From positions 1 through 47,411 of the IMG/VR virus record IMGVR_UViG_3300046471_000230: DNA of 47,411 nucleotides. One strand, written 5' to 3'. This stretch comes from a virus. Position 1 is the first letter of the stretch; each line of letters opens with the position of its first letter. The translations under genes and the position numbers were made by a program. Below, one piece after another: positions 1 to 47,411 of this stretch. The notes beneath the pieces were generated by a model. It searched no databases, was not told the origin of the DNA, and worked only from the letters and a program-made list of their open reading frames with translations.

Positions 1-504
1 ATGTCGTCGCTCGATATGGTGGCTTACATCAACTCGACGCGTGAGCCGGGTTCGGCGGAAGTCCGTCACGACAACTTCATGGCTAAGGTTCCAAACGTAC
101 TTGGCGTGAAGACGGCTCCTGAATATTTAGGAACCGTTCTCTATAGCTCCGGTAACGGCACGAAACGTGAACAAGCCGTCTACAACTTCCCACGCCGCGA
201 AGCCATGCTGATGGCAATGTCGTACAGCTACAAGCTCCAAGCCACTGTGTACGACGCATGGCAGGAAGCAGAGGCCAAGGTGGCTGCACAAGCTCCTGTC
301 CTGTTCGGCGCACCAACGAACTATCTTGACGCCCTGAAGCAGCTTGTGGCAAGCGTGGAAGTGCAGCCATGGATTCGCCGTCATTCGCATCAGGAAGGCC
401 GCAATGGCACCGCCACGGCGCTAACGACCTCATCCGGCAACACGGACCCACCCTCACTCCATTCAAGCGCCTGTAGAGCCTGTACGCCGGTCTACGTGGA
501 ATGA
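1..504 (+). CDS. Rha family phage regulatory protein, possibly frameshifted C-terminus
   Basis: 167 residues. Residues 1-95 match the Rha/phage antirepressor N-terminal domain: a start of the MSSLDMVAYIN type, an RHDNFMAKV helix, then FPRREAMLMAMSYSYKLQ near residues 64-81. Proteins of this family regulate phage genes and can interfere with lysogeny. From about residue 115 the sequence (SSGNTDPPSLHSSACRA) looks like out-of-frame translation: the next frame reads through a more ordinary Arg/Leu-rich tail and also stops near 480. A 1-nt indel is therefore possible but unproven. The gene begins at the first base of the window, so an upstream start cannot be excluded. Confidence 0.6.
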   Translation: MSSLDMVAYINSTREPGSAEVRHDNFMAKVPNVLGVKTAPEYLGTVLYSSGNGTKREQAVYNFPRREAMLMAMSYSYKLQATVYDAWQEAEAKVAAQAPVLFGAPTNYLDALKQLVASVEVQPWIRRHSHQEGRNGTATALTTSSGNTDPPSLHSSACRACTPVYVE

Positions 505-533
505 TGGCCGTATCAGGTAGGGCAGATTGATCC

Positions 534-720
534 ATCAGTAGTACTACACCTGTAAATACACTCATGTAGTACTACATTAATTAATAACTCTGTTACTACT
601 CGGTTATTAATTAACTACTCTCAAACTACTCCCTACTACTATCACTCATTACCTAAAGGTAATTCGTTATTACTATTAGTTATAAACAAGTTTTATATTG
701 ATAGTAATACGCTTGAATAA
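534..720. promoter_or_regulatory. AT-rich control region with palindromes and a 12-bp inverted repeat
   Basis: This AT-rich stretch interrupts GC-rich coding DNA. It carries two copies of the perfect palindrome GTAGTACTAC (about 539-548 and 566-575). It also carries a perfect 12-bp inverted repeat, TTAATTAATAAC at 577-588 with GTTATTAATTAA at 603-614, separated by 14 nt. Further ACTACT motifs follow to about 640. The make-up suits an operator cluster or an unwinding region. I see no convincing gene from 505 to 1204; a reading frame at 698-985 has no family resemblance and no clear ribosome binding site. Confidence 0.45.
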
Positions 721-1065
721 CTCACTCGCTGCGCTCGTTCGTAGGGCGAAGCTTAGCACGAGTGTTGCATTCTGTCAACATTCCCCTATGTCAGAGCCTT
801 GGCTTGCAGTCGCCAATATTCCCTCACAGTTCCCCGTTCAGGCCGGAATGACTCAGTTGGTTAAGAAATCTTTCGCGTCAATCTTCTTGGATGCACGCGC
901 GTATGCACGAACCGGATGCCAAACGCCTGCCTGCCACGGCGGACACCTGTATTTACGCAGAAGTGTTGCCTTAGGAGAATCATAGTGGTTTATATGTTAA
1001 TGCACTCGGGATTTTTTGGAAAACTGAAGAAAAGCCTTGACATGAAGGACATGTGGTGATCTAAC

Positions 1066-1094
1066 TTGACAAAAGTGTGTCTGTGTGGTAAGAT
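1066..1094 (+). promoter_or_regulatory. Sigma70 promoter of the left element
   Basis: A perfect -35 box TTGACA (1066-1071), a 17-bp spacer and a -10 box TAAGAT (1089-1094) point rightward at the small-gene cassette starting at 1205. A second TTGACA at 1037-1042 with TCTAAC 17 bp later (1060-1065) could be an overlapping weaker promoter. The roughly 110-nt untranslated leader ends in a Shine-Dalgarno AAGGAG just before the first gene. Confidence 0.6.
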
Positions 1095-1204
1095 GTTGGT
1101 ATCTCAAGAAGTGCTGCAACCCTGCCTTCTTTCCCAAGCTGTTTCGCGTTAAAACCCCCGCCAAACGAACAATTAATCTTTAATCAATAAGGAGTCGCAC
1201 CCCC

Positions 1205-1426
1205 ATGTCCACATTAAAAGCACGCCCAGCATTCGGCGCTAAACAAAACCTTCCCGAGTACTACACCGCTGTGAATTCCATCATCAGCGTTCTACGGGAA
1301 ACGGCAACGCTTCGCACCATCGCTGCCCACCTGAACAAGCATGCCTTCGTTACTCCTACTGGCAAATCTTGGACGCGCGAACGGGTAGCCACCTACCTGC
1401 AAAGCACCGCCGCAGCATCAATCTAA
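1205..1426 (+). CDS. Small winged-helix-like protein, recombinase-like DNA-binding motif
   Basis: 73 residues, with AAGGAG about 10 nt upstream of the ATG. Residues 36-66 (LRTIAAHLNKHAFVTPTG then WTRERVATYL) resemble the helix-turn-helix segment found in large serine recombinases and resolvase-associated domains, where it reads as A-x-x-LN-x-x-x-x-x-TP-x-G-x-x-W. No catalytic domain is attached. It is the first gene after the promoter at 1066 and could be a directionality or copy-control factor of the left element. Function is inference; only the motif is visible. Confidence 0.55.
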   Translation: MSTLKARPAFGAKQNLPEYYTAVNSIISVLRETATLRTIAAHLNKHAFVTPTGKSWTRERVATYLQSTAAASI

Positions 1427-1449
1427 TCACTCAAAATAAAGGAAATCCC

Positions 1450-1896
1450 ATGTCAAAATCAGCCGTCCTATCCAGCGAAATCATCGCCCCAGCAGTCCAA
1501 GCCGTTGAAGCTGTCGCCGCACCGTCCGCCGTCACGCCACGCCCCGGCTTCGTCGTCATTACCGAGCCAATCCACGTCGCAATGAGCGCCGCCGCCCACT
1601 GTATCCGCAACGGCTACGTGCCATGCGCTGAAGCCCCGCCAGAGATTTTCCTCAGCACAGGCTACGCAACGATCACTCTGCAACTTGGCTCCCCTGATGA
1701 ACGAGCAGTCAAAGCGGCCAATGATGCCCTTGAATTTGCCGAAGCCGTCCGCCAACGTGAGTACGATAAAGCGATTGCCGCCGATGTTCAGAAGCTTCTG
1801 GACCAGACCAAGCGCGATGCCGAACAAGCCGAACTTGCTGCGAAAATTGCCGAGCAAAAGCTTGCTATCCGCCGTCTTGAAGCGAAGTTGGCGTAA
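1450..1896 (+). CDS. Hypothetical protein with C-terminal coiled coil
   Basis: 148 residues, started at ATG 1450 behind AAAGGAAA, 23 nt after the previous gene. The N-terminus is Ala/Val/Pro-rich and probably disordered. Residues 85-148 are a long charged helix (repeated A-E-Q-A-E and K-L-A-I-R-R patterns) typical of a coiled coil. I do not recognise a family. The next gene starts 2 nt after its stop, so the two are probably co-translated. Confidence 0.5.
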   Translation: MSKSAVLSSEIIAPAVQAVEAVAAPSAVTPRPGFVVITEPIHVAMSAAAHCIRNGYVPCAEAPPEIFLSTGYATITLQLGSPDERAVKAANDALEFAEAVRQREYDKAIAADVQKLLDQTKRDAEQAELAAKIAEQKLAIRRLEAKLA

Positions 1897-1898
1897 CC

Positions 1899-2207
1899 AT
1901 GGCGACGACAAAACAAGCCTTCGTGCCGAAGTTGACGCCAAGCCAGATCGCAGCGGAAGCAGCAGCAGTACAGGCTCGAAAATTAGCCGCGCTAGAGCTA
2001 GTGACGGAGAAAGCAGCAGTGCTTCTTTCTGCCCGAACCGCGAACGAAATTGCACAGCAGGCAGCGAATGACGCCCTTCGGCTTAACGGCATGGATTTCT
2101 GGTTTGTCCATGCACGAATGGAAGAGTCCGCCGCGACAGACGCCGCAGAAGTAGCCGCACGAAGTAACTACGACGCCGCAATGGCCGACGCCATGCAGTA
2201 CGCCTAA
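1899..2207 (+). CDS. Hypothetical Ala-rich helical protein
   Basis: 102 residues, beginning 2 nt after the upstream stop codon, which indicates translational coupling. It is Ala-rich and almost wholly helical in character, with a central DFWFVHARM segment. No domain is recognised. A gap of about 147 nt without a gene follows before the next start. Confidence 0.45.
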   Translation: MATTKQAFVPKLTPSQIAAEAAAVQARKLAALELVTEKAAVLLSARTANEIAQQAANDALRLNGMDFWFVHARMEESAATDAAEVAARSNYDAAMADAMQYA

Positions 2208-2354
2208 GCCGCCATCCGGCGCAACCTGGGCTATCTCTGGCCCGACCAATCCCCGACACAAAACGCACGTCCCCGCACCCGCTACGCCTGTCTTTTTCAA
2301 GCGTCCGCACCGCTGCGCCCGGCGTTTTGTTCAACACACTTTAAGGAAAACAAT

Positions 2355-2648
2355 ATGAAATCCGAGTACCAACGAAATCAGGCCGCGAAAACGGCTCTTA
2401 CCCGCACCGCCACGCCAGCAAACGCTACCAATAAAGCGAAGCTGACACCAATGGAAAAGTTCACCCTCATGGTTCAAACGACCATGGCTATTGCCTTCGC
2501 CACTGCCACGACTACGGCGGCAAAAGCCAATGAAGGATGGGTTAGTACCTCGATTCATCAGCGACAGAAACAAGGCGCTTTCCACGCCAAGATCAAGGAA
2601 GCAGATACGCGTAGCGCCGTCAACTTCCGTTGCAAAAAGGCGGCGTAA
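2355..2648 (+). CDS. Hypothetical protein of the left element
   Basis: 97 residues, preceded by AAGGAAAA. It has a basic, Thr/Ala-rich N-terminus, a hydrophobic stretch around residues 37-58 (MVQTTMAIAFATATTTAA) that may be a weak membrane or signal-like segment, and a basic tail. The following ribbon-helix-helix-like gene starts 2 nt after its stop. I do not recognise it. Confidence 0.45.
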   Translation: MKSEYQRNQAAKTALTRTATPANATNKAKLTPMEKFTLMVQTTMAIAFATATTTAAKANEGWVSTSIHQRQKQGAFHAKIKEADTRSAVNFRCKKAA

Positions 2649-2650
2649 CC

Positions 2651-2875
2651 ATGCCAACGACAATCCCCCGCACCAATCGCCAGCGCATCACCACAAAGGC
2701 CGGTATCGCGCTTGAACGCTCATACGTGTTCATGGATACCGCCTCATGGGACGCACTCGCCCGACTCTGCGACCACCAAGGCCGCTCCGGCTCACAGGTT
2801 ATCGCATCACTCATCGCAATCGCCTCAATCGGCAAGCAACTGGACAAGACCAATGACAGCAACAAAACGCAGTAA
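2651..2875 (+). CDS. Ribbon-helix-helix-like small protein
   Basis: 74 residues. The segment SYVFMDTASWDALARLCDHQ then GRSGSQVIASLI has the strand-helix-turn-helix layout of CopG/MetJ-like DNA-binding proteins, which act as dimers on repeated operators. It overlaps the start of the helicase gene by 23 nt, tying its expression to replication. In plasmids and satellites such proteins often control copy number; that role here is inference. The palindromes at 539-575 or the iteron-like array at 4194 are candidate targets. Confidence 0.55.
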   Translation: MPTTIPRTNRQRITTKAGIALERSYVFMDTASWDALARLCDHQGRSGSQVIASLIAIASIGKQLDKTNDSNKTQ

Positions 2876-4193
2876 GACAGACGGCGATACCGTCACCAAA
2901 ACCGAGTATAGCGAATACGACCTACTGACACTTTCCCGCTACCACGACGTGTTGACGCAGGGGCGTTACTTCACTTTGTACAACGCTGCCAGCCCTCTCC
3001 CGCGCATCATTTCCGGGGAAAAGCACGAGGACGTTTTGCCGTTGTCGTGGCTGTGCGCCGACCTTAGAAAGTACTGCCGACAGACAGGCCGCAAGGTTCC
3101 GTCACCCATGCCAAGCGCGGACTACATTGCGTACAAGCTGGATATGGTGAACGGTACAATTTTCAAACCGAAAGCACCGGCCATGTATTCCCCCCGGTAC
3201 TCACGTCACAGCTACGTCAACATCTATAAGCACTTCGAGCGCCTGCACCCGGCCATCCCCCTGCCGCCAGTGTTTCACCGGCTGTTTGAGTGCATGTTCC
3301 CCGATCCTGTCGAGCGGCACACGTTCTTGCAATACGTCGCCCACATGTTCCAGTTCCCGGAAATCCGGCCAAGCTGGCACCCGATGTTGTTGTCTGAAAC
3401 TGGCACCGGCAAGGGCTTTCTGTTCACCGCCATCCTGACGCCTCTGTTGTGTGGACAGACGCGCTTACTCAAGAAGTATTCCGAACTGCTGGGACGCTTC
3501 GCTAACGCCATGTACGCCACCATCCTTGTCCTGTTGGACGACTGCAAATCACGGCGCGAAGACACGCAAACCGCGCTGAAATCGTTGATGTCAGAGCCAA
3601 GCGTCATGCTGGAAGAAAAAGGGCTTGCCGCTGGAATGGTCACAACCTACACGCGATTTTTCCTTGCAAGTAACGAGGAAGTTCCGCTTGACCTAGACGA
3701 CACAGAGCGCCGTTGGTGGATTCCGAAGCGTATGGGCTACTCCACTGGACTGACCGGAGACGAAGGGCGTAAAGAGCGCGTCGAGAACGTCATTCGCCCC
3801 CTGTCGGAATGGCTGGAAAAAGACGGCGCGTTAGACGCCATCCATGCCTATTTCATGTCCTACGACCTCACCGGCTTTGACCCAAAATCGCCGCCGATGA
3901 CAGAGACGCTACGCGAACAAATTGCGAAGTCCGTAACGGTAGAGCAGGCATTCACTGCTGACTACCTCAGCGCACACAAAACGAAGGTGTTGAAATCGGA
4001 AGACCTTAGCGCCGCATTCGCACAGGCCGGAATGAGCAAGCCCGGCAACATCGCTATCGGCAAGCTGTTCCAGAGTTGCGACTACCAACAGGATTTCATC
4101 ACGATTGGCGGCGCGAAATCACGCTGGCGGTTCCCGGCGTCCATGACGAAAAATGAAGCAGAAGCCATCTTGCACCGGCCTGTTGAGTTCTAA
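2853..4193 (+). CDS. SF3/DUF5906-like replicative helicase, no primase domain
   Basis: 446 residues from ATG 2853; an upstream in-frame ATG would overlap the previous gene almost completely and was rejected. Walker A reads SETGTGKG (about residues 181-188), a Walker B-like hydrophobic run ending in LLDD follows near residue 228, and FFLASNE with a later ERRWW supplies sensor and arginine-finger candidates. This layout is that of the helicase half of phage- and satellite-type primase-helicases. The N-terminal 150 residues show no primase motif, so priming would need another protein. The iteron-like array starts directly after its stop codon. Confidence 0.75.
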   Translation: MTATKRSKTDGDTVTKTEYSEYDLLTLSRYHDVLTQGRYFTLYNAASPLPRIISGEKHEDVLPLSWLCADLRKYCRQTGRKVPSPMPSADYIAYKLDMVNGTIFKPKAPAMYSPRYSRHSYVNIYKHFERLHPAIPLPPVFHRLFECMFPDPVERHTFLQYVAHMFQFPEIRPSWHPMLLSETGTGKGFLFTAILTPLLCGQTRLLKKYSELLGRFANAMYATILVLLDDCKSRREDTQTALKSLMSEPSVMLEEKGLAAGMVTTYTRFFLASNEEVPLDLDDTERRWWIPKRMGYSTGLTGDEGRKERVENVIRPLSEWLEKDGALDAIHAYFMSYDLTGFDPKSPPMTETLREQIAKSVTVEQAFTADYLSAHKTKVLKSEDLSAAFAQAGMSKPGNIAIGKLFQSCDYQQDFITIGGAKSRWRFPASMTKNEAEAILHRPVEF

Positions 4194-4265
4194 GAACGGA
4201 CGCAGAACGGACGAAACACGGACGAAGAACGGACGCCCTCATAGGAGGAACGGACGGCACGGACG
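4194..4265. repeat. Iteron-like direct repeats, 11-bp period
   Basis: Four tandem units containing ACGGACG start at 4194, 4205, 4216 and 4227, an exact 11-bp period (about one helical turn). Two further copies sit at 4248-4256 and 4257-4265. The core is GAACGGACG. Such phased repeats beside a replication gene are typical of origins bound by an initiator on one face of the helix. An AT-rich tract (attactaataaatg) follows at about 4276. The reading as an origin is inference. Confidence 0.6.
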
Positions 4266-4341
4266 ACATGAAACTTATTACTAATAAATGCCCGGTTCGT
4301 GCTGATGCATACGCCGGGATGACACGAAAGGAATTTCACCC

Positions 4342-5097
4342 ATGACCTACACATACGACTCTGAAGCCGAACGCGGCGCAGCCCTCACCATCGCCCAGCT
4401 TGGCGGCGTCCCCTGCCAATCGTTTCTGCCGCACCTGCCCGACTCATACCAAGACGCAGACGGCGCTGCTATTGGCGGCAAGCCAGATTTCCGCATCGAC
4501 CGCGAACGCTGCTTCACGTTCGTGGATACGAAGGACGGCGTTCTTCACTCGCACTACACTTTCGCCAGCAGTGACGACGCCCAGAAAGATGCTTACCGCC
4601 GCCACTTCCACCGCAGCGGTGACCATCTGACACACTGGGATCGCTCCAAAGCCCTGTTCTACGATACCCGCAACCGGCGCGGCAAAGCTCTGTCGCTGGA
4701 AACTGGCTGGAATCACCAGCTTTGGAAATTGGCGGCACTCCAAGCGCTCCACGGCTGGCAACGGTTCCTCGTCGTTTTCAAGTCGCCCCCAAAGGAGATT
4801 GATGCACTCCGGTACATCGCCGCTGGCCTAGTCTTCTGCACTGTTGCGACGCTGCCCGACATGATGCTTACGATTGAACTCAGCCAACACGGCTTTCTTG
4901 TGCCGTTCCTTTTCAAGACGACCAAGTACGCCTTCACTGTCATGCCCGATCCTGCAAGCCGTGGCCTGTCCTCTGATGCAATCGAAGCCTCCGACCGGAC
5001 TAAATTCCTCGCTGCCATCGAGACGGACAAAGCAGGCCGAGCCGAAGCGCTGGCACAAGCTGCTGCCGACTGGGACGCCGGATTGCGCCCGTTCTGA
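4342..5097 (+). CDS. Probable PD-(D/E)XK nuclease of the left element
   Basis: 251 residues. GKPDFRID at residues 46-53 followed by FVDTKDG at 60-66 gives the PD...(D/E)xK arrangement (D49, D62, K64) of restriction-endonuclease-fold nucleases, with Glu8 or Glu10 as a possible extra acidic ligand. The remaining sequence is not one I can place. It lies between the helicase/iteron unit and the serine recombinase in the same orientation, so a role in replication-intermediate processing or in attacking competing DNA is possible. Nuclease assignment rests on the motif alone. Confidence 0.5.
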   Translation: MTYTYDSEAERGAALTIAQLGGVPCQSFLPHLPDSYQDADGAAIGGKPDFRIDRERCFTFVDTKDGVLHSHYTFASSDDAQKDAYRRHFHRSGDHLTHWDRSKALFYDTRNRRGKALSLETGWNHQLWKLAALQALHGWQRFLVVFKSPPKEIDALRYIAAGLVFCTVATLPDMMLTIELSQHGFLVPFLFKTTKYAFTVMPDPASRGLSSDAIEASDRTKFLAAIETDKAGRAEALAQAAADWDAGLRPF

Positions 5098-5100
5098 CAC

Positions 5101-5223
5101 TGGCTCATGGCTCAACAGGGTATGCCCTAGCGCACCTAGACTAATGCGCCAGATAGATAGCTCAATAGGGTTGACTGTTAATGAGCCACCCATTATTATT
5201 GAGCCACCTACCCCACTGAGCCA
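5101..5223 (+). promoter_or_regulatory. Repeat-rich promoter and possible res site of the serine recombinase
   Basis: TGGCTCA occurs twice in tandem (5101-5107, 5108-5114). Its reverse complement TGAGCCA occurs three times (5182-5188, 5200-5206, 5217-5223). A longer direct repeat of the TGGCTCAACAGGGT type recurs about 50 bp later (near 5108 and 5158). A promoter TTGACT (5171-5176), 17 bp, TATTAT (5194-5199) lies between copies, with its -10 box flanked by repeat units. This suits an accessory resolution site that also autoregulates the recombinase. Confidence 0.5.
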
Positions 5224-5235
5224 GCAGGACGAAAA

Positions 5236-5823
5236 ATGAAAACGATTTATTACGGCAGAATCAGCACCACCGAAGGCCAGAAGAGTGACAGCCAGTACGA
5301 CGACGCCAATAAGCAAGGCGTTGACGCCAAACACGTTCATATTGACGAAGGCGTTAGCGGCTACCACGTCGCCCCTGCTGACCGTACAGAGTGGAAGCGC
5401 GTAATGGATAAGCTGTCTGACGGCGGCATCCTGTACGTCCGCTGGCTGGATCGCATCAGCCGTCGCTACGACGAACTGAACATCGTAATGCGCGAACTGA
5501 TGAACATGGGCGTCAAGGTTGTCTGCACCCTCAACGGCATGACCTTCGACGGCACAGCTACCAATGCAATCGATAAGGCTACCCGCGATGCCGTGTTGGC
5601 CTTCATTGCCGCACAAGGCGAAGCCGACTACCTGAACCGGAAGGAAATGCAGAAGCGCGGCATCGAGTTAGCCAAGTCATCCGGCGTCTACAAAGGCCGG
5701 GCTAAGACTCTCGACCCTGTCACGGTGAAGGAATGGCGTAACGAGCATGCCGCGTCCATCACCGCCACTGCCGAACACTTTGAAGTCTCGATTGCAACGG
5801 TTAAACGCTACTGCGCCGCCTGA
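5236..5823 (+). CDS. Serine recombinase (resolvase/invertase family)
   Basis: 195 residues, the usual length for resolvases. The N-terminus YYGRIST supplies Arg8 and the nucleophile Ser10. The LDRISRR segment near residues 76-82 corresponds to the conserved DR-x-x-R region, and a long E helix with KRGIELAKSSG precedes a C-terminal helix-turn-helix (about residues 160-195, TATAEHFEVSIATVKRY). It resolves or inverts DNA at sites like the repeats just upstream. It is the last gene of the left element's rightward unit and is followed by an intrinsic terminator. Confidence 0.88.
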   Translation: MKTIYYGRISTTEGQKSDSQYDDANKQGVDAKHVHIDEGVSGYHVAPADRTEWKRVMDKLSDGGILYVRWLDRISRRYDELNIVMRELMNMGVKVVCTLNGMTFDGTATNAIDKATRDAVLAFIAAQGEADYLNRKEMQKRGIELAKSSGVYKGRAKTLDPVTVKEWRNEHAASITATAEHFEVSIATVKRYCAA

Positions 5824-5853
5824 TCTGACATAGCCTTAGCAAGCCACTGGACA

Positions 5854-5880
5854 GCCCACCCTGACACGGTGGGCTTTTTC
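5854..5880 (+). terminator. Rho-independent terminator after the serine recombinase
   Basis: GCCCACC (5854-5860) pairs perfectly with GGTGGGC (5868-5874) around a 7-nt loop, followed by TTTTT. It closes the left element's rightward transcription. The remaining 180 nt up to the converging cargo operon hold nothing else that I can identify. Confidence 0.8.
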
Positions 5881-6063
5881 ACGTCCATACCCTGCCCACC
5901 AGCGCTACGGCGTCTCCTGTTGATATTTCGTTTTGTCCTGACGGCATTGCGCCGACGTGCCCCGCTTGTTGACAATCGAATTCGCAACATGATCGTTTCC
6001 AGATACTTTTCTATTCCTGGGATTCAATTATCTGAACAGGTGCACTTTTTCCCAGAATTTTTA

Positions 6064-6729
6064 TTATTTTTCACCGACGGATGAATTTCTGTATCTGTCA
6101 CCATCCAGCCAACCTTCACCCTGTAGTGTTCTGAATTCCCTTATAGCGGTAAGCGCGACTTCTTTATCCTCCACCATGCTAATAATTCCGAGCAGTGACA
6201 ATAAAGAAATTGACTGTGAAGTTGCGATTACTTCCAGCACTTCTTCAAGTGGATAATTAGGCTCAATTGAATCGGCACTTGACCAACGCTGCGTTTGCTG
6301 TCCACCAGTATGCGTGAAGTCGCAGAGCCTACTATAATTTTGTTCCCTATACCTATTAAGATACCCGCCCTCAAAATCAGGATGGGCATCAATTGCTTCC
6401 ACGAGTTTCTTAGTACCGGGAGGTTCTTTATGGGCTATGAAGTCTTCAACTTCTTTATCTGTCGCGCACGAAGATAGCCATACACCACGCACGTATGCGT
6501 CAAAAGCCACCCGGACGAGCGCGAAGCTTGTTGCGTACAACTCATGCTCCGACAGCAGGACAACGGCCTCATGGTGCCCCTGCGCGACCACGAAACAACT
6601 TGTCGCCGCCTTGAAGCGATCCGTAGCCGTCACTCGCAAAAGTTCTGTCATATCCCGTATAAAATCCACCCGCGCATTTGCTTCCGCTAGGAGTTCTTTG
6701 GGCACGGATACCATTAATTTGTTATTCAT
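6064..6729 (-). CDS. HEPN-like hypothetical protein (DUF5677/DUF6988-like), possible toxin or defence effector
   Basis: 221 residues, mostly helical. Residues 37-86 (FKAATSCFVVAQGHHEAVVL and on to RVAFDAYVRGVW) resemble the helical bundle of DUF5677/DUF6988-like proteins. SRLCDFTH at 133-140 gives an R-x5-H pair (Arg134, His140), the catalytic pattern of HEPN ribonucleases, although this motif is short and could occur by chance. It is the second gene of a leftward two-gene operon, 9 nt after the membrane protein. The lower GC content than the neighbouring prophage suggests separate acquisition. Function is inference. Confidence 0.5.
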   Translation of the reverse strand: MNNKLMVSVPKELLAEANARVDFIRDMTELLRVTATDRFKAATSCFVVAQGHHEAVVLLSEHELYATSFALVRVAFDAYVRGVWLSSCATDKEVEDFIAHKEPPGTKKLVEAIDAHPDFEGGYLNRYREQNYSRLCDFTHTGGQQTQRWSSADSIEPNYPLEEVLEVIATSQSISLLSLLGIISMVEDKEVALTAIREFRTLQGEGWLDGDRYRNSSVGEK

Positions 6730-6738
6730 TATCGTCCC

Positions 6739-7221
6739 TTAATTATGGAAGCCGCCAGCCGCCGGAAACCACGCCAGATACACAATGAAGTTTAGCATCA
6801 TTACAAACATCAAAAGAACTACCGCCGTCATTGATAATGCAAAAACGTAAACTCCAATAATGATATACCACCGCTGCTTAAACAGTTTTTCGTAGAGAGT
6901 ACCGGAACTAACCGGCGAGTCTTCCGCTAGTCCAAAAAGGTTGAGCCGAAGCCAAATGCAATAAGTTTGGCCCGCGTTCAAAACGAATAAGATTAAAGCA
7001 ATAGCTAAAAATACCCATGCGTATGGCCCCCATCCTCCGTGGGGAGGACCATTGAATATATATGGAGGCGCTGTTGCTTTACCGCTTTGAAACCACCGAG
7101 CAATAAAAATTATACCGCCGATAATCGCGTAATTTCTTATATTGTCAAAGACTACCTTCAAAGATAACTCTTTCTCAGGCAGCAAAAACTTTTTGATAGC
7201 TTCAATGTTGCTACTAGGCAT
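6739..7221 (-). CDS. Membrane protein paired with the HEPN-like gene
   Basis: 160 residues from ATG 7221, which has AAGGAG about 12 nt upstream; an in-frame ATG at 7323 adds an Arg-rich leader unlike the rest. Three hydrophobic segments are visible, near residues 30-43 (AIIGGIIFIARWF), 66-86 (AWVFLAIALILFVLNAG) and 116-148 (IIIGVYVFALSMTAVVLLMF). A Gly/Pro-rich loop lies between the first two. No family is recognised. Its place as first gene, 9 nt from the next, suggests the two products work together at the membrane. Confidence 0.5.
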   Translation of the reverse strand: MPSSNIEAIKKFLLPEKELSLKVVFDNIRNYAIIGGIIFIARWFQSGKATAPPYIFNGPPHGGWGPYAWVFLAIALILFVLNAGQTYCIWLRLNLFGLAEDSPVSSGTLYEKLFKQRWYIIIGVYVFALSMTAVVLLMFVMMLNFIVYLAWFPAAGGFHN

Positions 7222-7350
7222 TCTTACATCGCTCCTTTTAGTCCGACGTCCTGCCGCGCGGGATGCGATGGCACTTCGATAGCTGGTTGACAACATGGTG
7301 CAACCAAGCACAGCGCAAGGCAATGGAAAAATTCAGATGGTCAACGCAAT

Positions 7351-7394
7351 CCGCTTACAGTCCGCTTACAGAAATAATTATTAGCCCTGTAAGC
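7351..7394. repeat. Paired CCGCTTACAG repeats with inverted copy near the tRNA 3' end
   Basis: CCGCTTACAG occurs at 7351-7360 and 7362-7371 (11-bp period), and CTGTAAGC, the reverse complement of its last eight bases, at 7387-7394. Short direct repeats near a tRNA 3' end resemble the arm-type binding sites of tyrosine integrases. They lie 43 nt beyond the encoded CCA of the tRNA gene, on the left-element side. No second half-site is visible in the window. Confidence 0.35.
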
Positions 7395-7436
7395 TGCAAG
7401 CGCTTTTCTCTACCGCGTTGATTTTAAAGGAGTTTT

Positions 7437-7513
<77 letters not shown>

Positions 7514-7599
7514 TGTGTTGATTTATAAGGCTTTTCTCGGAAATTTGAGTCAGCTTAAAATGCCGGTTTGCGGTGCGCTCCGCAAAGAGTGAGGAAGCG

Positions 7600-8631
7600 C
7601 TACCTCGTCGGCGTTACAATTTTACCACGGCGCAAGTAGTGCCGGCGGGTGGTCTTGACGCTGTCATGGCCCAGCAAATCGCTCGCCGCCTGCTCGCCGC
7701 GCTGGTCCGAAGTGTCGTCAGCGGCCTTCGCTCGGAGGTCGTAGAACCAGAATGCCTTGATGCTTTCGGTCAACTCTGGATGCTTCTTTGCAGCCAAGTC
7801 TTTTGCCATGGAGAAATGATCGCGCAGCACCTGCTTGGTCAGTGGCATGCCGTCGCGGTTCATCAGCAGTTGCGCATGCTCGGTTCGGTGCTGCTCCTTG
7901 CGCGCCAGGATGCGCTCTACCAGCGCCGCCAGCTCGCCGGTGACCGCGATGCGCAGCTTCTTGCCGGTCTTGCCCTGGTCGACCACCAGCACCCCGTCGA
8001 CGATATCGTCAGCGCGCGTCTTGAGCGCATCGCCGGGCCGCTGGCCGGTGAGGTAGGCGAAGTCCAGCGCCTCCTGTAATTGAAGGCTGCCGTGCGCGCG
8101 CACCGCGTCGAATACCGCGTCGGTGATGTATACCTCGCGCTTGGCCAGGGCGTGGCCCATGATCCCGGTGCACGGGTTTTCGAGATCCGTATAGCCCCAC
8201 CCGCGCGCATGGTTCCACAGCGTCGAGAACAGGCGTTTGCACCGGTTCGCCGTCGTCGGCTTGTCGTCGTGGTCCTGCAGGAAATTCTTGATGTGCATCG
8301 GGCGAATCTGGTTCAGAGGCGCCGCGGCGAACGACTTGTCGAGGTGCTTCATGTCGGATCTGTGCGTGGCGATCGTGCTTTTCGAAAGCGTCTCCAGCAC
8401 GTCTTTTCGGTATCGCGCCATCACGTCACCGAACGTCGGATCGTCGGTTTTGGTGGGGGCCTCGTACAACTCAGTGTATTTGCGCAGCGCGAGCAGGTAA
8501 TCGTCGCCAAGCGGGATTTCCTTGCGCGGCTTCTCGCCGGTGTCCAGGTAGTAAAAAATCCTGCCGCTGCGCTGTGTGCGCTTGCGCATGTGCGGCGGCA
8601 GGTTCGAGTTCTTGCTTGGCTTCCTACCCAC
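7600..8631 (-). CDS. int: Phage tyrosine integrase
   Basis: 343 residues from a GTG start at 8631 preceded by GGGAG; this start gives the usual GRKPSKNSNLPP opening. The SAM-like arm/core-binding domain covers about residues 65-145 and the catalytic domain 165-343. Catalytic residues are Arg198 (TGQRPGDA), Lys221 or Lys224, Arg300 in YDLR, His322 (LLGHDS) and Tyr332. The box II histidine is replaced by Tyr297. The start overlaps the upstream DUF4224 gene by 8 nt. A 7-bp hairpin at 7567-7586 follows the stop codon. It catalyses prophage integration and excision; the neighbouring tRNA is the obvious candidate site but the orientation is odd. Confidence 0.92.
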   Translation of the reverse strand: MGRKPSKNSNLPPHMRKRTQRSGRIFYYLDTGEKPRKEIPLGDDYLLALRKYTELYEAPTKTDDPTFGDVMARYRKDVLETLSKSTIATHRSDMKHLDKSFAAAPLNQIRPMHIKNFLQDHDDKPTTANRCKRLFSTLWNHARGWGYTDLENPCTGIMGHALAKREVYITDAVFDAVRAHGSLQLQEALDFAYLTGQRPGDALKTRADDIVDGVLVVDQGKTGKKLRIAVTGELAALVERILARKEQHRTEHAQLLMNRDGMPLTKQVLRDHFSMAKDLAAKKHPELTESIKAFWFYDLRAKAADDTSDQRGEQAASDLLGHDSVKTTRRHYLRRGKIVTPTR

Positions 8632-8830
8632 GTCTTGGCATCTCCCATACCTTTTCCGGTGCCGGGGGCGGCACCTTGCTTCCTTCAATGACAGAGGTGG
8701 CCACCACCGGCTTGCCTACTGCATTGACGCGGAATGGCACGCCCATGCGGCGCAGCGCCTCGATCTGCTTGGACTTCACTTTTCGGCCGGTCAGTTCGGC
8801 TAGCTCGTCGGCATTGAGAAACATGCTCAT
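8624..8830 (-). CDS. DUF4224 protein, excisionase-like
   Basis: 68 residues with AGGAG upstream of the ATG. The sequence MFLNADELAELTGRK followed by IEALRRMGVPFRVNA is the signature of DUF4224, small winged-helix proteins nearly always encoded directly before phage integrases and thought to act as excisionase or integrase regulators. Its end overlaps the GTG of the integrase, and its ATG overlaps the stop of the preceding gene (ATGA), so the three are translationally coupled. Confidence 0.85.
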   Translation of the reverse strand: MSMFLNADELAELTGRKVKSKQIEALRRMGVPFRVNAVGKPVVATSVIEGSKVPPPAPEKVWEMPRRG

Positions 8831-9261
8831 GACTGCTCCTGTGGTTGTGGGGCGGCTGAAAACTCCCTGATGCGCGCTGCCGCTGCCTTGCGGGCATATT
8901 CGTGCCCCTCGGCATAGTGGTCAAAGTCGCTGCGCTTCCCAAAGCATCCGCGATCGTGCGCTGGCGCCATGCCTTCAATCTCTGATGCCAATGCATCCAG
9001 CCGCGCGCTGTCCTCATCCTGCGCCTCGGTGGGGGCTGGCTGGGCCTTGAGGGCAGCGCGGCGATTCCAGAGTAGCGCGATGTCGAGCAAGTAGCCGGGT
9101 TGTGCCGGGAACATCAGCGCGTGGTCGTCGGCATCGAACACGCATTCCTCGTCGTGGTCAGCGTACAGCCGGTGCCAGTCGCGGTTGCTCTCGATGCGCG
9201 CGGCGCCGCCGCAGAATGGACATGGCAGAAGCTCTGCTGCGCCCGGTGCTTTGTCGCTCAT
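8827..9261 (-). CDS. Lar-like (restriction alleviation) zinc-ribbon protein
   Basis: 144 residues from ATG 9261 behind AAGGAG. Residues 9-60 (LLPCPFCGGAARIES and later ALLWNRRA) match the Lar/restriction-alleviation family, in which CPxCG and the terminal WNRR motif are conserved. The C-terminal half adds an unrelated region (DHYAEGHEYARKAA) often seen in phage accessory proteins. In lambdoid phages Lar stimulates host methylation to blunt type I restriction; that activity is not proven for this long form. Confidence 0.7.
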   Translation of the reverse strand: MSDKAPGAAELLPCPFCGGAARIESNRDWHRLYADHDEECVFDADDHALMFPAQPGYLLDIALLWNRRAALKAQPAPTEAQDEDSARLDALASEIEGMAPAHDRGCFGKRSDFDHYAEGHEYARKAAAARIREFSAAPQPQEQS

Positions 9262-9605
9262 GGCTTTGCTCCTTTGGTGGCGGCGATATACGATTTCGCC
9301 CGGTGATAGCTGCATTGGAACCCAGGCTTGACTGACTGTCCGTCGGGTTTGCATTCAGAACACGCGTGGTCGAATTGCAGGTGAAAGTCGATGTAGCCGT
9401 GCATGCGTACCAGTTGCTCGGCAAATTCAAGCGCCACCCGCTCCACGTCCACTGTCGCGCGCGGCGTGGCAGCCTGGTACCCGGCGCAGAAAGCATCCTG
9501 CGCCTCCTTGTACTGGTGCCCGGATCCATGCTCGGCAAACCATGCGAAGAACGCTGCGCGCATCGGCTCGTCGCTTGCCTGCGCTGGGGGAATAATATTT
9601 GACAT
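9258..9605 (-). CDS. Phage hypothetical protein
   Basis: 115 residues from ATG 9605, with AAGGG upstream. The N-terminal half has RAAFFAWFAEHG and AQDAFCAGYQAA, a pattern shared by many small accessory proteins of temperate phages that co-occur with Lar and Ead genes. The tail carries several Cys/His residues (CSECKPD, CSYH). It overlaps the next gene by ATGA. Function unknown. Confidence 0.6.
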   Translation of the reverse strand: MSNIIPPAQASDEPMRAAFFAWFAEHGSGHQYKEAQDAFCAGYQAATPRATVDVERVALEFAEQLVRMHGYIDFHLQFDHACSECKPDGQSVKPGFQCSYHRAKSYIAATKGAKP

Positions 9606-9615
9606 GGATTTCCCT

Positions 9616-9984
9616 TTAAAGGTTGTTTTTGCCGCGCACGTCGACAAAGCCGACTTTTTCGGAGCGGCGCTTGACCATTGCGCTCAGCCGCTTTTCCTCT
9701 TTCTGCAACACCTCAATGCGGTCGAGCAGTTCGCGCACCTTGCGGTTCGCTTCGGCATAGTGCTGCCATGCGCGTTGGATGCTGGCGGCGTTGTTGAGCA
9801 AGAAGCTGAACGCGTCGAGCGTGGCGCCGCAGCGAGCGCAGTACACGGCCCGGTCGTGCTGGTCAAGCCGGATCGCTTCGTGGTTGCACGAGTACGGCAG
9901 CGCAGGGTTGCGCGGCGCGATCTGCATCAGGTTCTCGGGCAATTCAGCCGATGGAAATGCGTGGACATTCGTTTCGTCGCTCAC
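9616..9984 (-). CDS. Phage hypothetical protein with zinc-ribbon-like motif and coiled coil
   Basis: 122 residues. CNHEAIRLDQHDRAVYCARCG at about 33-53 supplies C-x-H and C-x2-C metal ligands. Residues 80-110 are a strongly charged helix (RKVRELLDRIEVLQKEEKRL) typical of a coiled coil. It overlaps the upstream Ead-like gene by ATGA and belongs to the leftward accessory operon. Function unknown. Confidence 0.6.
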   Translation of the reverse strand: MSDETNVHAFPSAELPENLMQIAPRNPALPYSCNHEAIRLDQHDRAVYCARCGATLDAFSFLLNNAASIQRAWQHYAEANRKVRELLDRIEVLQKEEKRLSAMVKRRSEKVGFVDVRGKNNL

Positions 9985-11300
9985 TTCGCCACCCCGCCAT
10001 CGTTGTCTGCCAGCGCCCCGGATGGGGTGACGGGCTGTTGATCGGCGTCCGGTAACTCGCAGTGAACCGGTGTCGGATCGTTCGGGAAGTCATCGTGGCT
10101 CAGCACGTAGGGCTTTACGTTGGTGACGGTCCAGAACGTCGGGCGCGCGTGCTTGTTGATCCATCCCGCCAACAGATCGTTTAATTCCTGCTCGGCGCTT
10201 TTGTCCACGTCAGGGTAGCCATCGGCATGCTCACCAACCAGATCGTCGGCACGCTCACCCATCATGGTCACAATGTCGTCAGCGTCGATTAACTGGCTCG
10301 GTTCTGGCTTGACGGCCTCGCCCACCCAAACGGTGTCACCGGGCTTCAGTTCTTCATTGTGGTCGAACAACTCGCCAATTGACTGGGCATTGAAATCCTC
10401 TTGATCTGCCGACCAGCATTCAATCGGGGCTTCGTCCGGCCCCTCGCTCTGTACCTGCGGCAGTGGGGCTGCGGCAAAATTGGGCGTTGCGTCGTAGACC
10501 AGCAGCGTGACGCCGTGTTTGTCGTGCGCATCGTCCATGACCTCGCTGACCACGCCGAAATAACGGTGGTGCGCATCGTGGTCGCCGGTGCTGACGTCCA
10601 TCGACACCGACATGCCGGTGATCCAGTCGCGCAGTTCTTCCGGCATACGTTCGCCAGCCGTAAGCGACTGTTGCGCGGTGGGAGCGGCAAGGACTCTGAC
10701 CTGAGCGAACAACTGCTGTTGCAGGCGCATCATCAGCGCATGGTCCACGGGGTCGTGCCGCTTGCCGAACTCGTACGCAGCCTTGCGGAAGTCCGACACC
10801 AGTTCGCGCATGATGTCCATGTTGGCTTCACCCACTGGAGCGCCAGGTGCGGTGCTGTCGGCCAATTGGGCGGCGTCCTCGTCGGCGTTCTCGAAGCAGC
10901 TTTCAAGGATGCTGATCAATTCATAGTCGGTGACCAGCATCATTTCCGGCTGATCTGCTGGGCTGTCGCGGTCGGGAATTTCGCATACAGCCAGCACTAC
11001 CTGCCGCATGAATTCCTTGCGGTCGATAGCCGCGCTGGTCTGCGCCTGACCCTCGGTGGCGCGGATTTTGGCGATGAGGGCGAGGACCGTTTCGGGGTTA
11101 GCTGCCGCGATATAGTCTGCGTTAAATTCAGCGTGCAAGCGCACTACGGGATGGCAAACTACGTCGTCAAACGCTGCCGGCCCCACCAAATAAAGGTCAC
11201 TGTCCTCATCGTCACCAGCAATCCATGGCCCTGGCGTTGCTGCGCGTGCCAGCGCTTCCAGCTTGTCGAGGTCGAGTGCATCCGTGTGTTTGTCGCTCAT
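9981..11300 (-). CDS. Ead/Ea22-like phage protein
   Basis: 439 residues. The opening LDKLEALARAATPGPW, then DYIAAANPETVLALIAKI near residues 62-79, is the signature of the Ead/Ea22-like family of accessory proteins from lambdoid phages. The rest is a mosaic of acidic segments, including a KPGDTVWVGEA stretch. The family is non-essential and its biochemical function is unknown. The gene sits between overlapping neighbours on both sides (ATGA junctions). Confidence 0.75.
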   Translation of the reverse strand: MSDKHTDALDLDKLEALARAATPGPWIAGDDEDSDLYLVGPAAFDDVVCHPVVRLHAEFNADYIAAANPETVLALIAKIRATEGQAQTSAAIDRKEFMRQVVLAVCEIPDRDSPADQPEMMLVTDYELISILESCFENADEDAAQLADSTAPGAPVGEANMDIMRELVSDFRKAAYEFGKRHDPVDHALMMRLQQQLFAQVRVLAAPTAQQSLTAGERMPEELRDWITGMSVSMDVSTGDHDAHHRYFGVVSEVMDDAHDKHGVTLLVYDATPNFAAAPLPQVQSEGPDEAPIECWSADQEDFNAQSIGELFDHNEELKPGDTVWVGEAVKPEPSQLIDADDIVTMMGERADDLVGEHADGYPDVDKSAEQELNDLLAGWINKHARPTFWTVTNVKPYVLSHDDFPNDPTPVHCELPDADQQPVTPSGALADNDGGVAK

Positions 11301-11500
11301 GGTGTTTCCTTCGATTCGGAATTGTTCAGCTTTTCGGCCGCAGCATTTGCTTTGGCCTCGTCGTAGAAGCGCTTGCGGTCAGTTCCGCTTGGTGACATAA
11401 CAAAGCGCTGGCTGCCGTACACGCCAGGGTGATGCGTCCAAATGCACCAATACGTACGGCCCGCATAGGCCTGATGGCCGGACACGTTCCACTTAGCCAT
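11297..11500 (-). CDS. Small phage hypothetical protein
   Basis: 67 residues, overlapping the Ead-like gene by 4 nt and the upstream zinc-knuckle gene by 8 nt. It is rich in Trp and Tyr in its first half (GRTYWCIWTHHPG) and helical and charged in its second (DEAKANAAAEKLNN). No family is recognised; operon position supports it as real. Confidence 0.55.
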   Translation of the reverse strand: MAKWNVSGHQAYAGRTYWCIWTHHPGVYGSQRFVMSPSGTDRKRFYDEAKANAAAEKLNNSESKETP

Positions 11501-12434
11501 TGCCCGCCTCGCTTCCTTCCTGCTGGGTCGATTTCAGGCCACGGATTGTTGCCGCGTCCTGCTCGGCCTGCGCTTTCCGTTCGATGTAGTCGCTACGGAA
11601 GGAATCACTGTTCGTCGCGTCGTCAATTTCGTCCTTCGCCATGCCGGCCGCAAAATCGCAGGCCTTTGCCGCCTCTTCCAGAGCATCGTTGCGCACAGCA
11701 TCCGGCGCTATTGGAGCAACCGGCGCAGATGACGCGCGGCTGTCGCGGGCCGCACGGAGCTCCGCGACTGCCTTGAGGATTTCTGCTGCCGTCGCGTCGA
11801 AGTCGCCGTGCTCGCGCAGAGTGCTTGCGCAGTCCGTCAGGTCGTTGCAATGCGCAGTTACGGCAACTACCAGCGCATCATCTGCAATTGATCCCTGCTG
11901 CGCAGCGACGGTAGGCTGGGTGGCGGCGAGGGAGGCGCGCAGAGCGTTGCGATCCTTGTTGGCCGACTCGTAGCGCTCCCAGCCTTGATCGCCCCGCAAC
12001 CGTTCCCCGGCGTACTGACGGTGCATGTACTCGATATATTCGAGCTGGGACATCACTTTACCGCTGACCGTGTAGGTAGGCTGGCTGTCGAGCGCTTCAG
12101 CAGCGCGAGATTTGACTTTGGCGGCAACGGCGTTGGCAAGCGCGAAGTCCCAGTTATCGCCGTCCCAGCCGTCGCCCGGTTTGATCGTTTCGCGAATCGC
12201 GTCGACCTGCGCCATCGTCAGCAACTCGCTCGACTCGGAGGGCGCATCAGCAGCGCGGGCCGATACAGCGATATGGCAAAGTCGCATCAATTCGCGGTCC
12301 TGCGGCGTGTTTAAGCCCTGCGTTGACCAGCACTCATCGCTCCGATGTCCAGCTTTATTACAGCCAAGGCACCAACGTTCTTCCGCTACCGCCTCGCCAC
12401 GAACAGCGGGGCCCTGGTCTTTGTCTTGGTTCAT
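11493..12434 (-). CDS. Phage hypothetical protein with CCHC zinc knuckle
   Basis: 313 residues, first gene of the leftward accessory operon, with GGAG about 6 nt before ATG. Residues 22-35 read CLGCNKAGHRSDEC, an exact C-x2-C-x4-H-x4-C zinc knuckle of the kind that binds single-stranded nucleic acid. The rest is Ala-rich and helical, including a MSQLEYIEYMHRQYAG segment. Similar N-termini occur in accessory proteins of other temperate phages, as far as I recall. Transcription probably starts at the promoter within the 12463-12548 repeat region. Its function is unknown. Confidence 0.6.
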   Translation of the reverse strand: MNQDKDQGPAVRGEAVAEERWCLGCNKAGHRSDECWSTQGLNTPQDRELMRLCHIAVSARAADAPSESSELLTMAQVDAIRETIKPGDGWDGDNWDFALANAVAAKVKSRAAEALDSQPTYTVSGKVMSQLEYIEYMHRQYAGERLRGDQGWERYESANKDRNALRASLAATQPTVAAQQGSIADDALVVAVTAHCNDLTDCASTLREHGDFDATAAEILKAVAELRAARDSRASSAPVAPIAPDAVRNDALEEAAKACDFAAGMAKDEIDDATNSDSFRSDYIERKAQAEQDAATIRGLKSTQQEGSEAGNG

Positions 12435-12453
12435 GTTTTTCTCCGTTATTTGA

Positions 12454-12548
12454 TAGGTCTAGTGTAGTGCGCAATCAAATCTACAGCAAGCACTTTCTGT
12501 AGTGCGCAATCAAAATAATTTGAAGCCGCGTTTGTAGTGCGCTATCAT
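12454..12548. promoter_or_regulatory. Divergent promoters with three operator-like repeats, 35-bp spacing
   Basis: TGTAGTGCGCAATCA occurs at 12463-12477 and 12498-12512, and a one-mismatch copy at 12533-12547; the start-to-start spacing is exactly 35 bp twice. Rightward: TTGAAG (12520-12525), 17 bp, TATCAT (12543-12548), with copy 3 covering the -10 box. Leftward: TTGATT (complement of 12473-12478), 17 bp, TATCAA (about 12450-12455), with copy 1 covering the -35 box. The likely ligand is the ribbon-helix-helix protein encoded at 12555. Confidence 0.7.
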
Positions 12549-12554
12549 TGCAGC

Positions 12555-12737
12555 ATGAAAAATCCAACACGCCCACCAAGCGACCGGGGCCAAGGTCGCA
12601 AAGCAATCTCCGAGAGCGAGGAAACGGTGACCGTCTCCCTGCGCATGACGCCCCCACTGCGCGACAAGCTAAAGGCGCTCGGCGGCGCCGCATGGGTTCG
12701 TGAGCGCATCAAGCTGGCGAAGCCGCCGAAGCCTTAG
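12555..12737 (+). CDS. Ribbon-helix-helix-type regulator, apparently leaderless
   Basis: 60 residues. A basic N-terminus (DRGQGRKAIS) is followed by ETVTVSLRMTPPLRDKLKAL and GGAAWVRERI, the strand-helix-helix pattern of ribbon-helix-helix repressors. The predicted transcription start from the promoter at 12520-12548 falls at about the ATG itself and no Shine-Dalgarno is present, so the message may be leaderless. Its end overlaps the end of a converging gene by 29 nt. Autorepression through the three 35-bp repeats is the simplest model. Confidence 0.7.
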   Translation: MKNPTRPPSDRGQGRKAISESEETVTVSLRMTPPLRDKLKALGGAAWVRERIKLAKPPKP

Positions 12738-13209
12738 CCACCTCTGCCCGCACGTTCGTCGTGTTGATCTTGTGGCGTATCCGGCGCAGCACTTCGTTGG
12801 CCGCCCGGTCGATGTCGATGGCGCGCACGTTCTCCAGCTGCGCTTCGTGACAAGTGAACGCCTCGTTCATCGTCATCAGTTCGGCGCCGGTGAACCCGAA
12901 GCTGCCGAACTTGTGATACCGCACGCCCACCTGGCACAGCGCGTCACGCGCCGCAATCGTCTGCTCGCGGAACTCGTTGCCGATCCCCTGCTCGCACATC
13001 ACGTTGGCCATGTTGATCGCGCCCACCAGGCGGTCCCAGTCGTCGCGCGTGCCCCGGCCCTGCACCATTGCTGCCAGCGCCGCGTGGTTCTTGATGTGCA
13101 GCTCCTGCAGGTGCTGCGCGTGCGTGCTGCCCATGCCGCCGAAGATCTCCGCAATCGGGTTGGTGGCCACCTGGCGTGGGCGATATTTCTTGTTGCGGGG
13201 CCGTTTCAT
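12709..13209 (-). CDS. Phage hypothetical protein
   Basis: 166 residues. A basic N-terminus (MKRPRNKKYRPRQ) leads into a mainly helical body (NPIAEIFGGM, HLQELHIKNHAALAAMVQG). The family, seen in early regions of Burkholderiales phages as I recall, has no known function. It overlaps the upstream wHTH gene by ATGA, and it is the last gene of the recombination operon that starts near 16.5 kb. Confidence 0.6.
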   Translation of the reverse strand: MKRPRNKKYRPRQVATNPIAEIFGGMGSTHAQHLQELHIKNHAALAAMVQGRGTRDDWDRLVGAINMANVMCEQGIGNEFREQTIAARDALCQVGVRYHKFGSFGFTGAELMTMNEAFTCHEAQLENVRAIDIDRAANEVLRRIRHKINTTNVRAEVAKASAASPA

Positions 13210-13592
13210 GCGCGCTGCTCCCCGGCTGGGCCGAAAAAAGCGGCAAGCATGCTGTCACGCACCATGCCCACCTGCCGCGCCTGGATGGTAAATTGGCGCT
13301 TGTCGAACGTGGCCTCGCGGTCCTTCTGTTCCGCGGTCCCCGGCCCAAGCGTCCACACATGCGTTCTCAACGTCGCAACCTGTCCTGAGACGTGGATCTG
13401 ATGCAAGTCATCCTTTATGTGGGTCAAGTAGCTGCGCACGGTGGAGCCGCCTTGTTTGAGCTCGTCGATAATTTGCCGCGTCGTCATCGGGCCCTTTTCG
13501 AGCAGCTCCAAGATGCGTGCACAGCTCTTGACGCGCTGAGCTTGGATGCGAGCGCGGGAGCCGTTGTTGCGGCTGCGTTGTGGTTTCTTCAT
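13206..13592 (-). CDS. Winged-helix DNA-binding protein
   Basis: 128 residues from ATG 13592, chosen for its AAGGAG. The segment SCARILELLEKGPMTTRQII then GGSTVRSYLTHIKDD (about residues 23-62) is a typical winged helix-turn-helix. The C-terminal part ends in a helix containing RDSMLAAFFGP. It probably regulates transcription in the leftward early operon. The target is unknown. Confidence 0.6.
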   Translation of the reverse strand: MKKPQRSRNNGSRARIQAQRVKSCARILELLEKGPMTTRQIIDELKQGGSTVRSYLTHIKDDLHQIHVSGQVATLRTHVWTLGPGTAEQKDREATFDKRQFTIQARQVGMVRDSMLAAFFGPAGEQRA

Positions 13593-13606
13593 GTCAGTCT
13601 CCTTGG

Positions 13607-13951
13607 TCACAGCACTTTTGCCTCGGCGCGGCGGTTCGCTTCGATGGTTCGCCACGCTTCGATCTTTGCTTGGGCTGCCACGAACAGCCATCGGTAGTTT
13701 TCTTCCTGCTCCACAGCGGCTTTCAGGCCTTCCAGCAGCACCAGATACTCCGGGTGGGCGTAGGCTTCGCGCTCCTGGGCGGCGCCGGTCTTGTGCCCGG
13801 CAATCTCAGCGTCGCGCATCAGCAGCGCCTTCTTCGATTTTCTAAACTCCTCCAGGAAAATGCGCTCGGATTTGGCTTTTGCGTAGGCCGGCGCGTTGTC
13901 CCGGATGAAGTCCAGTGACCGGAAAATATTGATTTCGGTGTCGGGCGTCAT
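13607..13951 (-). CDS. Phage hypothetical protein, helical
   Basis: 114 residues. An opening EINIFRSLDFIRDNAPAYAK and a central KSERIFLEEFRKSKKALLMR are features of a family often found beside ERF/exonuclease genes in temperate phages. The protein is almost wholly helical. The start directly abuts the stop of a 21-codon reading frame upstream. The function is unknown. Confidence 0.65.
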   Translation of the reverse strand: MTPDTEINIFRSLDFIRDNAPAYAKAKSERIFLEEFRKSKKALLMRDAEIAGHKTGAAQEREAYAHPEYLVLLEGLKAAVEQEENYRWLFVAAQAKIEAWRTIEANRRAEAKVL

Positions 13952-14017
13952 TCAGTGCTCGACGAGTGAGGCGTCGGCCAGGTCGACCAGACTGCCGTAT
14001 GTAGCCGCGGCGATCAT
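13952..14017 (-). CDS. Possible 21-residue coupled microprotein
   Basis: A reading frame of 21 codons begins in an ATGA overlap with the stop of the exonuclease gene and ends directly before the ATG of the next gene. The product (MIAAATYGSLVDLADASLVEH) has no recognisable family. The junctions on both sides are those of translationally coupled genes, so it may serve mainly to carry ribosomes across. Too short to judge by coding statistics. Confidence 0.35.
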   Translation of the reverse strand: MIAAATYGSLVDLADASLVEH

Positions 14018-14664
14018 GCTGCCGCCCGGAATGCAGCCACATTGGCTTCAACCAGCCGATCAAACTTCATCAGCCGCATTACCATGTCATCGATAAACGT
14101 GTCGTCGCGCGGCACGCGCTGCACGAACAGGTCTTTGCCAACGCTGGCCAGGTCGGGCACATACATCAGAAAGTCGGTCCACTGGCGCCCAGTGATCCAC
14201 ATGCCGCCCTGCATCTGGTGCATGTATTCGGACAGGTCGCGGGTTTGCCACATCGTCAGGATCTTGGCACTGTCGATTGGAGCCTTCACCTCGATCAGCC
14301 CATCGTCATTTACAAGCCCGTCGGAGCTGTAGCCGAACACCTCGTCATCGGTCAGGCAGATGCCGGCCTCCGTGACAAACGATTTGAAGCGCGATTCATA
14401 TTTCATGCGAGCGCCGAACTCCATTTCGTGGCCGCGCTCCAGCACCCAGGCTTTCGGTGGCTCTCCGAATGGCTTCTCGCTGATGCGCTCTATCGAAAGG
14501 TCGGCGGCATACCGCTCGGCTACCGCGGTCGGATCACCGAATTTGCGCTGCGCAGAGTTCTTCGTCATCACGCTGATGGCTTCTTCAAAGCGCGATGCAG
14601 TGACCTTGCCACAGCGCGCCGCATGCCAGGCAGGGGTTCCTTGAGGGGCGGCGATGAATTTCAT
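14014..14664 (-). CDS. YqaJ/lambda-exonuclease-family recombination nuclease
   Basis: 216 residues from ATG 14664; longer in-frame starts upstream run across the annealing-protein gene and were rejected. GTPAWHAARCGKVTASRF at residues 9-26 is the YqaJ hallmark. The PD-(D/E)XK core is visible as SSDGLVNDDGLIEVKAP (Asp, Glu, Lys), followed by HQMQGGMWITG. It digests one strand of double-stranded DNA ends to feed the single-strand annealing protein encoded directly upstream (ATGA overlap). Confidence 0.9.
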   Translation of the reverse strand: MKFIAAPQGTPAWHAARCGKVTASRFEEAISVMTKNSAQRKFGDPTAVAERYAADLSIERISEKPFGEPPKAWVLERGHEMEFGARMKYESRFKSFVTEAGICLTDDEVFGYSSDGLVNDDGLIEVKAPIDSAKILTMWQTRDLSEYMHQMQGGMWITGRQWTDFLMYVPDLASVGKDLFVQRVPRDDTFIDDMVMRLMKFDRLVEANVAAFRAAA

Positions 14665-15440
14665 GCTGCCACCGCCAGCTCGGCGCGGCGCGTTGCCACA
14701 GCTTCCTTGAACTCGGTGTATGCATGGCGGTCCTTTGCCTTCTCGATAGCGGCGATGCCAACCTCCCACACCTTCACCACGTCGGCATCTGTCGGCGCTG
14801 CTCTGACGCGCGCGATCCAGTTGTCGGCCAGGCTGGTATCCAGCTCCGCGCCGGCACCGTCGTCGTCGCCCTGGTCCTTCGTGGCCAGGCCGGTGGCGGC
14901 CAGCAGTGTGTAGCGTTGCAGGTACGTGATGGCCGACGCCATCTGCTGGATGTTGTTCTTCTTGCCGCTGTCGTCTTTCGCCGCCGTCAGCGTGGTGCGC
15001 TCGCTGTGGCCCATGCGGTGCGTCAGGATGCACGTCACGGCAACGTTGGCGCCCTGCTGCTCTGTGTCCCAGCGGTGGCTGAAACCCTGCTGCGCCAGGC
15101 CGGCGATGATGGCCCCGGTGACGTTGCCCAGCGTGGCATGCGTGTAGCCGGTGACTGTGCCGTCCTTGTTCTTGTAGCCGACTAGCTTGTCCTTGACGAT
15201 TTCGGGCGGGTTCAGCTTGAACGCTGCCATGTCGGCCACATACGCTTTGCGCGCCTCGTTTTCCTCGTAGCGCTGCTGGAGGTCCATCAGGCGCTCCAGG
15301 CGGTCGAGATCGGCGCCACTGTCCAGCGCGCGGCGCAACAGGTCTACCGGCGTCACTGCGCCCGTGCTTTGCGCCATCAATTGCTGCTCGCGCTGCGGCG
15401 TGGCCGGCAGCATTTCCAATTCCATCGTTTGATTCGACAT
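14661..15440 (-). CDS. erf: ERF family single-strand annealing protein
   Basis: 259 residues. The body from residue 55 to about 190 has the ERF pattern: a helix with YVADMAAFK, the GYTHATLGNVTGAI stretch, a beta region with HRMGHSERTTLTAA, and QQMASAITYLQRYTLLAATG. ERF proteins anneal single strands in phage recombination, circularisation and repair, like RecT or lambda Bet. Partnered with the YqaJ exonuclease immediately downstream, it forms a complete two-component recombination system. Confidence 0.9.
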   Translation of the reverse strand: MSNQTMELEMLPATPQREQQLMAQSTGAVTPVDLLRRALDSGADLDRLERLMDLQQRYEENEARKAYVADMAAFKLNPPEIVKDKLVGYKNKDGTVTGYTHATLGNVTGAIIAGLAQQGFSHRWDTEQQGANVAVTCILTHRMGHSERTTLTAAKDDSGKKNNIQQMASAITYLQRYTLLAATGLATKDQGDDDGAGAELDTSLADNWIARVRAAPTDADVVKVWEVGIAAIEKAKDRHAYTEFKEAVATRRAELAVAA

Positions 15441-15441
15441 T

Positions 15442-15576
15442 TCAATTTCCTCGTTGAAGTTGCGTTATCTGGTGAAACTCGCCCGCCTCTATGTCGTCGT
15501 CCAGGCGCTGAATTTCGGCCAGCACGATCAGCAGGACGCTGGCGAAGGTGAGGGCCAAGCCGATGCGCCGGATCAT
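15442..15576 (-). CDS. Small single-TM phage protein
   Basis: 44 residues from ATG 15576, which overlaps the upstream stop as ATGA; an in-frame ATG at 15609 would give 55 residues. It has a basic N-terminus, one membrane helix (IGLALTFASVLLIVLAEI) and an acidic tail. The stop is 2 nt from the ATG of the annealing-protein gene. It is too short to assign; the junctions support it. Confidence 0.5.
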   Translation of the reverse strand: MIRRIGLALTFASVLLIVLAEIQRLDDDIEAGEFHQITQLQRGN

Positions 15577-15815
15577 GGCGCGCTCGGGTCGGAGGCGAGG
15601 CCGCGCCATGGGAGCTCTTGCTCATACGAGGGTGTGCGCTCCTCATCTGCGCCGGCAATTTCCCAGCGGGATGAGCGCCATTTCAAGCCATCCCACATAG
15701 AAAAATTGGGCTTACCATTTTCCATGCAGGTCCCGGTGTCATCACGCTCGTACACGCCAACCCGCAGCGGCTTCACATCACCCGAGAACCAAGGCGTGAC
15801 CGGAAGCGCGCTCAT
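15573..15815 (-). CDS. Small phage hypothetical protein
   Basis: 80 residues. It opens MSALPVTPWFSGDVKPLRVG and continues with VYERD and MWDGLKWR, a pattern of small conserved phage proteins containing a compact beta-rich fold around Trp residues. Function is not known. It overlaps both neighbours by ATGA. Confidence 0.6.
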   Translation of the reverse strand: MSALPVTPWFSGDVKPLRVGVYERDDTGTCMENGKPNFSMWDGLKWRSSRWEIAGADEERTPSYEQELPWRGLASDPSAP

Positions 15816-15982
15816 GCCGCACCGCCACAGAACGCAATCGCGTACATCGCAGCAACGTAGGCCACCAGGACAGTCGCCAGAGCTGCCATGCTGCCGCTGG
15901 TGATGAACTCGTAGGCGTGGATCGCAGCGCGGCATACAGGGCCGTAGCGGCGGGTGGGGAATACAACTCGGTCGATGCTCAT
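15812..15982 (-). CDS. Small single-TM phage protein
   Basis: 56 residues. A cationic N-terminal half (RVVFPTRRYGPVCRAAI) is followed by one membrane helix (AALATVLVAYVAAMYAIAF). Both ends overlap neighbours in ATGA junctions, which is the main support. No family is recognised. Confidence 0.5.
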   Translation of the reverse strand: MSIDRVVFPTRRYGPVCRAAIHAYEFITSGSMAALATVLVAYVAAMYAIAFCGGAA

Positions 15983-16218
15983 TTGGCGCTCCGTGCGGCC
16001 AGCATTGCGTCGGCCATGATGTAAGCCGCACTTGCAATAGCTGCTGCAAAAACGTGCGGGTTTTCATTTACGGCGGCGGCATCATCGGCAGTTACTTCAA
16101 TAAACGGAACCATCGCCTTTGCTGCAAAGTAGTCGCGCAGCGTCATGCCGTTGAAGTCCTCGTCATCTTCGAGGTTTGGGACCGGGAGCGCTGGGCCGCC
16201 GTTTTTGAGTGGTGTCAT
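15979..16218 (-). CDS. Small phage hypothetical protein
   Basis: 79 residues with GGAGAG upstream. The core GMTLRDYFAAKAMVPF and the helix AAIASAAYIMADAMLAAR match a widespread small phage family of unknown function, often annotated only as a phage protein near recombination genes. It is part of the coupled leftward early operon. Confidence 0.65.
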   Translation of the reverse strand: MTPLKNGGPALPVPNLEDDEDFNGMTLRDYFAAKAMVPFIEVTADDAAAVNENPHVFAAAIASAAYIMADAMLAARSAK

Positions 16219-16249
16219 CGCTGCTCTCCTGTGTAATTTGTGTGGTGAA

Positions 16250-16537
16250 TCAGTACCGCGTCGACTGGCTGCGGTTCACGCTGGCCATGTCGCGAATGAT
16301 CGGATCACGCGAGTTGCGGCGGTCAAGGTAGTAGCCGAGGTTTTCCAGCTGCTTGCCGCTGAACAGCGTGGTGATGTTGTGCTGCGTGCCGGCGACCATT
16401 ACGGTCTGCACATCGCAGCCCCACTCGCCTGACCAGTCGCCGTACAGGTCGATCGCCAGCGTTTCGTCGTAGTCGTGGTTCGCGGCAAGCAGCGTGCCGA
16501 TTGGCGCTTGCAGGTTGGTCAGGTCACTGGTTCCCAT
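16250..16537 (-). CDS. First gene of the leftward recombination operon, hypothetical
   Basis: 95 residues from ATG 16537, which has GGAGAAGAG upstream. It contains a LAIDLYGDWSGEWGCDV segment and ends in a basic tail. No family is recognised. It is the first gene after the strong leftward promoter at 16608-16636 and so is probably expressed early and under repressor control. Confidence 0.55.
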   Translation of the reverse strand: MGTSDLTNLQAPIGTLLAANHDYDETLAIDLYGDWSGEWGCDVQTVMVAGTQHNITTLFSGKQLENLGYYLDRRNSRDPIIRDMASVNRSQSTRY

Positions 16538-16607
16538 GCTCTTCTCCGGTATGCGCCGCAGCGCGTTTCGATGATTGTTGGTCGCCTGTTTCGCTCCCCT
16601 GATTTGC

Positions 16608-16636
16608 ATATTACGCATATATTGATTATGCGTCAA
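16608..16636 (-). promoter_or_regulatory. pL-like leftward promoter with operator
   Basis: On the minus strand TTGACG (complement of 16631-16636), a 17-bp spacer and TAATAT (complement of 16608-16613) form a near-consensus promoter. Between the boxes lies the inverted repeat ACGCATA (16613-16619) and TATGCGT (16627-16633) with a 7-nt centre. The motif ATATGCGTA is shared with the operator region at 18279-18330. A weak divergent promoter (TTGATT 16622-16627, 17 bp, TACAAA) points right. Confidence 0.7.
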
Positions 16637-16728
16637 GCGCAAATTACAAAAGAAAACTGTTAAGATTTGTGCGCGCACCGATCCTCGGGGCGTAAAAAAG
16701 CCCCGGCTGGCGGGGCGTGGAGAGAACT

Positions 16729-17223
16729 ATGTTTGTGCTACCAAAAGGGACGCTGATTAAGCTTGAGGGGATGGAACTACAACTGCTTAGTGATATGGAG
16801 GTTCACGGCATGGCCGCCGACCGCGAAATCTCGATGGCGATATTCAATGAACGGGCAGCTGCCCCCTACCGGCAGCTTGACGCGCTCGGCACGAAAATCA
16901 GAAGTGCTACGTGTTCGGCGCGCGAGGCCCTGGCGTCGAAGATGCGGCTAGAAGCATTGCTGATTCAGCGGCTTGAAAGCCTGCAACGTGAGATTCATTC
17001 CGAGACTCAGCTAGAAGCGATGCTCCAGCGCCAAGAAAAAGTCGCTGGAGGGACGCAGACAGCGACGGGCCCGCGCATTGGCCAAGAAGTGCAATTACCG
17101 CAATCTGAGTCGCACGTTGATAGCCCCCAATGCTCTGGTGCGCCGAAATCAACACATCCACCTTCGATTGAAGCTGCGCTAGCTCTTGTTCAAGCTCTGC
17201 AATTCGTTTTGAATCAGTCATAG
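16729..17223 (+). CDS. Hypothetical phage protein, antisense-overlapping the 16907 gene
   Basis: 164 residues from ATG 16729 behind GGAGAGAA. The opening FVLPKGTLIKLEGMELQLLSD resembles small phage proteins that begin with a beta barrel-like strand pattern, followed by a helical region to about residue 105. The last 60 residues look like translated antisense. It overlaps 16907-17221 on the other strand by about 315 nt, so either the C-terminus or one of the two genes is not real. A GC hairpin (CGGGGC/GCCCCG, 16687-16707) precedes it. Confidence 0.4.
   Translation: MFVLPKGTLIKLEGMELQLLSDMEVHGMAADREISMAIFNERAAAPYRQLDALGTKIRSATCSAREALASKMRLEALLIQRLESLQREIHSETQLEAMLQRQEKVAGGTQTATGPRIGQEVQLPQSESHVDSPQCSGAPKSTHPPSIEAALALVQALQFVLNQS
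16907..17221 (-). CDS. Small phage protein with N-terminal coiled coil
   Basis: 104 residues from ATG 17221 preceded by AAAGG. Residues 5-30 (RIAELEQELAQLQSKVDVLI) are a clear leucine-zipper-like helix. A central segment ATQIAVIALLGQC is hydrophobic and a Pro-rich end follows. It lies downstream of, and in the same orientation as, the repressor gene. The second half overlaps the opposite-strand gene at 16729. Function unknown. Confidence 0.5.
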   Translation of the reverse strand: MTDSKRIAELEQELAQLQSKVDVLISAHQSIGGYQRATQIAVIALLGQCAGPSLSASLQRLFLGAGASLLAESRNESHVAGFQAAESAMLLAASSTPGPRAPNT

Positions 17224-17262
17224 TACCTTTCATCCCGCGCCAACATGGGCGGGGATTATTTA

Positions 17263-17505
17263 TTAGTAGTGACCTTTTAACGGCTGAATAAACACCCGCT
17301 GATATTCGTCGGTTGTGCGCTCGATGCCGGCAAGCTTTTCATTGGCATCGAAGACCTGATTTTCAATACGTGATAGCCCATCGAGCAAATGCCGTTGATT
17401 CTCGGCCACTGCATCGCTCAGCAATGACAATGAGGTGGCGCACGCCTTTGCCCAAGAGGCAATTCGCCAAAGGAAGAAACATACTGCGACCAATAAAAAT
17501 TCCAT
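17263..17505 (-). CDS. Small membrane-anchored phage protein
   Basis: 80 residues. The first 15 residues (MEFLLVAVCFFLWRI) are a membrane anchor or signal-like segment, followed by a helical, coiled-coil-like part (AENQRHLLDGLSRIENQVFD). It lies downstream of the repressor in the same direction, where lysogenic-conversion or exclusion genes are often found; no function can be assigned. Confidence 0.5.
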   Translation of the reverse strand: MEFLLVAVCFFLWRIASWAKACATSLSLLSDAVAENQRHLLDGLSRIENQVFDANEKLAGIERTTDEYQRVFIQPLKGHY

Positions 17506-17568
17506 TTAATCCCCATTAATTATTTTTAAATTGATCATTTTCCGACATGATGGCGTGCGGTTTCGCCA

Positions 17569-18249
17569 TTACAAACGCTCGCTCTCCCGCCGAACAACTC
17601 TTCCAATGACCAGGCAAGCCTCCCCTCTGCACACCTTGCGGCCATGTTTCCTCTTATCCAGATTATCGGACGTGAGCCACCAGTCCCCGGCGTCCCGCTC
17701 CATGCGCTTTACGACGGCATCGCCCTCGTAATTAATCGCAAAAACTACGCCATCAACAGGTTTCTTATCGGCTGTATTGATTATTACAACATCATCTTCG
17801 TAAAGTGTCGGTTCCATGCTCTCGCCCCTAACGCGAATCACATATAACTTCTCGGGGTCGAAATTATGGCGTTTGATCCAGTCAGCTGGTACAGCAAGGG
17901 TGGCTCCATCATAAAATTCCGGCTCAGTCTCAAACTCATTAAACCCACCAGTAAGTTTCAATTTCACTTTCCGAATATGAACCCATCGCGGGTCCTCGTC
18001 ATCGACGACCTCAACCGAGCGCAACACAAAGCCTTTCAGCCCCTTTGCCTGCTCATCCGACATGAAGAACACGGCAACAGGCACCTCTAAGGCCTCGGCC
18101 AGCTTGTTCAAAGTGGCATCACTGTAGCCCTGTACGTCGCGCTCCAGGCGCGACAAGTTACCAACATCACTCTCGATCTGAGCGGCGAGCTGGTTGAGGG
18201 TCAGGCCCTTTTCTTTGCGTAATTTGCGAATTGTTGTGCCAATAGTCAT
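17569..18249 (-). CDS. S24-family phage repressor (CI-like)
   Basis: 226 residues. The helix-turn-helix domain is residues 1-60 (LTLNQLAAQIESDVGNLSRLE). The C-terminal LexA/S24 domain has the catalytic pair Ser144 (GESMEPTL) and Lys181 (GDAVVKRM). No Ala-Gly or Cys-Gly dipeptide is visible in the linker (about residues 80-118), where the self-cleavage site normally lies. It would maintain lysogeny by binding operators at 18279-18330 and 16613-16633. It is divergent from the Cro-like gene. Confidence 0.88.
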   Translation of the reverse strand: MTIGTTIRKLRKEKGLTLNQLAAQIESDVGNLSRLERDVQGYSDATLNKLAEALEVPVAVFFMSDEQAKGLKGFVLRSVEVVDDEDPRWVHIRKVKLKLTGGFNEFETEPEFYDGATLAVPADWIKRHNFDPEKLYVIRVRGESMEPTLYEDDVVIINTADKKPVDGVVFAINYEGDAVVKRMERDAGDWWLTSDNLDKRKHGRKVCRGEACLVIGRVVRRESERL

Positions 18250-18278
18250 ATTCTGATCGTCTCTTTTTATTGCGGCAG

Positions 18279-18330
18279 ACGCAAAGCGTGTTGCGCAAAC
18301 TTTGAACCGGATGTAATATGCGTACTACGC
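18279..18330 (+). promoter_or_regulatory. pR-like promoter and operators between repressor and Cro-like genes
   Basis: TTGCGC (18291-18296), 17 bp, TAATAT (18314-18319) form the rightward promoter. Operator-like inverted repeats lie at 18279-18289 (ACGC-AAA-GCGT) and 18320-18330 (GCGTA-C-TACGC). CGCAAACTTT is directly repeated at 18294-18303 and 18328-18337. The second operator overlaps the predicted transcription start. The shared ATATGCGTA links it to the pL-like site at 16.6 kb. Confidence 0.65.
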
Positions 18331-18350
18331 AAACTTTTCTCTGGCACATC

Positions 18351-18566
18351 ATGAAATCTCCTCTTCGCCGCGCACGTGAGACAGCAGGGCAAACCATCGT
18401 CGAGGTCGGCCGCGCAGTCGGCGTCGACGCTGGGAATCTTTCGCGCATTGAAAACAGCAAGCAGAAGGCATCAACCGAACTTGCCGAGAAGTTGGCAAAG
18501 CATTTCGGTGGACTGATAACCGAACTTGAAATTTTGTACCCGGAGCGATCCGAAGCAACCACGTAA
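18351..18566 (+). CDS. Cro-like helix-turn-helix protein
   Basis: 71 residues from ATG 18351; an in-frame ATG at 18318 lies within the -10 box of the predicted promoter and would precede the transcript. The helix-turn-helix is about residues 10-45 (AGQTIVEVGRAVGVDAGNLSRIE). It is the first rightward early gene, divergent from the repressor, the classic Cro position. No good Shine-Dalgarno is seen. Confidence 0.75.
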   Translation: MKSPLRRARETAGQTIVEVGRAVGVDAGNLSRIENSKQKASTELAEKLAKHFGGLITELEILYPERSEATT

Positions 18567-18627
18567 TCCCCCCCAGCAGTTACCCCGTCCCACCAATCCA
18601 CGCAACTTGATTCACCTGGAGAACGAA

Positions 18628-18876
18628 ATGCCCAAAAGCGAAACCAGCCGTACCGAAATCCTCCGCGTCCGACTGCGACCGGATCAGAAGTCGAACTTTG
18701 CCAAGTGTGCAGCAGCCAGAGGCCTGGCGTCTGCGACCCACGCATACAACCTGCTGATCGGCGACATGGCGCATGTTAGGCCACGCACCGAGCAGCGCAA
18801 AGGGGCCACTCGTAGGCCAGTTCACTTCCCGAACCGCGAGACGTTCGGCGTGCGTTGCTCTCGGAGATTGGTTTAA
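18628..18876 (+). CDS. Small basic phage protein, possible ribbon-helix-helix
   Basis: 82 residues from ATG 18628 with GGAG upstream. TEILRVRLRPDQKSNFAKCA followed by RGLASATHAYNLLIG resembles a ribbon-helix-helix fold. The C-terminal 30 residues are basic and probably disordered. It sits directly after the Cro-like gene and may be another early regulator; the target is unknown. Confidence 0.55.
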   Translation: MPKSETSRTEILRVRLRPDQKSNFAKCAAARGLASATHAYNLLIGDMAHVRPRTEQRKGATRRPVHFPNRETFGVRCSRRLV

Positions 18877-18930
18877 AGGCTTCCGTCTCCGGGGCCAACC
18901 TACACAACCTAGCGGTTAAAAGGACACAAG

Positions 18931-19134
18931 ATGGAACGAACATCAGAACAAGTCGGCAACGACAAACCAACCAGCGAGCTGGCCGTCATGGCCTTCAAAG
19001 TGGCAGACCAGCGCCGGCTGTGCATCGGTTGCAAGGGCCAGGCGCGTCTCCGTGAGGATGGCCGCCTGCAAGCAAAGGTCGACGAGCTGGCCGTCGCTGT
19101 CGCGCGTTATCGCAAATCGGTGGTGGCACCATGA
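18931..19134 (+). CDS. Small phage hypothetical protein
   Basis: 67 residues with AAGGA upstream. It contains a CIGC pair (RRLCIGCKGQARL) and a helical, charged C-terminus (LQAKVDELAVAVARYR). The next gene starts within its stop (ATGA). No family is recognised. Confidence 0.5.
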   Translation: MERTSEQVGNDKPTSELAVMAFKVADQRRLCIGCKGQARLREDGRLQAKVDELAVAVARYRKSVVAP

Positions 19135-19319
19135 CGGCCGATACCATCGTCACCCGCGCTCACATCGAGCAGAAGGCCATCAGCGCCTTCGCGCGCGGCG
19201 TCAAGCGCCACGAACACGGCTTCAACTGGCACGCAGCAGCACTGCCTGTTTGGCTCGCTGCCTGGGACAAATGCGCCGAGTTCGCGGAATCGGTCGCTGA
19301 TCGTCGGGTGGCGCCATGA
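19131..19319 (+). CDS. Small phage hypothetical protein
   Basis: 62 residues, coupled to both neighbours by ATGA overlaps. It is helical with an aromatic centre (HEHGFNWHAAALPVWLAAWDKC). Placed directly before the replication gene. Function unknown. Confidence 0.5.
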   Translation: MTADTIVTRAHIEQKAISAFARGVKRHEHGFNWHAAALPVWLAAWDKCAEFAESVADRRVAP

Positions 19320-20065
19320 ACTTCTTCAAGCATCACATCGGTGATTACGATCAGGCCACGCGTCACCTGACGTTCGTCGAGGATGCCGCCTACTCCCGTA
19401 TGATCCGCAAGTACTACGCGGAAGAACGCCCCCTCCCTGCCGACATCAAGCGCATCCAGCGCCTGATTGGCGCACGCACCAAAGAAGAACTGCAAGCTGT
19501 TGAGTCCGTCCTAGAAGAGTTCTTTGTCTTGCAGGATGACGGATGGCATCAGGTTCGCTGCGACGGTGAAATTCAAGTGGCGCAAGAAAAAGCGTCGAAG
19601 AACCGTTCGGTTGGAAAACTCGGTGGTCGTCCTCGCAAAACAGAAACCAACCCGGTTCAAAAAAATAACCATGATGGTTATTACCCGGAAACCCAAACGG
19701 TTTCTGAAAATAACCCTAGCCAGACACCAGTAACCAGTAACCAGAATAAAGACGACGACACTGGCGAATCGAACTCAGCAGGCGTCGCGTCGTCGGGGCC
19801 GAGGATCGGGGAAATCTGCATCCTGCTGCGCTCCAAGGGAATCAACACCAGCCCTGCTGCGCTGGCTGCGCATTCCTGGCCAACGGAAAAAGGGTCGACC
19901 AACGACCTCATCGAAACCGCTGTCCTCATTGCCAAACAGAACAAGCCGAACAGCCCGATATCTGTCAACTACCTGCGTCCGATCATGGACGAACTGCTAC
20001 ACCCTACCAAGGGTAAAGCGAATGGCGCTGCCCCATCGGGGCCGATGCCGAAGGACTGGCTTTGA
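19316..20065 (+). CDS. DUF1376 phage replication protein (O-like)
   Basis: 249 residues. Residues 1-90 match DUF1376: FFKHHIGDYDQATRHLTFVE, AAYSRMIRKYYAEERPLP and a RIQRLIGARTKEE helix. A basic linker (KLGGRPRKTETN) and a helical C-terminal domain follow. DUF1376 proteins sit just before helicase genes in phages and serve as replication initiators or helicase loaders. The stop overlaps the next gene. Confidence 0.82.
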   Translation: MNFFKHHIGDYDQATRHLTFVEDAAYSRMIRKYYAEERPLPADIKRIQRLIGARTKEELQAVESVLEEFFVLQDDGWHQVRCDGEIQVAQEKASKNRSVGKLGGRPRKTETNPVQKNNHDGYYPETQTVSENNPSQTPVTSNQNKDDDTGESNSAGVASSGPRIGEICILLRSKGINTSPAALAAHSWPTEKGSTNDLIETAVLIAKQNKPNSPISVNYLRPIMDELLHPTKGKANGAAPSGPMPKDWL

Positions 20066-20502
20066 TCGCCCCGAACGCCAAGCCAATCGTGGATGCACGG
20101 TTGCGCGGCCTCAAGCCGGAAGGTCTGGTGCTGGTCTCGATGGTAGGCGGCATCAACGTTGCAAACCCGGTCGTACGCGCTGTCCCTGCCGTTGAATACG
20201 ACTGGCGCTGGGTGCGTGACCTGGAGGTTTGCGTCTACGTTGGCGACCGCAACGATTGGGCCGAGACCGTCAAGGAAATAGCTAAGGCCCGGCCCTCCTA
20301 CCTCGCGATCTGGAATTGCATTGGCCGCTGGGGTGCTCGCGTTTTTCTGGTGCCGACGCCGGAAGAAATCGAGAACCCGCAACGTGACTGGCAATGGCAG
20401 CTCGATTTCCTCGCCTGGCTGGACTTTCAAAACGACGACTTTTTCGCTTGCCGCACCTACGCGCGCAACGCTGGAGGCATTCCGTATGCAATTAATCCCT
20501 GA
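20062..20502 (+). CDS. Phage replication-region protein of unknown function
   Basis: 146 residues from a TTG start at 20062 that overlaps the preceding stop (TTGA). The body is alpha/beta with several Trp residues (YDWRWVRDLEVCVYVGD, YLAIWNCIGRWGARVF). It lies between the DUF1376 and helicase genes, overlapping the helicase start by 17 nt, which suggests a replication role. I do not recognise the family. Confidence 0.6.
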   Translation: MIAPNAKPIVDARLRGLKPEGLVLVSMVGGINVANPVVRAVPAVEYDWRWVRDLEVCVYVGDRNDWAETVKEIAKARPSYLAIWNCIGRWGARVFLVPTPEEIENPQRDWQWQLDFLAWLDFQNDDFFACRTYARNAGGIPYAINP

Positions 20503-21424
20503 CACGCTGGACTTCGCCGCCTACATGGAGGAGCCGGAAACGCACGATATCCGTCCTGCTTCTGACTGGCTGCAAGAGACCATCGACGCTTTCTACGCGC
20601 CGCCTGACAGCACGCCTGTTCCCACGATGCTGTGGAAGAAAACAGACGGCAAGGTCAACTTCCGCAGGGGCGAGGTTTCGCTGTGGGCCGGCGTCAACGG
20701 GCACGGCAAATCCATGTTCCTGTCCCAGGTGGTGCTGGACCTGTGCTACCAGACCGAGCGCGTGCTGGTCTCGTCGTTCGAAATGAAGCCGGCCAAGCAG
20801 ATGCACCGTATGAGCCGCCAAGCGTACGCCGGCCGCGAGCCTGCTATTCCGTTCTTGAAAGCGTTCCACGGCTGGACCGATGGCCGCCTCTGGATGTACG
20901 ACCACGTTGGCTCTGTCGAGTGGCGCAAGTTGATTGCGGTCATGCGCTACGCCGCCAAGACCTTCGGAATTACCCACTTCGTGATTGACAGCCTGATGAA
21001 ATGCGTGAAGGGCGAGGACGACTACAACGCGCAGAAAGATTTCGTCAACGAGCTGTGCGCCTTCGCTGTGGCCCACGGCGTGCATGTCCACCTGGTGCAC
21101 CACGTTCGCAAAGGCGAGAGCGAACACAAGGCCCCCGGCAAGTTCGACATCAAGGGTGCCGGCGCAATCACCGACATGGTGGACAACGTGTTCATCGTGT
21201 GGCGCAACAAGAAGGCCGAGCAGGAAGAGACCGGCGACCCGACGTGCATCTTGGCGTGCGAGAAACAGCGCAATGGTGAGTTCGAAGGCAAGTTCGGCTT
21301 CTGGTTTGACATGGCCAGCCAGCAGTACCTGGAAGTGCAAGGCCAGATTCCCGCGCGCTACAACGTCAACAAGCCGACCAATTTCTCCAAGATTGCGCTC
21401 AACGTACAAGAGGTGGCGGCGTGA
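20486..21424 (+). CDS. DnaB-like replicative helicase (RecA fold)
   Basis: 312 residues from ATG 20486, chosen for GGAGG 9 nt upstream; a longer in-frame start overlaps the previous gene. Walker A is GVNGHGKS (residues 69-76), Walker B is THFVIDSL near 156-163, and HVHLVHHVRKGE plus KGAGAITDMVDNVF correspond to the H3/H4 motifs of DnaB/Twinkle-type helicases. The N-terminal DnaB domain is missing, as in several phage helicases. It unwinds phage DNA ahead of the host replisome. Confidence 0.85.
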   Translation: MQLIPDTLDFAAYMEEPETHDIRPASDWLQETIDAFYAPPDSTPVPTMLWKKTDGKVNFRRGEVSLWAGVNGHGKSMFLSQVVLDLCYQTERVLVSSFEMKPAKQMHRMSRQAYAGREPAIPFLKAFHGWTDGRLWMYDHVGSVEWRKLIAVMRYAAKTFGITHFVIDSLMKCVKGEDDYNAQKDFVNELCAFAVAHGVHVHLVHHVRKGESEHKAPGKFDIKGAGAITDMVDNVFIVWRNKKAEQEETGDPTCILACEKQRNGEFEGKFGFWFDMASQQYLEVQGQIPARYNVNKPTNFSKIALNVQEVAA

Positions 21425-21711
21425 CGAATTACGAAACCGGCGTTGTGTATGTTTGGCAGAACCAAGTCAACGAATATGCGCACTTGAACGGCCGCGAATG
21501 CGTGGTCACAGGGCCAGTTGATTTTCACATGGATTGGAACGGGAAATTCCCACCTGGATGGCCAACAGACACGCCGGATTTCATTTGGCCGTACGACGCC
21601 ATCATTTACGCGCAGGCAGGCGACCTGCGCCGCAAGCAGCCGCCGGCCGGCGAGGAATCCGTACTGCGCATGTTCACCGCCCCGGCGCCGCGCGAACTGG
21701 AGCCAGCATGA
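21421..21711 (+). CDS. Small phage hypothetical protein
   Basis: 96 residues from a GTG start overlapping the helicase stop (GTGA). It is rich in aromatic residues (YETGVVYVWQNQVNEYAHLN, FIWPYDAIIYAQ), with a short beta-rich look and a Pro/Ala tail. Similar small proteins follow replication genes in other temperate phages. Function unknown. Confidence 0.55.
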   Translation: MTNYETGVVYVWQNQVNEYAHLNGRECVVTGPVDFHMDWNGKFPPGWPTDTPDFIWPYDAIIYAQAGDLRRKQPPAGEESVLRMFTAPAPRELEPA

Positions 21712-21941
21712 CCGCCCGCACCCACAAAGCATGCGGCTTCTGCCGTCACTTCACCCGCCAGGACGACGCAGCCCAGGCAGCCGTTGGAATCGGCGCCTGC
21801 CACGGCTTTGACGGTGAAGTCGGCCCGATCGAGCCATTCGTGCGCGCCACCGCCCACCCATGCGTGCAGTACGACCGCGCGAAGGATCTGGCGGCGCGTG
21901 AACGGTTCGTGGCAGAGCATCAACAGAAGGAGGCGGTGTGA
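21708..21941 (+). CDS. Cys-rich small phage protein
   Basis: 77 residues, starting in an ATGA overlap. Cysteines at positions 9, 12, 31 and 49 (CGFCRHFTRQ, GACHGF, HPCVQY) could form one zinc site. The sequence resembles small Cys-rich proteins in the nin-like region of phages. Its stop overlaps the NinG start. Function unknown. Confidence 0.55.
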   Translation: MTARTHKACGFCRHFTRQDDAAQAAVGIGACHGFDGEVGPIEPFVRATAHPCVQYDRAKDLAARERFVAEHQQKEAV

Positions 21942-22522
21942 TCCGATCGGCTATTTCCCGCGCCCTCCCCTCCGAGCCGAAGCCACCTCGCGGCGCTAGG
22001 ATGCGCAAGTGCAAAGTGTGCCGCGCTCCGTTCGTGCCGCGGTCAGCATGGGCCAAGGCATGCGGGGCTGAATGCGCCCTGGCTGTGGCCCAGGACGAGC
22101 GCCGTGCCCAGGAGCGCAAGACCGACCGCGCGCGCAAGGTGGCGATGAAAAGCCGCGCGCAGTGGCTGAAGGAGGCGCAGACGGCGTTCAACGCATGGAT
22201 ACGCGCCCGGGACGCTGAGCAGCCCTGCATCAGTTGCGGCCGGTACCACGATGGCAAATACGATGCCGGCCACTTCCGCAGCGTCGGCGCCCAGCCAGCC
22301 CTGCGCTTCCACGAACTCAACTGCCACAAGCAGTGCGTGCCATGCAACCAGCACAAGGCCGGCAACGTCGTCGAGTACCGCATCCGGCTGCGCCAGCGCA
22401 TCGGTGACGCTGCCGTCGCGCTGCTGGAGCAGGATCACCCGCCAGCGAAATTCACCATCGAGCAAGCAAGGGCCATCAAGGCCGAATACGTGGCCCGGCT
22501 GAAAGAGATCAAAGCAGCATAA
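21938..22522 (+). CDS. ninG: NinG/Rap-family recombination protein
   Basis: 194 residues from a GTG start behind AAGGAGG. An N-terminal zinc site (CKVCRAPFVPRSAWAKACGAEC) is followed by the NinG core: WLKEAQTAFNAWIRARD, PCISCGRYHDGKYDAGHFRS and LNCHKQCVPCNQHKAGN, which together resemble an HNH-type metal centre. Lambda NinG (Rap) is a structure-specific nuclease that cuts D-loops and Holliday junctions. It closes the early replication/recombination run. Confidence 0.9.
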   Translation: MIRSAISRALPSEPKPPRGARMRKCKVCRAPFVPRSAWAKACGAECALAVAQDERRAQERKTDRARKVAMKSRAQWLKEAQTAFNAWIRARDAEQPCISCGRYHDGKYDAGHFRSVGAQPALRFHELNCHKQCVPCNQHKAGNVVEYRIRLRQRIGDAAVALLEQDHPPAKFTIEQARAIKAEYVARLKEIKAA

Positions 22523-22567
22523 CGCGATAGCGCGCCCGCGATCCGGCGCGCACATTGAAAGGTACAC

Positions 22568-23113
22568 ATGGACTCACTGGATTTCTTGCTTTGCGTCGTC
22601 GGGTTCGGCGCTGGCTTTCTTTTTGTGCGTACGGTTCTGAACGCCCGCGCCCGAGCCAAGCGTCGCGTTGCCGATGCGCTGGAGCGCACGCGCATCCTTA
22701 ACGCCGAGTTTGAGGCACGCGAAGCAGCGCGCGAGGCCGAACGTTATGCACGGACCCATGCACTCATTGAGAAGGCATCGCTTGCCGGATTGGGCGGCGG
22801 CAGCCGGCCGCAGATGTCAGCCGAAACGTCGCGCAAACGTCGCGATGAAGAAAACGCCGCGATCAATGCGCGCTACCAAAACGCCGCGAGCCCTTCCGAC
22901 ATGTACCCGATCGGCTACAACTTCGCGCCCGCGCCAGCGGCATCGCACGCTCCCGGCTATCACGGCGGCGGCGGCTCGTTTGACGGTGGCGGCGCATCCG
23001 GCGATTGGGGCAGTTCGTCAAGCTCCAGCAGCAGCGATTCGTGCAGCTCCAGCAGTTCCGACAGCAGTAGCTCGTCGTCCGATAGCGGAAGTTGCTCCAG
23101 CAGCTCCGACTGA
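22568..23113 (+). CDS. Membrane-anchored protein with Ser-rich tail
   Basis: 181 residues. A membrane helix (residues 5-25), a highly charged helical region (RAKRRVADALERTRILNAEF), then a Gly-rich segment (HGGGGSFDGGGASGDWG) and a final stretch of about 34 residues composed almost only of Ser, Asp, Cys and Gly. The serines are written with AGC, AGT, TCC, TCG and TCA, so the tail is not a simple triplet expansion. Gly-Ser ends of this kind occur in bacterial TPM/DUF2207-like membrane proteins. Function unknown. Confidence 0.6.
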   Translation: MDSLDFLLCVVGFGAGFLFVRTVLNARARAKRRVADALERTRILNAEFEAREAAREAERYARTHALIEKASLAGLGGGSRPQMSAETSRKRRDEENAAINARYQNAASPSDMYPIGYNFAPAPAASHAPGYHGGGGSFDGGGASGDWGSSSSSSSSDSCSSSSSDSSSSSSDSGSCSSSSD

Positions 23114-23162
23114 CCATTGCGCCCGCCGCCCGCGCCCATGGGCGGCACCACAAGGAAAAGAC

Positions 23163-23492
23163 ATGACCCCACTCGACCAGAAAGCCATGGACGTACGAAA
23201 GTACGCATTGACCGTAGCTTGCAACATGCACGACGGCCAGCATGTCACGCCTGACACGGTGCTTGGCGCCGCGCAGAAGTTCCTGGACTTCGTAACCACC
23301 CGCCAGGCCAGCGCGATGGAACCATTGATCCCGCAGCCGTCCGGCATGCCTCCTCTCCCCGCTGACACGCTCGATAGCGTCATGGTGCAGGAAGTGTCCA
23401 CAGACGAGCTGCGCACCCTGCGCCGGCAGAAGCTGTTCGAGCTGGACGTGGTGACCAATGCGCTCAGGTCGCGCGGAGTGGTGCCAGCATGA
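23163..23492 (+). CDS. Small phage hypothetical protein
   Basis: 109 residues from ATG 23163 (AAGGAAAAG upstream). Helical N-terminus (AMDVRKYALTVACNMHDGQH), a Pro-rich middle, and a C-terminal helix pair (STDELRTLRRQKLFELDVVTNAL). The stop overlaps the next gene start by 4 nt. A longer frame upstream is the shadow of the Ser-rich gene. Confidence 0.55.
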   Translation: MTPLDQKAMDVRKYALTVACNMHDGQHVTPDTVLGAAQKFLDFVTTRQASAMEPLIPQPSGMPPLPADTLDSVMVQEVSTDELRTLRRQKLFELDVVTNALRSRGVVPA

Positions 23493-23836
23493 GCGCCGTT
23501 CTCGCCCCCGCCCCCGTCGAAGCGCCCGACGCCGACAGCCCGTACAACCGCGTGATGAAAACCTGGGCGCGCTGGATGACGCTGAGCGATCGCCAGCATA
23601 CAGATGGCCTGTCGCACCCGCAGGATGTCAAAGAGTTCATGTCGTGCGGCGAAGCTGTCGACGTTATGCTCGACGCGCTCCCCCGCATCCAGTGGTGGGC
23701 CATCCGCAAGGCGCATGGGATAACGACCGTTTGGCGCTTCCCTGCCGATTCGTTCTCCGATGCGCTTGTTGCGGCTGAGTTGAATTTATTGCCGAAATTA
23801 CAGAAAAACGTCGACACGAAAAGGTATTTCCATTAG
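23489..23836 (+). CDS. Phage protein in the late-regulator position (possible antiterminator)
   Basis: 115 residues. The opening NRVMKTWARWMTLSDRQHTDGLSHP and central ALPRIQWWAIRKAHGITTVWRF give a basic, Trp-rich helical protein. It is the last early gene, directly before an intrinsic terminator, a structured leader and the terminase genes. That is where lambdoid phages encode Q-type antiterminators or other late regulators. The assignment is from position; I cannot confirm a Q family domain. Confidence 0.5.
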   Translation: MSAVLAPAPVEAPDADSPYNRVMKTWARWMTLSDRQHTDGLSHPQDVKEFMSCGEAVDVMLDALPRIQWWAIRKAHGITTVWRFPADSFSDALVAAELNLLPKLQKNVDTKRYFH

Positions 23837-23876
23837 GATATAGCTGCTAGATGTTAACATTGCGCCTAGTAAATTA

Positions 23877-23906
23877 GCCCGCCCCGAAAGGTCAGCGGGC
23901 TTTTTT
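23877..23906 (+). terminator. Intrinsic terminator before the late-gene leader
   Basis: GCCCGC (23877-23882) pairs with GCGGGC (23895-23900) around a 12-nt loop, followed by six T residues. It should stop early transcription after 23836 unless antitermination occurs. Confidence 0.8.
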
Positions 23907-23912
23907 GCGTCC

Positions 23913-24053
23913 CCACACGAAAGCCAGGCCCAGCGCTGAGGCTTCCGTGTGGTGAAGCGCTCGACCAACCAACCGCGCCCGAGTGGCGACAACACGCGTT
24001 GCGCCTCACCACGCTACGTCTCCTGTGAAGCTGTCTATGAGTGTGGCTTCACA
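23913..24053 (+). ncRNA. Structured leader RNA upstream of the terminase genes
   Basis: No gene is present from 23837 to 24094. The stretch folds into several hairpins: 23913-23925 with 23940-23952 (12 of 13 pairs, 14-nt loop), 23951-23960 with 24001-24010 (9 of 10 pairs), and 24024-24031 with 24046-24053 (8 perfect pairs). It lies between two intrinsic terminators. It may be an antitermination element of the put or Q-utilisation type; this is inference. Confidence 0.45.
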
Positions 24054-24057
24054 TTTC

Positions 24058-24083
24058 GCCCGGCCATGTGCTGGGCTTTTTTT
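24058..24083 (+). terminator. Second intrinsic terminator, just before the terminase small subunit
   Basis: GCCCGGC (24058-24064) pairs with GCTGGGC (24070-24076), one G-U pair included, with a 5-nt loop and seven T residues to 24083. It sits 12 nt before the terminase ATG, so late genes would be silent without read-through. Confidence 0.7.
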
Positions 24084-24094
24084 ATTCCGATGCC

Positions 24095-24511
24095 ATGAGC
24101 GAACTCACACCGAAGCGGGAAGCGTTTGCGCAAGCAGTCGCGTCCGGGATGAGCGCGTCCGATGCATACCGCAGCGCCTTCACTGTCAAGCCGGCCACGA
24201 AGCCTGAATCGGTCAACCAGAACGCCTCTCGCTTGATGGCCGACGTCAACATTACGTCAAGGGTAGAACAACTGCGTGCGCCGGTCGTCGAGGCCGCACA
24301 GATCACCCTGGCAAGCCATCTGGAGCGTCTACGCGCCCTCAGTGAGGCAGCCGAGGCCGGTAACCAGTACAGCGCTGCAATCACCGCTGAGGTGGCGCGC
24401 GGCAAGGCATCTGGCCTGTACGTGGAAAAGACCGAGCTTACCGGCGCCAATGGTGGTCCCGTCAACATGGGCTGGCAGATCGAGTTCGTGAAGTCCGGCG
24501 ATGAAAGTTGA
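24095..24511 (+). CDS. terS: Terminase small subunit
   Basis: 138 residues from ATG 24095. ELTPKREAFAQAVASGMSAS and DAYRSAFTVKP form the N-terminal helix-turn-helix of the Terminase_2-like small subunits, followed by SRLMADVNITSRVEQLRAP. The second half is an oligomerisation helix region. It recognises the packaging site and loads the large subunit, whose gene overlaps its end by 11 nt. Confidence 0.85.
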   Translation: MSELTPKREAFAQAVASGMSASDAYRSAFTVKPATKPESVNQNASRLMADVNITSRVEQLRAPVVEAAQITLASHLERLRALSEAAEAGNQYSAAITAEVARGKASGLYVEKTELTGANGGPVNMGWQIEFVKSGDES

Positions 24512-25754
24512 ATTCCCCGAAAAGCTCCAGTTCCTGCTGACGAAGAAGGCGCGCTATAAAGGCGCCAAAGGTGGGCGAGGCAGTGCCAAGTCTTGGTCTG
24601 TTGCGCGCGCCCTGCTCATTCTCGGCTCGACGCGGAAGCTGCGCATCCTGTGCACGCGCGAGATTCAGAAGTCGATCAAGCAGTCTGTCCACAAGCTGCT
24701 GAAAGACCAGATCGAAGCGCTGGGCCTGACCTCGTTCTATCAGGTGCTGGAGACTGAGATTCGCGGCAAGAACGGAAGCGAGATCAGTTTCAGCGGCCTG
24801 TCCGAGCAGACGGTCGATTCGATCAAGTCGTTCGAAGGCGCGGATATCGTGTGGGTCGAGGAAGCGCAGACGGTGAGCAAGCGCTCATGGTCCGTGCTGA
24901 TCCCGACCATCCGCAAGCCTGAGTCTGAAATCTGGCTGACGTTCAACCCGGAGCTGGACACGGACGAGACGTACGACAGGTTCATCACGAACCAGCCGGA
25001 AGACGCGATTATTGTTGACATGAACTACATGGACAACAAGTGGTTCCCCGACGTACTGGAGAAGGAGCGATTGCACGCCAAGGCCACGCTGCCCGAAGCC
25101 GAGTACATGAACATCTGGGAAGGCAAATGCAAGCCGGCCATCACCGGCGCGATCTACTACGACGAGGTGACGAAGGCCACGGAACAGCGCCGCATCTGCA
25201 ATGTGCCATACGATCCGCTGCTGAAGGTGCACGTGGTGGTCGACTTGGGCTGGAACGACGCGATGTCGATCAGCCTGGTGCAGAAACAGTCGTCCGAGCT
25301 TCGCATCATCGAGAACATCGAGGACAGCCACAAGACGCTCGACCACTACTCAGCCCTGCTGCGCGCCAAGAACCTGAACTGGGGCACGCTGTACCTGCCG
25401 CACGACGGCCGCCACCGTGATTTCAAGACCGGCAAGAGCGCCGAGGAGATCATGCAGGCGTTTGGCTGGACCGTGGCCATCACACCGAACATGAGCATCG
25501 AGGACGGCATCAGGCTGACGCGCATGGCCTTCCCGCGCATTTACTTCGACAAGACAAACGCCGCACGGATCATTCAGTGCGCCAAGCGGTATCGCCGCGC
25601 AATCAACAAGCAAACGCAGGAAGCCGGCGCCCCGCTGCACGACGAGTGGAGCCACGGCGCTGACAACCTGCGCTACATCGCCATCAATGCCGAGGCGATG
25701 AGCAACGAAGACTGGGGCGGCGCCCTGAAGTACAACCCGACAGGATTTATTTGA
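24501..25754 (+). CDS. terL: Terminase large subunit (PBSX/Terminase_3 type)
   Basis: 417 residues. The ATPase domain has GGRGSAKS (residues 24-31) as Walker A and ADIVWVEEAQ near 114-123 as Walker B with the catalytic glutamate. The C-terminal RNase H-like nuclease shows VHVVVDLGWND, PHDGRHRD and HGADNLRY with acidic metal ligands. It powers DNA packaging and cuts concatemers at the portal encoded next, whose ATG overlaps its stop codon. Confidence 0.93.
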   Translation: MKVEFPEKLQFLLTKKARYKGAKGGRGSAKSWSVARALLILGSTRKLRILCTREIQKSIKQSVHKLLKDQIEALGLTSFYQVLETEIRGKNGSEISFSGLSEQTVDSIKSFEGADIVWVEEAQTVSKRSWSVLIPTIRKPESEIWLTFNPELDTDETYDRFITNQPEDAIIVDMNYMDNKWFPDVLEKERLHAKATLPEAEYMNIWEGKCKPAITGAIYYDEVTKATEQRRICNVPYDPLLKVHVVVDLGWNDAMSISLVQKQSSELRIIENIEDSHKTLDHYSALLRAKNLNWGTLYLPHDGRHRDFKTGKSAEEIMQAFGWTVAITPNMSIEDGIRLTRMAFPRIYFDKTNAARIIQCAKRYRRAINKQTQEAGAPLHDEWSHGADNLRYIAINAEAMSNEDWGGALKYNPTGFI

Positions 25755-27946
25755 TGGCCAAGATGACCGACGACGAACTGCGCAGCGCCATTGATCAGGA
25801 AGTAGCTGACAGCGCAGCGTGGACCAGCACGGCCCTTGCCGCTGACCGTGAGCGCAACCTCGCTTATTACCACGGCCTGCCGATGGGTAACGAGGTCGAC
25901 GGGCGAAGCCAGGTGGTAAGCTGGGACGTGTTCGAAGTCATCGAAGGCGCCATTCCGTCGCTGCTGGAACCGTTCTTTGCGGGTGACAATATCTGCGAAT
26001 TCGAGCCATCCGCGCAGGGTGACGAGGATTACGCCGACCAGGCCACCGATTACGTCAACTGGCTGATCAAGAAGAAGAACGACGGCTTTATCACGTTCAA
26101 CACGTGGATCAAGGATGGCCTGCTGTCCAAGGTGGGCATTGTCCGCTGCTGGTGGGATGCCACATCGAAGGTGAAGAAGGAGCGCTACACCGGCCTGACC
26201 GAGCAGCAGCTAGTCAAGCTGGTGCAGGACAAGCGCAACACGCTCACGTCGCACGACGCCTATCCGGACCCGGACGACGAGCAGCACCGCGCGCAGGCGA
26301 TGGAGCAGATGGCCAGCATGCCGCCCGAGCAGCAACAGGCCATGCAACAGCAGATGGCGCAGCCGGCGCAGCAACTGCACGACATCGAACTGGAGCGCGA
26401 CAACGGGCCCCGCGGTGCGCGCATCGACAACGTGCCGCCTGAATCGTTCGTACTGTCGCGCCACGCTAAGAAGCTGGCCGACGTGTCCGTGATTGGTGAG
26501 CTTCGCCGCTACACGCGCTCTGACCTGGTTGAAATGGGCTTCAGCAAGTCGCGCGTCGAGCTGCTGTCCGAGTACGACGCATCCGGCATGCAAGACGAGC
26601 TGATGCTCGAGCGCGACCAGGACAACATCCAGGACTTCGCCAACGGTGAAGGCGCCATGGAGCAGATGACGCTGTTCTTCGGCTTCATCCGCGTGGACTA
26701 CGACGGCGACGGCATTGCCGAGTGGCGCCGCGTGTTCATGGGTGGCAACGATATTCTCGAAAACGAGGAAGTCGACGACCACGAATACTGCCTGTGGTCC
26801 CCTATCCTGCTGCCGCATCGCGTGATCGGCATGGCCCTGGCTGATGCTGCAGTTGGCATCCAGGACATCAAGACATCGCTGACGCGCCAGTATCTGGACT
26901 CGCTGTACCTGGCCAACAACCCGGCCTCGTACGCTGTCGACAACCAGGTGAACCTCGACGACCTGCTGTCGACCCGCATCGGCAAGGTGGTGCGCGTCAA
27001 GCAGATTGGTGCCGTCGGCCCGCTGCAAACCTCGCTGGTTGCCAACGAATCGCTGCAAGGCATCGAGCTGGCCAACACCATGCGCGAGGAACGCATCGGC
27101 GTCACGCGCTACTCGCAGGGGCTGGACGCCGAGAGCCTGAACAAGACCGCCACTGGCGTCAACAAGATCATGTCGGCCGGCGAGCGCCGCATGCTGATGA
27201 TGCTGCGCGTGTTCGCTGAGACGGGCTGCAAAGACCTGTGCAAGCGCCTGCTTAAGCTGACGTGCGAGTACCAGGACAAGCCGGCCACCATCCGGCTGCG
27301 CAATGAGTGGGTGGAATACGATCCGCGCAACTGGTCCGATGAAATGGACGTGAATATCAACGTCGGCCTGGGCACCGGCGACAAGGGGCAAACGATCCAG
27401 TTCCTGCAAATGATGGGCGCCTATTTCGCGCAGGCGGCAACTGTCGGCGTCATCACGCCGGAGAACGTCTACGCGCTGGGCAAGATGCTGCTCAAGGCCG
27501 GCAACATTCAGGGCGGCGAGGCGCGACTGCTCACTGACCCGACGAAGACGCCACCGAAAGAGCCGCAGAAGTCGCCCGAGCAGATCCTGGCCGAGTCGAC
27601 CATCGAGGTGGAGAAGCTCAAGCAGCAGGGCAAGGCCGCCGAAGCGCAGCAACGCGCGGAGCAGGACAAAGCCACCTTGCAGGCCAATACCGTGCTGAAG
27701 GGCATGGACTTGCAGATCAAGGACAAAGAAGTACGCATCAAGGAAATCGAGCTGGGCATGAAGCACGCCGAGCTGGAACACCGCATTGCATCCGACGAGG
27801 CTGCGCGCCAGTCGGGCAACCACGACCAAGCCATGCGGCATCAGGCGCAGTTGCACGGCCAGATGCTCGGGCAGCACTCAGCCGAACGTGAGGCGAACGA
27901 GCCGCGCGACGAACAACCACCTGAACAGAACGGATACGACGAATGA
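25754..27946 (+). CDS. Phage portal protein (podovirus type)
   Basis: 730 residues from ATG 25754, which overlaps the terminase stop; a TTG one codon earlier is an alternative. The N-terminus WDVFEVIEGAIPSLLEPFFAG with KKNDGFITFNTWIKDGLLSK matches large portals of short-tailed phages. A Gln-rich segment (near residues 180-215) and a C-terminal coiled coil (residues 615-700) flank the clip and stem regions. As a dodecamer it forms the DNA gate of the capsid. Length near 700 suits P22- or SU10-like portals. Confidence 0.88.
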   Translation: MAKMTDDELRSAIDQEVADSAAWTSTALAADRERNLAYYHGLPMGNEVDGRSQVVSWDVFEVIEGAIPSLLEPFFAGDNICEFEPSAQGDEDYADQATDYVNWLIKKKNDGFITFNTWIKDGLLSKVGIVRCWWDATSKVKKERYTGLTEQQLVKLVQDKRNTLTSHDAYPDPDDEQHRAQAMEQMASMPPEQQQAMQQQMAQPAQQLHDIELERDNGPRGARIDNVPPESFVLSRHAKKLADVSVIGELRRYTRSDLVEMGFSKSRVELLSEYDASGMQDELMLERDQDNIQDFANGEGAMEQMTLFFGFIRVDYDGDGIAEWRRVFMGGNDILENEEVDDHEYCLWSPILLPHRVIGMALADAAVGIQDIKTSLTRQYLDSLYLANNPASYAVDNQVNLDDLLSTRIGKVVRVKQIGAVGPLQTSLVANESLQGIELANTMREERIGVTRYSQGLDAESLNKTATGVNKIMSAGERRMLMMLRVFAETGCKDLCKRLLKLTCEYQDKPATIRLRNEWVEYDPRNWSDEMDVNINVGLGTGDKGQTIQFLQMMGAYFAQAATVGVITPENVYALGKMLLKAGNIQGGEARLLTDPTKTPPKEPQKSPEQILAESTIEVEKLKQQGKAAEAQQRAEQDKATLQANTVLKGMDLQIKDKEVRIKEIELGMKHAELEHRIASDEAARQSGNHDQAMRHQAQLHGQMLGQHSAEREANEPRDEQPPEQNGYDE

Positions 27947-28266
27947 CCACTCTTGCAAACGGCAGTAACGTCACCCTGACGCTGGGCGACTTCGATAGCG
28001 TCACTATCAGCACGCAGGGCGTAGCCATCGTCACTGCTACGTCCGGCTTGGGCGTGGTGGCCGGCAAAGTCGCTGAGTTCACCGGCACCCGCACGTTTGG
28101 GCCGTACACCGCCGGCCAGTTGAACATTGCCGCATCCGTCACCGCATGCCAGTACGAGGTTGCCGATGGTGTACGCGTCAGCGCTAGCACAACGTACATC
28201 GGTACGGCCGCTCCGAGCAATTCCGATGGCCTGCCCGACGGCACGATCTACATTCAGACGGCCTGA
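27943..28266 (+). CDS. Small beta-rich phage protein, possible head or tail decoration
   Basis: 107 residues, coupled to the portal by ATGA. The sequence is almost all short beta strands with Ser/Thr/Val/Gly (SNVTLTLGDFDSVTISTQGV, EFTGTRTFGPYTAGQL) and ends in DGTIYIQTA. This suits a small structural domain exposed on the particle. No family is recognised. It opens the cassette inserted between portal and scaffold genes. Confidence 0.55.
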   Translation: MTTLANGSNVTLTLGDFDSVTISTQGVAIVTATSGLGVVAGKVAEFTGTRTFGPYTAGQLNIAASVTACQYEVADGVRVSASTTYIGTAAPSNSDGLPDGTIYIQTA

Positions 28267-28268
28267 TC

Positions 28269-28739
28269 ATGCCGATCCTGATCAAGAAAGCTGGCGCATA
28301 CGCTGCGCCGGTCGCTATCTTCGTCAAGAAGAACGGCGTCTATGCGGCTGTGCAGGGTGCGTTCGCCAAGGTGGGCGGCGCGTATCAGTCTGTGCTGGGT
28401 GCGGCAACGATCCCCGTGCCAACCACACTGCGGACCATCGAAAGTTTCAACACAATCGCTGACAACACCAACCCTTACGCCCGTTACGTCTATTCCGAGG
28501 TGGACCGCACTTCGCTGATCATTCGAAACCCGGCCGCCAATACAGTTTCAATTGAGCTTGGTTTCCGCAATTCCGACAATATCGTGAATGGTAATTCTGA
28601 TTTCAGCAGCAAAATCACTTTGGCGCCTGGCCAGGAAATGTTCAGCGACAACGACACGTTCCAGTATTGGGTGCGTCAAAACGTTACCCCTGCCGTCGCC
28701 AATCAAACCCATGAAGTCGAGAGAGTGATTACGCTATGA
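28269..28739 (+). CDS. Phage structural protein of unknown role
   Basis: 156 residues. The N-terminus IKKAGAYAAPVAIFVKKNGV then YAAVQGAFAKVGGAYQ contains repeated K-x-G-x-Y-A units. The C-terminal 100 residues are beta-rich with many Asn and Thr residues (NPAANTVSIELGFRNSDN). Possibly a capsid- or tail-binding attachment domain for the propeller protein next door. Function not known. Confidence 0.5.
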   Translation: MPILIKKAGAYAAPVAIFVKKNGVYAAVQGAFAKVGGAYQSVLGAATIPVPTTLRTIESFNTIADNTNPYARYVYSEVDRTSLIIRNPAANTVSIELGFRNSDNIVNGNSDFSSKITLAPGQEMFSDNDTFQYWVRQNVTPAVANQTHEVERVITL

Positions 28740-29989
28740 CCCGCACAATTCGCGCTGTAACAGCGCCTGCAATTGGCTCCTATACCCTGACCGATATTGA
28801 GTACGTCGCGCCAGGCAGCGAGTTGATCGGCGTCTCTCCAGACAATACGAAAATCTACGGGTGTACGGGCAATATTCTGCAAGTCAGCACCAACGCATTC
28901 ACGATTGGCGCAACCCCTATATGGACGACTGTTCACGACTTTACAGCGGAAGGCGGCACAACCCGCCCTGTGCGCGGTATGCACTTCATGTCGAACGGCG
29001 AGGTTCTGGTTACTACGGCCAATGGCGCCAACTTCTCCGTGGTGTACGTTTCATCTGGCTGGGCGGCCAATCCGGCAACGGCAACTTGGGCGCAAGCGCT
29101 GCAAGCGACAAACGGGGCCATCCAGAACAACTACAGCATGACGCAATGGCAGTCCGGCACGAACGGCGTGGTGTTCCTGGTTGATTCGGCCGGCGCGCAA
29201 ACGCTGGGCGGCGTCGGCAATGACGCGACTGACGCAACGCGCGGCGGCTTCTGCTGGCTGTCCACCGACTTCGGCAAAAACTTTACCAAGGTGTTTGACA
29301 TTCGCGAATGGTGCGCTTCGCGCGGCGTGCCGTATCCGGCTGGCGTTCACTTGCACGGGGGTTGCTATGATCAATTTGACGATCGCCTGTATCTCTGCCC
29401 CGGTGACAATACCGGCGATATGCGAAATGCCGTTGGCCTTGGGTTTATCCAGGTGCTCTACAGCGATGACCGTGGCGCTACCTGGAACCTGTTACCTTCA
29501 CCGTCGAAGTGGGTATCTACGGTTGTTTCGGCGGCCAATTCGATGCAGTTTATTTCGGTTGCACCGCTGGAGAATTGCATTGTTCTCAGCCCTGATGTGA
29601 CTTCGCCCGGCTCGCCCATTACGTACCACCGCAAGGGATTCCGTAATTTTGGCGTTATGCATACCGGGGTTTCTTCGGGATCTGGTGGCGGGGTGTCCGG
29701 GCATACCTCACGTTCAGCAGTAGGACAGCCAACGTTCGTAGGCGGAATCAATACCAGCACTCAAACCGTAGCGGCCACGGCGTATATCCCTGTGCTGCAC
29801 CCGAATCAAGATGTGTGGTCCAAGATCGCATGCCCGGTTCCTGTCCAGTCGCCAGCTAACACTGGTTTCGGGTTTCTTCGCATCTATGGCCCGTTCGCCA
29901 ATGGCCGGATCATCGCGACATCAAAGCACACGATTGGCGGCGCGGCCAACACGCTGATGCGCGCAACGCTGGTTGCTCCGGCCATTTAA
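28736..29989 (+). CDS. Asp-box beta-propeller tail/adhesin protein
   Basis: 417 residues. An Asp-box, YSDDRGATWNLL near residues 243-254, fits the S-x-D-x-G-x-T-W consensus, and WLSTDFGKNFTKVF near 178-191 is a degenerate copy. Both place it among BNR/sialidase-like beta-propellers. No sialidase catalytic triad was recognised, so it may bind or cut sugars. Lower GC and many Asn/Thr residues set it apart from the portal and capsid genes. Its place between portal and scaffold genes is unusual for a receptor-binding protein. Confidence 0.6.
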   Translation: MTRTIRAVTAPAIGSYTLTDIEYVAPGSELIGVSPDNTKIYGCTGNILQVSTNAFTIGATPIWTTVHDFTAEGGTTRPVRGMHFMSNGEVLVTTANGANFSVVYVSSGWAANPATATWAQALQATNGAIQNNYSMTQWQSGTNGVVFLVDSAGAQTLGGVGNDATDATRGGFCWLSTDFGKNFTKVFDIREWCASRGVPYPAGVHLHGGCYDQFDDRLYLCPGDNTGDMRNAVGLGFIQVLYSDDRGATWNLLPSPSKWVSTVVSAANSMQFISVAPLENCIVLSPDVTSPGSPITYHRKGFRNFGVMHTGVSSGSGGGVSGHTSRSAVGQPTFVGGINTSTQTVAATAYIPVLHPNQDVWSKIACPVPVQSPANTGFGFLRIYGPFANGRIIATSKHTIGGAANTLMRATLVAPAI

Positions 29990-29999
29990 AAAGGACGAC

Positions 30000-30296
30000 A
30001 TGGAACTGACCAAACAAATCGCCCTGGGCGAACACGCGAAACGCATCCTCGACGACGAGCTGGTGCAGGCGGCATTGACCGATATCCGCGCCGCCGTGAT
30101 CGACCAGTGGGCATCGCTGCCGATCGAGAACAAAGCGCAGGCCGAAGAGCTGAAGCGCCTGCTGTGGGCCGCCGACCAGTTCGCGGCCATCTTCGAAAGC
30201 CGGGTAGCCGGCGCAACGATCGCGCGGCAGGAGCTGCACATGCGCGAGAACATGGAAATCAAGCGGGAAGCCGCGAAAGGGAAATTGTATGCGTGA
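30000..30296 (+). CDS. Small helical phage protein
   Basis: 98 residues from ATG 30000, preceded by AAAGGA. It is helical and charged throughout (ELTKQIALGEHAKRILDDEL and later ARQELHMRENMEIKREAAKG). Similar small helical proteins lie near portal and scaffold genes in podoviruses. It overlaps the next gene by 8 nt. Function unknown. Confidence 0.6.
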   Translation: MELTKQIALGEHAKRILDDELVQAALTDIRAAVIDQWASLPIENKAQAEELKRLLWAADQFAAIFESRVAGATIARQELHMRENMEIKREAAKGKLYA

Positions 30297-30507
30297 GAAA
30301 GCAGCAAAAGTGCCAGAAGTGGCACCCACCGAGACGCTGGCCGTGTACGCCGCGCGCATCGAAGAGCAGGCCCAGCCGCTGGCTGTGTGCCAGATCACGC
30401 ACCCTGACGCGGTGCAGGGCGCTATCCACGTCGGCAAGTACGCCGGCATTCGCCTGGTGCGCGGCGACACGCTGCAAGCCCTCCTGTCGGACGGCAGCAC
30501 CCTGTAA
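30289..30507 (+). CDS. Small phage hypothetical protein
   Basis: 72 residues, overlapping the previous gene by 8 nt. It has a compact C-terminal segment, HVGKYAGIRLVRGDTLQALL, that reads like a small beta domain. It is followed by a strong intrinsic terminator. No family is recognised. Confidence 0.5.
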   Translation: MREKAAKVPEVAPTETLAVYAARIEEQAQPLAVCQITHPDAVQGAIHVGKYAGIRLVRGDTLQALLSDGSTL

Positions 30508-30568
30508 AGAATTCGGGCCGGCAGCGTGCCCTTGAACGCTGCCCGGAGAGTTAGGAACAATCAGAAGA

Positions 30569-30592
30569 GGCCACCCATAGAGGTGGCCTTTT
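30569..30592 (+). terminator. Intrinsic terminator before the scaffold gene
   Basis: GGCCACC (30569-30575) pairs with GGTGGCC (30582-30588) around a 6-nt loop, followed by TTTT. Late messages must read through it, or a promoter must restart before 30628, which I do not clearly see. Confidence 0.7.
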
Positions 30593-30627
30593 CCATTTCT
30601 GAACTCACACCTCACGGAGATTTTTAC

Positions 30628-31584
30628 ATGGACGAAGAAGGCCAAGCACTGACCACTGACAGTTTCGCATCGATGCTGGGCGGCGATGATGATAACGGAC
30701 AACCGGAAACGGACCCGCAAAGCACCGACGACGCGCAGGAAAACAGCGAAGAAACCGATCCACCTGAAGGCGAGCAAGAGGCTGAAGAAGCCGAAGGCGA
30801 GCCCGAAGCCGATCCGGACGAACAACCTGAAAAGGAATCGGACGAAGCGTTTCTTGAGCTGGAAATCAACGGCGAAAAGGTCAAGGTATCGAAGGACGAA
30901 GCCAAGAACGGCTATCTGCGGCAACAGGATTACACGCAGAAGGCCCAAAAGCTCGCCGTCGAGCGTCAGGAGTGGAATCAGCACGTGGCCAAGCAGGCCG
31001 CGGAGGTCACGCAGTACAGCCGGGAACTCGGCGCGCTGACGAACCTCGATGCAACCCTGGGCGAGTACGCGAAGGTGGATTGGACGGCGTTGCGCAACGA
31101 CGATCCCATGAGCTACAGCGTGCACCAGGCTGATTTCACCGCCTTGAAAGCGCAACGCGCCGACATGGTGGCGGCCATCGGCCAGAAACAGCAATCCCTG
31201 CAAGCGGCGCAGAAGCAGTCCTTCGCGCAAGCATCGCAGGAAGCGGCTGATCACATGGCGAAAGTGGTTCCGGGCTTCGGCAAGGAACACGTAGCCGAGC
31301 TGCGCGAATACGGCCTCAAGACCGGATTCAGCGCGGATGAGCTGGCCAACGTCGCTGACAAGCGCTCGTTGGAAGTCCTGTGGAAGGCCGCGCAGTACGA
31401 CAAGGCGCAAGCCACCAAGCAGACGGCCATCAAGGCGGTATCGGCATTGCCTACCAAGGCGAACAAGCCGGCGCCGGCCTCCAAGCCGGCTGCGCAACTG
31501 AACATCGAAAAACAAGCCAAACAGCTCGATCGGAGCGGCAGTGTCAAAGACTTTGCCGCCCTGCTCGGGATGTCCAAACGTTAA
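30628..31584 (+). CDS. Phage scaffolding protein
   Basis: 318 residues from ATG 30628 (ACGGAGA upstream). An acidic N-terminus of about 80 residues (EEAEGEPEADPDEQPEKES) is followed by a LEINGEKVKVSKDEAKNGYL motif and a long helical, Gln-rich region. A basic C-terminus ends in KDFAALLGMSKR. This acidic-helical-basic layout directly before the major capsid gene is typical of scaffolds that guide procapsid assembly. Confidence 0.82.
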   Translation: MDEEGQALTTDSFASMLGGDDDNGQPETDPQSTDDAQENSEETDPPEGEQEAEEAEGEPEADPDEQPEKESDEAFLELEINGEKVKVSKDEAKNGYLRQQDYTQKAQKLAVERQEWNQHVAKQAAEVTQYSRELGALTNLDATLGEYAKVDWTALRNDDPMSYSVHQADFTALKAQRADMVAAIGQKQQSLQAAQKQSFAQASQEAADHMAKVVPGFGKEHVAELREYGLKTGFSADELANVADKRSLEVLWKAAQYDKAQATKQTAIKAVSALPTKANKPAPASKPAAQLNIEKQAKQLDRSGSVKDFAALLGMSKR

Positions 31585-31599
31585 ATTTAAGGAAACATC

Positions 31600-32547
31600 A
31601 TGGCCCAAATCGCCAATACCTTCGCAACCTTCAACGGCACGGTCAACCGTGAGCAGTTGATGGCCAAAATCTGGAATATCTCCGTCAAGGACACCCCGTT
31701 CGTCAAGCTGATCGGCAAGGGCAAAGCCGATGGCGTGTTCGACGAATGGTCGACCGACGCATACCGCGCCGCCAAGGCCAACAAGGTCGAGCAGGGTAAC
31801 GCTGCGACCCGCACCGTGCGCACCGCCCCACTGCGCTACGGCAACCGCACGCAGATCGTCGAAGACGTGTTCGGCGTCACCGGCACCCAGGAAGTCGTCG
31901 AGAAAGCCGGCAACCGCTCGGAGTACAACAAGCAGCTCGCCAAAACGATGGTCGAACTGAAAAAGGACATCGAATACGCCTGCTTGCAGAACACGACCTC
32001 GATTGCCGCATCGGCCGGCGTGGCGCCACAGGCACGCGGCCTGTTCGGCTTCATGAGCGACAACGTGTCGATGGGCGCTGGTGGCGTTGCTGCCAATCCG
32101 CTGACCAACACGGCTGCCGTCGATGGCACCGCGCGCGCTTTCACCGAAACGCTGATGAAGACCGTGCTGCAAAGCCTGTTCGACAACGGCGCCGACATGG
32201 AAACGATGTACGGCCTGATCCCGTCGAGCCAGCGCACCGTGTTCGACGCCTTCCTGGCCGGCACCACGCGCTTCGACAAGTCGGAAGACAAATCGCTGAC
32301 CGCAACCCTCGAAATCTACATCGGCCCGTTCGGCCGCGTGAAGACGGTCAACGCGCGCCATATGCGCCAGCGCGAAGTCGCGTTCATCAACCCGGAGTTC
32401 CTGGAACTGGCAATGCTGCGCCAGATGAAGGACACCCCGCTGGGCGTGACCGGCGACACCAAGGACGTGATGGTGAACGCTGAATTCACCCTGCGCGACT
32501 ACAACCCGAAGGCGCACGGCGCCGTGCTCGACTTGGCCGTCGTCTAA
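31600..32547 (+). CDS. Major capsid protein (DUF5309/SU10-like HK97 fold)
   Basis: 315 residues with AAGGAA before the ATG. ANTFATFNGTVNREQLMAKI, FDEWSTDAYRAA, RYGNRTQIVEDVFGVTGTQE and YNPKAHGAVLDLA are features of the DUF5309 capsid family, an HK97-type fold found in SU10-like and related short-tailed phages. It forms the icosahedral shell around the scaffold. A strong terminator follows within 25 nt, as is common after the most abundant structural protein. Confidence 0.9.
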   Translation: MAQIANTFATFNGTVNREQLMAKIWNISVKDTPFVKLIGKGKADGVFDEWSTDAYRAAKANKVEQGNAATRTVRTAPLRYGNRTQIVEDVFGVTGTQEVVEKAGNRSEYNKQLAKTMVELKKDIEYACLQNTTSIAASAGVAPQARGLFGFMSDNVSMGAGGVAANPLTNTAAVDGTARAFTETLMKTVLQSLFDNGADMETMYGLIPSSQRTVFDAFLAGTTRFDKSEDKSLTATLEIYIGPFGRVKTVNARHMRQREVAFINPEFLELAMLRQMKDTPLGVTGDTKDVMVNAEFTLRDYNPKAHGAVLDLAVV

Positions 32548-32568
32548 CAGGCCAAGTTGTTCAACCAG

Positions 32569-32596
32569 AAGGGCGCTCTACGGGGCGCCCTTTTTC
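32569..32596 (+). terminator. Intrinsic terminator after the capsid gene
   Basis: AAGGGCGC (32569-32576) pairs perfectly with GCGCCCTT (32585-32592) around an 8-nt loop, ending in a run of T residues. It likely sets a high capsid-to-downstream expression ratio. Confidence 0.8.
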
Positions 32597-32610
32597 TTTA
32601 CCGGATACCC

Positions 32611-32919
32611 ATGAAACACATCGTTGACGCCGACCAGCACAGCCAATTGTCGATCGACACAACCGCCGATGGCGATGGCGTCATTTTGCAATCAACCGAC
32701 GTTTCCGCAGCCCTGCGCCGCAATGAGCAATTGCGCAGCGCGGGCGCGACCAAGACGCACGGCGGCGATCACTTCGCAGCTTCCATCCCCATCGACCTGC
32801 TGAACGCCTGGGCCGTCGAGCGCGGGACCACCTGGGAGGTCGTCGCGAACGACAACAAGATGCTCGACCGCTTCCTGGCCGAGCACAGCAAATGCCGCAT
32901 CTACGAGGGCCGCATCTAG
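32611..32919 (+). CDS. Small phage structural-region protein
   Basis: 102 residues from ATG 32611. It is mixed alpha/beta with a well-defined centre (IPIDLLNAWAVERGTTWEVV) and a RIYEGRI end. It lies between the capsid and SGNH-esterase genes. Function unknown. Confidence 0.55.
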   Translation: MKHIVDADQHSQLSIDTTADGDGVILQSTDVSAALRRNEQLRSAGATKTHGGDHFAASIPIDLLNAWAVERGTTWEVVANDNKMLDRFLAEHSKCRIYEGRI

Positions 32920-32950
32920 CCCCTGATCACCGAACACACAAGGACACCAC

Positions 32951-35002
32951 ATGCAGCAATACGCCGAGCCAGTCACCGACAAAAAGGGTAACGCCATCGC
33001 GGGCGCGCAGGTCAGCGTTTACAACCTCGATGGCTCGCTGGCCAGCCTGTTTGCGGCCGATGGCGTGACCAGCATTGCCAACCCGGTGACGACCAGCACC
33101 GATGGCATCGCACTGTTCAGTGCAGCCAATGGCAATTACACGCGCACGGTGACTGCGAGCGGCTCCACGTTTGCTGTACCTGGCCAGATCGCGCTGAGTA
33201 CGCCCGGCGACACCGTAACGTCCGCGCAGCTCACCACGGCCACGCAGAAGGCCACGCGTGACATTGCCAAGGATGCGATGTCGGCAGTAACCATTTCTTC
33301 ACCGCTGAATGTGTCGCAGCAGATTGCGGCGACGATCCCACCAGGCGGGCGTATTTTGCAATTCGGCTCGCTCCCAGTTTCAGGGCCGCTTAGCGGAACC
33401 AGCACGGACAGCGGGTCATCGGCAATTGCTGCATCTACGCCATTGAACGTGTACCCGTTGTCGCCAACGTCGCGCCTGCTGGTGTTTTGCAGCTTGTACG
33501 TTGAAGTTACAGCGGAGGCCGCAGACACGCTGATTAACACGGTCATTGACCTGAAGTATTACACCGGCAGCGCTTATTCCATTTTCACGCAAACGCAAAA
33601 GATTTGCGTTGGAGGCGCCTCAAACGCATCGCTGCGAATCCACGGATCAGCCGCATTTGTCGGTGAGCTTGCCGTCGATCAGAGGCGTACCGATTCACAG
33701 GGTCAGTGGACCTTGCGCCCGTATATCCAAAGCGTTTCCGGGGCATCCTGGGCGCTCGGCGGTGGGCAGATGGTATTTATTGAAATCGATGATTCCGATA
33801 CGACCAGCGCCGCCGATTCGGTGGAGGATCTGGTTCACTTTATTTCGTATGGGCAGAGCCTTGGGGCCGGGTCCGGGAACGCGGCAAAGACGACCACAGC
33901 CGTGCGTGCTGGACGTGCGCTGATGCCAATCGCCGGCGTTCGCCCCCTTGGTGCGCAAACAGGCTCGTCGCAGTCTATTGCTGTCACCGGAACGCAACTG
34001 AAAAAGCTGGTAAACCTGCTTGAGCAGACGGTGGGCGGTAACGGAGAAACGCCATCGAGTGCCGCCGCTTACAAGCTCACGGACATCAACGCACTGCCAA
34101 GCCAAGTGGCCGTGGCAGTGTCGAACCATTCCATTGGTGGCATGACGATTGCGGCGCTTTCGTATGGCACTGTTCCATACGCCAACCTGCTTGCCACCAT
34201 CGCGCGAACCCGCGTCCTGGCGCGTCGAAATGGACTATCACACCGAGCAGGCGCAATGTGGTTCACACAAGGAGAAGCTGACCGATCCGATGTGCAATCT
34301 ACCTATCTGACCAAACTTGTCGCGCTTCAGGCGGCATTGACCACGGATGTGCGCGCCATTGACCGCGGCGCAGGCCAATTCCCTGTTTTCATCGACCAGC
34401 TGCACAACTGGACCAGCTACACCATTGCAGAAAGCGAAGTCCCGTTTGCGCAGTTGCAAGCCGCGATTGACTACCCCGGCAAGTTCTACCTTGTTGGCCC
34501 TAAGTACATGCTGCAAACAGTCGGCGACGGAACGCACCTGACTGCCGACAGCTCCGCATGGCTGGGCGCCTATCAGGGCGAGATCGCGCGCCGCGTGTTG
34601 GTGCTGGGCGAGGCGTGGCTTCCACTGCATATCACGTCGGCGGTTCGCTCTGGCACCTCAGTCATTCTGACCTACCGTGTGCCAAGCGGATCACTGGTGT
34701 TCGATACCACGCTGGTATCTGACCCCGGCAACAAGGGGTATCGCTTCTTCCAGGCGGGAGGCAACAGCGTCACGGTTACCGGGGCCACCATCACCGGCGC
34801 CGCGCAAGTGACGCTGACGCTTTCCGATGTCCCAACCGGCACCGCGCAGACCATCGGATACGCGGATATCGGCACGGCTGGAAACGGCGGTGGGCCATTG
34901 ACCGGGCCGCGCGGCAATCTGCGCGACCAGGCGCCGGCCACCGGCCTGTACGGCGAAACGCTCTACAACTGGGCAGTAGTCCAACGCAAAGCCATTAATT
35001 AA
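32951..35002 (+). CDS. Tail protein with SGNH/sialate O-acetylesterase-like domain
   Basis: 683 residues. An N-terminal beta-sandwich (GNAIAGAQVSVYNLDGS, residues 13-29) probably anchors it to the particle. The central domain has SGNH blocks: HFISYGQSLGAGS (about 296-308) with the nucleophile serine, GGM (near 397), WFTQGEAD (about 437-444) and DGTHLTADSS with the Asp-x-x-His pair near 527. Such domains remove O-acetyl groups from surface polysaccharides. The C-terminal 120 residues are beta-rich. It likely de-acetylates host glycans during adsorption. Confidence 0.75.
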   Translation: MQQYAEPVTDKKGNAIAGAQVSVYNLDGSLASLFAADGVTSIANPVTTSTDGIALFSAANGNYTRTVTASGSTFAVPGQIALSTPGDTVTSAQLTTATQKATRDIAKDAMSAVTISSPLNVSQQIAATIPPGGRILQFGSLPVSGPLSGTSTDSGSSAIAASTPLNVYPLSPTSRLLVFCSLYVEVTAEAADTLINTVIDLKYYTGSAYSIFTQTQKICVGGASNASLRIHGSAAFVGELAVDQRRTDSQGQWTLRPYIQSVSGASWALGGGQMVFIEIDDSDTTSAADSVEDLVHFISYGQSLGAGSGNAAKTTTAVRAGRALMPIAGVRPLGAQTGSSQSIAVTGTQLKKLVNLLEQTVGGNGETPSSAAAYKLTDINALPSQVAVAVSNHSIGGMTIAALSYGTVPYANLLATIARTRVLARRNGLSHRAGAMWFTQGEADRSDVQSTYLTKLVALQAALTTDVRAIDRGAGQFPVFIDQLHNWTSYTIAESEVPFAQLQAAIDYPGKFYLVGPKYMLQTVGDGTHLTADSSAWLGAYQGEIARRVLVLGEAWLPLHITSAVRSGTSVILTYRVPSGSLVFDTTLVSDPGNKGYRFFQAGGNSVTVTGATITGAAQVTLTLSDVPTGTAQTIGYADIGTAGNGGGPLTGPRGNLRDQAPATGLYGETLYNWAVVQRKAIN

Positions 35003-35010
35003 AGGCAACC

Positions 35011-35667
35011 ATGACCATCATCATCGACTACCCGATTGTCGCGCCGGTCGTGCCGGTCAGCGGCATGACCTACGGCCGCCTGAAATCGGCCATCGCCAAC
35101 CGCCTGGGCCGCACGAACCTGACCGGGATCATCCCCGACTTCATCACGCTGGCCGAGTCGCGCATTTACCGCGGCTTTCGCGACATCGATGTGAGCGTGG
35201 CGCCGATGCGCATCCAGCAGATGATTGCGGTGGAAACCGACACCCTGGCCACGCTGCCGATCGGCTACCTGGAAATGTCGCGCCTGACCGTGCCAACGTG
35301 CCCGAAGGCGCTCACTTACGTGACGCCGGAAGTGTTCGCCAGCCTGTGCCCGGCGCCATACCCGCGCTATTACACCTTGCAGGACGGCGGCATTGCCATC
35401 GAGGGCGGCGAGCCGACGGCGTTCTCGTTCAGCTACTACAAGCGATTCCCGGCGCTGGTGGAGGAGTCGGACACCAACTGGTTGCTCGACAATCACCCGT
35501 CGATCTACCTGTATTCGGCGCTGATCGAGGCGTACGCGCACCTGAAGGACGACGCGCGCATTCCAATGGCCACGCGTATGTACGCTGCAGCCGTGAGCGG
35601 GCTGATCGACGCCGACATGACCGCGCGCTACAGCGGCTCGTCCCTGGCCATCGGGAGCGCGCGTTGA
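35011..35667 (+). CDS. Head-tail adaptor protein (SU10-type)
   Basis: 218 residues. TYGRLKSAIANRLGRTNLTG then PDFITLAESRIYRGFRDIDV, a beta core with YLEMSRLTV, and the helix IYLYSALIEAYAHLKDDAR are the hallmarks of the adaptor family of SU10-like and related podoviruses. It forms a ring under the portal and joins the nozzle, whose gene starts in its stop codon. Confidence 0.8.
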   Translation: MTIIIDYPIVAPVVPVSGMTYGRLKSAIANRLGRTNLTGIIPDFITLAESRIYRGFRDIDVSVAPMRIQQMIAVETDTLATLPIGYLEMSRLTVPTCPKALTYVTPEVFASLCPAPYPRYYTLQDGGIAIEGGEPTAFSFSYYKRFPALVEESDTNWLLDNHPSIYLYSALIEAYAHLKDDARIPMATRMYAAAVSGLIDADMTARYSGSSLAIGSAR

Positions 35668-37121
35668 TCCCGCTGGCTGGCTTCACGCCGGACGCCGACA
35701 GCACCACCCCCGGCGCGCTGATCAACTGCTCGAACATGATCCCGACCTTGCGCGGCATGGCGGGCGCGCCGACGTACCGAGATCCGGGCGTCAACGCGCT
35801 GCCATCGGAATGCCGCGGCGCCGCGGTGCTGACGCGCCTGGACAAGATCAACCGCGTGATCCTCGGCACGCAAACGAAGCTGTATGAATTGTCGGGCACC
35901 GCATTCGTTGACCAGTCGCGCGCCGGCTCCTACTCGGGCGGTATTGAAAACCGCTGGTGCTTCGCGCAGTTCGGCAACGCATCGCTGGCCTGCAACCAGA
36001 CCGAGGTGATTCAGGTGTCGACCGGCTCGGGCTCGCCGTTTGCCGACATCGCCCAGGCGCCGAAAGCGCGCATCATCTGCGTGGCCGCCGGCTTCGTGCT
36101 GGCGTTCGACCTGGACGCAACGTACGTTGGCGGTGCGCGGCCTGATGCGTGGGCATGCTCGGGCTTGTACGACTATGTGACCTGGACGCCGGGCGCGTCG
36201 ACGCAGGCAGCATTCGGCTACCTGTACGACTCGCCAGGCGGCATCCGCGCGGCAAAGAACTTCGGCAAGGGCGTGGTCGTGTACAAGGAAACGTCCATGT
36301 ACCTGGGCACCTACGTGGGCCCGCCGGTGATCTGGCAATGGGATATGATCGCGCCGAACGTGGGCGCCGTGAGCAACGAATGCGTGATCGACACCGGAAC
36401 CGCGCACCTGTTCATCGGCAAAGACGACTTCTGGATTTTCGACGGCTCGCGCCCGATCCCGATCACCGGCGCGCCGAAGGAATGGTTTTTCTCGCACTCG
36501 GACGCGACGTACCTGTACCGCATCCGGTCCCACTTTAACCCGGCGAAAAATCTGTGCTGGTGGTTCTACCCGACGCCTGGATCGGCTGGCGTGCTGACCG
36601 ACGCGCTGGTGTACAACCTGTCGAATGGCCGCTGGGGGTGCGCAACGCTCCCGGTCGAAACCGTGTTCCAGTACCAGGGCGCCGACACGAACTACGACAA
36701 TTTCCCGTTCGACGCGTCGGTGACGTATGACACGCTGCCGGACCTACCGTTCGATTCGCCGGCATTTGATACCAGCGCGGTGTCGATGGGCGTTGTCGGG
36801 TTGACGCACAAGATCATGACGCTCACCGGGCCGTGCGTTGCTGCCTTCTTCACCACGGGCGATTTTGGCGACGACGAGCAGTACACGACGCTTACCCGCG
36901 TGACGCCGCGCTTCATCGTGCGGCCGATCGCGTCGAGCATGATCCATTACACCAGCCACTTCGACGGCGACCCGCTGGAAAACCGGGGCAGCAACACGCT
37001 GGCCGGCAGCCATTACGACCCGCTGGCATCGGGGCGGTATCACCGGCTGCATGTTGACCTGACAGGCGATTTTGAAATCGTCGGCTTCACGCCGGCACTC
37101 ACCCCGGATGGCTTCGAATGA
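35664..37121 (+). CDS. Podovirus nozzle (tail tubular protein B-like)
   Basis: 485 residues from a TTG start at 35664, overlapping the adaptor stop (TTGA), with GGGAG upstream; a longer frame starting at 35298 would lie inside the adaptor gene. IPLAGFTPDADSTTPGALIN and MAGAPTYRDPG are the usual opening of nozzle proteins, followed by a WD-like run of beta motifs (KDDFWIFDGSRPIPITG, DALVYNLSNGRWG). It closes the short tail and connects to fibres. Confidence 0.8.
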   Translation: MIPLAGFTPDADSTTPGALINCSNMIPTLRGMAGAPTYRDPGVNALPSECRGAAVLTRLDKINRVILGTQTKLYELSGTAFVDQSRAGSYSGGIENRWCFAQFGNASLACNQTEVIQVSTGSGSPFADIAQAPKARIICVAAGFVLAFDLDATYVGGARPDAWACSGLYDYVTWTPGASTQAAFGYLYDSPGGIRAAKNFGKGVVVYKETSMYLGTYVGPPVIWQWDMIAPNVGAVSNECVIDTGTAHLFIGKDDFWIFDGSRPIPITGAPKEWFFSHSDATYLYRIRSHFNPAKNLCWWFYPTPGSAGVLTDALVYNLSNGRWGCATLPVETVFQYQGADTNYDNFPFDASVTYDTLPDLPFDSPAFDTSAVSMGVVGLTHKIMTLTGPCVAAFFTTGDFGDDEQYTTLTRVTPRFIVRPIASSMIHYTSHFDGDPLENRGSNTLAGSHYDPLASGRYHRLHVDLTGDFEIVGFTPALTPDGFE

Positions 37122-37426
37122 CGCGCCTGACAACTGATGCTCGCCTGCCGCAAGGCGGCGATATCCCCGGCCTGGTGAAACGGCTGTACGACCTGAACCG
37201 CGACACGGCCAACCAGGTCAACGCTCTTTCAGAGGGGGCGATTCGGGCCGCAACCAATGCATCTTCGGCGCCGCCGATAACGGGCGTCTACACGCCGGGC
37301 GACTTCGTGCGCAACAGCGCGCCGGCCGAGCTGGGCACCGCTGGCGCCAAGTATGTGCTGGCCGGCTGGATCTGCGTTGCGGCTCCGCTGACCTTTGTGC
37401 AGCAACGCTTTTTGACGGGGAACTGA
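37118..37426 (+). CDS. Small tail-region protein
   Basis: 102 residues, starting in an ATGA overlap with the nozzle. The N-terminus ARLPQGGDIPGLVKRLYDLNRDTA and C-terminal beta segment (AGAKYVLAGWICVAAP) resemble a small family found beside nozzle genes in podoviruses. Function unknown; perhaps a tail accessory protein. Confidence 0.6.
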   Translation: MTRLTTDARLPQGGDIPGLVKRLYDLNRDTANQVNALSEGAIRAATNASSAPPITGVYTPGDFVRNSAPAELGTAGAKYVLAGWICVAAPLTFVQQRFLTGN

Positions 37427-37851
37427 TGCTACAACTTATCGATCCTGCCGGCCTCGCCCCGGTATGGGAACGTGTGCGCGCTGGCCTGGCCGAAGTGCAG
37501 GCAATGACGACCGACGACTGGCTTCCGGAAGACGTTTACATGGCTCTGCGCAATGGCGCGGCCTCGCTGTACATCGGGCAGGACGACGCAGGCACGTATC
37601 AAGGCTTTGTGGTGATGCGGTTGGTGCCAACGTTCCACGGCTCCAAGGTCGAAATCTGGTGCGCGTATTCAGCGACCAGCACCCCGCTGATGCGCACGTA
37701 TTTCCCGCAAATCAAAGATATTGCACGCAATTGCAAGGCAACCCGCATCAGCTTCATGTCGGCGCGCGAAGAGTGGGCCGCAGCCGCGCGCCGGCTCGGT
37801 TTCAAGCCTAAACAGGTCCAATACGAATATTCCTTACTGGAGCAACCATGA
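37426..37851 (+). CDS. GNAT-like protein of the tail/ejection region
   Basis: 141 residues. DDWLPEDVYMALRNGAASLYIG, GFVVMRL and the terminal EWAAAARRLGFKPKQVQYEY follow the order of the GNAT acetyltransferase fold. The acetyl-CoA loop (Q/R-x-x-G-x-G/A) is not clear, so it may be a structural relative rather than an enzyme. Such proteins recur next to podoviral ejection genes. Its ATG shares a base with the preceding stop (TGATG). Confidence 0.6.
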   Translation: MLQLIDPAGLAPVWERVRAGLAEVQAMTTDDWLPEDVYMALRNGAASLYIGQDDAGTYQGFVVMRLVPTFHGSKVEIWCAYSATSTPLMRTYFPQIKDIARNCKATRISFMSAREEWAAAARRLGFKPKQVQYEYSLLEQP

Positions 37852-39158
37852 GCAGCAGCCCCCCATCAAGCACCACCAGCCAGACCACGACCGAATTGCC
37901 CAAATGGGCGCAACCCTACGCAACGCAACTGCTCGACCGCGGCGCGGCACTGTCGCAGCAGGATATGCCGGTCTACACCGGGCAGCGCTCGGCTGACCTG
38001 AACGCCACGCAGCAACAAGGCATGGCCATGGCGACGAACCGGGCCACGAACGGATCGGCCGAAGTCAACGCTGGCAGCGCGGCCCTGCAAGGCACGCTGG
38101 GCGGGCAGTACTTGGGCCGTGACACTGGCACCAACGCTTACCAGGGCGCCCAGCCTACCGGCGCGAACCAGTACCAGGGCGCTGCGCCTTCGACGCAAAA
38201 TTCGTTCGTCAATGGCCAGCCAACAGCGAAGAATGCTTATCAGGGCGCGGCGCCGTCCACGGCAAACACGTACCAGGGCGCGCAGCCGACCGGGACGAAT
38301 GCCTACATGGGCGACAACCCGTATCTGCAAAGCACGATCGACAAAGCGGCCGGCGACATCACGCGCAACTACACCGGCGCCGTGAACAACACCGATGCGA
38401 CGATGGCGCGCTCTGGCGCGTTCGGCGGGTCAGCGTGGCAGCAGGCGCAGAATGGCAACTCGAAGAACCTGGCCGACAGCTTGTCCACCTCGGCAAGCAG
38501 CTTGCGCATGCAGAATTACAACCAGAGCGCCAACCTAGCCGAAAGCGCGCTGGGCCGCGACCAAGCGAACTGGCAGACCAACGCTGGCCTTGCTGACGCG
38601 AGCCTGAACCGGAACCAGGCGAACTGGAACACCAACGCCAGCCTGGACGAAAGCGGCCTGGCGCGCAATCAAGCTGCCTGGCAGACCAATGCCGGGCTGA
38701 CCGACACCAGCCTCGCGCGCGATCAGGCCAACTGGAACTCGAATGCCGGCCTTGCTGAAAACGGACTGGCACGCAACCAGGCTGCCTGGCAAACGAACGC
38801 GGGCCTGGCCGATGCCGGACTCAGCCGCAACCAGACTGCATTCCAGGCTGAGCGCGCGAACCAGATGGCCGGCCTTCCCCTGGCACTCCAGTACGGCAAC
38901 CAGGCCTACACCGACGCTGCGGCGCTGTCGGCAGCCGGCGACACGCAGTACGGCGCCACGCAGCAGCAGCTTACCGACCAGCAGAACCTGTTCAACGAGC
39001 AGGCCGCAGCGCCGTACAAGTCGCTCGACGTGCTGGGCAACAGCATCCGCGGCGCGGTGGGCGGCGGGTCGACCGTCAGCACGTCGGCACCTGGGGCCAG
39101 CGCGGTGGGCCAAGCGGCCGGCGGCGCGGCAGCACTCTACAGCCTGTTTGGCAAATAA
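37848..39158 (+). CDS. Internal/ejection-type protein with two tandem-repeat families
   Basis: 436 residues. Six 11-residue units of the form NAYQGAQPTGA occupy residues 96-161. Six 18-residue units of the form LARNQAAWQTNAGLADAS occupy about residues 235-342, the last one degenerate. Between them is a Gly/Ser-rich segment and after them a Gln-rich region with a Gly-rich end. The order (nozzle, GNAT-like, then four large low-complexity proteins) suits internal proteins ejected with the DNA. The exact role is unknown. Confidence 0.6.
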   Translation: MSSSPPSSTTSQTTTELPKWAQPYATQLLDRGAALSQQDMPVYTGQRSADLNATQQQGMAMATNRATNGSAEVNAGSAALQGTLGGQYLGRDTGTNAYQGAQPTGANQYQGAAPSTQNSFVNGQPTAKNAYQGAAPSTANTYQGAQPTGTNAYMGDNPYLQSTIDKAAGDITRNYTGAVNNTDATMARSGAFGGSAWQQAQNGNSKNLADSLSTSASSLRMQNYNQSANLAESALGRDQANWQTNAGLADASLNRNQANWNTNASLDESGLARNQAAWQTNAGLTDTSLARDQANWNSNAGLAENGLARNQAAWQTNAGLADAGLSRNQTAFQAERANQMAGLPLALQYGNQAYTDAAALSAAGDTQYGATQQQLTDQQNLFNEQAAAPYKSLDVLGNSIRGAVGGGSTVSTSAPGASAVGQAAGGAAALYSLFGK

Positions 39159-39169
39159 AAGGGATCAAG

Positions 39170-39829
39170 ATGAGCGGAATCGAAGAAGCAGCGCTGGCAT
39201 CAGCGATTGCAGGTAGTGCGGCGGCAGCGCCGGCGGCGGCAGCAGGAACAGCAGCGGCAGCTGGCGCCGCTGGCGCAGCAGGTGCTGGCGCGTTGGGTGC
39301 CGGTGCACTTGGCGCTGGCGCGGCCGGCGCAGGGGCAGCCGGTGCAGGGATGCTCGGCGCTGAGGCAGGCCTTGCAGCTGGCGCAGCAGAGGGTGGCATG
39401 CTGGCAGGGAGCGCCGCAGCGCCAGGCGTCGGCATGTTCGTCACGCCGCCTGTTGCTGCGCCCTGGGCCGCCGCAGCGCCGCTCGATGGCGTGCTGGGCG
39501 GCACAAGCATGGCATACGGCAGCCCAGCAGCGCTGGCCGAGTCCACGGCGGCGGCGGGCGAAGCACCCGGCATGCTGGCCCAGGCTGGCGGCTATGCCAA
39601 GGATGCCAGCAAAGCGGCATCGGCCTACAGTTCGGTGAGTGGCGCCATGGGCGGCGGCCAGCCGCAGCAGCGCGCACCGCAAGGACGCCCGGTATTCCAG
39701 GGTGAAGCGCCGCAGATCGCAGCGCCGGCCACCAGTGCGCCGCAGCAATCGCCGCTGATGCAGTCGGGCGGCAACGCTGGCGGCATGCTTCGCGCTATCG
39801 CACAACAGCGCCTGCGCAAACAATTTTAA
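39170..39829 (+). CDS. Ala/Gly-rich ejection-type protein
   Basis: 219 residues. The first half is almost wholly Ala and Gly in repeats such as GALGAGALGAG, which could form a membrane-active helix. The C-terminal half is Gln/Pro-rich with a basic helical end (MLRAIAQQRLRKQF). Low-complexity proteins like this are found among podoviral internal proteins that line the ejection channel. Low-complexity makes family assignment unsafe. Confidence 0.55.
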   Translation: MSGIEEAALASAIAGSAAAAPAAAAGTAAAAGAAGAAGAGALGAGALGAGAAGAGAAGAGMLGAEAGLAAGAAEGGMLAGSAAAPGVGMFVTPPVAAPWAAAAPLDGVLGGTSMAYGSPAALAESTAAAGEAPGMLAQAGGYAKDASKAASAYSSVSGAMGGGQPQQRAPQGRPVFQGEAPQIAAPATSAPQQSPLMQSGGNAGGMLRAIAQQRLRKQF

Positions 39830-39838
39830 GGGGATCAC

Positions 39839-41431
39839 ATGGGATTGCTCGATCAATACCTGCCGAACTGGCTTCCGGATGACCCTAACAAAAACGCGGC
39901 AGCGCGTCAGGGCCTGCTGGCTCTCGGCGCCACGATGCTCAATGCACGCGGCAACCTTGGCGAGAGCTTGGGCCAGGGCCTGCTGGCCGGCGCGGGCGGC
40001 TACAACGGCGCGCTGGCGCAGCAGGGGCAGCAGCAGTTGCGCGATGCGCAGTTGAAGCAAACCGGGCTCGAGAACCAGAAACTGCAAAGCGCGATGGACG
40101 AGCCAGCGCAACTGGCCGCCATCCTGGCTGGCAAGGGTCCGATCAGTGCCGGCGTTCCCGGTGGCGTGAAGCCGGTGTCGGCGCTGCCGCAGATCGGTGC
40201 GGCGCCAGCCCCGTCGTTCAATGCCGGCGCTGCGGCTGCACCAGCGCCGCAGGAGCAGGCCAGCGCACCACAGCAGGCGCCGGCAGCGCAGAGCCAGTAC
40301 GAGACGTACATGATGTACGGCGACCGCCTGACGCAGGCCGGAAAGCCTGCGGCCGCCAAGCAGTATTACGACATTGCCGAGAAGATGAAGCCGAAGATCA
40401 AAGAGCAACGCGTGCTGACGATCGACGGCCGACGCGTCATGGCCAACGTGTTCGAGGACGGCACAACGAAAATCGTTGACGGCTTCTCGCCCGACCAGGA
40501 AAAGCTGTCGTTCCAGAACACCGGCGGCGCGACCGTGGCACTAGACCCGTTCACGGGCAAGCCGGTCAACACGATCAAGAACAGCGTCAGCCCCGACGCA
40601 TCCCTGAGTGCGGAGACGGCGCGGCGTGGTCAGAATATGACGGCGGCCACGGCGGCGGCCGGCGACCAGGCGCCAATCAGTACCGGCGCCATCGACAACG
40701 CTGCGGCGCGCTACAACTTCGACGGCACGCTGCCGCCGATGGGCATGGGCAAGAATGCCGCGGCCGGGCGCTCGGCAATCCTGAACCGGGCCGCTGAAAT
40801 GAAGTCAGGCGTCGACCCAGAGCAGCAGCGCCGCGACCAGCTGGGCAACAAGAACGAAGTGGCCACGCAGGGCGCCGCCGGCCGGTCGTTCGCTACCGGC
40901 AAGGACGGGCAAGGCGTGCAGGCGGCCAACACAGCGCTCAATCACTTGGAAACGATTCGCACTCTGGCCGCTGCACAGAAAAGCGGCGACATGCGCGTGT
41001 TCAACCAGGCGGCGCGGGCGCTCGGCGCACAGTTCGGATCGGCGGCACCGACCAACCTGAATGCTGCGCTGATCATGGTGGCGCCGGAAGTGTCGAAGGC
41101 AGTCATCGGCGCCGGCGGCACCGGCCACGAACGCGATGAAGCGATCAAGGCGCTCAACCCGAACGGTTCGCCGGACCAAATTATTGGCGCCACGCACACG
41201 ATGCAGGAACTGTTCGGCGGCCGCCTGACGGAAGCGCGGCGCACGTACGAGCGCACGACGAAGAAAAAAGACTTCGATGAAGTCATGTTGTCGCCGGCGG
41301 CGCGCAAGGTCATCGGGGCAGCAACAACGCCCGTCAAGGACGTAAAAGACCTGCCGAAGGTGACCGGGCAATATTCGGACGCTGAAAAAGAAGCGCGCTA
41401 CCAGGCGTGGAAACGGAGCCAAGGAAAATGA
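39839..41431 (+). CDS. Ejection/internal virion protein
   Basis: 530 residues. MGLLDQYLPNWLPDDPN and QGLLALGATMLNARGNLGESL give a helical N-terminus. A Pro/Ala/Gln linker follows (residues 105-150). A predominantly helical C-terminal half contains QAANTALNHLETIRTLA and a LNAALIMVAPEVSKAVIGAGG segment. It lies in the block of internal proteins and overlaps the next gene by ATGA. I assign the class by position and composition. Confidence 0.6.
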   Translation: MGLLDQYLPNWLPDDPNKNAAARQGLLALGATMLNARGNLGESLGQGLLAGAGGYNGALAQQGQQQLRDAQLKQTGLENQKLQSAMDEPAQLAAILAGKGPISAGVPGGVKPVSALPQIGAAPAPSFNAGAAAAPAPQEQASAPQQAPAAQSQYETYMMYGDRLTQAGKPAAAKQYYDIAEKMKPKIKEQRVLTIDGRRVMANVFEDGTTKIVDGFSPDQEKLSFQNTGGATVALDPFTGKPVNTIKNSVSPDASLSAETARRGQNMTAATAAAGDQAPISTGAIDNAAARYNFDGTLPPMGMGKNAAAGRSAILNRAAEMKSGVDPEQQRRDQLGNKNEVATQGAAGRSFATGKDGQGVQAANTALNHLETIRTLAAAQKSGDMRVFNQAARALGAQFGSAAPTNLNAALIMVAPEVSKAVIGAGGTGHERDEAIKALNPNGSPDQIIGATHTMQELFGGRLTEARRTYERTTKKKDFDEVMLSPAARKVIGAATTPVKDVKDLPKVTGQYSDAEKEARYQAWKRSQGK

Positions 41432-43320
41432 GCGAACAAGAAGAATTTGAGTTCCGCGCGCGCGCCGAGGCAGAAGCTGCGCAGGCGAAAAAGGGCGAGC
41501 CCGGCTACGGCATGACGTTCGCCGGCTCGTTGGCCAAAGGCGTGCAGAACATCGCACTCACCGGCCCGAAGCTGCTTGGCAAAGGCCTTTCAGCGCTTGG
41601 CGACCTTACCTCTGGCGCCCCGTCCATTTCCAGCCTTGTCAGCGGCGATAAGCCAGCGTCAGCACTGGGCCGCGCCGGTAAGTGGGTGCAGGACACGGTA
41701 GGCGGCGCCAAGTCCGGATTGGTTGACGAGCTGGCACCGTACAAAGCGGCCAACCCGATGACCGCGCTCGCTGGCGAAACCGCTGGCGAAATTCTGGCCA
41801 CGGCGCCGGCTGGTGGCGCCATTGGCGGCGGCGTGAAGGCGCTTGCTTCCCTGCCCCGGCTGGCTGCTGCCGCGCCGAAGCTGGATGCGCTGGGAACTGC
41901 CATTGCCTCGGGCGGCATGCGCACCGGCGCCGGCCTGGCCAAGACTGCGCCGATCGGTGCACGCGCGGCAGACATGGCCACGCGCATGGCCGGTGGTGCG
42001 ATCAACGGCGGCGCAACTGGTGCACTGATCAATCCCGACCAGGCCGGCACGTCGGCACTGATCGGCGGCGCGCTGCCCCCGGCGCTTGTCGGCGTCGGTA
42101 AGGTCGCGCGTTACGCTGGCCGCACTGGTAAAGCGCTGGTGCAGCCGTTCACGGCAGCCGGCCAGAGCAACATTGCCGCCAAGGTGATCGACAAGTTTGG
42201 CGCTGGCGGGCCGATGGAAATCAACGCTGCGGAGCTGGTTCCCGGTTCGCTGCCTACCCTGGCAGAATCGACAGGTAACGCTGGCATCGCCGGCTTGCAG
42301 CGGGTGGCGCGCGATGTCAACCCGAACGGCTTTGCGCTGCGCGAGAAAGGCAATGCAGCCGCGCGCACGGCGGCATTTGATGACCTGGCCGGTGACGCCG
42401 CGCAACTTGAGTTTTACAGGGCATCACGGTCGCAGGCCGGCAAAGAGCTTTACGATGCCGCGCTGGATCGCGTGCCAGAGGCGACAACGCCCTACATGAA
42501 GGGCCTTGTTACGCAGCTTTTGAAACGCCCCTCGATCAACACGGCGACCAGGAAAGCGCAGGAGTGGGCTATCGAGCGCGGCGAAAAGCCGTACATGAAC
42601 GGCAGCATGCGCGGCCTTCACGACACAAAAACCGCACTTGATGACATGATCAACGAAGCGGTACTCAAGGGCCAAGGCGGGCACGCAAAGGCGCTGGAGG
42701 CCACGCAGGCGAAGCTGCTCAACGTTATGGAGAAGATGAGCCCCGAGTATGCCGAGGCGCGCGCGACCTACGCGGCCATGAGTCAGCCGGTCAATGCCAT
42801 GGAACATTTGCAAGGCATGCGCGTGACCGATGCCACGGGCAATATGACGCTCTCCAAGACAAAGAACGCGCTGGAGGCAATCGAGCGGCTGCGCGGGGCG
42901 CCAGGCATCCACCCTGCGAAATCGGTCACAGCAGAGCAATTGAAGAAGTTGGAAGCGATCCATGCCGACCTGTTGCGCCAAAATAATTTGTCGCTTGGGA
43001 AGTCGGCTGGTTCCAACACGTTCCAGAACATCGCTACCGATAACATCCTGGGAGAGGCGTTGCCCGGCAAGCTGGGCGCGCTGGCCATCGGGAAGATTGG
43101 GGGTGTCGCAGGGCAGGTTGGCAAGCTCGCATACAGCGGGCCAAATGCGGCGATCCGGAACCAGTTGGCCGACATGATGCTCGACCCTGAGCTGGCGCGC
43201 GCGGCGCTGAAGCGGTTGAACTCTAGTTCAGGTCCGTCAGCCTTGGACCGGTTCCTTGGCCAGCGGTCGATCCAGTCGCTTCCTCGCCTGGCTCCTGCGG
43301 CGACTCAGGACCGGAAGTAA
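41428..43320 (+). CDS. Large internal virion/ejection protein
   Basis: 630 residues from ATG 41428. The N-terminal third is Gly/Ala-rich with several hydrophobic helices (FAGSLAKGVQNIALTGPKLL, ATGALINPDQAGTSALIGGA). The rest is charged and helical, with AALDRVPEATTPYMKGLVTQ-like and MNGSMRGLHDTKTALDDMI segments. It would be the largest of the ejected proteins. The final 98 nt overlap an antisense small gene. Confidence 0.65.
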   Translation: MSEQEEFEFRARAEAEAAQAKKGEPGYGMTFAGSLAKGVQNIALTGPKLLGKGLSALGDLTSGAPSISSLVSGDKPASALGRAGKWVQDTVGGAKSGLVDELAPYKAANPMTALAGETAGEILATAPAGGAIGGGVKALASLPRLAAAAPKLDALGTAIASGGMRTGAGLAKTAPIGARAADMATRMAGGAINGGATGALINPDQAGTSALIGGALPPALVGVGKVARYAGRTGKALVQPFTAAGQSNIAAKVIDKFGAGGPMEINAAELVPGSLPTLAESTGNAGIAGLQRVARDVNPNGFALREKGNAAARTAAFDDLAGDAAQLEFYRASRSQAGKELYDAALDRVPEATTPYMKGLVTQLLKRPSINTATRKAQEWAIERGEKPYMNGSMRGLHDTKTALDDMINEAVLKGQGGHAKALEATQAKLLNVMEKMSPEYAEARATYAAMSQPVNAMEHLQGMRVTDATGNMTLSKTKNALEAIERLRGAPGIHPAKSVTAEQLKKLEAIHADLLRQNNLSLGKSAGSNTFQNIATDNILGEALPGKLGALAIGKIGGVAGQVGKLAYSGPNAAIRNQLADMMLDPELARAALKRLNSSSGPSALDRFLGQRSIQSLPRLAPAATQDRK

Positions 43321-43399
43321 AACCGACGATGAAATTGTAGGCGAAGGCGACGGCCAGCATGGCGCCGGCCTTGTACCACATGAAATTTTCCAGATCCAC
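43223..43399 (-). CDS. Antisense small membrane protein
   Basis: 58 residues from a GTG start at 43399 behind GGGGGA. One membrane helix (KAGAMLAVAFAYNFIVGFTSG, given as about residues 10-29) is followed by a Pro/Glu/Gly-rich tail. Third codon positions are mostly G or C, as in the phage genes. It is encoded against the surrounding late operon and shares its last 98 nt with the ejection protein gene. Similar small leftward genes near tail genes occur in related phages as I recall. Confidence 0.5.
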   Translation of the reverse strand: MDLENFMWYKAGAMLAVAFAYNFIVGFTSGPESPQEPGEEATGSTAGQGTGPRLTDLN

Positions 43400-43411
43400 T
43401 ATTCCCCCAAG

Positions 43412-43434
43412 GGCCTGCCACGTGCAGGCCTTTT
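43412..43434 (+). terminator. Intrinsic terminator after the ejection genes
   Basis: GGCCTGC (43412-43418) pairs with GCAGGCC (43424-43430) around a 5-nt loop, followed by TTTT. It separates the ejection block from the fibre genes, 22 nt before the fibre ATG. Confidence 0.7.
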
Positions 43435-43455
43435 CATTTCCTAAAGGGTAACATA

Positions 43456-44409
43456 ATGCCAGTCCCATCCACCATTTTGGACTTGACCAGCGTCCCGGCG
43501 ACCAACAGCCCGGCGGGCACTGAATCGGTCAAGGGCACGATCGACGACTACATCCGCGCGCATGCCGCGTTCATCCGCAATATCTACGACCAGGTTCTCG
43601 GTCCCACGGTCGTCCTCGCATCAGCCCCGACGGTAAATATCGGGTTTGCGGCGTCGCAGAATATCTATATCTCTGGCAGCGCCACGATCACAGCATTCGA
43701 CAATTATGCAGAGGGCACGTTGCGCTGGGTGGTATTCGGCGGCACGTCGGTGCTTACGCACAATGGCGTCAGCCTGGCGCTCCCCGGCGGCGCGAACATC
43801 ATCACGACCCCGGGCGATGCAGCGCTGTTCAAGAGCCTTGGCAACGGAAATTGGCACTGCATCAGCTACAACCGTTTCGGGCTGCGCTTCCCTTCTTCGG
43901 GGACGGTACTTTCGGACTCCACGGCGGTGACGATCGCGCAGGGCGGCACAGGGTCGGTTACAGCGGCGGCAGCCTTGACAGCACTTGGCGCGCTGCCATT
44001 GGCCGGCGGCCAGATGACCGGCAACCTGCGCATGGCGAACAACACCGGGCTCTTTTTCAAGGACAGCGCGGGGAATCTGCGGCAGGTATTCGTTTATTCA
44101 GCTGATGACAACATCTACTTGAGTATGGGACCTGGCGGATTTTTCCGACTGCAGAACGCGCAGGCAACAGCAACAATTTTTGCGGTGGACAACAACGGTA
44201 CGACATCGCAGGCCGGGCGCGCAAATGCGGCAGGCTCGACCGTTGCCAACGGCACCGCGGCAACACCTGCATTTGGCTTTGCAGATGAGGCCGGAATGGG
44301 CTTCTATCGCATCGGCCCCGGTCAGTTGGGCATTTCCGTGGGCGGCGTTCAGGTGGGCAAATTCACCAGCGCCGGGTTTGAAACCATCAACGTGACACAG
44401 ACGACATGA
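43456..44409 (+). CDS. Tail fibre protein
   Basis: 317 residues with AAAGGGTAA before the ATG. The N-terminal domain (TNSPAGTESVKGTIDDYIRA then HAAFIRNIYD) is the conserved fibre-attachment helix of phages, followed by beta-rich repeats including GGTGSVTAAAALTALGALPL and GGQMTGNLRMANNTG, both common in fibre shafts. The C-terminus is Gly/Asn-rich. It most likely mediates receptor contact. Confidence 0.75.
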   Translation: MPVPSTILDLTSVPATNSPAGTESVKGTIDDYIRAHAAFIRNIYDQVLGPTVVLASAPTVNIGFAASQNIYISGSATITAFDNYAEGTLRWVVFGGTSVLTHNGVSLALPGGANIITTPGDAALFKSLGNGNWHCISYNRFGLRFPSSGTVLSDSTAVTIAQGGTGSVTAAAALTALGALPLAGGQMTGNLRMANNTGLFFKDSAGNLRQVFVYSADDNIYLSMGPGGFFRLQNAQATATIFAVDNNGTTSQAGRANAAGSTVANGTAATPAFGFADEAGMGFYRIGPGQLGISVGGVQVGKFTSAGFETINVTQTT

Positions 44410-45533
44410 TTCCGACCACTGGAAATATTTCCCTCGCCGATGTGCGTAACGAGCTTCGGCTGGTCAACGTCGGTAGGCCGCAAATAATCAGCTTGGGCGA
44501 TGCCGACGTGCGAGCCCTGGCTGGCATCCCATCCGGCCCGATTAGCCTCGGCAGCTTGCGCGGCAAGAGTTCATACACACCAATGACCGTTTCAAGCTTC
44601 AACGGGTCCAATGCCGCAGACACGATCAGCGGCGCCGGTGCTGCCACGTGCTATCCGTCCGTGTCGGTGGCGGGCGGCTCGGGTGGGTTCACGTACCTGT
44701 GGGCATTCACCAGCAATCCAGGCGGCAGCACGCTGGGTAACGCGACCAGCGCGACCTGCTCGGTTTCACACGCCTATGCGCAGAATGAGGCGGGGTCAGC
44801 CGCGGCAACGCTGCAGTGCACTGTCAGCGACAACACCGGCCACAGCGTCACGAAGACGGGGATCAGCGCGGCGCTGAGCTGGTACACGACGTACACACCG
44901 ATGACGGTATCGAGCGCCAACGGGTCAAGCGCAGGCGACTCGACAACCGCCGGCGGCTCCGTGACGTGCAACCCTTCCGTGTCTGTGGTGAATGGATCCG
45001 GCGGGTACACGTACCAGTGGTCGTTCACCTACAACCCGTTTGCGTGCGTACTGAGCAGCTCAACCGGCGCAACCTGTGCGGTCACAACGACCTACGGCCT
45101 GAATGCCAACGGTTCGGCCAGCGCCACGCTGCAATGCGCCGTCACCGACAGCACCGGGCACGTCGTGACCAAGACCAGCATCACAGCGGCGCTCAGCTGG
45201 TCCAGCACGTACACGCCGATGACCGTGACTGGAGTCGATGGTTACGGGCAGTACGACTCATCGGCTGTTGCGGGTACCGCTACTTGCAGCCCGTATGTGT
45301 CGGTGACCGGAGGTTCGGGCGGCTACACGTACGCATGGTCGTTCACCAGCAACCCGAACACGTGCACGCTGTCTGGTTCAACGGTCGCCGGTTGCTCAGT
45401 TTCCCGGGCATACAGTCGCAACTCCAACGGATCAGCATCCGCTGTTTTGCAATGCGTGGTGACCGACAACACGGGGCACACCGTCACCCAAACAGGCATT
45501 AACTCGCTCCTTGAGTGGAGCAACAACGCGTAA
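44406..45533 (+). CDS. Tail protein with three Ig-like repeats
   Basis: 375 residues. An N-terminal module (ISLADVRNELRL then ISLGDADVRALAGI) is typical of small phage tip proteins. From residue 57 three near-identical 106-residue units start YTPMTV, each containing SGGYTYxWSF-type cores, two or more conserved Cys and a TLQCTVSDNTGH-like strand. These look like PKD/Ig-like beta-sandwiches. Such domains weakly bind carbohydrate or the host surface. Its start overlaps the fibre stop (ATGA). Confidence 0.7.
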   Translation: MIPTTGNISLADVRNELRLVNVGRPQIISLGDADVRALAGIPSGPISLGSLRGKSSYTPMTVSSFNGSNAADTISGAGAATCYPSVSVAGGSGGFTYLWAFTSNPGGSTLGNATSATCSVSHAYAQNEAGSAAATLQCTVSDNTGHSVTKTGISAALSWYTTYTPMTVSSANGSSAGDSTTAGGSVTCNPSVSVVNGSGGYTYQWSFTYNPFACVLSSSTGATCAVTTTYGLNANGSASATLQCAVTDSTGHVVTKTSITAALSWSSTYTPMTVTGVDGYGQYDSSAVAGTATCSPYVSVTGGSGGYTYAWSFTSNPNTCTLSGSTVAGCSVSRAYSRNSNGSASAVLQCVVTDNTGHTVTQTGINSLLEWSNNA

Positions 45534-45540
45534 TACCCAT

Positions 45541-45567
45541 GGCCGGCGATAGACCGGCCTTTTTTTC
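45541..45567 (+). terminator. Intrinsic terminator before the lysis cassette
   Basis: GGCCGG (45541-45546) pairs with CCGGCC (45554-45559) around a 7-nt loop, followed by seven T residues. It lies between the tail genes and the lysis genes. Confidence 0.8.
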
Positions 45568-45586
45568 GTCCACCTGAAAGTGACAA

Positions 45587-45868
45587 ATGCCTACACCACA
45601 ACCACGTATTGTTGATCTCAAATTGACGCTCCCCTGGCTTATTTCCGGCGCCGCCACCGCCCTGCTGTTCATGGCCACACTCGGCTGGAACGCATCCACT
45701 CAATCGGGCAAGCTCGACACCCTGATTGCCGCCAACATGAAACTCGAGAAGCGTTTCGACGATCGCGACGTGCGGCTCGACACGATGCGCGACCGCATGT
45801 ACGCCACCGAGCGCGTCACCGACACGATTTCGATCCGACTGACCGCACTTGAGGGGGCGCGCAAATGA
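45587..45868 (+). CDS. Small membrane protein of the lysis cassette
   Basis: 93 residues. One membrane helix (about residues 14-34, LPWLISGAATALLFMATLGW) is followed by a charged coiled-coil region (MKLEKRFDDRDVRLDTMRDR). The N-in, C-out layout fits a small holin, an accessory factor or an inner-membrane spanin; no lipobox or Rz-like partner is seen. Its stop overlaps the lysozyme ATG. Confidence 0.65.
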   Translation: MPTPQPRIVDLKLTLPWLISGAATALLFMATLGWNASTQSGKLDTLIAANMKLEKRFDDRDVRLDTMRDRMYATERVTDTISIRLTALEGARK

Positions 45869-46287
45869 ACCGCGTTGCCCTCTCCGCGCAGCTTCGTATT
45901 GACGAAGGCGTGCGCAACAAGCTGTACCTGGACACCGCCACGCCGCCGAAATGGACCGGTGGCGTCGGCCGCAACTTCTCCGACCGCCCGATGTCGCCCG
46001 CGCTGATCCAGTTCATGCTCGACGAGGACATTGACCTGTGCGTCGACGAGCTCGACCGCAACGCGCCGTGGTGGAAGTCGCTGAACGATGCGCGCGGCAA
46101 TGCCCTGCTGAACATGTGCTTCAACCTTGGCTGGCCGCGCCTGGCCGGCTTCAAGCAGTTCCTGGCCGCGCTCCAGGCCGGTCGCTACGACATGGCCGCG
46201 ACAGAAATGCTCGACAGCCTGTGGGCAAAACAAGTCGGCGCGCGCGCGGTGCGCCTCGCCAAAATCATGCGTGAAGGAGTTTTGTGA
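45865..46287 (+). CDS. GH24 T4-type phage lysozyme (endolysin)
   Basis: 140 residues. RIDEGVRNKLYLDT at 11-24 supplies the catalytic Glu14, with Asp23 nine residues later as in T4 lysozyme. KWTGGVGRNFSDRP and the ALLNMCFNLGWPRLAGFKQF helix complete the family pattern. It hydrolyses peptidoglycan at lysis. There is no signal peptide, so release depends on the holin encoded next. Confidence 0.88.
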   Translation: MNRVALSAQLRIDEGVRNKLYLDTATPPKWTGGVGRNFSDRPMSPALIQFMLDEDIDLCVDELDRNAPWWKSLNDARGNALLNMCFNLGWPRLAGFKQFLAALQAGRYDMAATEMLDSLWAKQVGARAVRLAKIMREGVL

Positions 46288-46709
46288 TGGCGCTCGATCC
46301 CGTAACAGCAATGCTCGACATCGGCGGCAAGGTCATCGACCGCCTGTTCCCGGACCCGTCGCAAGCGGCCACCGCCAAGCTCGAACTGATCCGGCTGCAG
46401 CAAACCGGCGAGCTGGCGCAACTGTCGGCCAGCCTGGACATCGCCAAGGGCCAGCTGGCCATTAATCAGGCCGAGGCGTCCAGCACGTCGCTGTTCGTCG
46501 CTGGCCCGCGCCCGTTCATCATGTGGGTGTGCGGCTTCGCGTTCGCCTACAAGTTCATCTTGGCGCCGGCTGCCGCCTTCGCGCTGACCGCGTTCGGGCA
46601 CCCAATCACGCTGCCGGTGCTGGATTTCACGGAAATGTCCACCGTGCTGATGGGCCTGCTGGGGCTTGGTGGATTGAGAACTGTGGAAAAAATTCGAGGT
46701 GTTGCTTAA
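46287..46709 (+). CDS. Three-TM holin (3TMs family)
   Basis: 140 residues from ATG 46287, chosen because AAGGAG lies 7 nt upstream; GTG 46284 is an alternative. A cytoplasmic amphipathic N-terminus is followed by hydrophobic segments FIMWVCGFAFAYKFILAPAA, FALTAFG and STVLMGLLGLGGL. The GPRPFIMWVCG motif is typical of the 3TMs holin family found in phages and gene transfer agents. It permeabilises the inner membrane for the lysozyme. Confidence 0.8.
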   Translation: MALDPVTAMLDIGGKVIDRLFPDPSQAATAKLELIRLQQTGELAQLSASLDIAKGQLAINQAEASSTSLFVAGPRPFIMWVCGFAFAYKFILAPAAAFALTAFGHPITLPVLDFTEMSTVLMGLLGLGGLRTVEKIRGVA

Positions 46710-47176
46710 GCATCACGCGAAAACGCACCATGTATTTCACTGGCCGCCGCGAGGTAAGCATGCGATGCAGCCAGTGGATCATGGAAATATCCCAGTGACT
46801 TCACGACTCCGTTCTTCCTTATTTTTGCAATGTATTTCCCGGAATGCTTATGCCAGCTTACGCCTTTGTAGCCTGACGTATTGTTTTTTAGCATGTGTCG
46901 ATTTGCTCCGTTGTCTGACCGGTTGCACGGGCGCAAGTTACATCGTCTATTGTCGGCGCGGTTCATATTCACATGGTCTACAAACACACCCCTGCCGGAT
47001 TCGAGCCCGAGGATAGCGCGGTGCATAAGGATCAGGGTTCTTCCGCCGCCATCTCTCGGGGTATTCCGAACCGCATATCCATCGATATGAGCATGCCATT
47101 TAAATGCTGAGACAAGATCGTAATCTTCGTCATCAACATAAGCAACGAGGCCTCGCGACAGTGGGATCTCTTTCAT
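46706..47176 (-). CDS. HNH homing endonuclease with AP2 domain
   Basis: 156 residues. The HNH core is LMHRAILGLESGRGVFVDHV then NMNRADNRRCNLR (residues 50-83). The C-terminal AP2 DNA-binding domain is SGYKGVSWHKHSGKYIAKI with SLGYFHDPLAASHAYLAAA. This pairing marks free-standing selfish homing genes of phages. It is encoded against the late operon and its end touches the stop of the holin gene. Lower GC than its surroundings supports recent insertion. Confidence 0.88.
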   Translation of the reverse strand: MKEIPLSRGLVAYVDDEDYDLVSAFKWHAHIDGYAVRNTPRDGGGRTLILMHRAILGLESGRGVFVDHVNMNRADNRRCNLRPCNRSDNGANRHMLKNNTSGYKGVSWHKHSGKYIAKIRKNGVVKSLGYFHDPLAASHAYLAAASEIHGAFSRDA

Positions 47177-47234
47177 ATATCTCCAATCGAAAGAACCATA
47201 CTACCATGACTTTTCACCTTCAAACAAAGGGCGC

Positions 47235-47411
47235 ATGATGGAAATCCACGCAATCCAGGGTGACAAGATCACCCACGTTCTCACCACGCACCGAACCGAG
47301 AAGGACGACGGCCCGGTGCACCTCGTCAGCGCGGCCAAGGTGGCCTACTGGCAGACGCTGGAAGTGGATTACGAGGCGCTGCTGGAGAAGCTTGAGGGGG
47401 CCGAAAAGTAG
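47235..47411 (+). CDS. Small phage hypothetical protein, end of window
   Basis: 58 residues from ATG 47235 (a second ATG follows directly), with AAAGGG upstream. The sequence is acidic and helical at the end (TLEVDYEALLEKLEG). It follows the homing endonuclease on the opposite strand. The stop is the last codon of the window. No family is recognised. Confidence 0.5.
   Translation: MMEIHAIQGDKITHVLTTHRTEKDDGPVHLVSAAKVAYWQTLEVDYEALLEKLEGAEK

Follow-up and report, generated by a model that had tools for sequence, protein, structure and literature searches.

A probable small plasmid-type replicon with a primase-less DUF5906 helicase in bacterial DNA beside a prophage

Introduction

The initiator helicases Rep of SaPI and Cch2 of SCCmec have their origins directly downstream of their own genes, and the origin iterons are recognized by the C-terminal DNA-binding domain of the protein (PMC7581432). 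We propose the same arrangement for the helicase gene described here, and the likeness is meant as an analogy of layout: SaPI and SCCmec are staphylococcal chromosomal islands with recombinases of their own, and Cch2, unlike our helicase, has a partner polymerase. In the archaeal pRN1 replicon, a small regulator gene shares an operon with the gene of an SF3 helicase protein, and the origin region follows downstream (PMC4234260), again as proposed for our locus. However, pRN1 joins helicase and primase-polymerase in one protein and has a stem-loop as its origin instead of a set of iterons.

A similar block is found on two Klebsiella plasmids, pKP-2683-1-6.5 (NZ_CP122577) and that of K. oxytoca P4 (OW849137), whose primase-less DUF5906 helicases are 41-42% identical to ours. 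Like our locus, both have a coiled-coil gene upstream, a small gene over the helicase start, repeats and an AT-rich tract directly behind the helicase gene, and a serine recombinase. They differ from it in repeat sequence, recombinases and accessory genes. The recombinase of pKP-2683-1-6.5 is larger than ours and has the opposite orientation; neither plasmid has a counterpart of our 251-aa gene, and both are free circles. Other small DUF5906 plasmids are pRHB04-C06_4, pRHB09-C13_4, pMP1, pIsolateG_E and M. nodulans pMNOD07. These have in common with our locus a DUF5906-type helicase or primase-helicase, 22-29% identical to ours in the matched part and in some cases about 840 aa long, and mostly a serine recombinase. 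A repeat array sometimes stands behind their helicase gene, the enrichment being absent or weak in several. We found no paper in the open-access literature that describes DUF5906 plasmids as a family, and absence there is weak evidence.

Here we analyse a 47,411-base IMG/VR virus record, the whole of which we call the window. The segment from about 480 to 5880 is probably a small plasmid-type replicon that lies in bacterial DNA beside a prophage and outside it, and that would combine a self-loading helicase and iterons with host priming and a resolvase. The block is distantly related to a set of plasmids, rare and little studied, from enteric and other bacteria. The replicon would be stranded or integrated in the host genome, that is, in an integrated rather than a free state.

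Table 1. Features in and near the proposed replicon (coordinates of the window)
Position	Strand	Feature	Basis
1-504	+	Rha/Ant-like phage antirepressor gene, apparently truncated at the 3' end	PHROG 63/4936, E 2e-11 and 3e-10
520-720	.	AT-rich non-coding stretch with short direct and inverted repeats	repeat scan, families D3, D20, I4, I9
1066-1094	+	promoter-like TTGACA-17-TAAGAT, TG before the -10	promoter scan
1205-1426	+	73-aa protein, recombinase-type helix-turn-helix (HTH_62/PF07508)	E 2e-5 and 1e-4
1450-1896	+	148-aa coiled-coil-like protein	alignment and phmmer to Klebsiella plasmid gene
1899-2207	+	small gene, 102 aa	ORF only; no family by Pfam, PHROGs, NCBIfam
2355-2648	+	small gene, 97 aa	ORF only; no family by Pfam, PHROGs, NCBIfam
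2651-2875	+	74-aa ribbon-helix-helix-like (RHH-like) gene, overlapping the helicase start	weak PF07878 match
2853-4193	+	primase-less D5/DUF5906 SF3 helicase, 446 aa, proposed replication initiator	PF19263, motifs, plasmid relatives
4191-4265	+	iteron array, six ACGGACG	repeat counts against shuffles
4266-4290	.	short AT-rich stretch at the iteron end, proposed unwinding element	lowest-GC 30 bp behind the helicase
4342-5097	+	251-aa orphan protein with PD...DTK motif, possible nuclease	motif by eye only
5101-5223	.	TGGCTCA/TGAGCCA half-site cluster in both orientations, proposed resolution (res) site	shuffle test
5236-5823	+	195-aa serine recombinase of the resolvase/invertase size class	PF00239, E 3e-16
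~5853-5880	+	terminator-like hairpin closing the gene block	inverted repeat, then T run
7437-7513	-	tRNA-Arg(TCT)	ARAGORN

Replication genes, repeats and recombinase

We found that the helicase is of the D5/DUF5906 SF3 type. It matches PF19263 (DUF5906) with 61 bits against a cutoff of 27.6 (E 2e-16) and has a Walker A motif (GTGTGKG), a Walker B-like motif (ILVLLDD) and arginine residues, with GTGTGKG, LDD and RRW conserved. Its PDB match is the helicase part of the NrS-1 phage primase (E 8e-8). The N-terminal part matches no primase in Pfam or PHROGs, and the PHROG 'DNA primase' match spans only the helicase half of that profile; the protein is thus not a primase-helicase fusion, in agreement with the sequence-only reading of this DNA, which had described an SF3-like helicase lacking a primase domain. 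The C-terminal part (about residues 361-442) is modelled as a winged-helix-like fold of helices and a beta hairpin with pLDDT of about 65-83, the remainder of the model being mostly of low confidence. In a Foldseek search, this C-terminal model matched mostly winged-helix proteins, none of them significantly.

A tblastn search of the helicase against 72,556 plasmids gave eight records. The top two (E 9e-59 and 4e-59) are the circular Klebsiella plasmids of 6.5-6.6 kb introduced above, which are non-mobilizable and match over two thirds of the protein. On these plasmids the helicase is the sole replication-type gene annotated, so the nearest relatives of the window helicase are the sole replication-type genes of small circular plasmids. 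This fits the earlier idea that the replicon is compact, may be an integrated plasmid and obtains its priming from elsewhere. The phage matches are primase-type proteins with 22-27% identity among the matches listed. That idea had come with the remark that no described element is known to have this exact gene set, and the exact set was indeed not found elsewhere, the replication block being present on other plasmids. Scans of genome collections for the gene order of the block gave no relative, and a DNA-level search of plasmids found nothing. The complete genomes of E. coli lack the window helicase DNA, the Klebsiella-type block and most of the block of plasmid L007.

The ACGGACG repeats behind the helicase gene start at 4196, 4207, 4218, 4229, 4250 and 4259. 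The first four stand in exact 11-bp register and the last two are off it, so the 11-bp phasing noticed earlier holds for four of the six copies. Direct repeats are clustered here beside the proposed initiator gene beyond chance, as in iteron replicons: six copies stand in the 300 bp behind the helicase gene, whereas 200 dinucleotide shuffles gave 2.2 on average and never more than 4. The adjoining AT-rich stretch (9/30 GC) is the minimum within 400 bp behind the helicase gene; it is modest, being equalled by 3% of the 30-mers of the element. Across the whole of plasmids L002, L003 and L007, and across the element in the window, no repeat cluster is stronger than that directly behind the helicase gene. 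The repeats are unrelated in sequence (ACGGACG in the window; AATCCCA and TGTAACC among the plasmids), and each array adjoins an AT-rich tract. The enrichment is weaker or mixed in L004, L005, L022 and L023, and L006 has none behind its helicase gene. That the iterons of the window lie on one side only counts against a replicon, as does the modest AT-rich tract.

Upstream of the helicase, the promoter claimed in the sequence-only reading is present as a site with recognizable -35 and -10 elements, but it is weak: promoter-like sites in the region are no more numerous than expected by chance, and the location of this one ahead of the first gene is suggestive. The helix-turn-helix domain of the 73-aa protein also occurs in the Klebsiella plasmid recombinase. 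The 148-aa protein aligns with the product of the Klebsiella plasmid gene at 2253-2759 (z 4.9, a score reached by none of 200 shuffles; phmmer E 0.013), and by this similarity the two are likely homologues in equivalent places upstream of the helicase. The small genes at 1899-2207 and 2355-2648 match no family, just as they had been listed. The gene listed as ribbon-helix-helix-like does show such a match, but only under the cutoff (PF07878, E 0.012). The Klebsiella plasmids have a small gene in the equivalent position that likewise overlaps the helicase start, and it has no Pfam match.

Downstream of the iterons, the 251-aa protein had been called a PD-(D/E)XK-like nuclease. No Pfam or PHROG family matches it, the collections searched contain no homologue, fold support is absent, and its structure model is unusable (pLDDT 35). 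The call goes back to the PD...DTK motif, and 'nuclease' is a guess. The serine recombinase stands as described. Its top PDB match is 2r0q (E 3e-8), which we take to be Sin resolvase, followed by the Tn3 and gamma-delta resolvases. The five copies in the TGGCTCA/TGAGCCA cluster were reached in none of 300 shuffles, so a recombinase of resolvase size lies beside clustered half-sites, as in serine resolvase systems; a promoter-like site (5171-5199) is located inside the cluster. We considered a large serine integrase and dropped it, the recombinase being too short. The terminator described at the end of the block corresponds to a hairpin with arms AGCCCACC-GGTGGGCT at about 5853-5878, followed by T, though our terminator scan did not flag it. 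Searches of viral contigs for the nuclease candidate, the recombinase and the DUF6988 gene that lies further right found nothing.

Extent of the block and the prophage boundary

The first codon of the window is ATG and its last codon is a stop, which suggests a provirus trimmed at gene boundaries; the parent contig probably extended past both ends. Because the record is cut in this way, the left edge of the window is not necessarily an edge of the element. The similarity of the antirepressor to phage antirepressors ends at residue 105-116 of 167, and this gene is probably outside the replicon. This loss of similarity near residue 116 puts the probable start of the element, first given as position 1, somewhere past about 350. 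The exact element is known as one copy in a single linear record, and no free circle of it turned up. A search for its ends through flanking repeats gave chance-level matches only and no repeat connecting the two proposed edges.

The right part of the window is a prophage with a tyrosine integrase and an excisionase at 7600-8830 and with genes for an Erf-like annealing protein, a CI-like repressor, a primosomal-type protein, terminase, portal, scaffold, major head protein and lysis. In a related phage record (L010), whose integrase is 72% identical to that of the prophage, the sequence matches over the leader and the initial 42 bases of tRNA-Arg(TCT) and diverges thereafter. In L010 the integrase lies on one side of this tRNA fragment, and spanin, endolysin and a tail-like gene lie on the other, indicating that the fragment is attP. 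In the window, the 42 shared bases (7472-7513) run on into the 3' half of tRNA-Arg. As attP of L010 holds the 5' half only, positions 1-7471 of the window are bacterial DNA beyond the left attachment site. By this comparison the left prophage boundary is within 7472-7513, and the crossover can be placed no finer than the 42 shared bases.

The block is thus not between the attachment sites, and we dropped the early region of the adjacent prophage as its identity. The sequence-only reading would have yielded had these genes been the normal early region of a larger prophage; this does not apply to the adjacent prophage, which has its own int/xis, CI repressor, Erf annealing protein and primosomal-type protein.

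Alternative explanations and proposed mechanism

D5/DUF5906 helicases serve phages and satellites too, and the PICMI primase model uses DUF5906 (PMC10803314). Together with the antirepressor-like gene next door and the adjoining prophage, this leaves a small chance that the block is a phage satellite with its own helicase, induced and packaged by the adjacent prophage or another phage. However, the block lies outside the att site, has no stretch longer than about 21 nt in common with the prophage, and has its best helicase relatives among plasmids. PICI, P4 and PICMI satellites have an integrase with an AlpA-type regulator and genes that redirect packaging or capsids, whereas Pfam, PHROGs and NCBIfam recognized no tyrosine integrase, AlpA, Fis, capsid or packaging gene in 500-5880. 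On these grounds the earlier proposal of a satellite depending on the adjacent phage is not supported.

We also regard it as unlikely that the block lacks autonomy and is left over from the replication module of another prophage or island, one situated left of position 1 and largely out of view. The broken-looking antirepressor-like gene at the left end of the window leaves room for such a remnant, the record probably continued past both ends, and the TCCGCTTACAG repeats past the tRNA 3' end are located where integrase arm sites often lie. On the other hand, the antirepressor looks broken ahead of the start of the block, a resolvase-size recombinase beside a repeat cluster suits plasmids, and the phage relatives of the helicase are far less similar than the plasmid ones. 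Joining of a free small plasmid to a chromosomal contig during assembly seems unlikely as well. In the viral record L008, an IS3-like element connects a Klebsiella-type plasmid block with unrelated phage-like DNA; metagenome records can thus show such plasmids attached to DNA of that sort, and the window could be an artefact of this kind. Against this, the right edge of the block shows no insertion sequence and no long repeat. Even if the joint were artificial, the replicon would still be a plasmid of the described kind.

For the plasmid-type replicon that we prefer, we propose a mechanism covering iteron binding, origin function, host priming, copy control and dimer resolution, which goes beyond the gene families, the repeat arrays, the layout common with circular plasmids and the position outside the prophage, all of which are observed. 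The primase-less helicase would bind the ACGGACG iterons behind its gene through its C-terminal winged-helix-like domain, assemble as a ring, open the neighbouring AT-rich DNA and load itself. Primers would be supplied by the host, through DnaG or RNA polymerase. The product of the overlapping RHH-like gene may repress the replication operon and so set the copy number, and the small serine recombinase may act at the TGGCTCA cluster ahead of its gene and resolve plasmid dimers.

More tentatively, and with well under even chances in our estimation, a primase-less D5-type initiator helicase with an iteron origin directly downstream may define an unrecognized class of small bacterial plasmids that use host priming and can lodge in chromosomes, and the 251-aa gene may represent a new nuclease family tied to this mode of replication. 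The comparison links small plasmids with no recognized Rep protein, which are poorly described, to the start of replication in SaPI and SCCmec. If it is correct, a DUF5906 helicase followed by repeats could be used for typing such plasmids, and the primase-less helicase could provide a simple system for host-priming recruitment.

Neighbouring and related loci

Several features lie near the block or on its relatives. In the C. freundii plasmid L005, nine CGAATAC/GTATTCG copies (L005:1225-1430) stand directly upstream of the serine recombinase gene and may form a resolution site comparable to that proposed for the window. The same plasmid encodes on the minus strand (L005:7915-8472) a protein with no Pfam match that, by eye, seems to combine an RHH segment with a recombinase-like HTH segment behind it; in the window, the RHH and HTH domains belong to separate genes. 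In L008:1-5100, the recombinase of the Klebsiella-type DUF5906 block is cut by the IS3-like element, through either integration or an assembly artefact.

Between the block and the tRNA, a DUF6988 gene and a small membrane-protein-like gene lie side by side on the minus strand (6064-6729 and 6739-7221). Their GC content is 42-48%, unlike that of the prophage, and the DUF6988 gene matches the candidate defence model PDC-S52 (E 3e-20). Just past the tRNA 3' end (7350-7393) are a tandem TCCGCTTACAG repeat and an inverted CTGTAAG, which together resemble the arm sites of an integrase from another integrated element. The 22-mer occurs once in another viral contig (L024), which shows no other similarity; the repeat was set aside as a clue to a second integration. 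At 7472-7600, it is the 5' half of tRNA-Arg(TCT) that serves the prophage integrase, and a substitute tRNA leader appears to come with the phage. In a relative (L015), tRNA-Arg(TCT) lies beside the integrase in the opposite orientation.

Follow-up and report, generated by a model that had tools for sequence, protein, structure and literature searches.

The virus record IMGVR_UViG_3300046471_000230 in IMG/VR, analysed here at its full length of 47,411 bases (the window), raises the question of what is controlled by a 60-aa protein whose gene is separated by three short repeats from a divergent operon, and of how the small gene itself is expressed. The phage has a CI-like repressor gene and a Cro-like gene at a distance from this locus, and family scans showed that the window also encodes ERF and YqaJ recombination genes, an excisionase and an integrase (Table 1). 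The initial annotation had described the divergent operon as one of accessory genes, a description that is incomplete, as the overlapping genes continue to those for the excisionase and the integrase.

Table 1. Features of the locus and related genes of the window (position 1 is the first base of the window).
Feature	Position	Strand	Basis or remark
Divergent operon	7600-12434	-	ORF list, family scans; genes overlapping or nearly touching
Operon: integrase, start uncertain	7600-8688	-	
Operon: excisionase, DUF4224	8624-8830	-	
Operon: Lar-like restriction alleviation protein	8827-9261	-	
Operon: hypothetical protein	9258-9605	-	
Operon: hypothetical protein	9616-9984	-	
Operon: weak Ead/Ea22-like N-terminus	9981-11300	-	
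Operon: 67-aa ORF	11297-11500	-	
Operon: hypothetical protein	11493-12434	-	
Divergent promoter: TTGATT (-35, 12473-12478), 17 nt, TATCAA (-10, 12450-12455)	12450-12478	-	predicted
Repeat 1 (putative operator O1)	12463-12477	+	over most of divergent -35 box
Repeat 2 (putative operator O2)	12498-12512	+	between both promoters, overlaps the boxes of neither
Repeat 3 (putative operator O3), one base different	12533-12547	+	over most of repressor -10 box
Promoter of 60-aa gene: TTGAAG (12520-12525), 17 nt, TATCAT (12543-12548)	12520-12548	+	predicted
Putative RHH-like repressor gene, 60 aa	12555-12737	+	ORF list; relatives; two confident helices
Weak terminator-like hairpin within repressor gene	12674-12689	-	on the strand converging on the repressor gene
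Convergent gene, recombination-side operon (ERF, YqaJ)	12709-13209	-	3' end overlaps last 29 bp of repressor gene
CI-like repressor gene	17569-18249	-	family scans
Cro-like gene	18318-18566	+	family scans

The three copies of the 15-bp repeat, TGTAGTGCGC[A/T]ATCA, sit between the 60-aa gene and the divergent operon at a spacing of 35 + 35 bp. The sequence thus confirms the exact 35-bp periodicity that had been reported for them, with the single mismatch confined to the third copy. When up to three mismatches were allowed, the repeat pattern matched seven times in the whole window against 2.31 matches expected from shuffles, and each of the remaining four matches had exactly three mismatches, so that no close copy exists in the window beyond the three repeats. 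Their three-in-step identity score was 29/30, compared with a mean of 17.05 and a maximum of 19 across 60 copies of the region generated by a Markov model. The placement of the repeats over predicted promoter boxes was also borne out: repeat 3 covers five of the six bases of the gene's own −10 box, and repeat 1 covers five of six in the divergent −35 box. A scan of IMG/VR for paired GTAGTGCGC with 18–34 bases between the copies returned 23 stretches, mostly tandem repeats and apparent coding stretches by eye, and inspection of the printed contexts, also by eye, revealed no RHH-like operator region among them; the repeat sequence of the window therefore seems private to it.

The predicted promoter of the 60-aa gene, TTGAAG-17-TATCAT, is the only σ70-like match between 12300 and 12800. 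Its −10 box ends 6 nt before the ATG at 12555, and the Shine-Dalgarno match of the gene never exceeds 3 nt. This is the arrangement by which leaderless genes are recognized, namely a −10 box about 6–7 nt ahead of the start codon without a Shine-Dalgarno sequence, and the transcript is predicted to start at or adjoining the A of this ATG. On the other strand, TTGATT-17-TATCAA is the top-scoring leftward promoter within 150 nt before the ATG. Were leftward transcription to begin 6–7 nt beyond this promoter, its start would lie at or within the divergent gene's CGGAG (12445–12441), which would give a leader of only ~10 nt and is a loose end in the assignment.

To place the locus among its relatives, we searched IMG/VR, genome_contigs, and genomes related to Paraburkholderia solitsugae at the level of genus, family or order. 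The genome searches at these three levels gave matches in 7 of 399, 4 of 144, 5 of 398, 8 of 398, 1 of 3, 6 of 144, 2 of 58 and 9 of 399 genomes. The last of these, the A6 search of order genomes, added new loci in G118 and G370 and a second place in G074; it is no independent test, because its remaining places repeat known loci and the upstream DNA of the new ones was left out. INPHARED contained no tblastn match to the 60-aa protein (E ≤ 1) or to the proteins of L002, L071, L072 and L076 (E ≤ 0.01), and no blastn match to positions 12160–12760. Scans of IMG/VR with the L071, L072 and L076 proteins found no relative, and among plasmids the L002 protein had no match and the 60-aa protein a single weak one. 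The Pseudomonas juntendi plasmid p2463-1 carries a distantly matching sequence (37% identity to the repressor, E 0.1; L120:2297-2644), which is followed by a gene annotated as encoding a ParA family protein, as is the case with RHH partition proteins.

The homologues were of two sorts, operon-embedded or domain-fused on the one hand and, on the other, stand-alone behind a repeat-bearing intergenic region. In four loci of order-level genomes (L030, L033, L034 and L037), the same N-terminal domain precedes an S24 peptidase domain, the S24 match in L037 being just under the Pfam cut-off. These S24-linked forms appear to resemble repressors of the LexA/CI/UmuD type, with an RHH-like domain in place of the helix-turn-helix. 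An integrase gene on the same strand is found no more than ~2 kb from operon-embedded relatives in G006 and G008. Rough ORF maps placed the nearest sizeable downstream ORF in convergent orientation in L038, L039, L041, L095 and L096 and in co-directional orientation in L097. The latter, which corresponds to the L072/L073 region, holds a stand-alone RHH-like gene, then the co-directional ORF, which resembles one for a GIY-YIG nuclease, and then a second RHH-like frame that lacks a start of its own. About 0.9 kb from the L007 repressor gene, a short ORF (L105, in G002) matches RHH_1 near the cut-off, and a similar-looking short ORF is present near the repressor gene in L094.

The stand-alone set, which was picked by eye, comprised 14 loci: the window, L001, L002, L003, L006, L007, L071, L072, L076, L077, L090, L091, L092 and L100. 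When the last 100 nt before each ATG were scored, the top-scoring promoter ended 6–8 nt before the ATG in ten of the 14, the window included, the exceptions being L006, L007, L092 and L100. As controls we used 233 other genes from ten of the stretches, with longest-ORF starts of which some are wrong; a top promoter 5–8 nt before the start, compared with the 6–8 nt applied to the RHH-like set, was found in 11 of them, and in only one of the 44 whose promoter score was comparable, that is, no lower than 6.9, the minimum in the ten leaderless-type loci. When operon-embedded and fused forms were included, 11 of the 39 distinct homologues for which 100 nt of upstream DNA was available had the promoter at 6–8 nt, one of which (L025) is a weak site inside an operon that looks like chance. 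No earlier start is available to L001 and L002, both of which carry a stop two codons ahead of the ATG. By contrast with the ten loci, a Shine-Dalgarno-like motif is present in L006, L007 and L100, the last of which also has ~28 nt following its −10 box, and in L092 the top promoter lies elsewhere and no clear promoter adjoins the ATG. Judged from these upstream regions, leaderless expression is not universal in the family. For the window, the leaderless start put forward in the initial annotation is a prediction, and one that the excess of such promoters among its relatives supports well.

We then compared the spacing of repeats in 13 loci falling into ten groups, the window included and L007 left out as nearly identical to L006, by asking for a direct repeat with at least nine of ten identical bases at 34 or 35 bp. 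Such repeats were present in six of the ten groups, at 35 bp in the window, L071 and L090/L091 and at 34 bp in L003, L072/L077 and L100. Shuffling in 1000 rounds, which kept base content only and took one member per group, gave on average 0.026 groups and never more than 1. This compares with the six observed, for which the better of two members was counted in the two-member groups; being related by descent, the groups are not wholly independent of one another. Four groups were without such a repeat (L001/L002, L092, L006 and L076): L092 has an 8/10 match at 34 bp, L001 has a 9/10 direct repeat at 24 bp, about one helical turn shorter, and L002, L006 and L076 have inverted repeats. The repeat sequences are unlike between groups (GTAGTGCGC, CGTANATACG, GTAGCTAC, TTGCACCCC, TTGCATTGCATT and TTGTGA), and the residues before the first helix also vary between groups, which is what would be expected of proteins that each read a site of their own. 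Since the spacing is equal and the repeats are unlike, copying alone is no explanation. The comparison thus supports the view of the repeats as local, putative operators.

Whether the 60-aa protein belongs to the ribbon-helix-helix (RHH) class was addressed by sequence, profile and structure searches. It matched 0 Pfam families and 0 NCBIfam models and had no convincing match in PHROGs; nine members of A3 gave weak Pfam hits, none of them to an RHH model, and a search of the window record with PF01402 gave no hit at E ≤ 10. Sequence searches of the PDB gave no match, and hhalign against four RHH_1-like proteins of G002 was not significant (Probab 0.12 and 0.29). Within this comparison, A2 and A4 aligned over a short stretch at the start of the first helix. 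An AF2 monomer model had high-confidence helices at residues 33–41 and 45–54 after an extended segment, with no strand and a pTM of 0.47; the RHH strand pairs only in the dimer. Foldseek returned a single unrelated PDB match (E 5.3) and, as its best viral match, an uncharacterized phage protein (E 0.051). The L076 protein carries a six-residue insertion between the helices, which would presumably give more usual RHH helix lengths. Of the earlier designation as an RHH regulator, the fold stands as plausible, although confirmation came from none of the sequence, profile and fold searches, and we regard the protein as plausibly an RHH-like small DNA-binding repressor.

Taken together, these observations make it probable, in our judgement, that the 60-aa protein is an autoregulated RHH-like repressor that is translated from a leaderless mRNA and acts through its own three repeats to shut down the two divergent promoters. 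A small dimeric protein would bind the repeats; occupation of repeat 3 would block the −10 box of its own promoter and so exert negative autoregulation, and occupation of repeat 1 would block the divergent −35 box and silence the operon that ends in the Lar-like, excisionase and integrase genes. Repeat 2 would serve as an additional neighbouring site with the same spacing. The repressor mRNA would begin at or adjoining the AUG and be translated without a leader. Because the repressor gene and the last gene of the recombination operon overlap at their 3′ ends, leftward transcription of that operon could also run antisense through the repressor gene and might lower repressor levels after induction. 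The initial annotation had called the arrangement a self-contained switch, wording that overstates the case: one repressor acting on both promoters amounts to autoregulation, and there is no sign of two-state switching.

The same sites would fit a dual regulator that represses the divergent promoter and activates its own, given that repeat 2 is clear of all the boxes, with its end 7 bp short of the repressor −35 box, a possible seat for an activator; the position of repeat 3, on nearly the whole −10 box of the promoter that would have to be activated, makes this unlikely. It is also conceivable that the repeats are operators of another protein, be it a host factor or one of the CI-like and Cro-like regulators, both of which this phage possesses. 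We consider this quite improbable, since repeats of differing sequence precede the RHH-like gene in unrelated loci, and CI or Cro operators in particular were rejected because the neighbourhood of those genes, at 17.5–18.6 kb, contains no copy of the repeat with up to three mismatches.

As to expression, the −10 box could lie so near the ATG by accident, with the transcript leadered or the gene silent. The promoter-like sites are predictions, and L006, L007 and L100 are leadered by sequence, yet an accident of this kind is hard to reconcile with the frequency of such promoters in the stand-alone loci relative to the control genes and with the stop codons just before the ATG in L001 and L002, and we hold it to be improbable. 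Many antitoxins are short RHH proteins, and the 60-aa protein might be thought the antitoxin half of a toxin-antitoxin pair. This we regard as very unlikely indeed, and the reading was dropped for want of a co-directional partner gene, the next gene being convergent and overlapping the end of the repressor gene. A role in integrase control was likewise considered as a trait of the whole family and set aside: integrase was not found in the IMG/VR records G003, G004 and G005, which carry stand-alone relatives and may be fragments, and in G002 the integrase match on the same contig is ~6.6 kb off, on the 3′ side of the repressor gene. The integrase link may be special to this phage.

Beyond autorepression in the window, we tentatively propose, as a reading somewhat less likely to hold than to fail, that the stand-alone loci are exchangeable secondary switches. 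They would represent an unnamed family of mini RHH-like repressors in Burkholderiaceae phages and prophages, with private operators and thus mutually ignoring one another, and with a kept geometry (paired operators 34–35 bp apart, 24 bp in L001, across two divergent promoters) and leaderless expression. Selection would then keep the geometry and not the sequence, and the window would be a three-operator version, one 35-bp unit longer, tied to anti-restriction and excision genes.

Parts of this proposal have precedents. In the immI region of P22 (mnt-arc-ant), small phage repressors act as a secondary immunity module by controlling an adjacent phage gene, according to passages of PMC8022706. 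In the window, a putative small repressor gene adjoins a phage operon that it is predicted to control, and the candidate sites lie in the shared intergenic region; the target in P22 is an antirepressor, whereas the operon here leads to anti-restriction, excisionase and integrase genes. Family scans of the 60-aa protein and of seven divergent-operon proteins did not name Mnt, Arc or Ant, and no relatedness to them in sequence emerged. In P22, the promoters on which Arc and Mnt act are divergent. The Omega repressor of pSM19035 is a small RHH repressor that reads arrays of short direct repeats, which are heptads packed side by side, in contrast to the 15-bp repeats 35 bp apart seen here. AmrZ, for which Arc and Mnt are named as the closest RHH relatives, represses its own gene through two promoter sites, as stated in sections of PMC3325190; it is a chromosomal protein of 108 aa with many targets, whereas the protein described here is a phage protein of 60 aa.

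Leaderless mRNAs of phage regulators are also known. The cI and cro mRNAs of PY54 were found to be leaderless by RACE, and λ cI is named as leaderless, in portions of PMC4488713. As predicted here, these are phage regulator mRNAs that start at the AUG, and they differ in encoding CI/Cro-type proteins of the primary immunity region, whereas the 60-aa protein would be a second regulator. In Burkholderia cenocepacia J2315, 72 transcription starts lie exactly at the start codon and 42 within 10 nt of it, and transcriptional regulators (28 coding sequences) are over-represented among the leaderless transcripts, as extracts of PMC4603805 report; that set consists of host genes during biofilm growth, unlike the phage gene considered here.

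A literature search, mostly at the level of search results, found no paper on an RHH-like leaderless phage repressor family of this kind. Leaderless phage repressors and self-repressing RHH proteins are thus known kinds, and what is new is an unnamed family with private operators and a shared geometry. If our reading is true, the window would show an added regulator heading an operon of anti-restriction, excisionase and integrase genes, and the family as a whole would lie outside the Pfam, NCBIfam and PHROGs scans made here. It would also provide a comparative case for leaderless expression being kept in small autorepressors. Finally, these loci would form a natural repressor-operator series, in which recognition changes while operator spacing and the leaderless start stay the same, and would make the rules by which small β-strand proteins read DNA directly testable.
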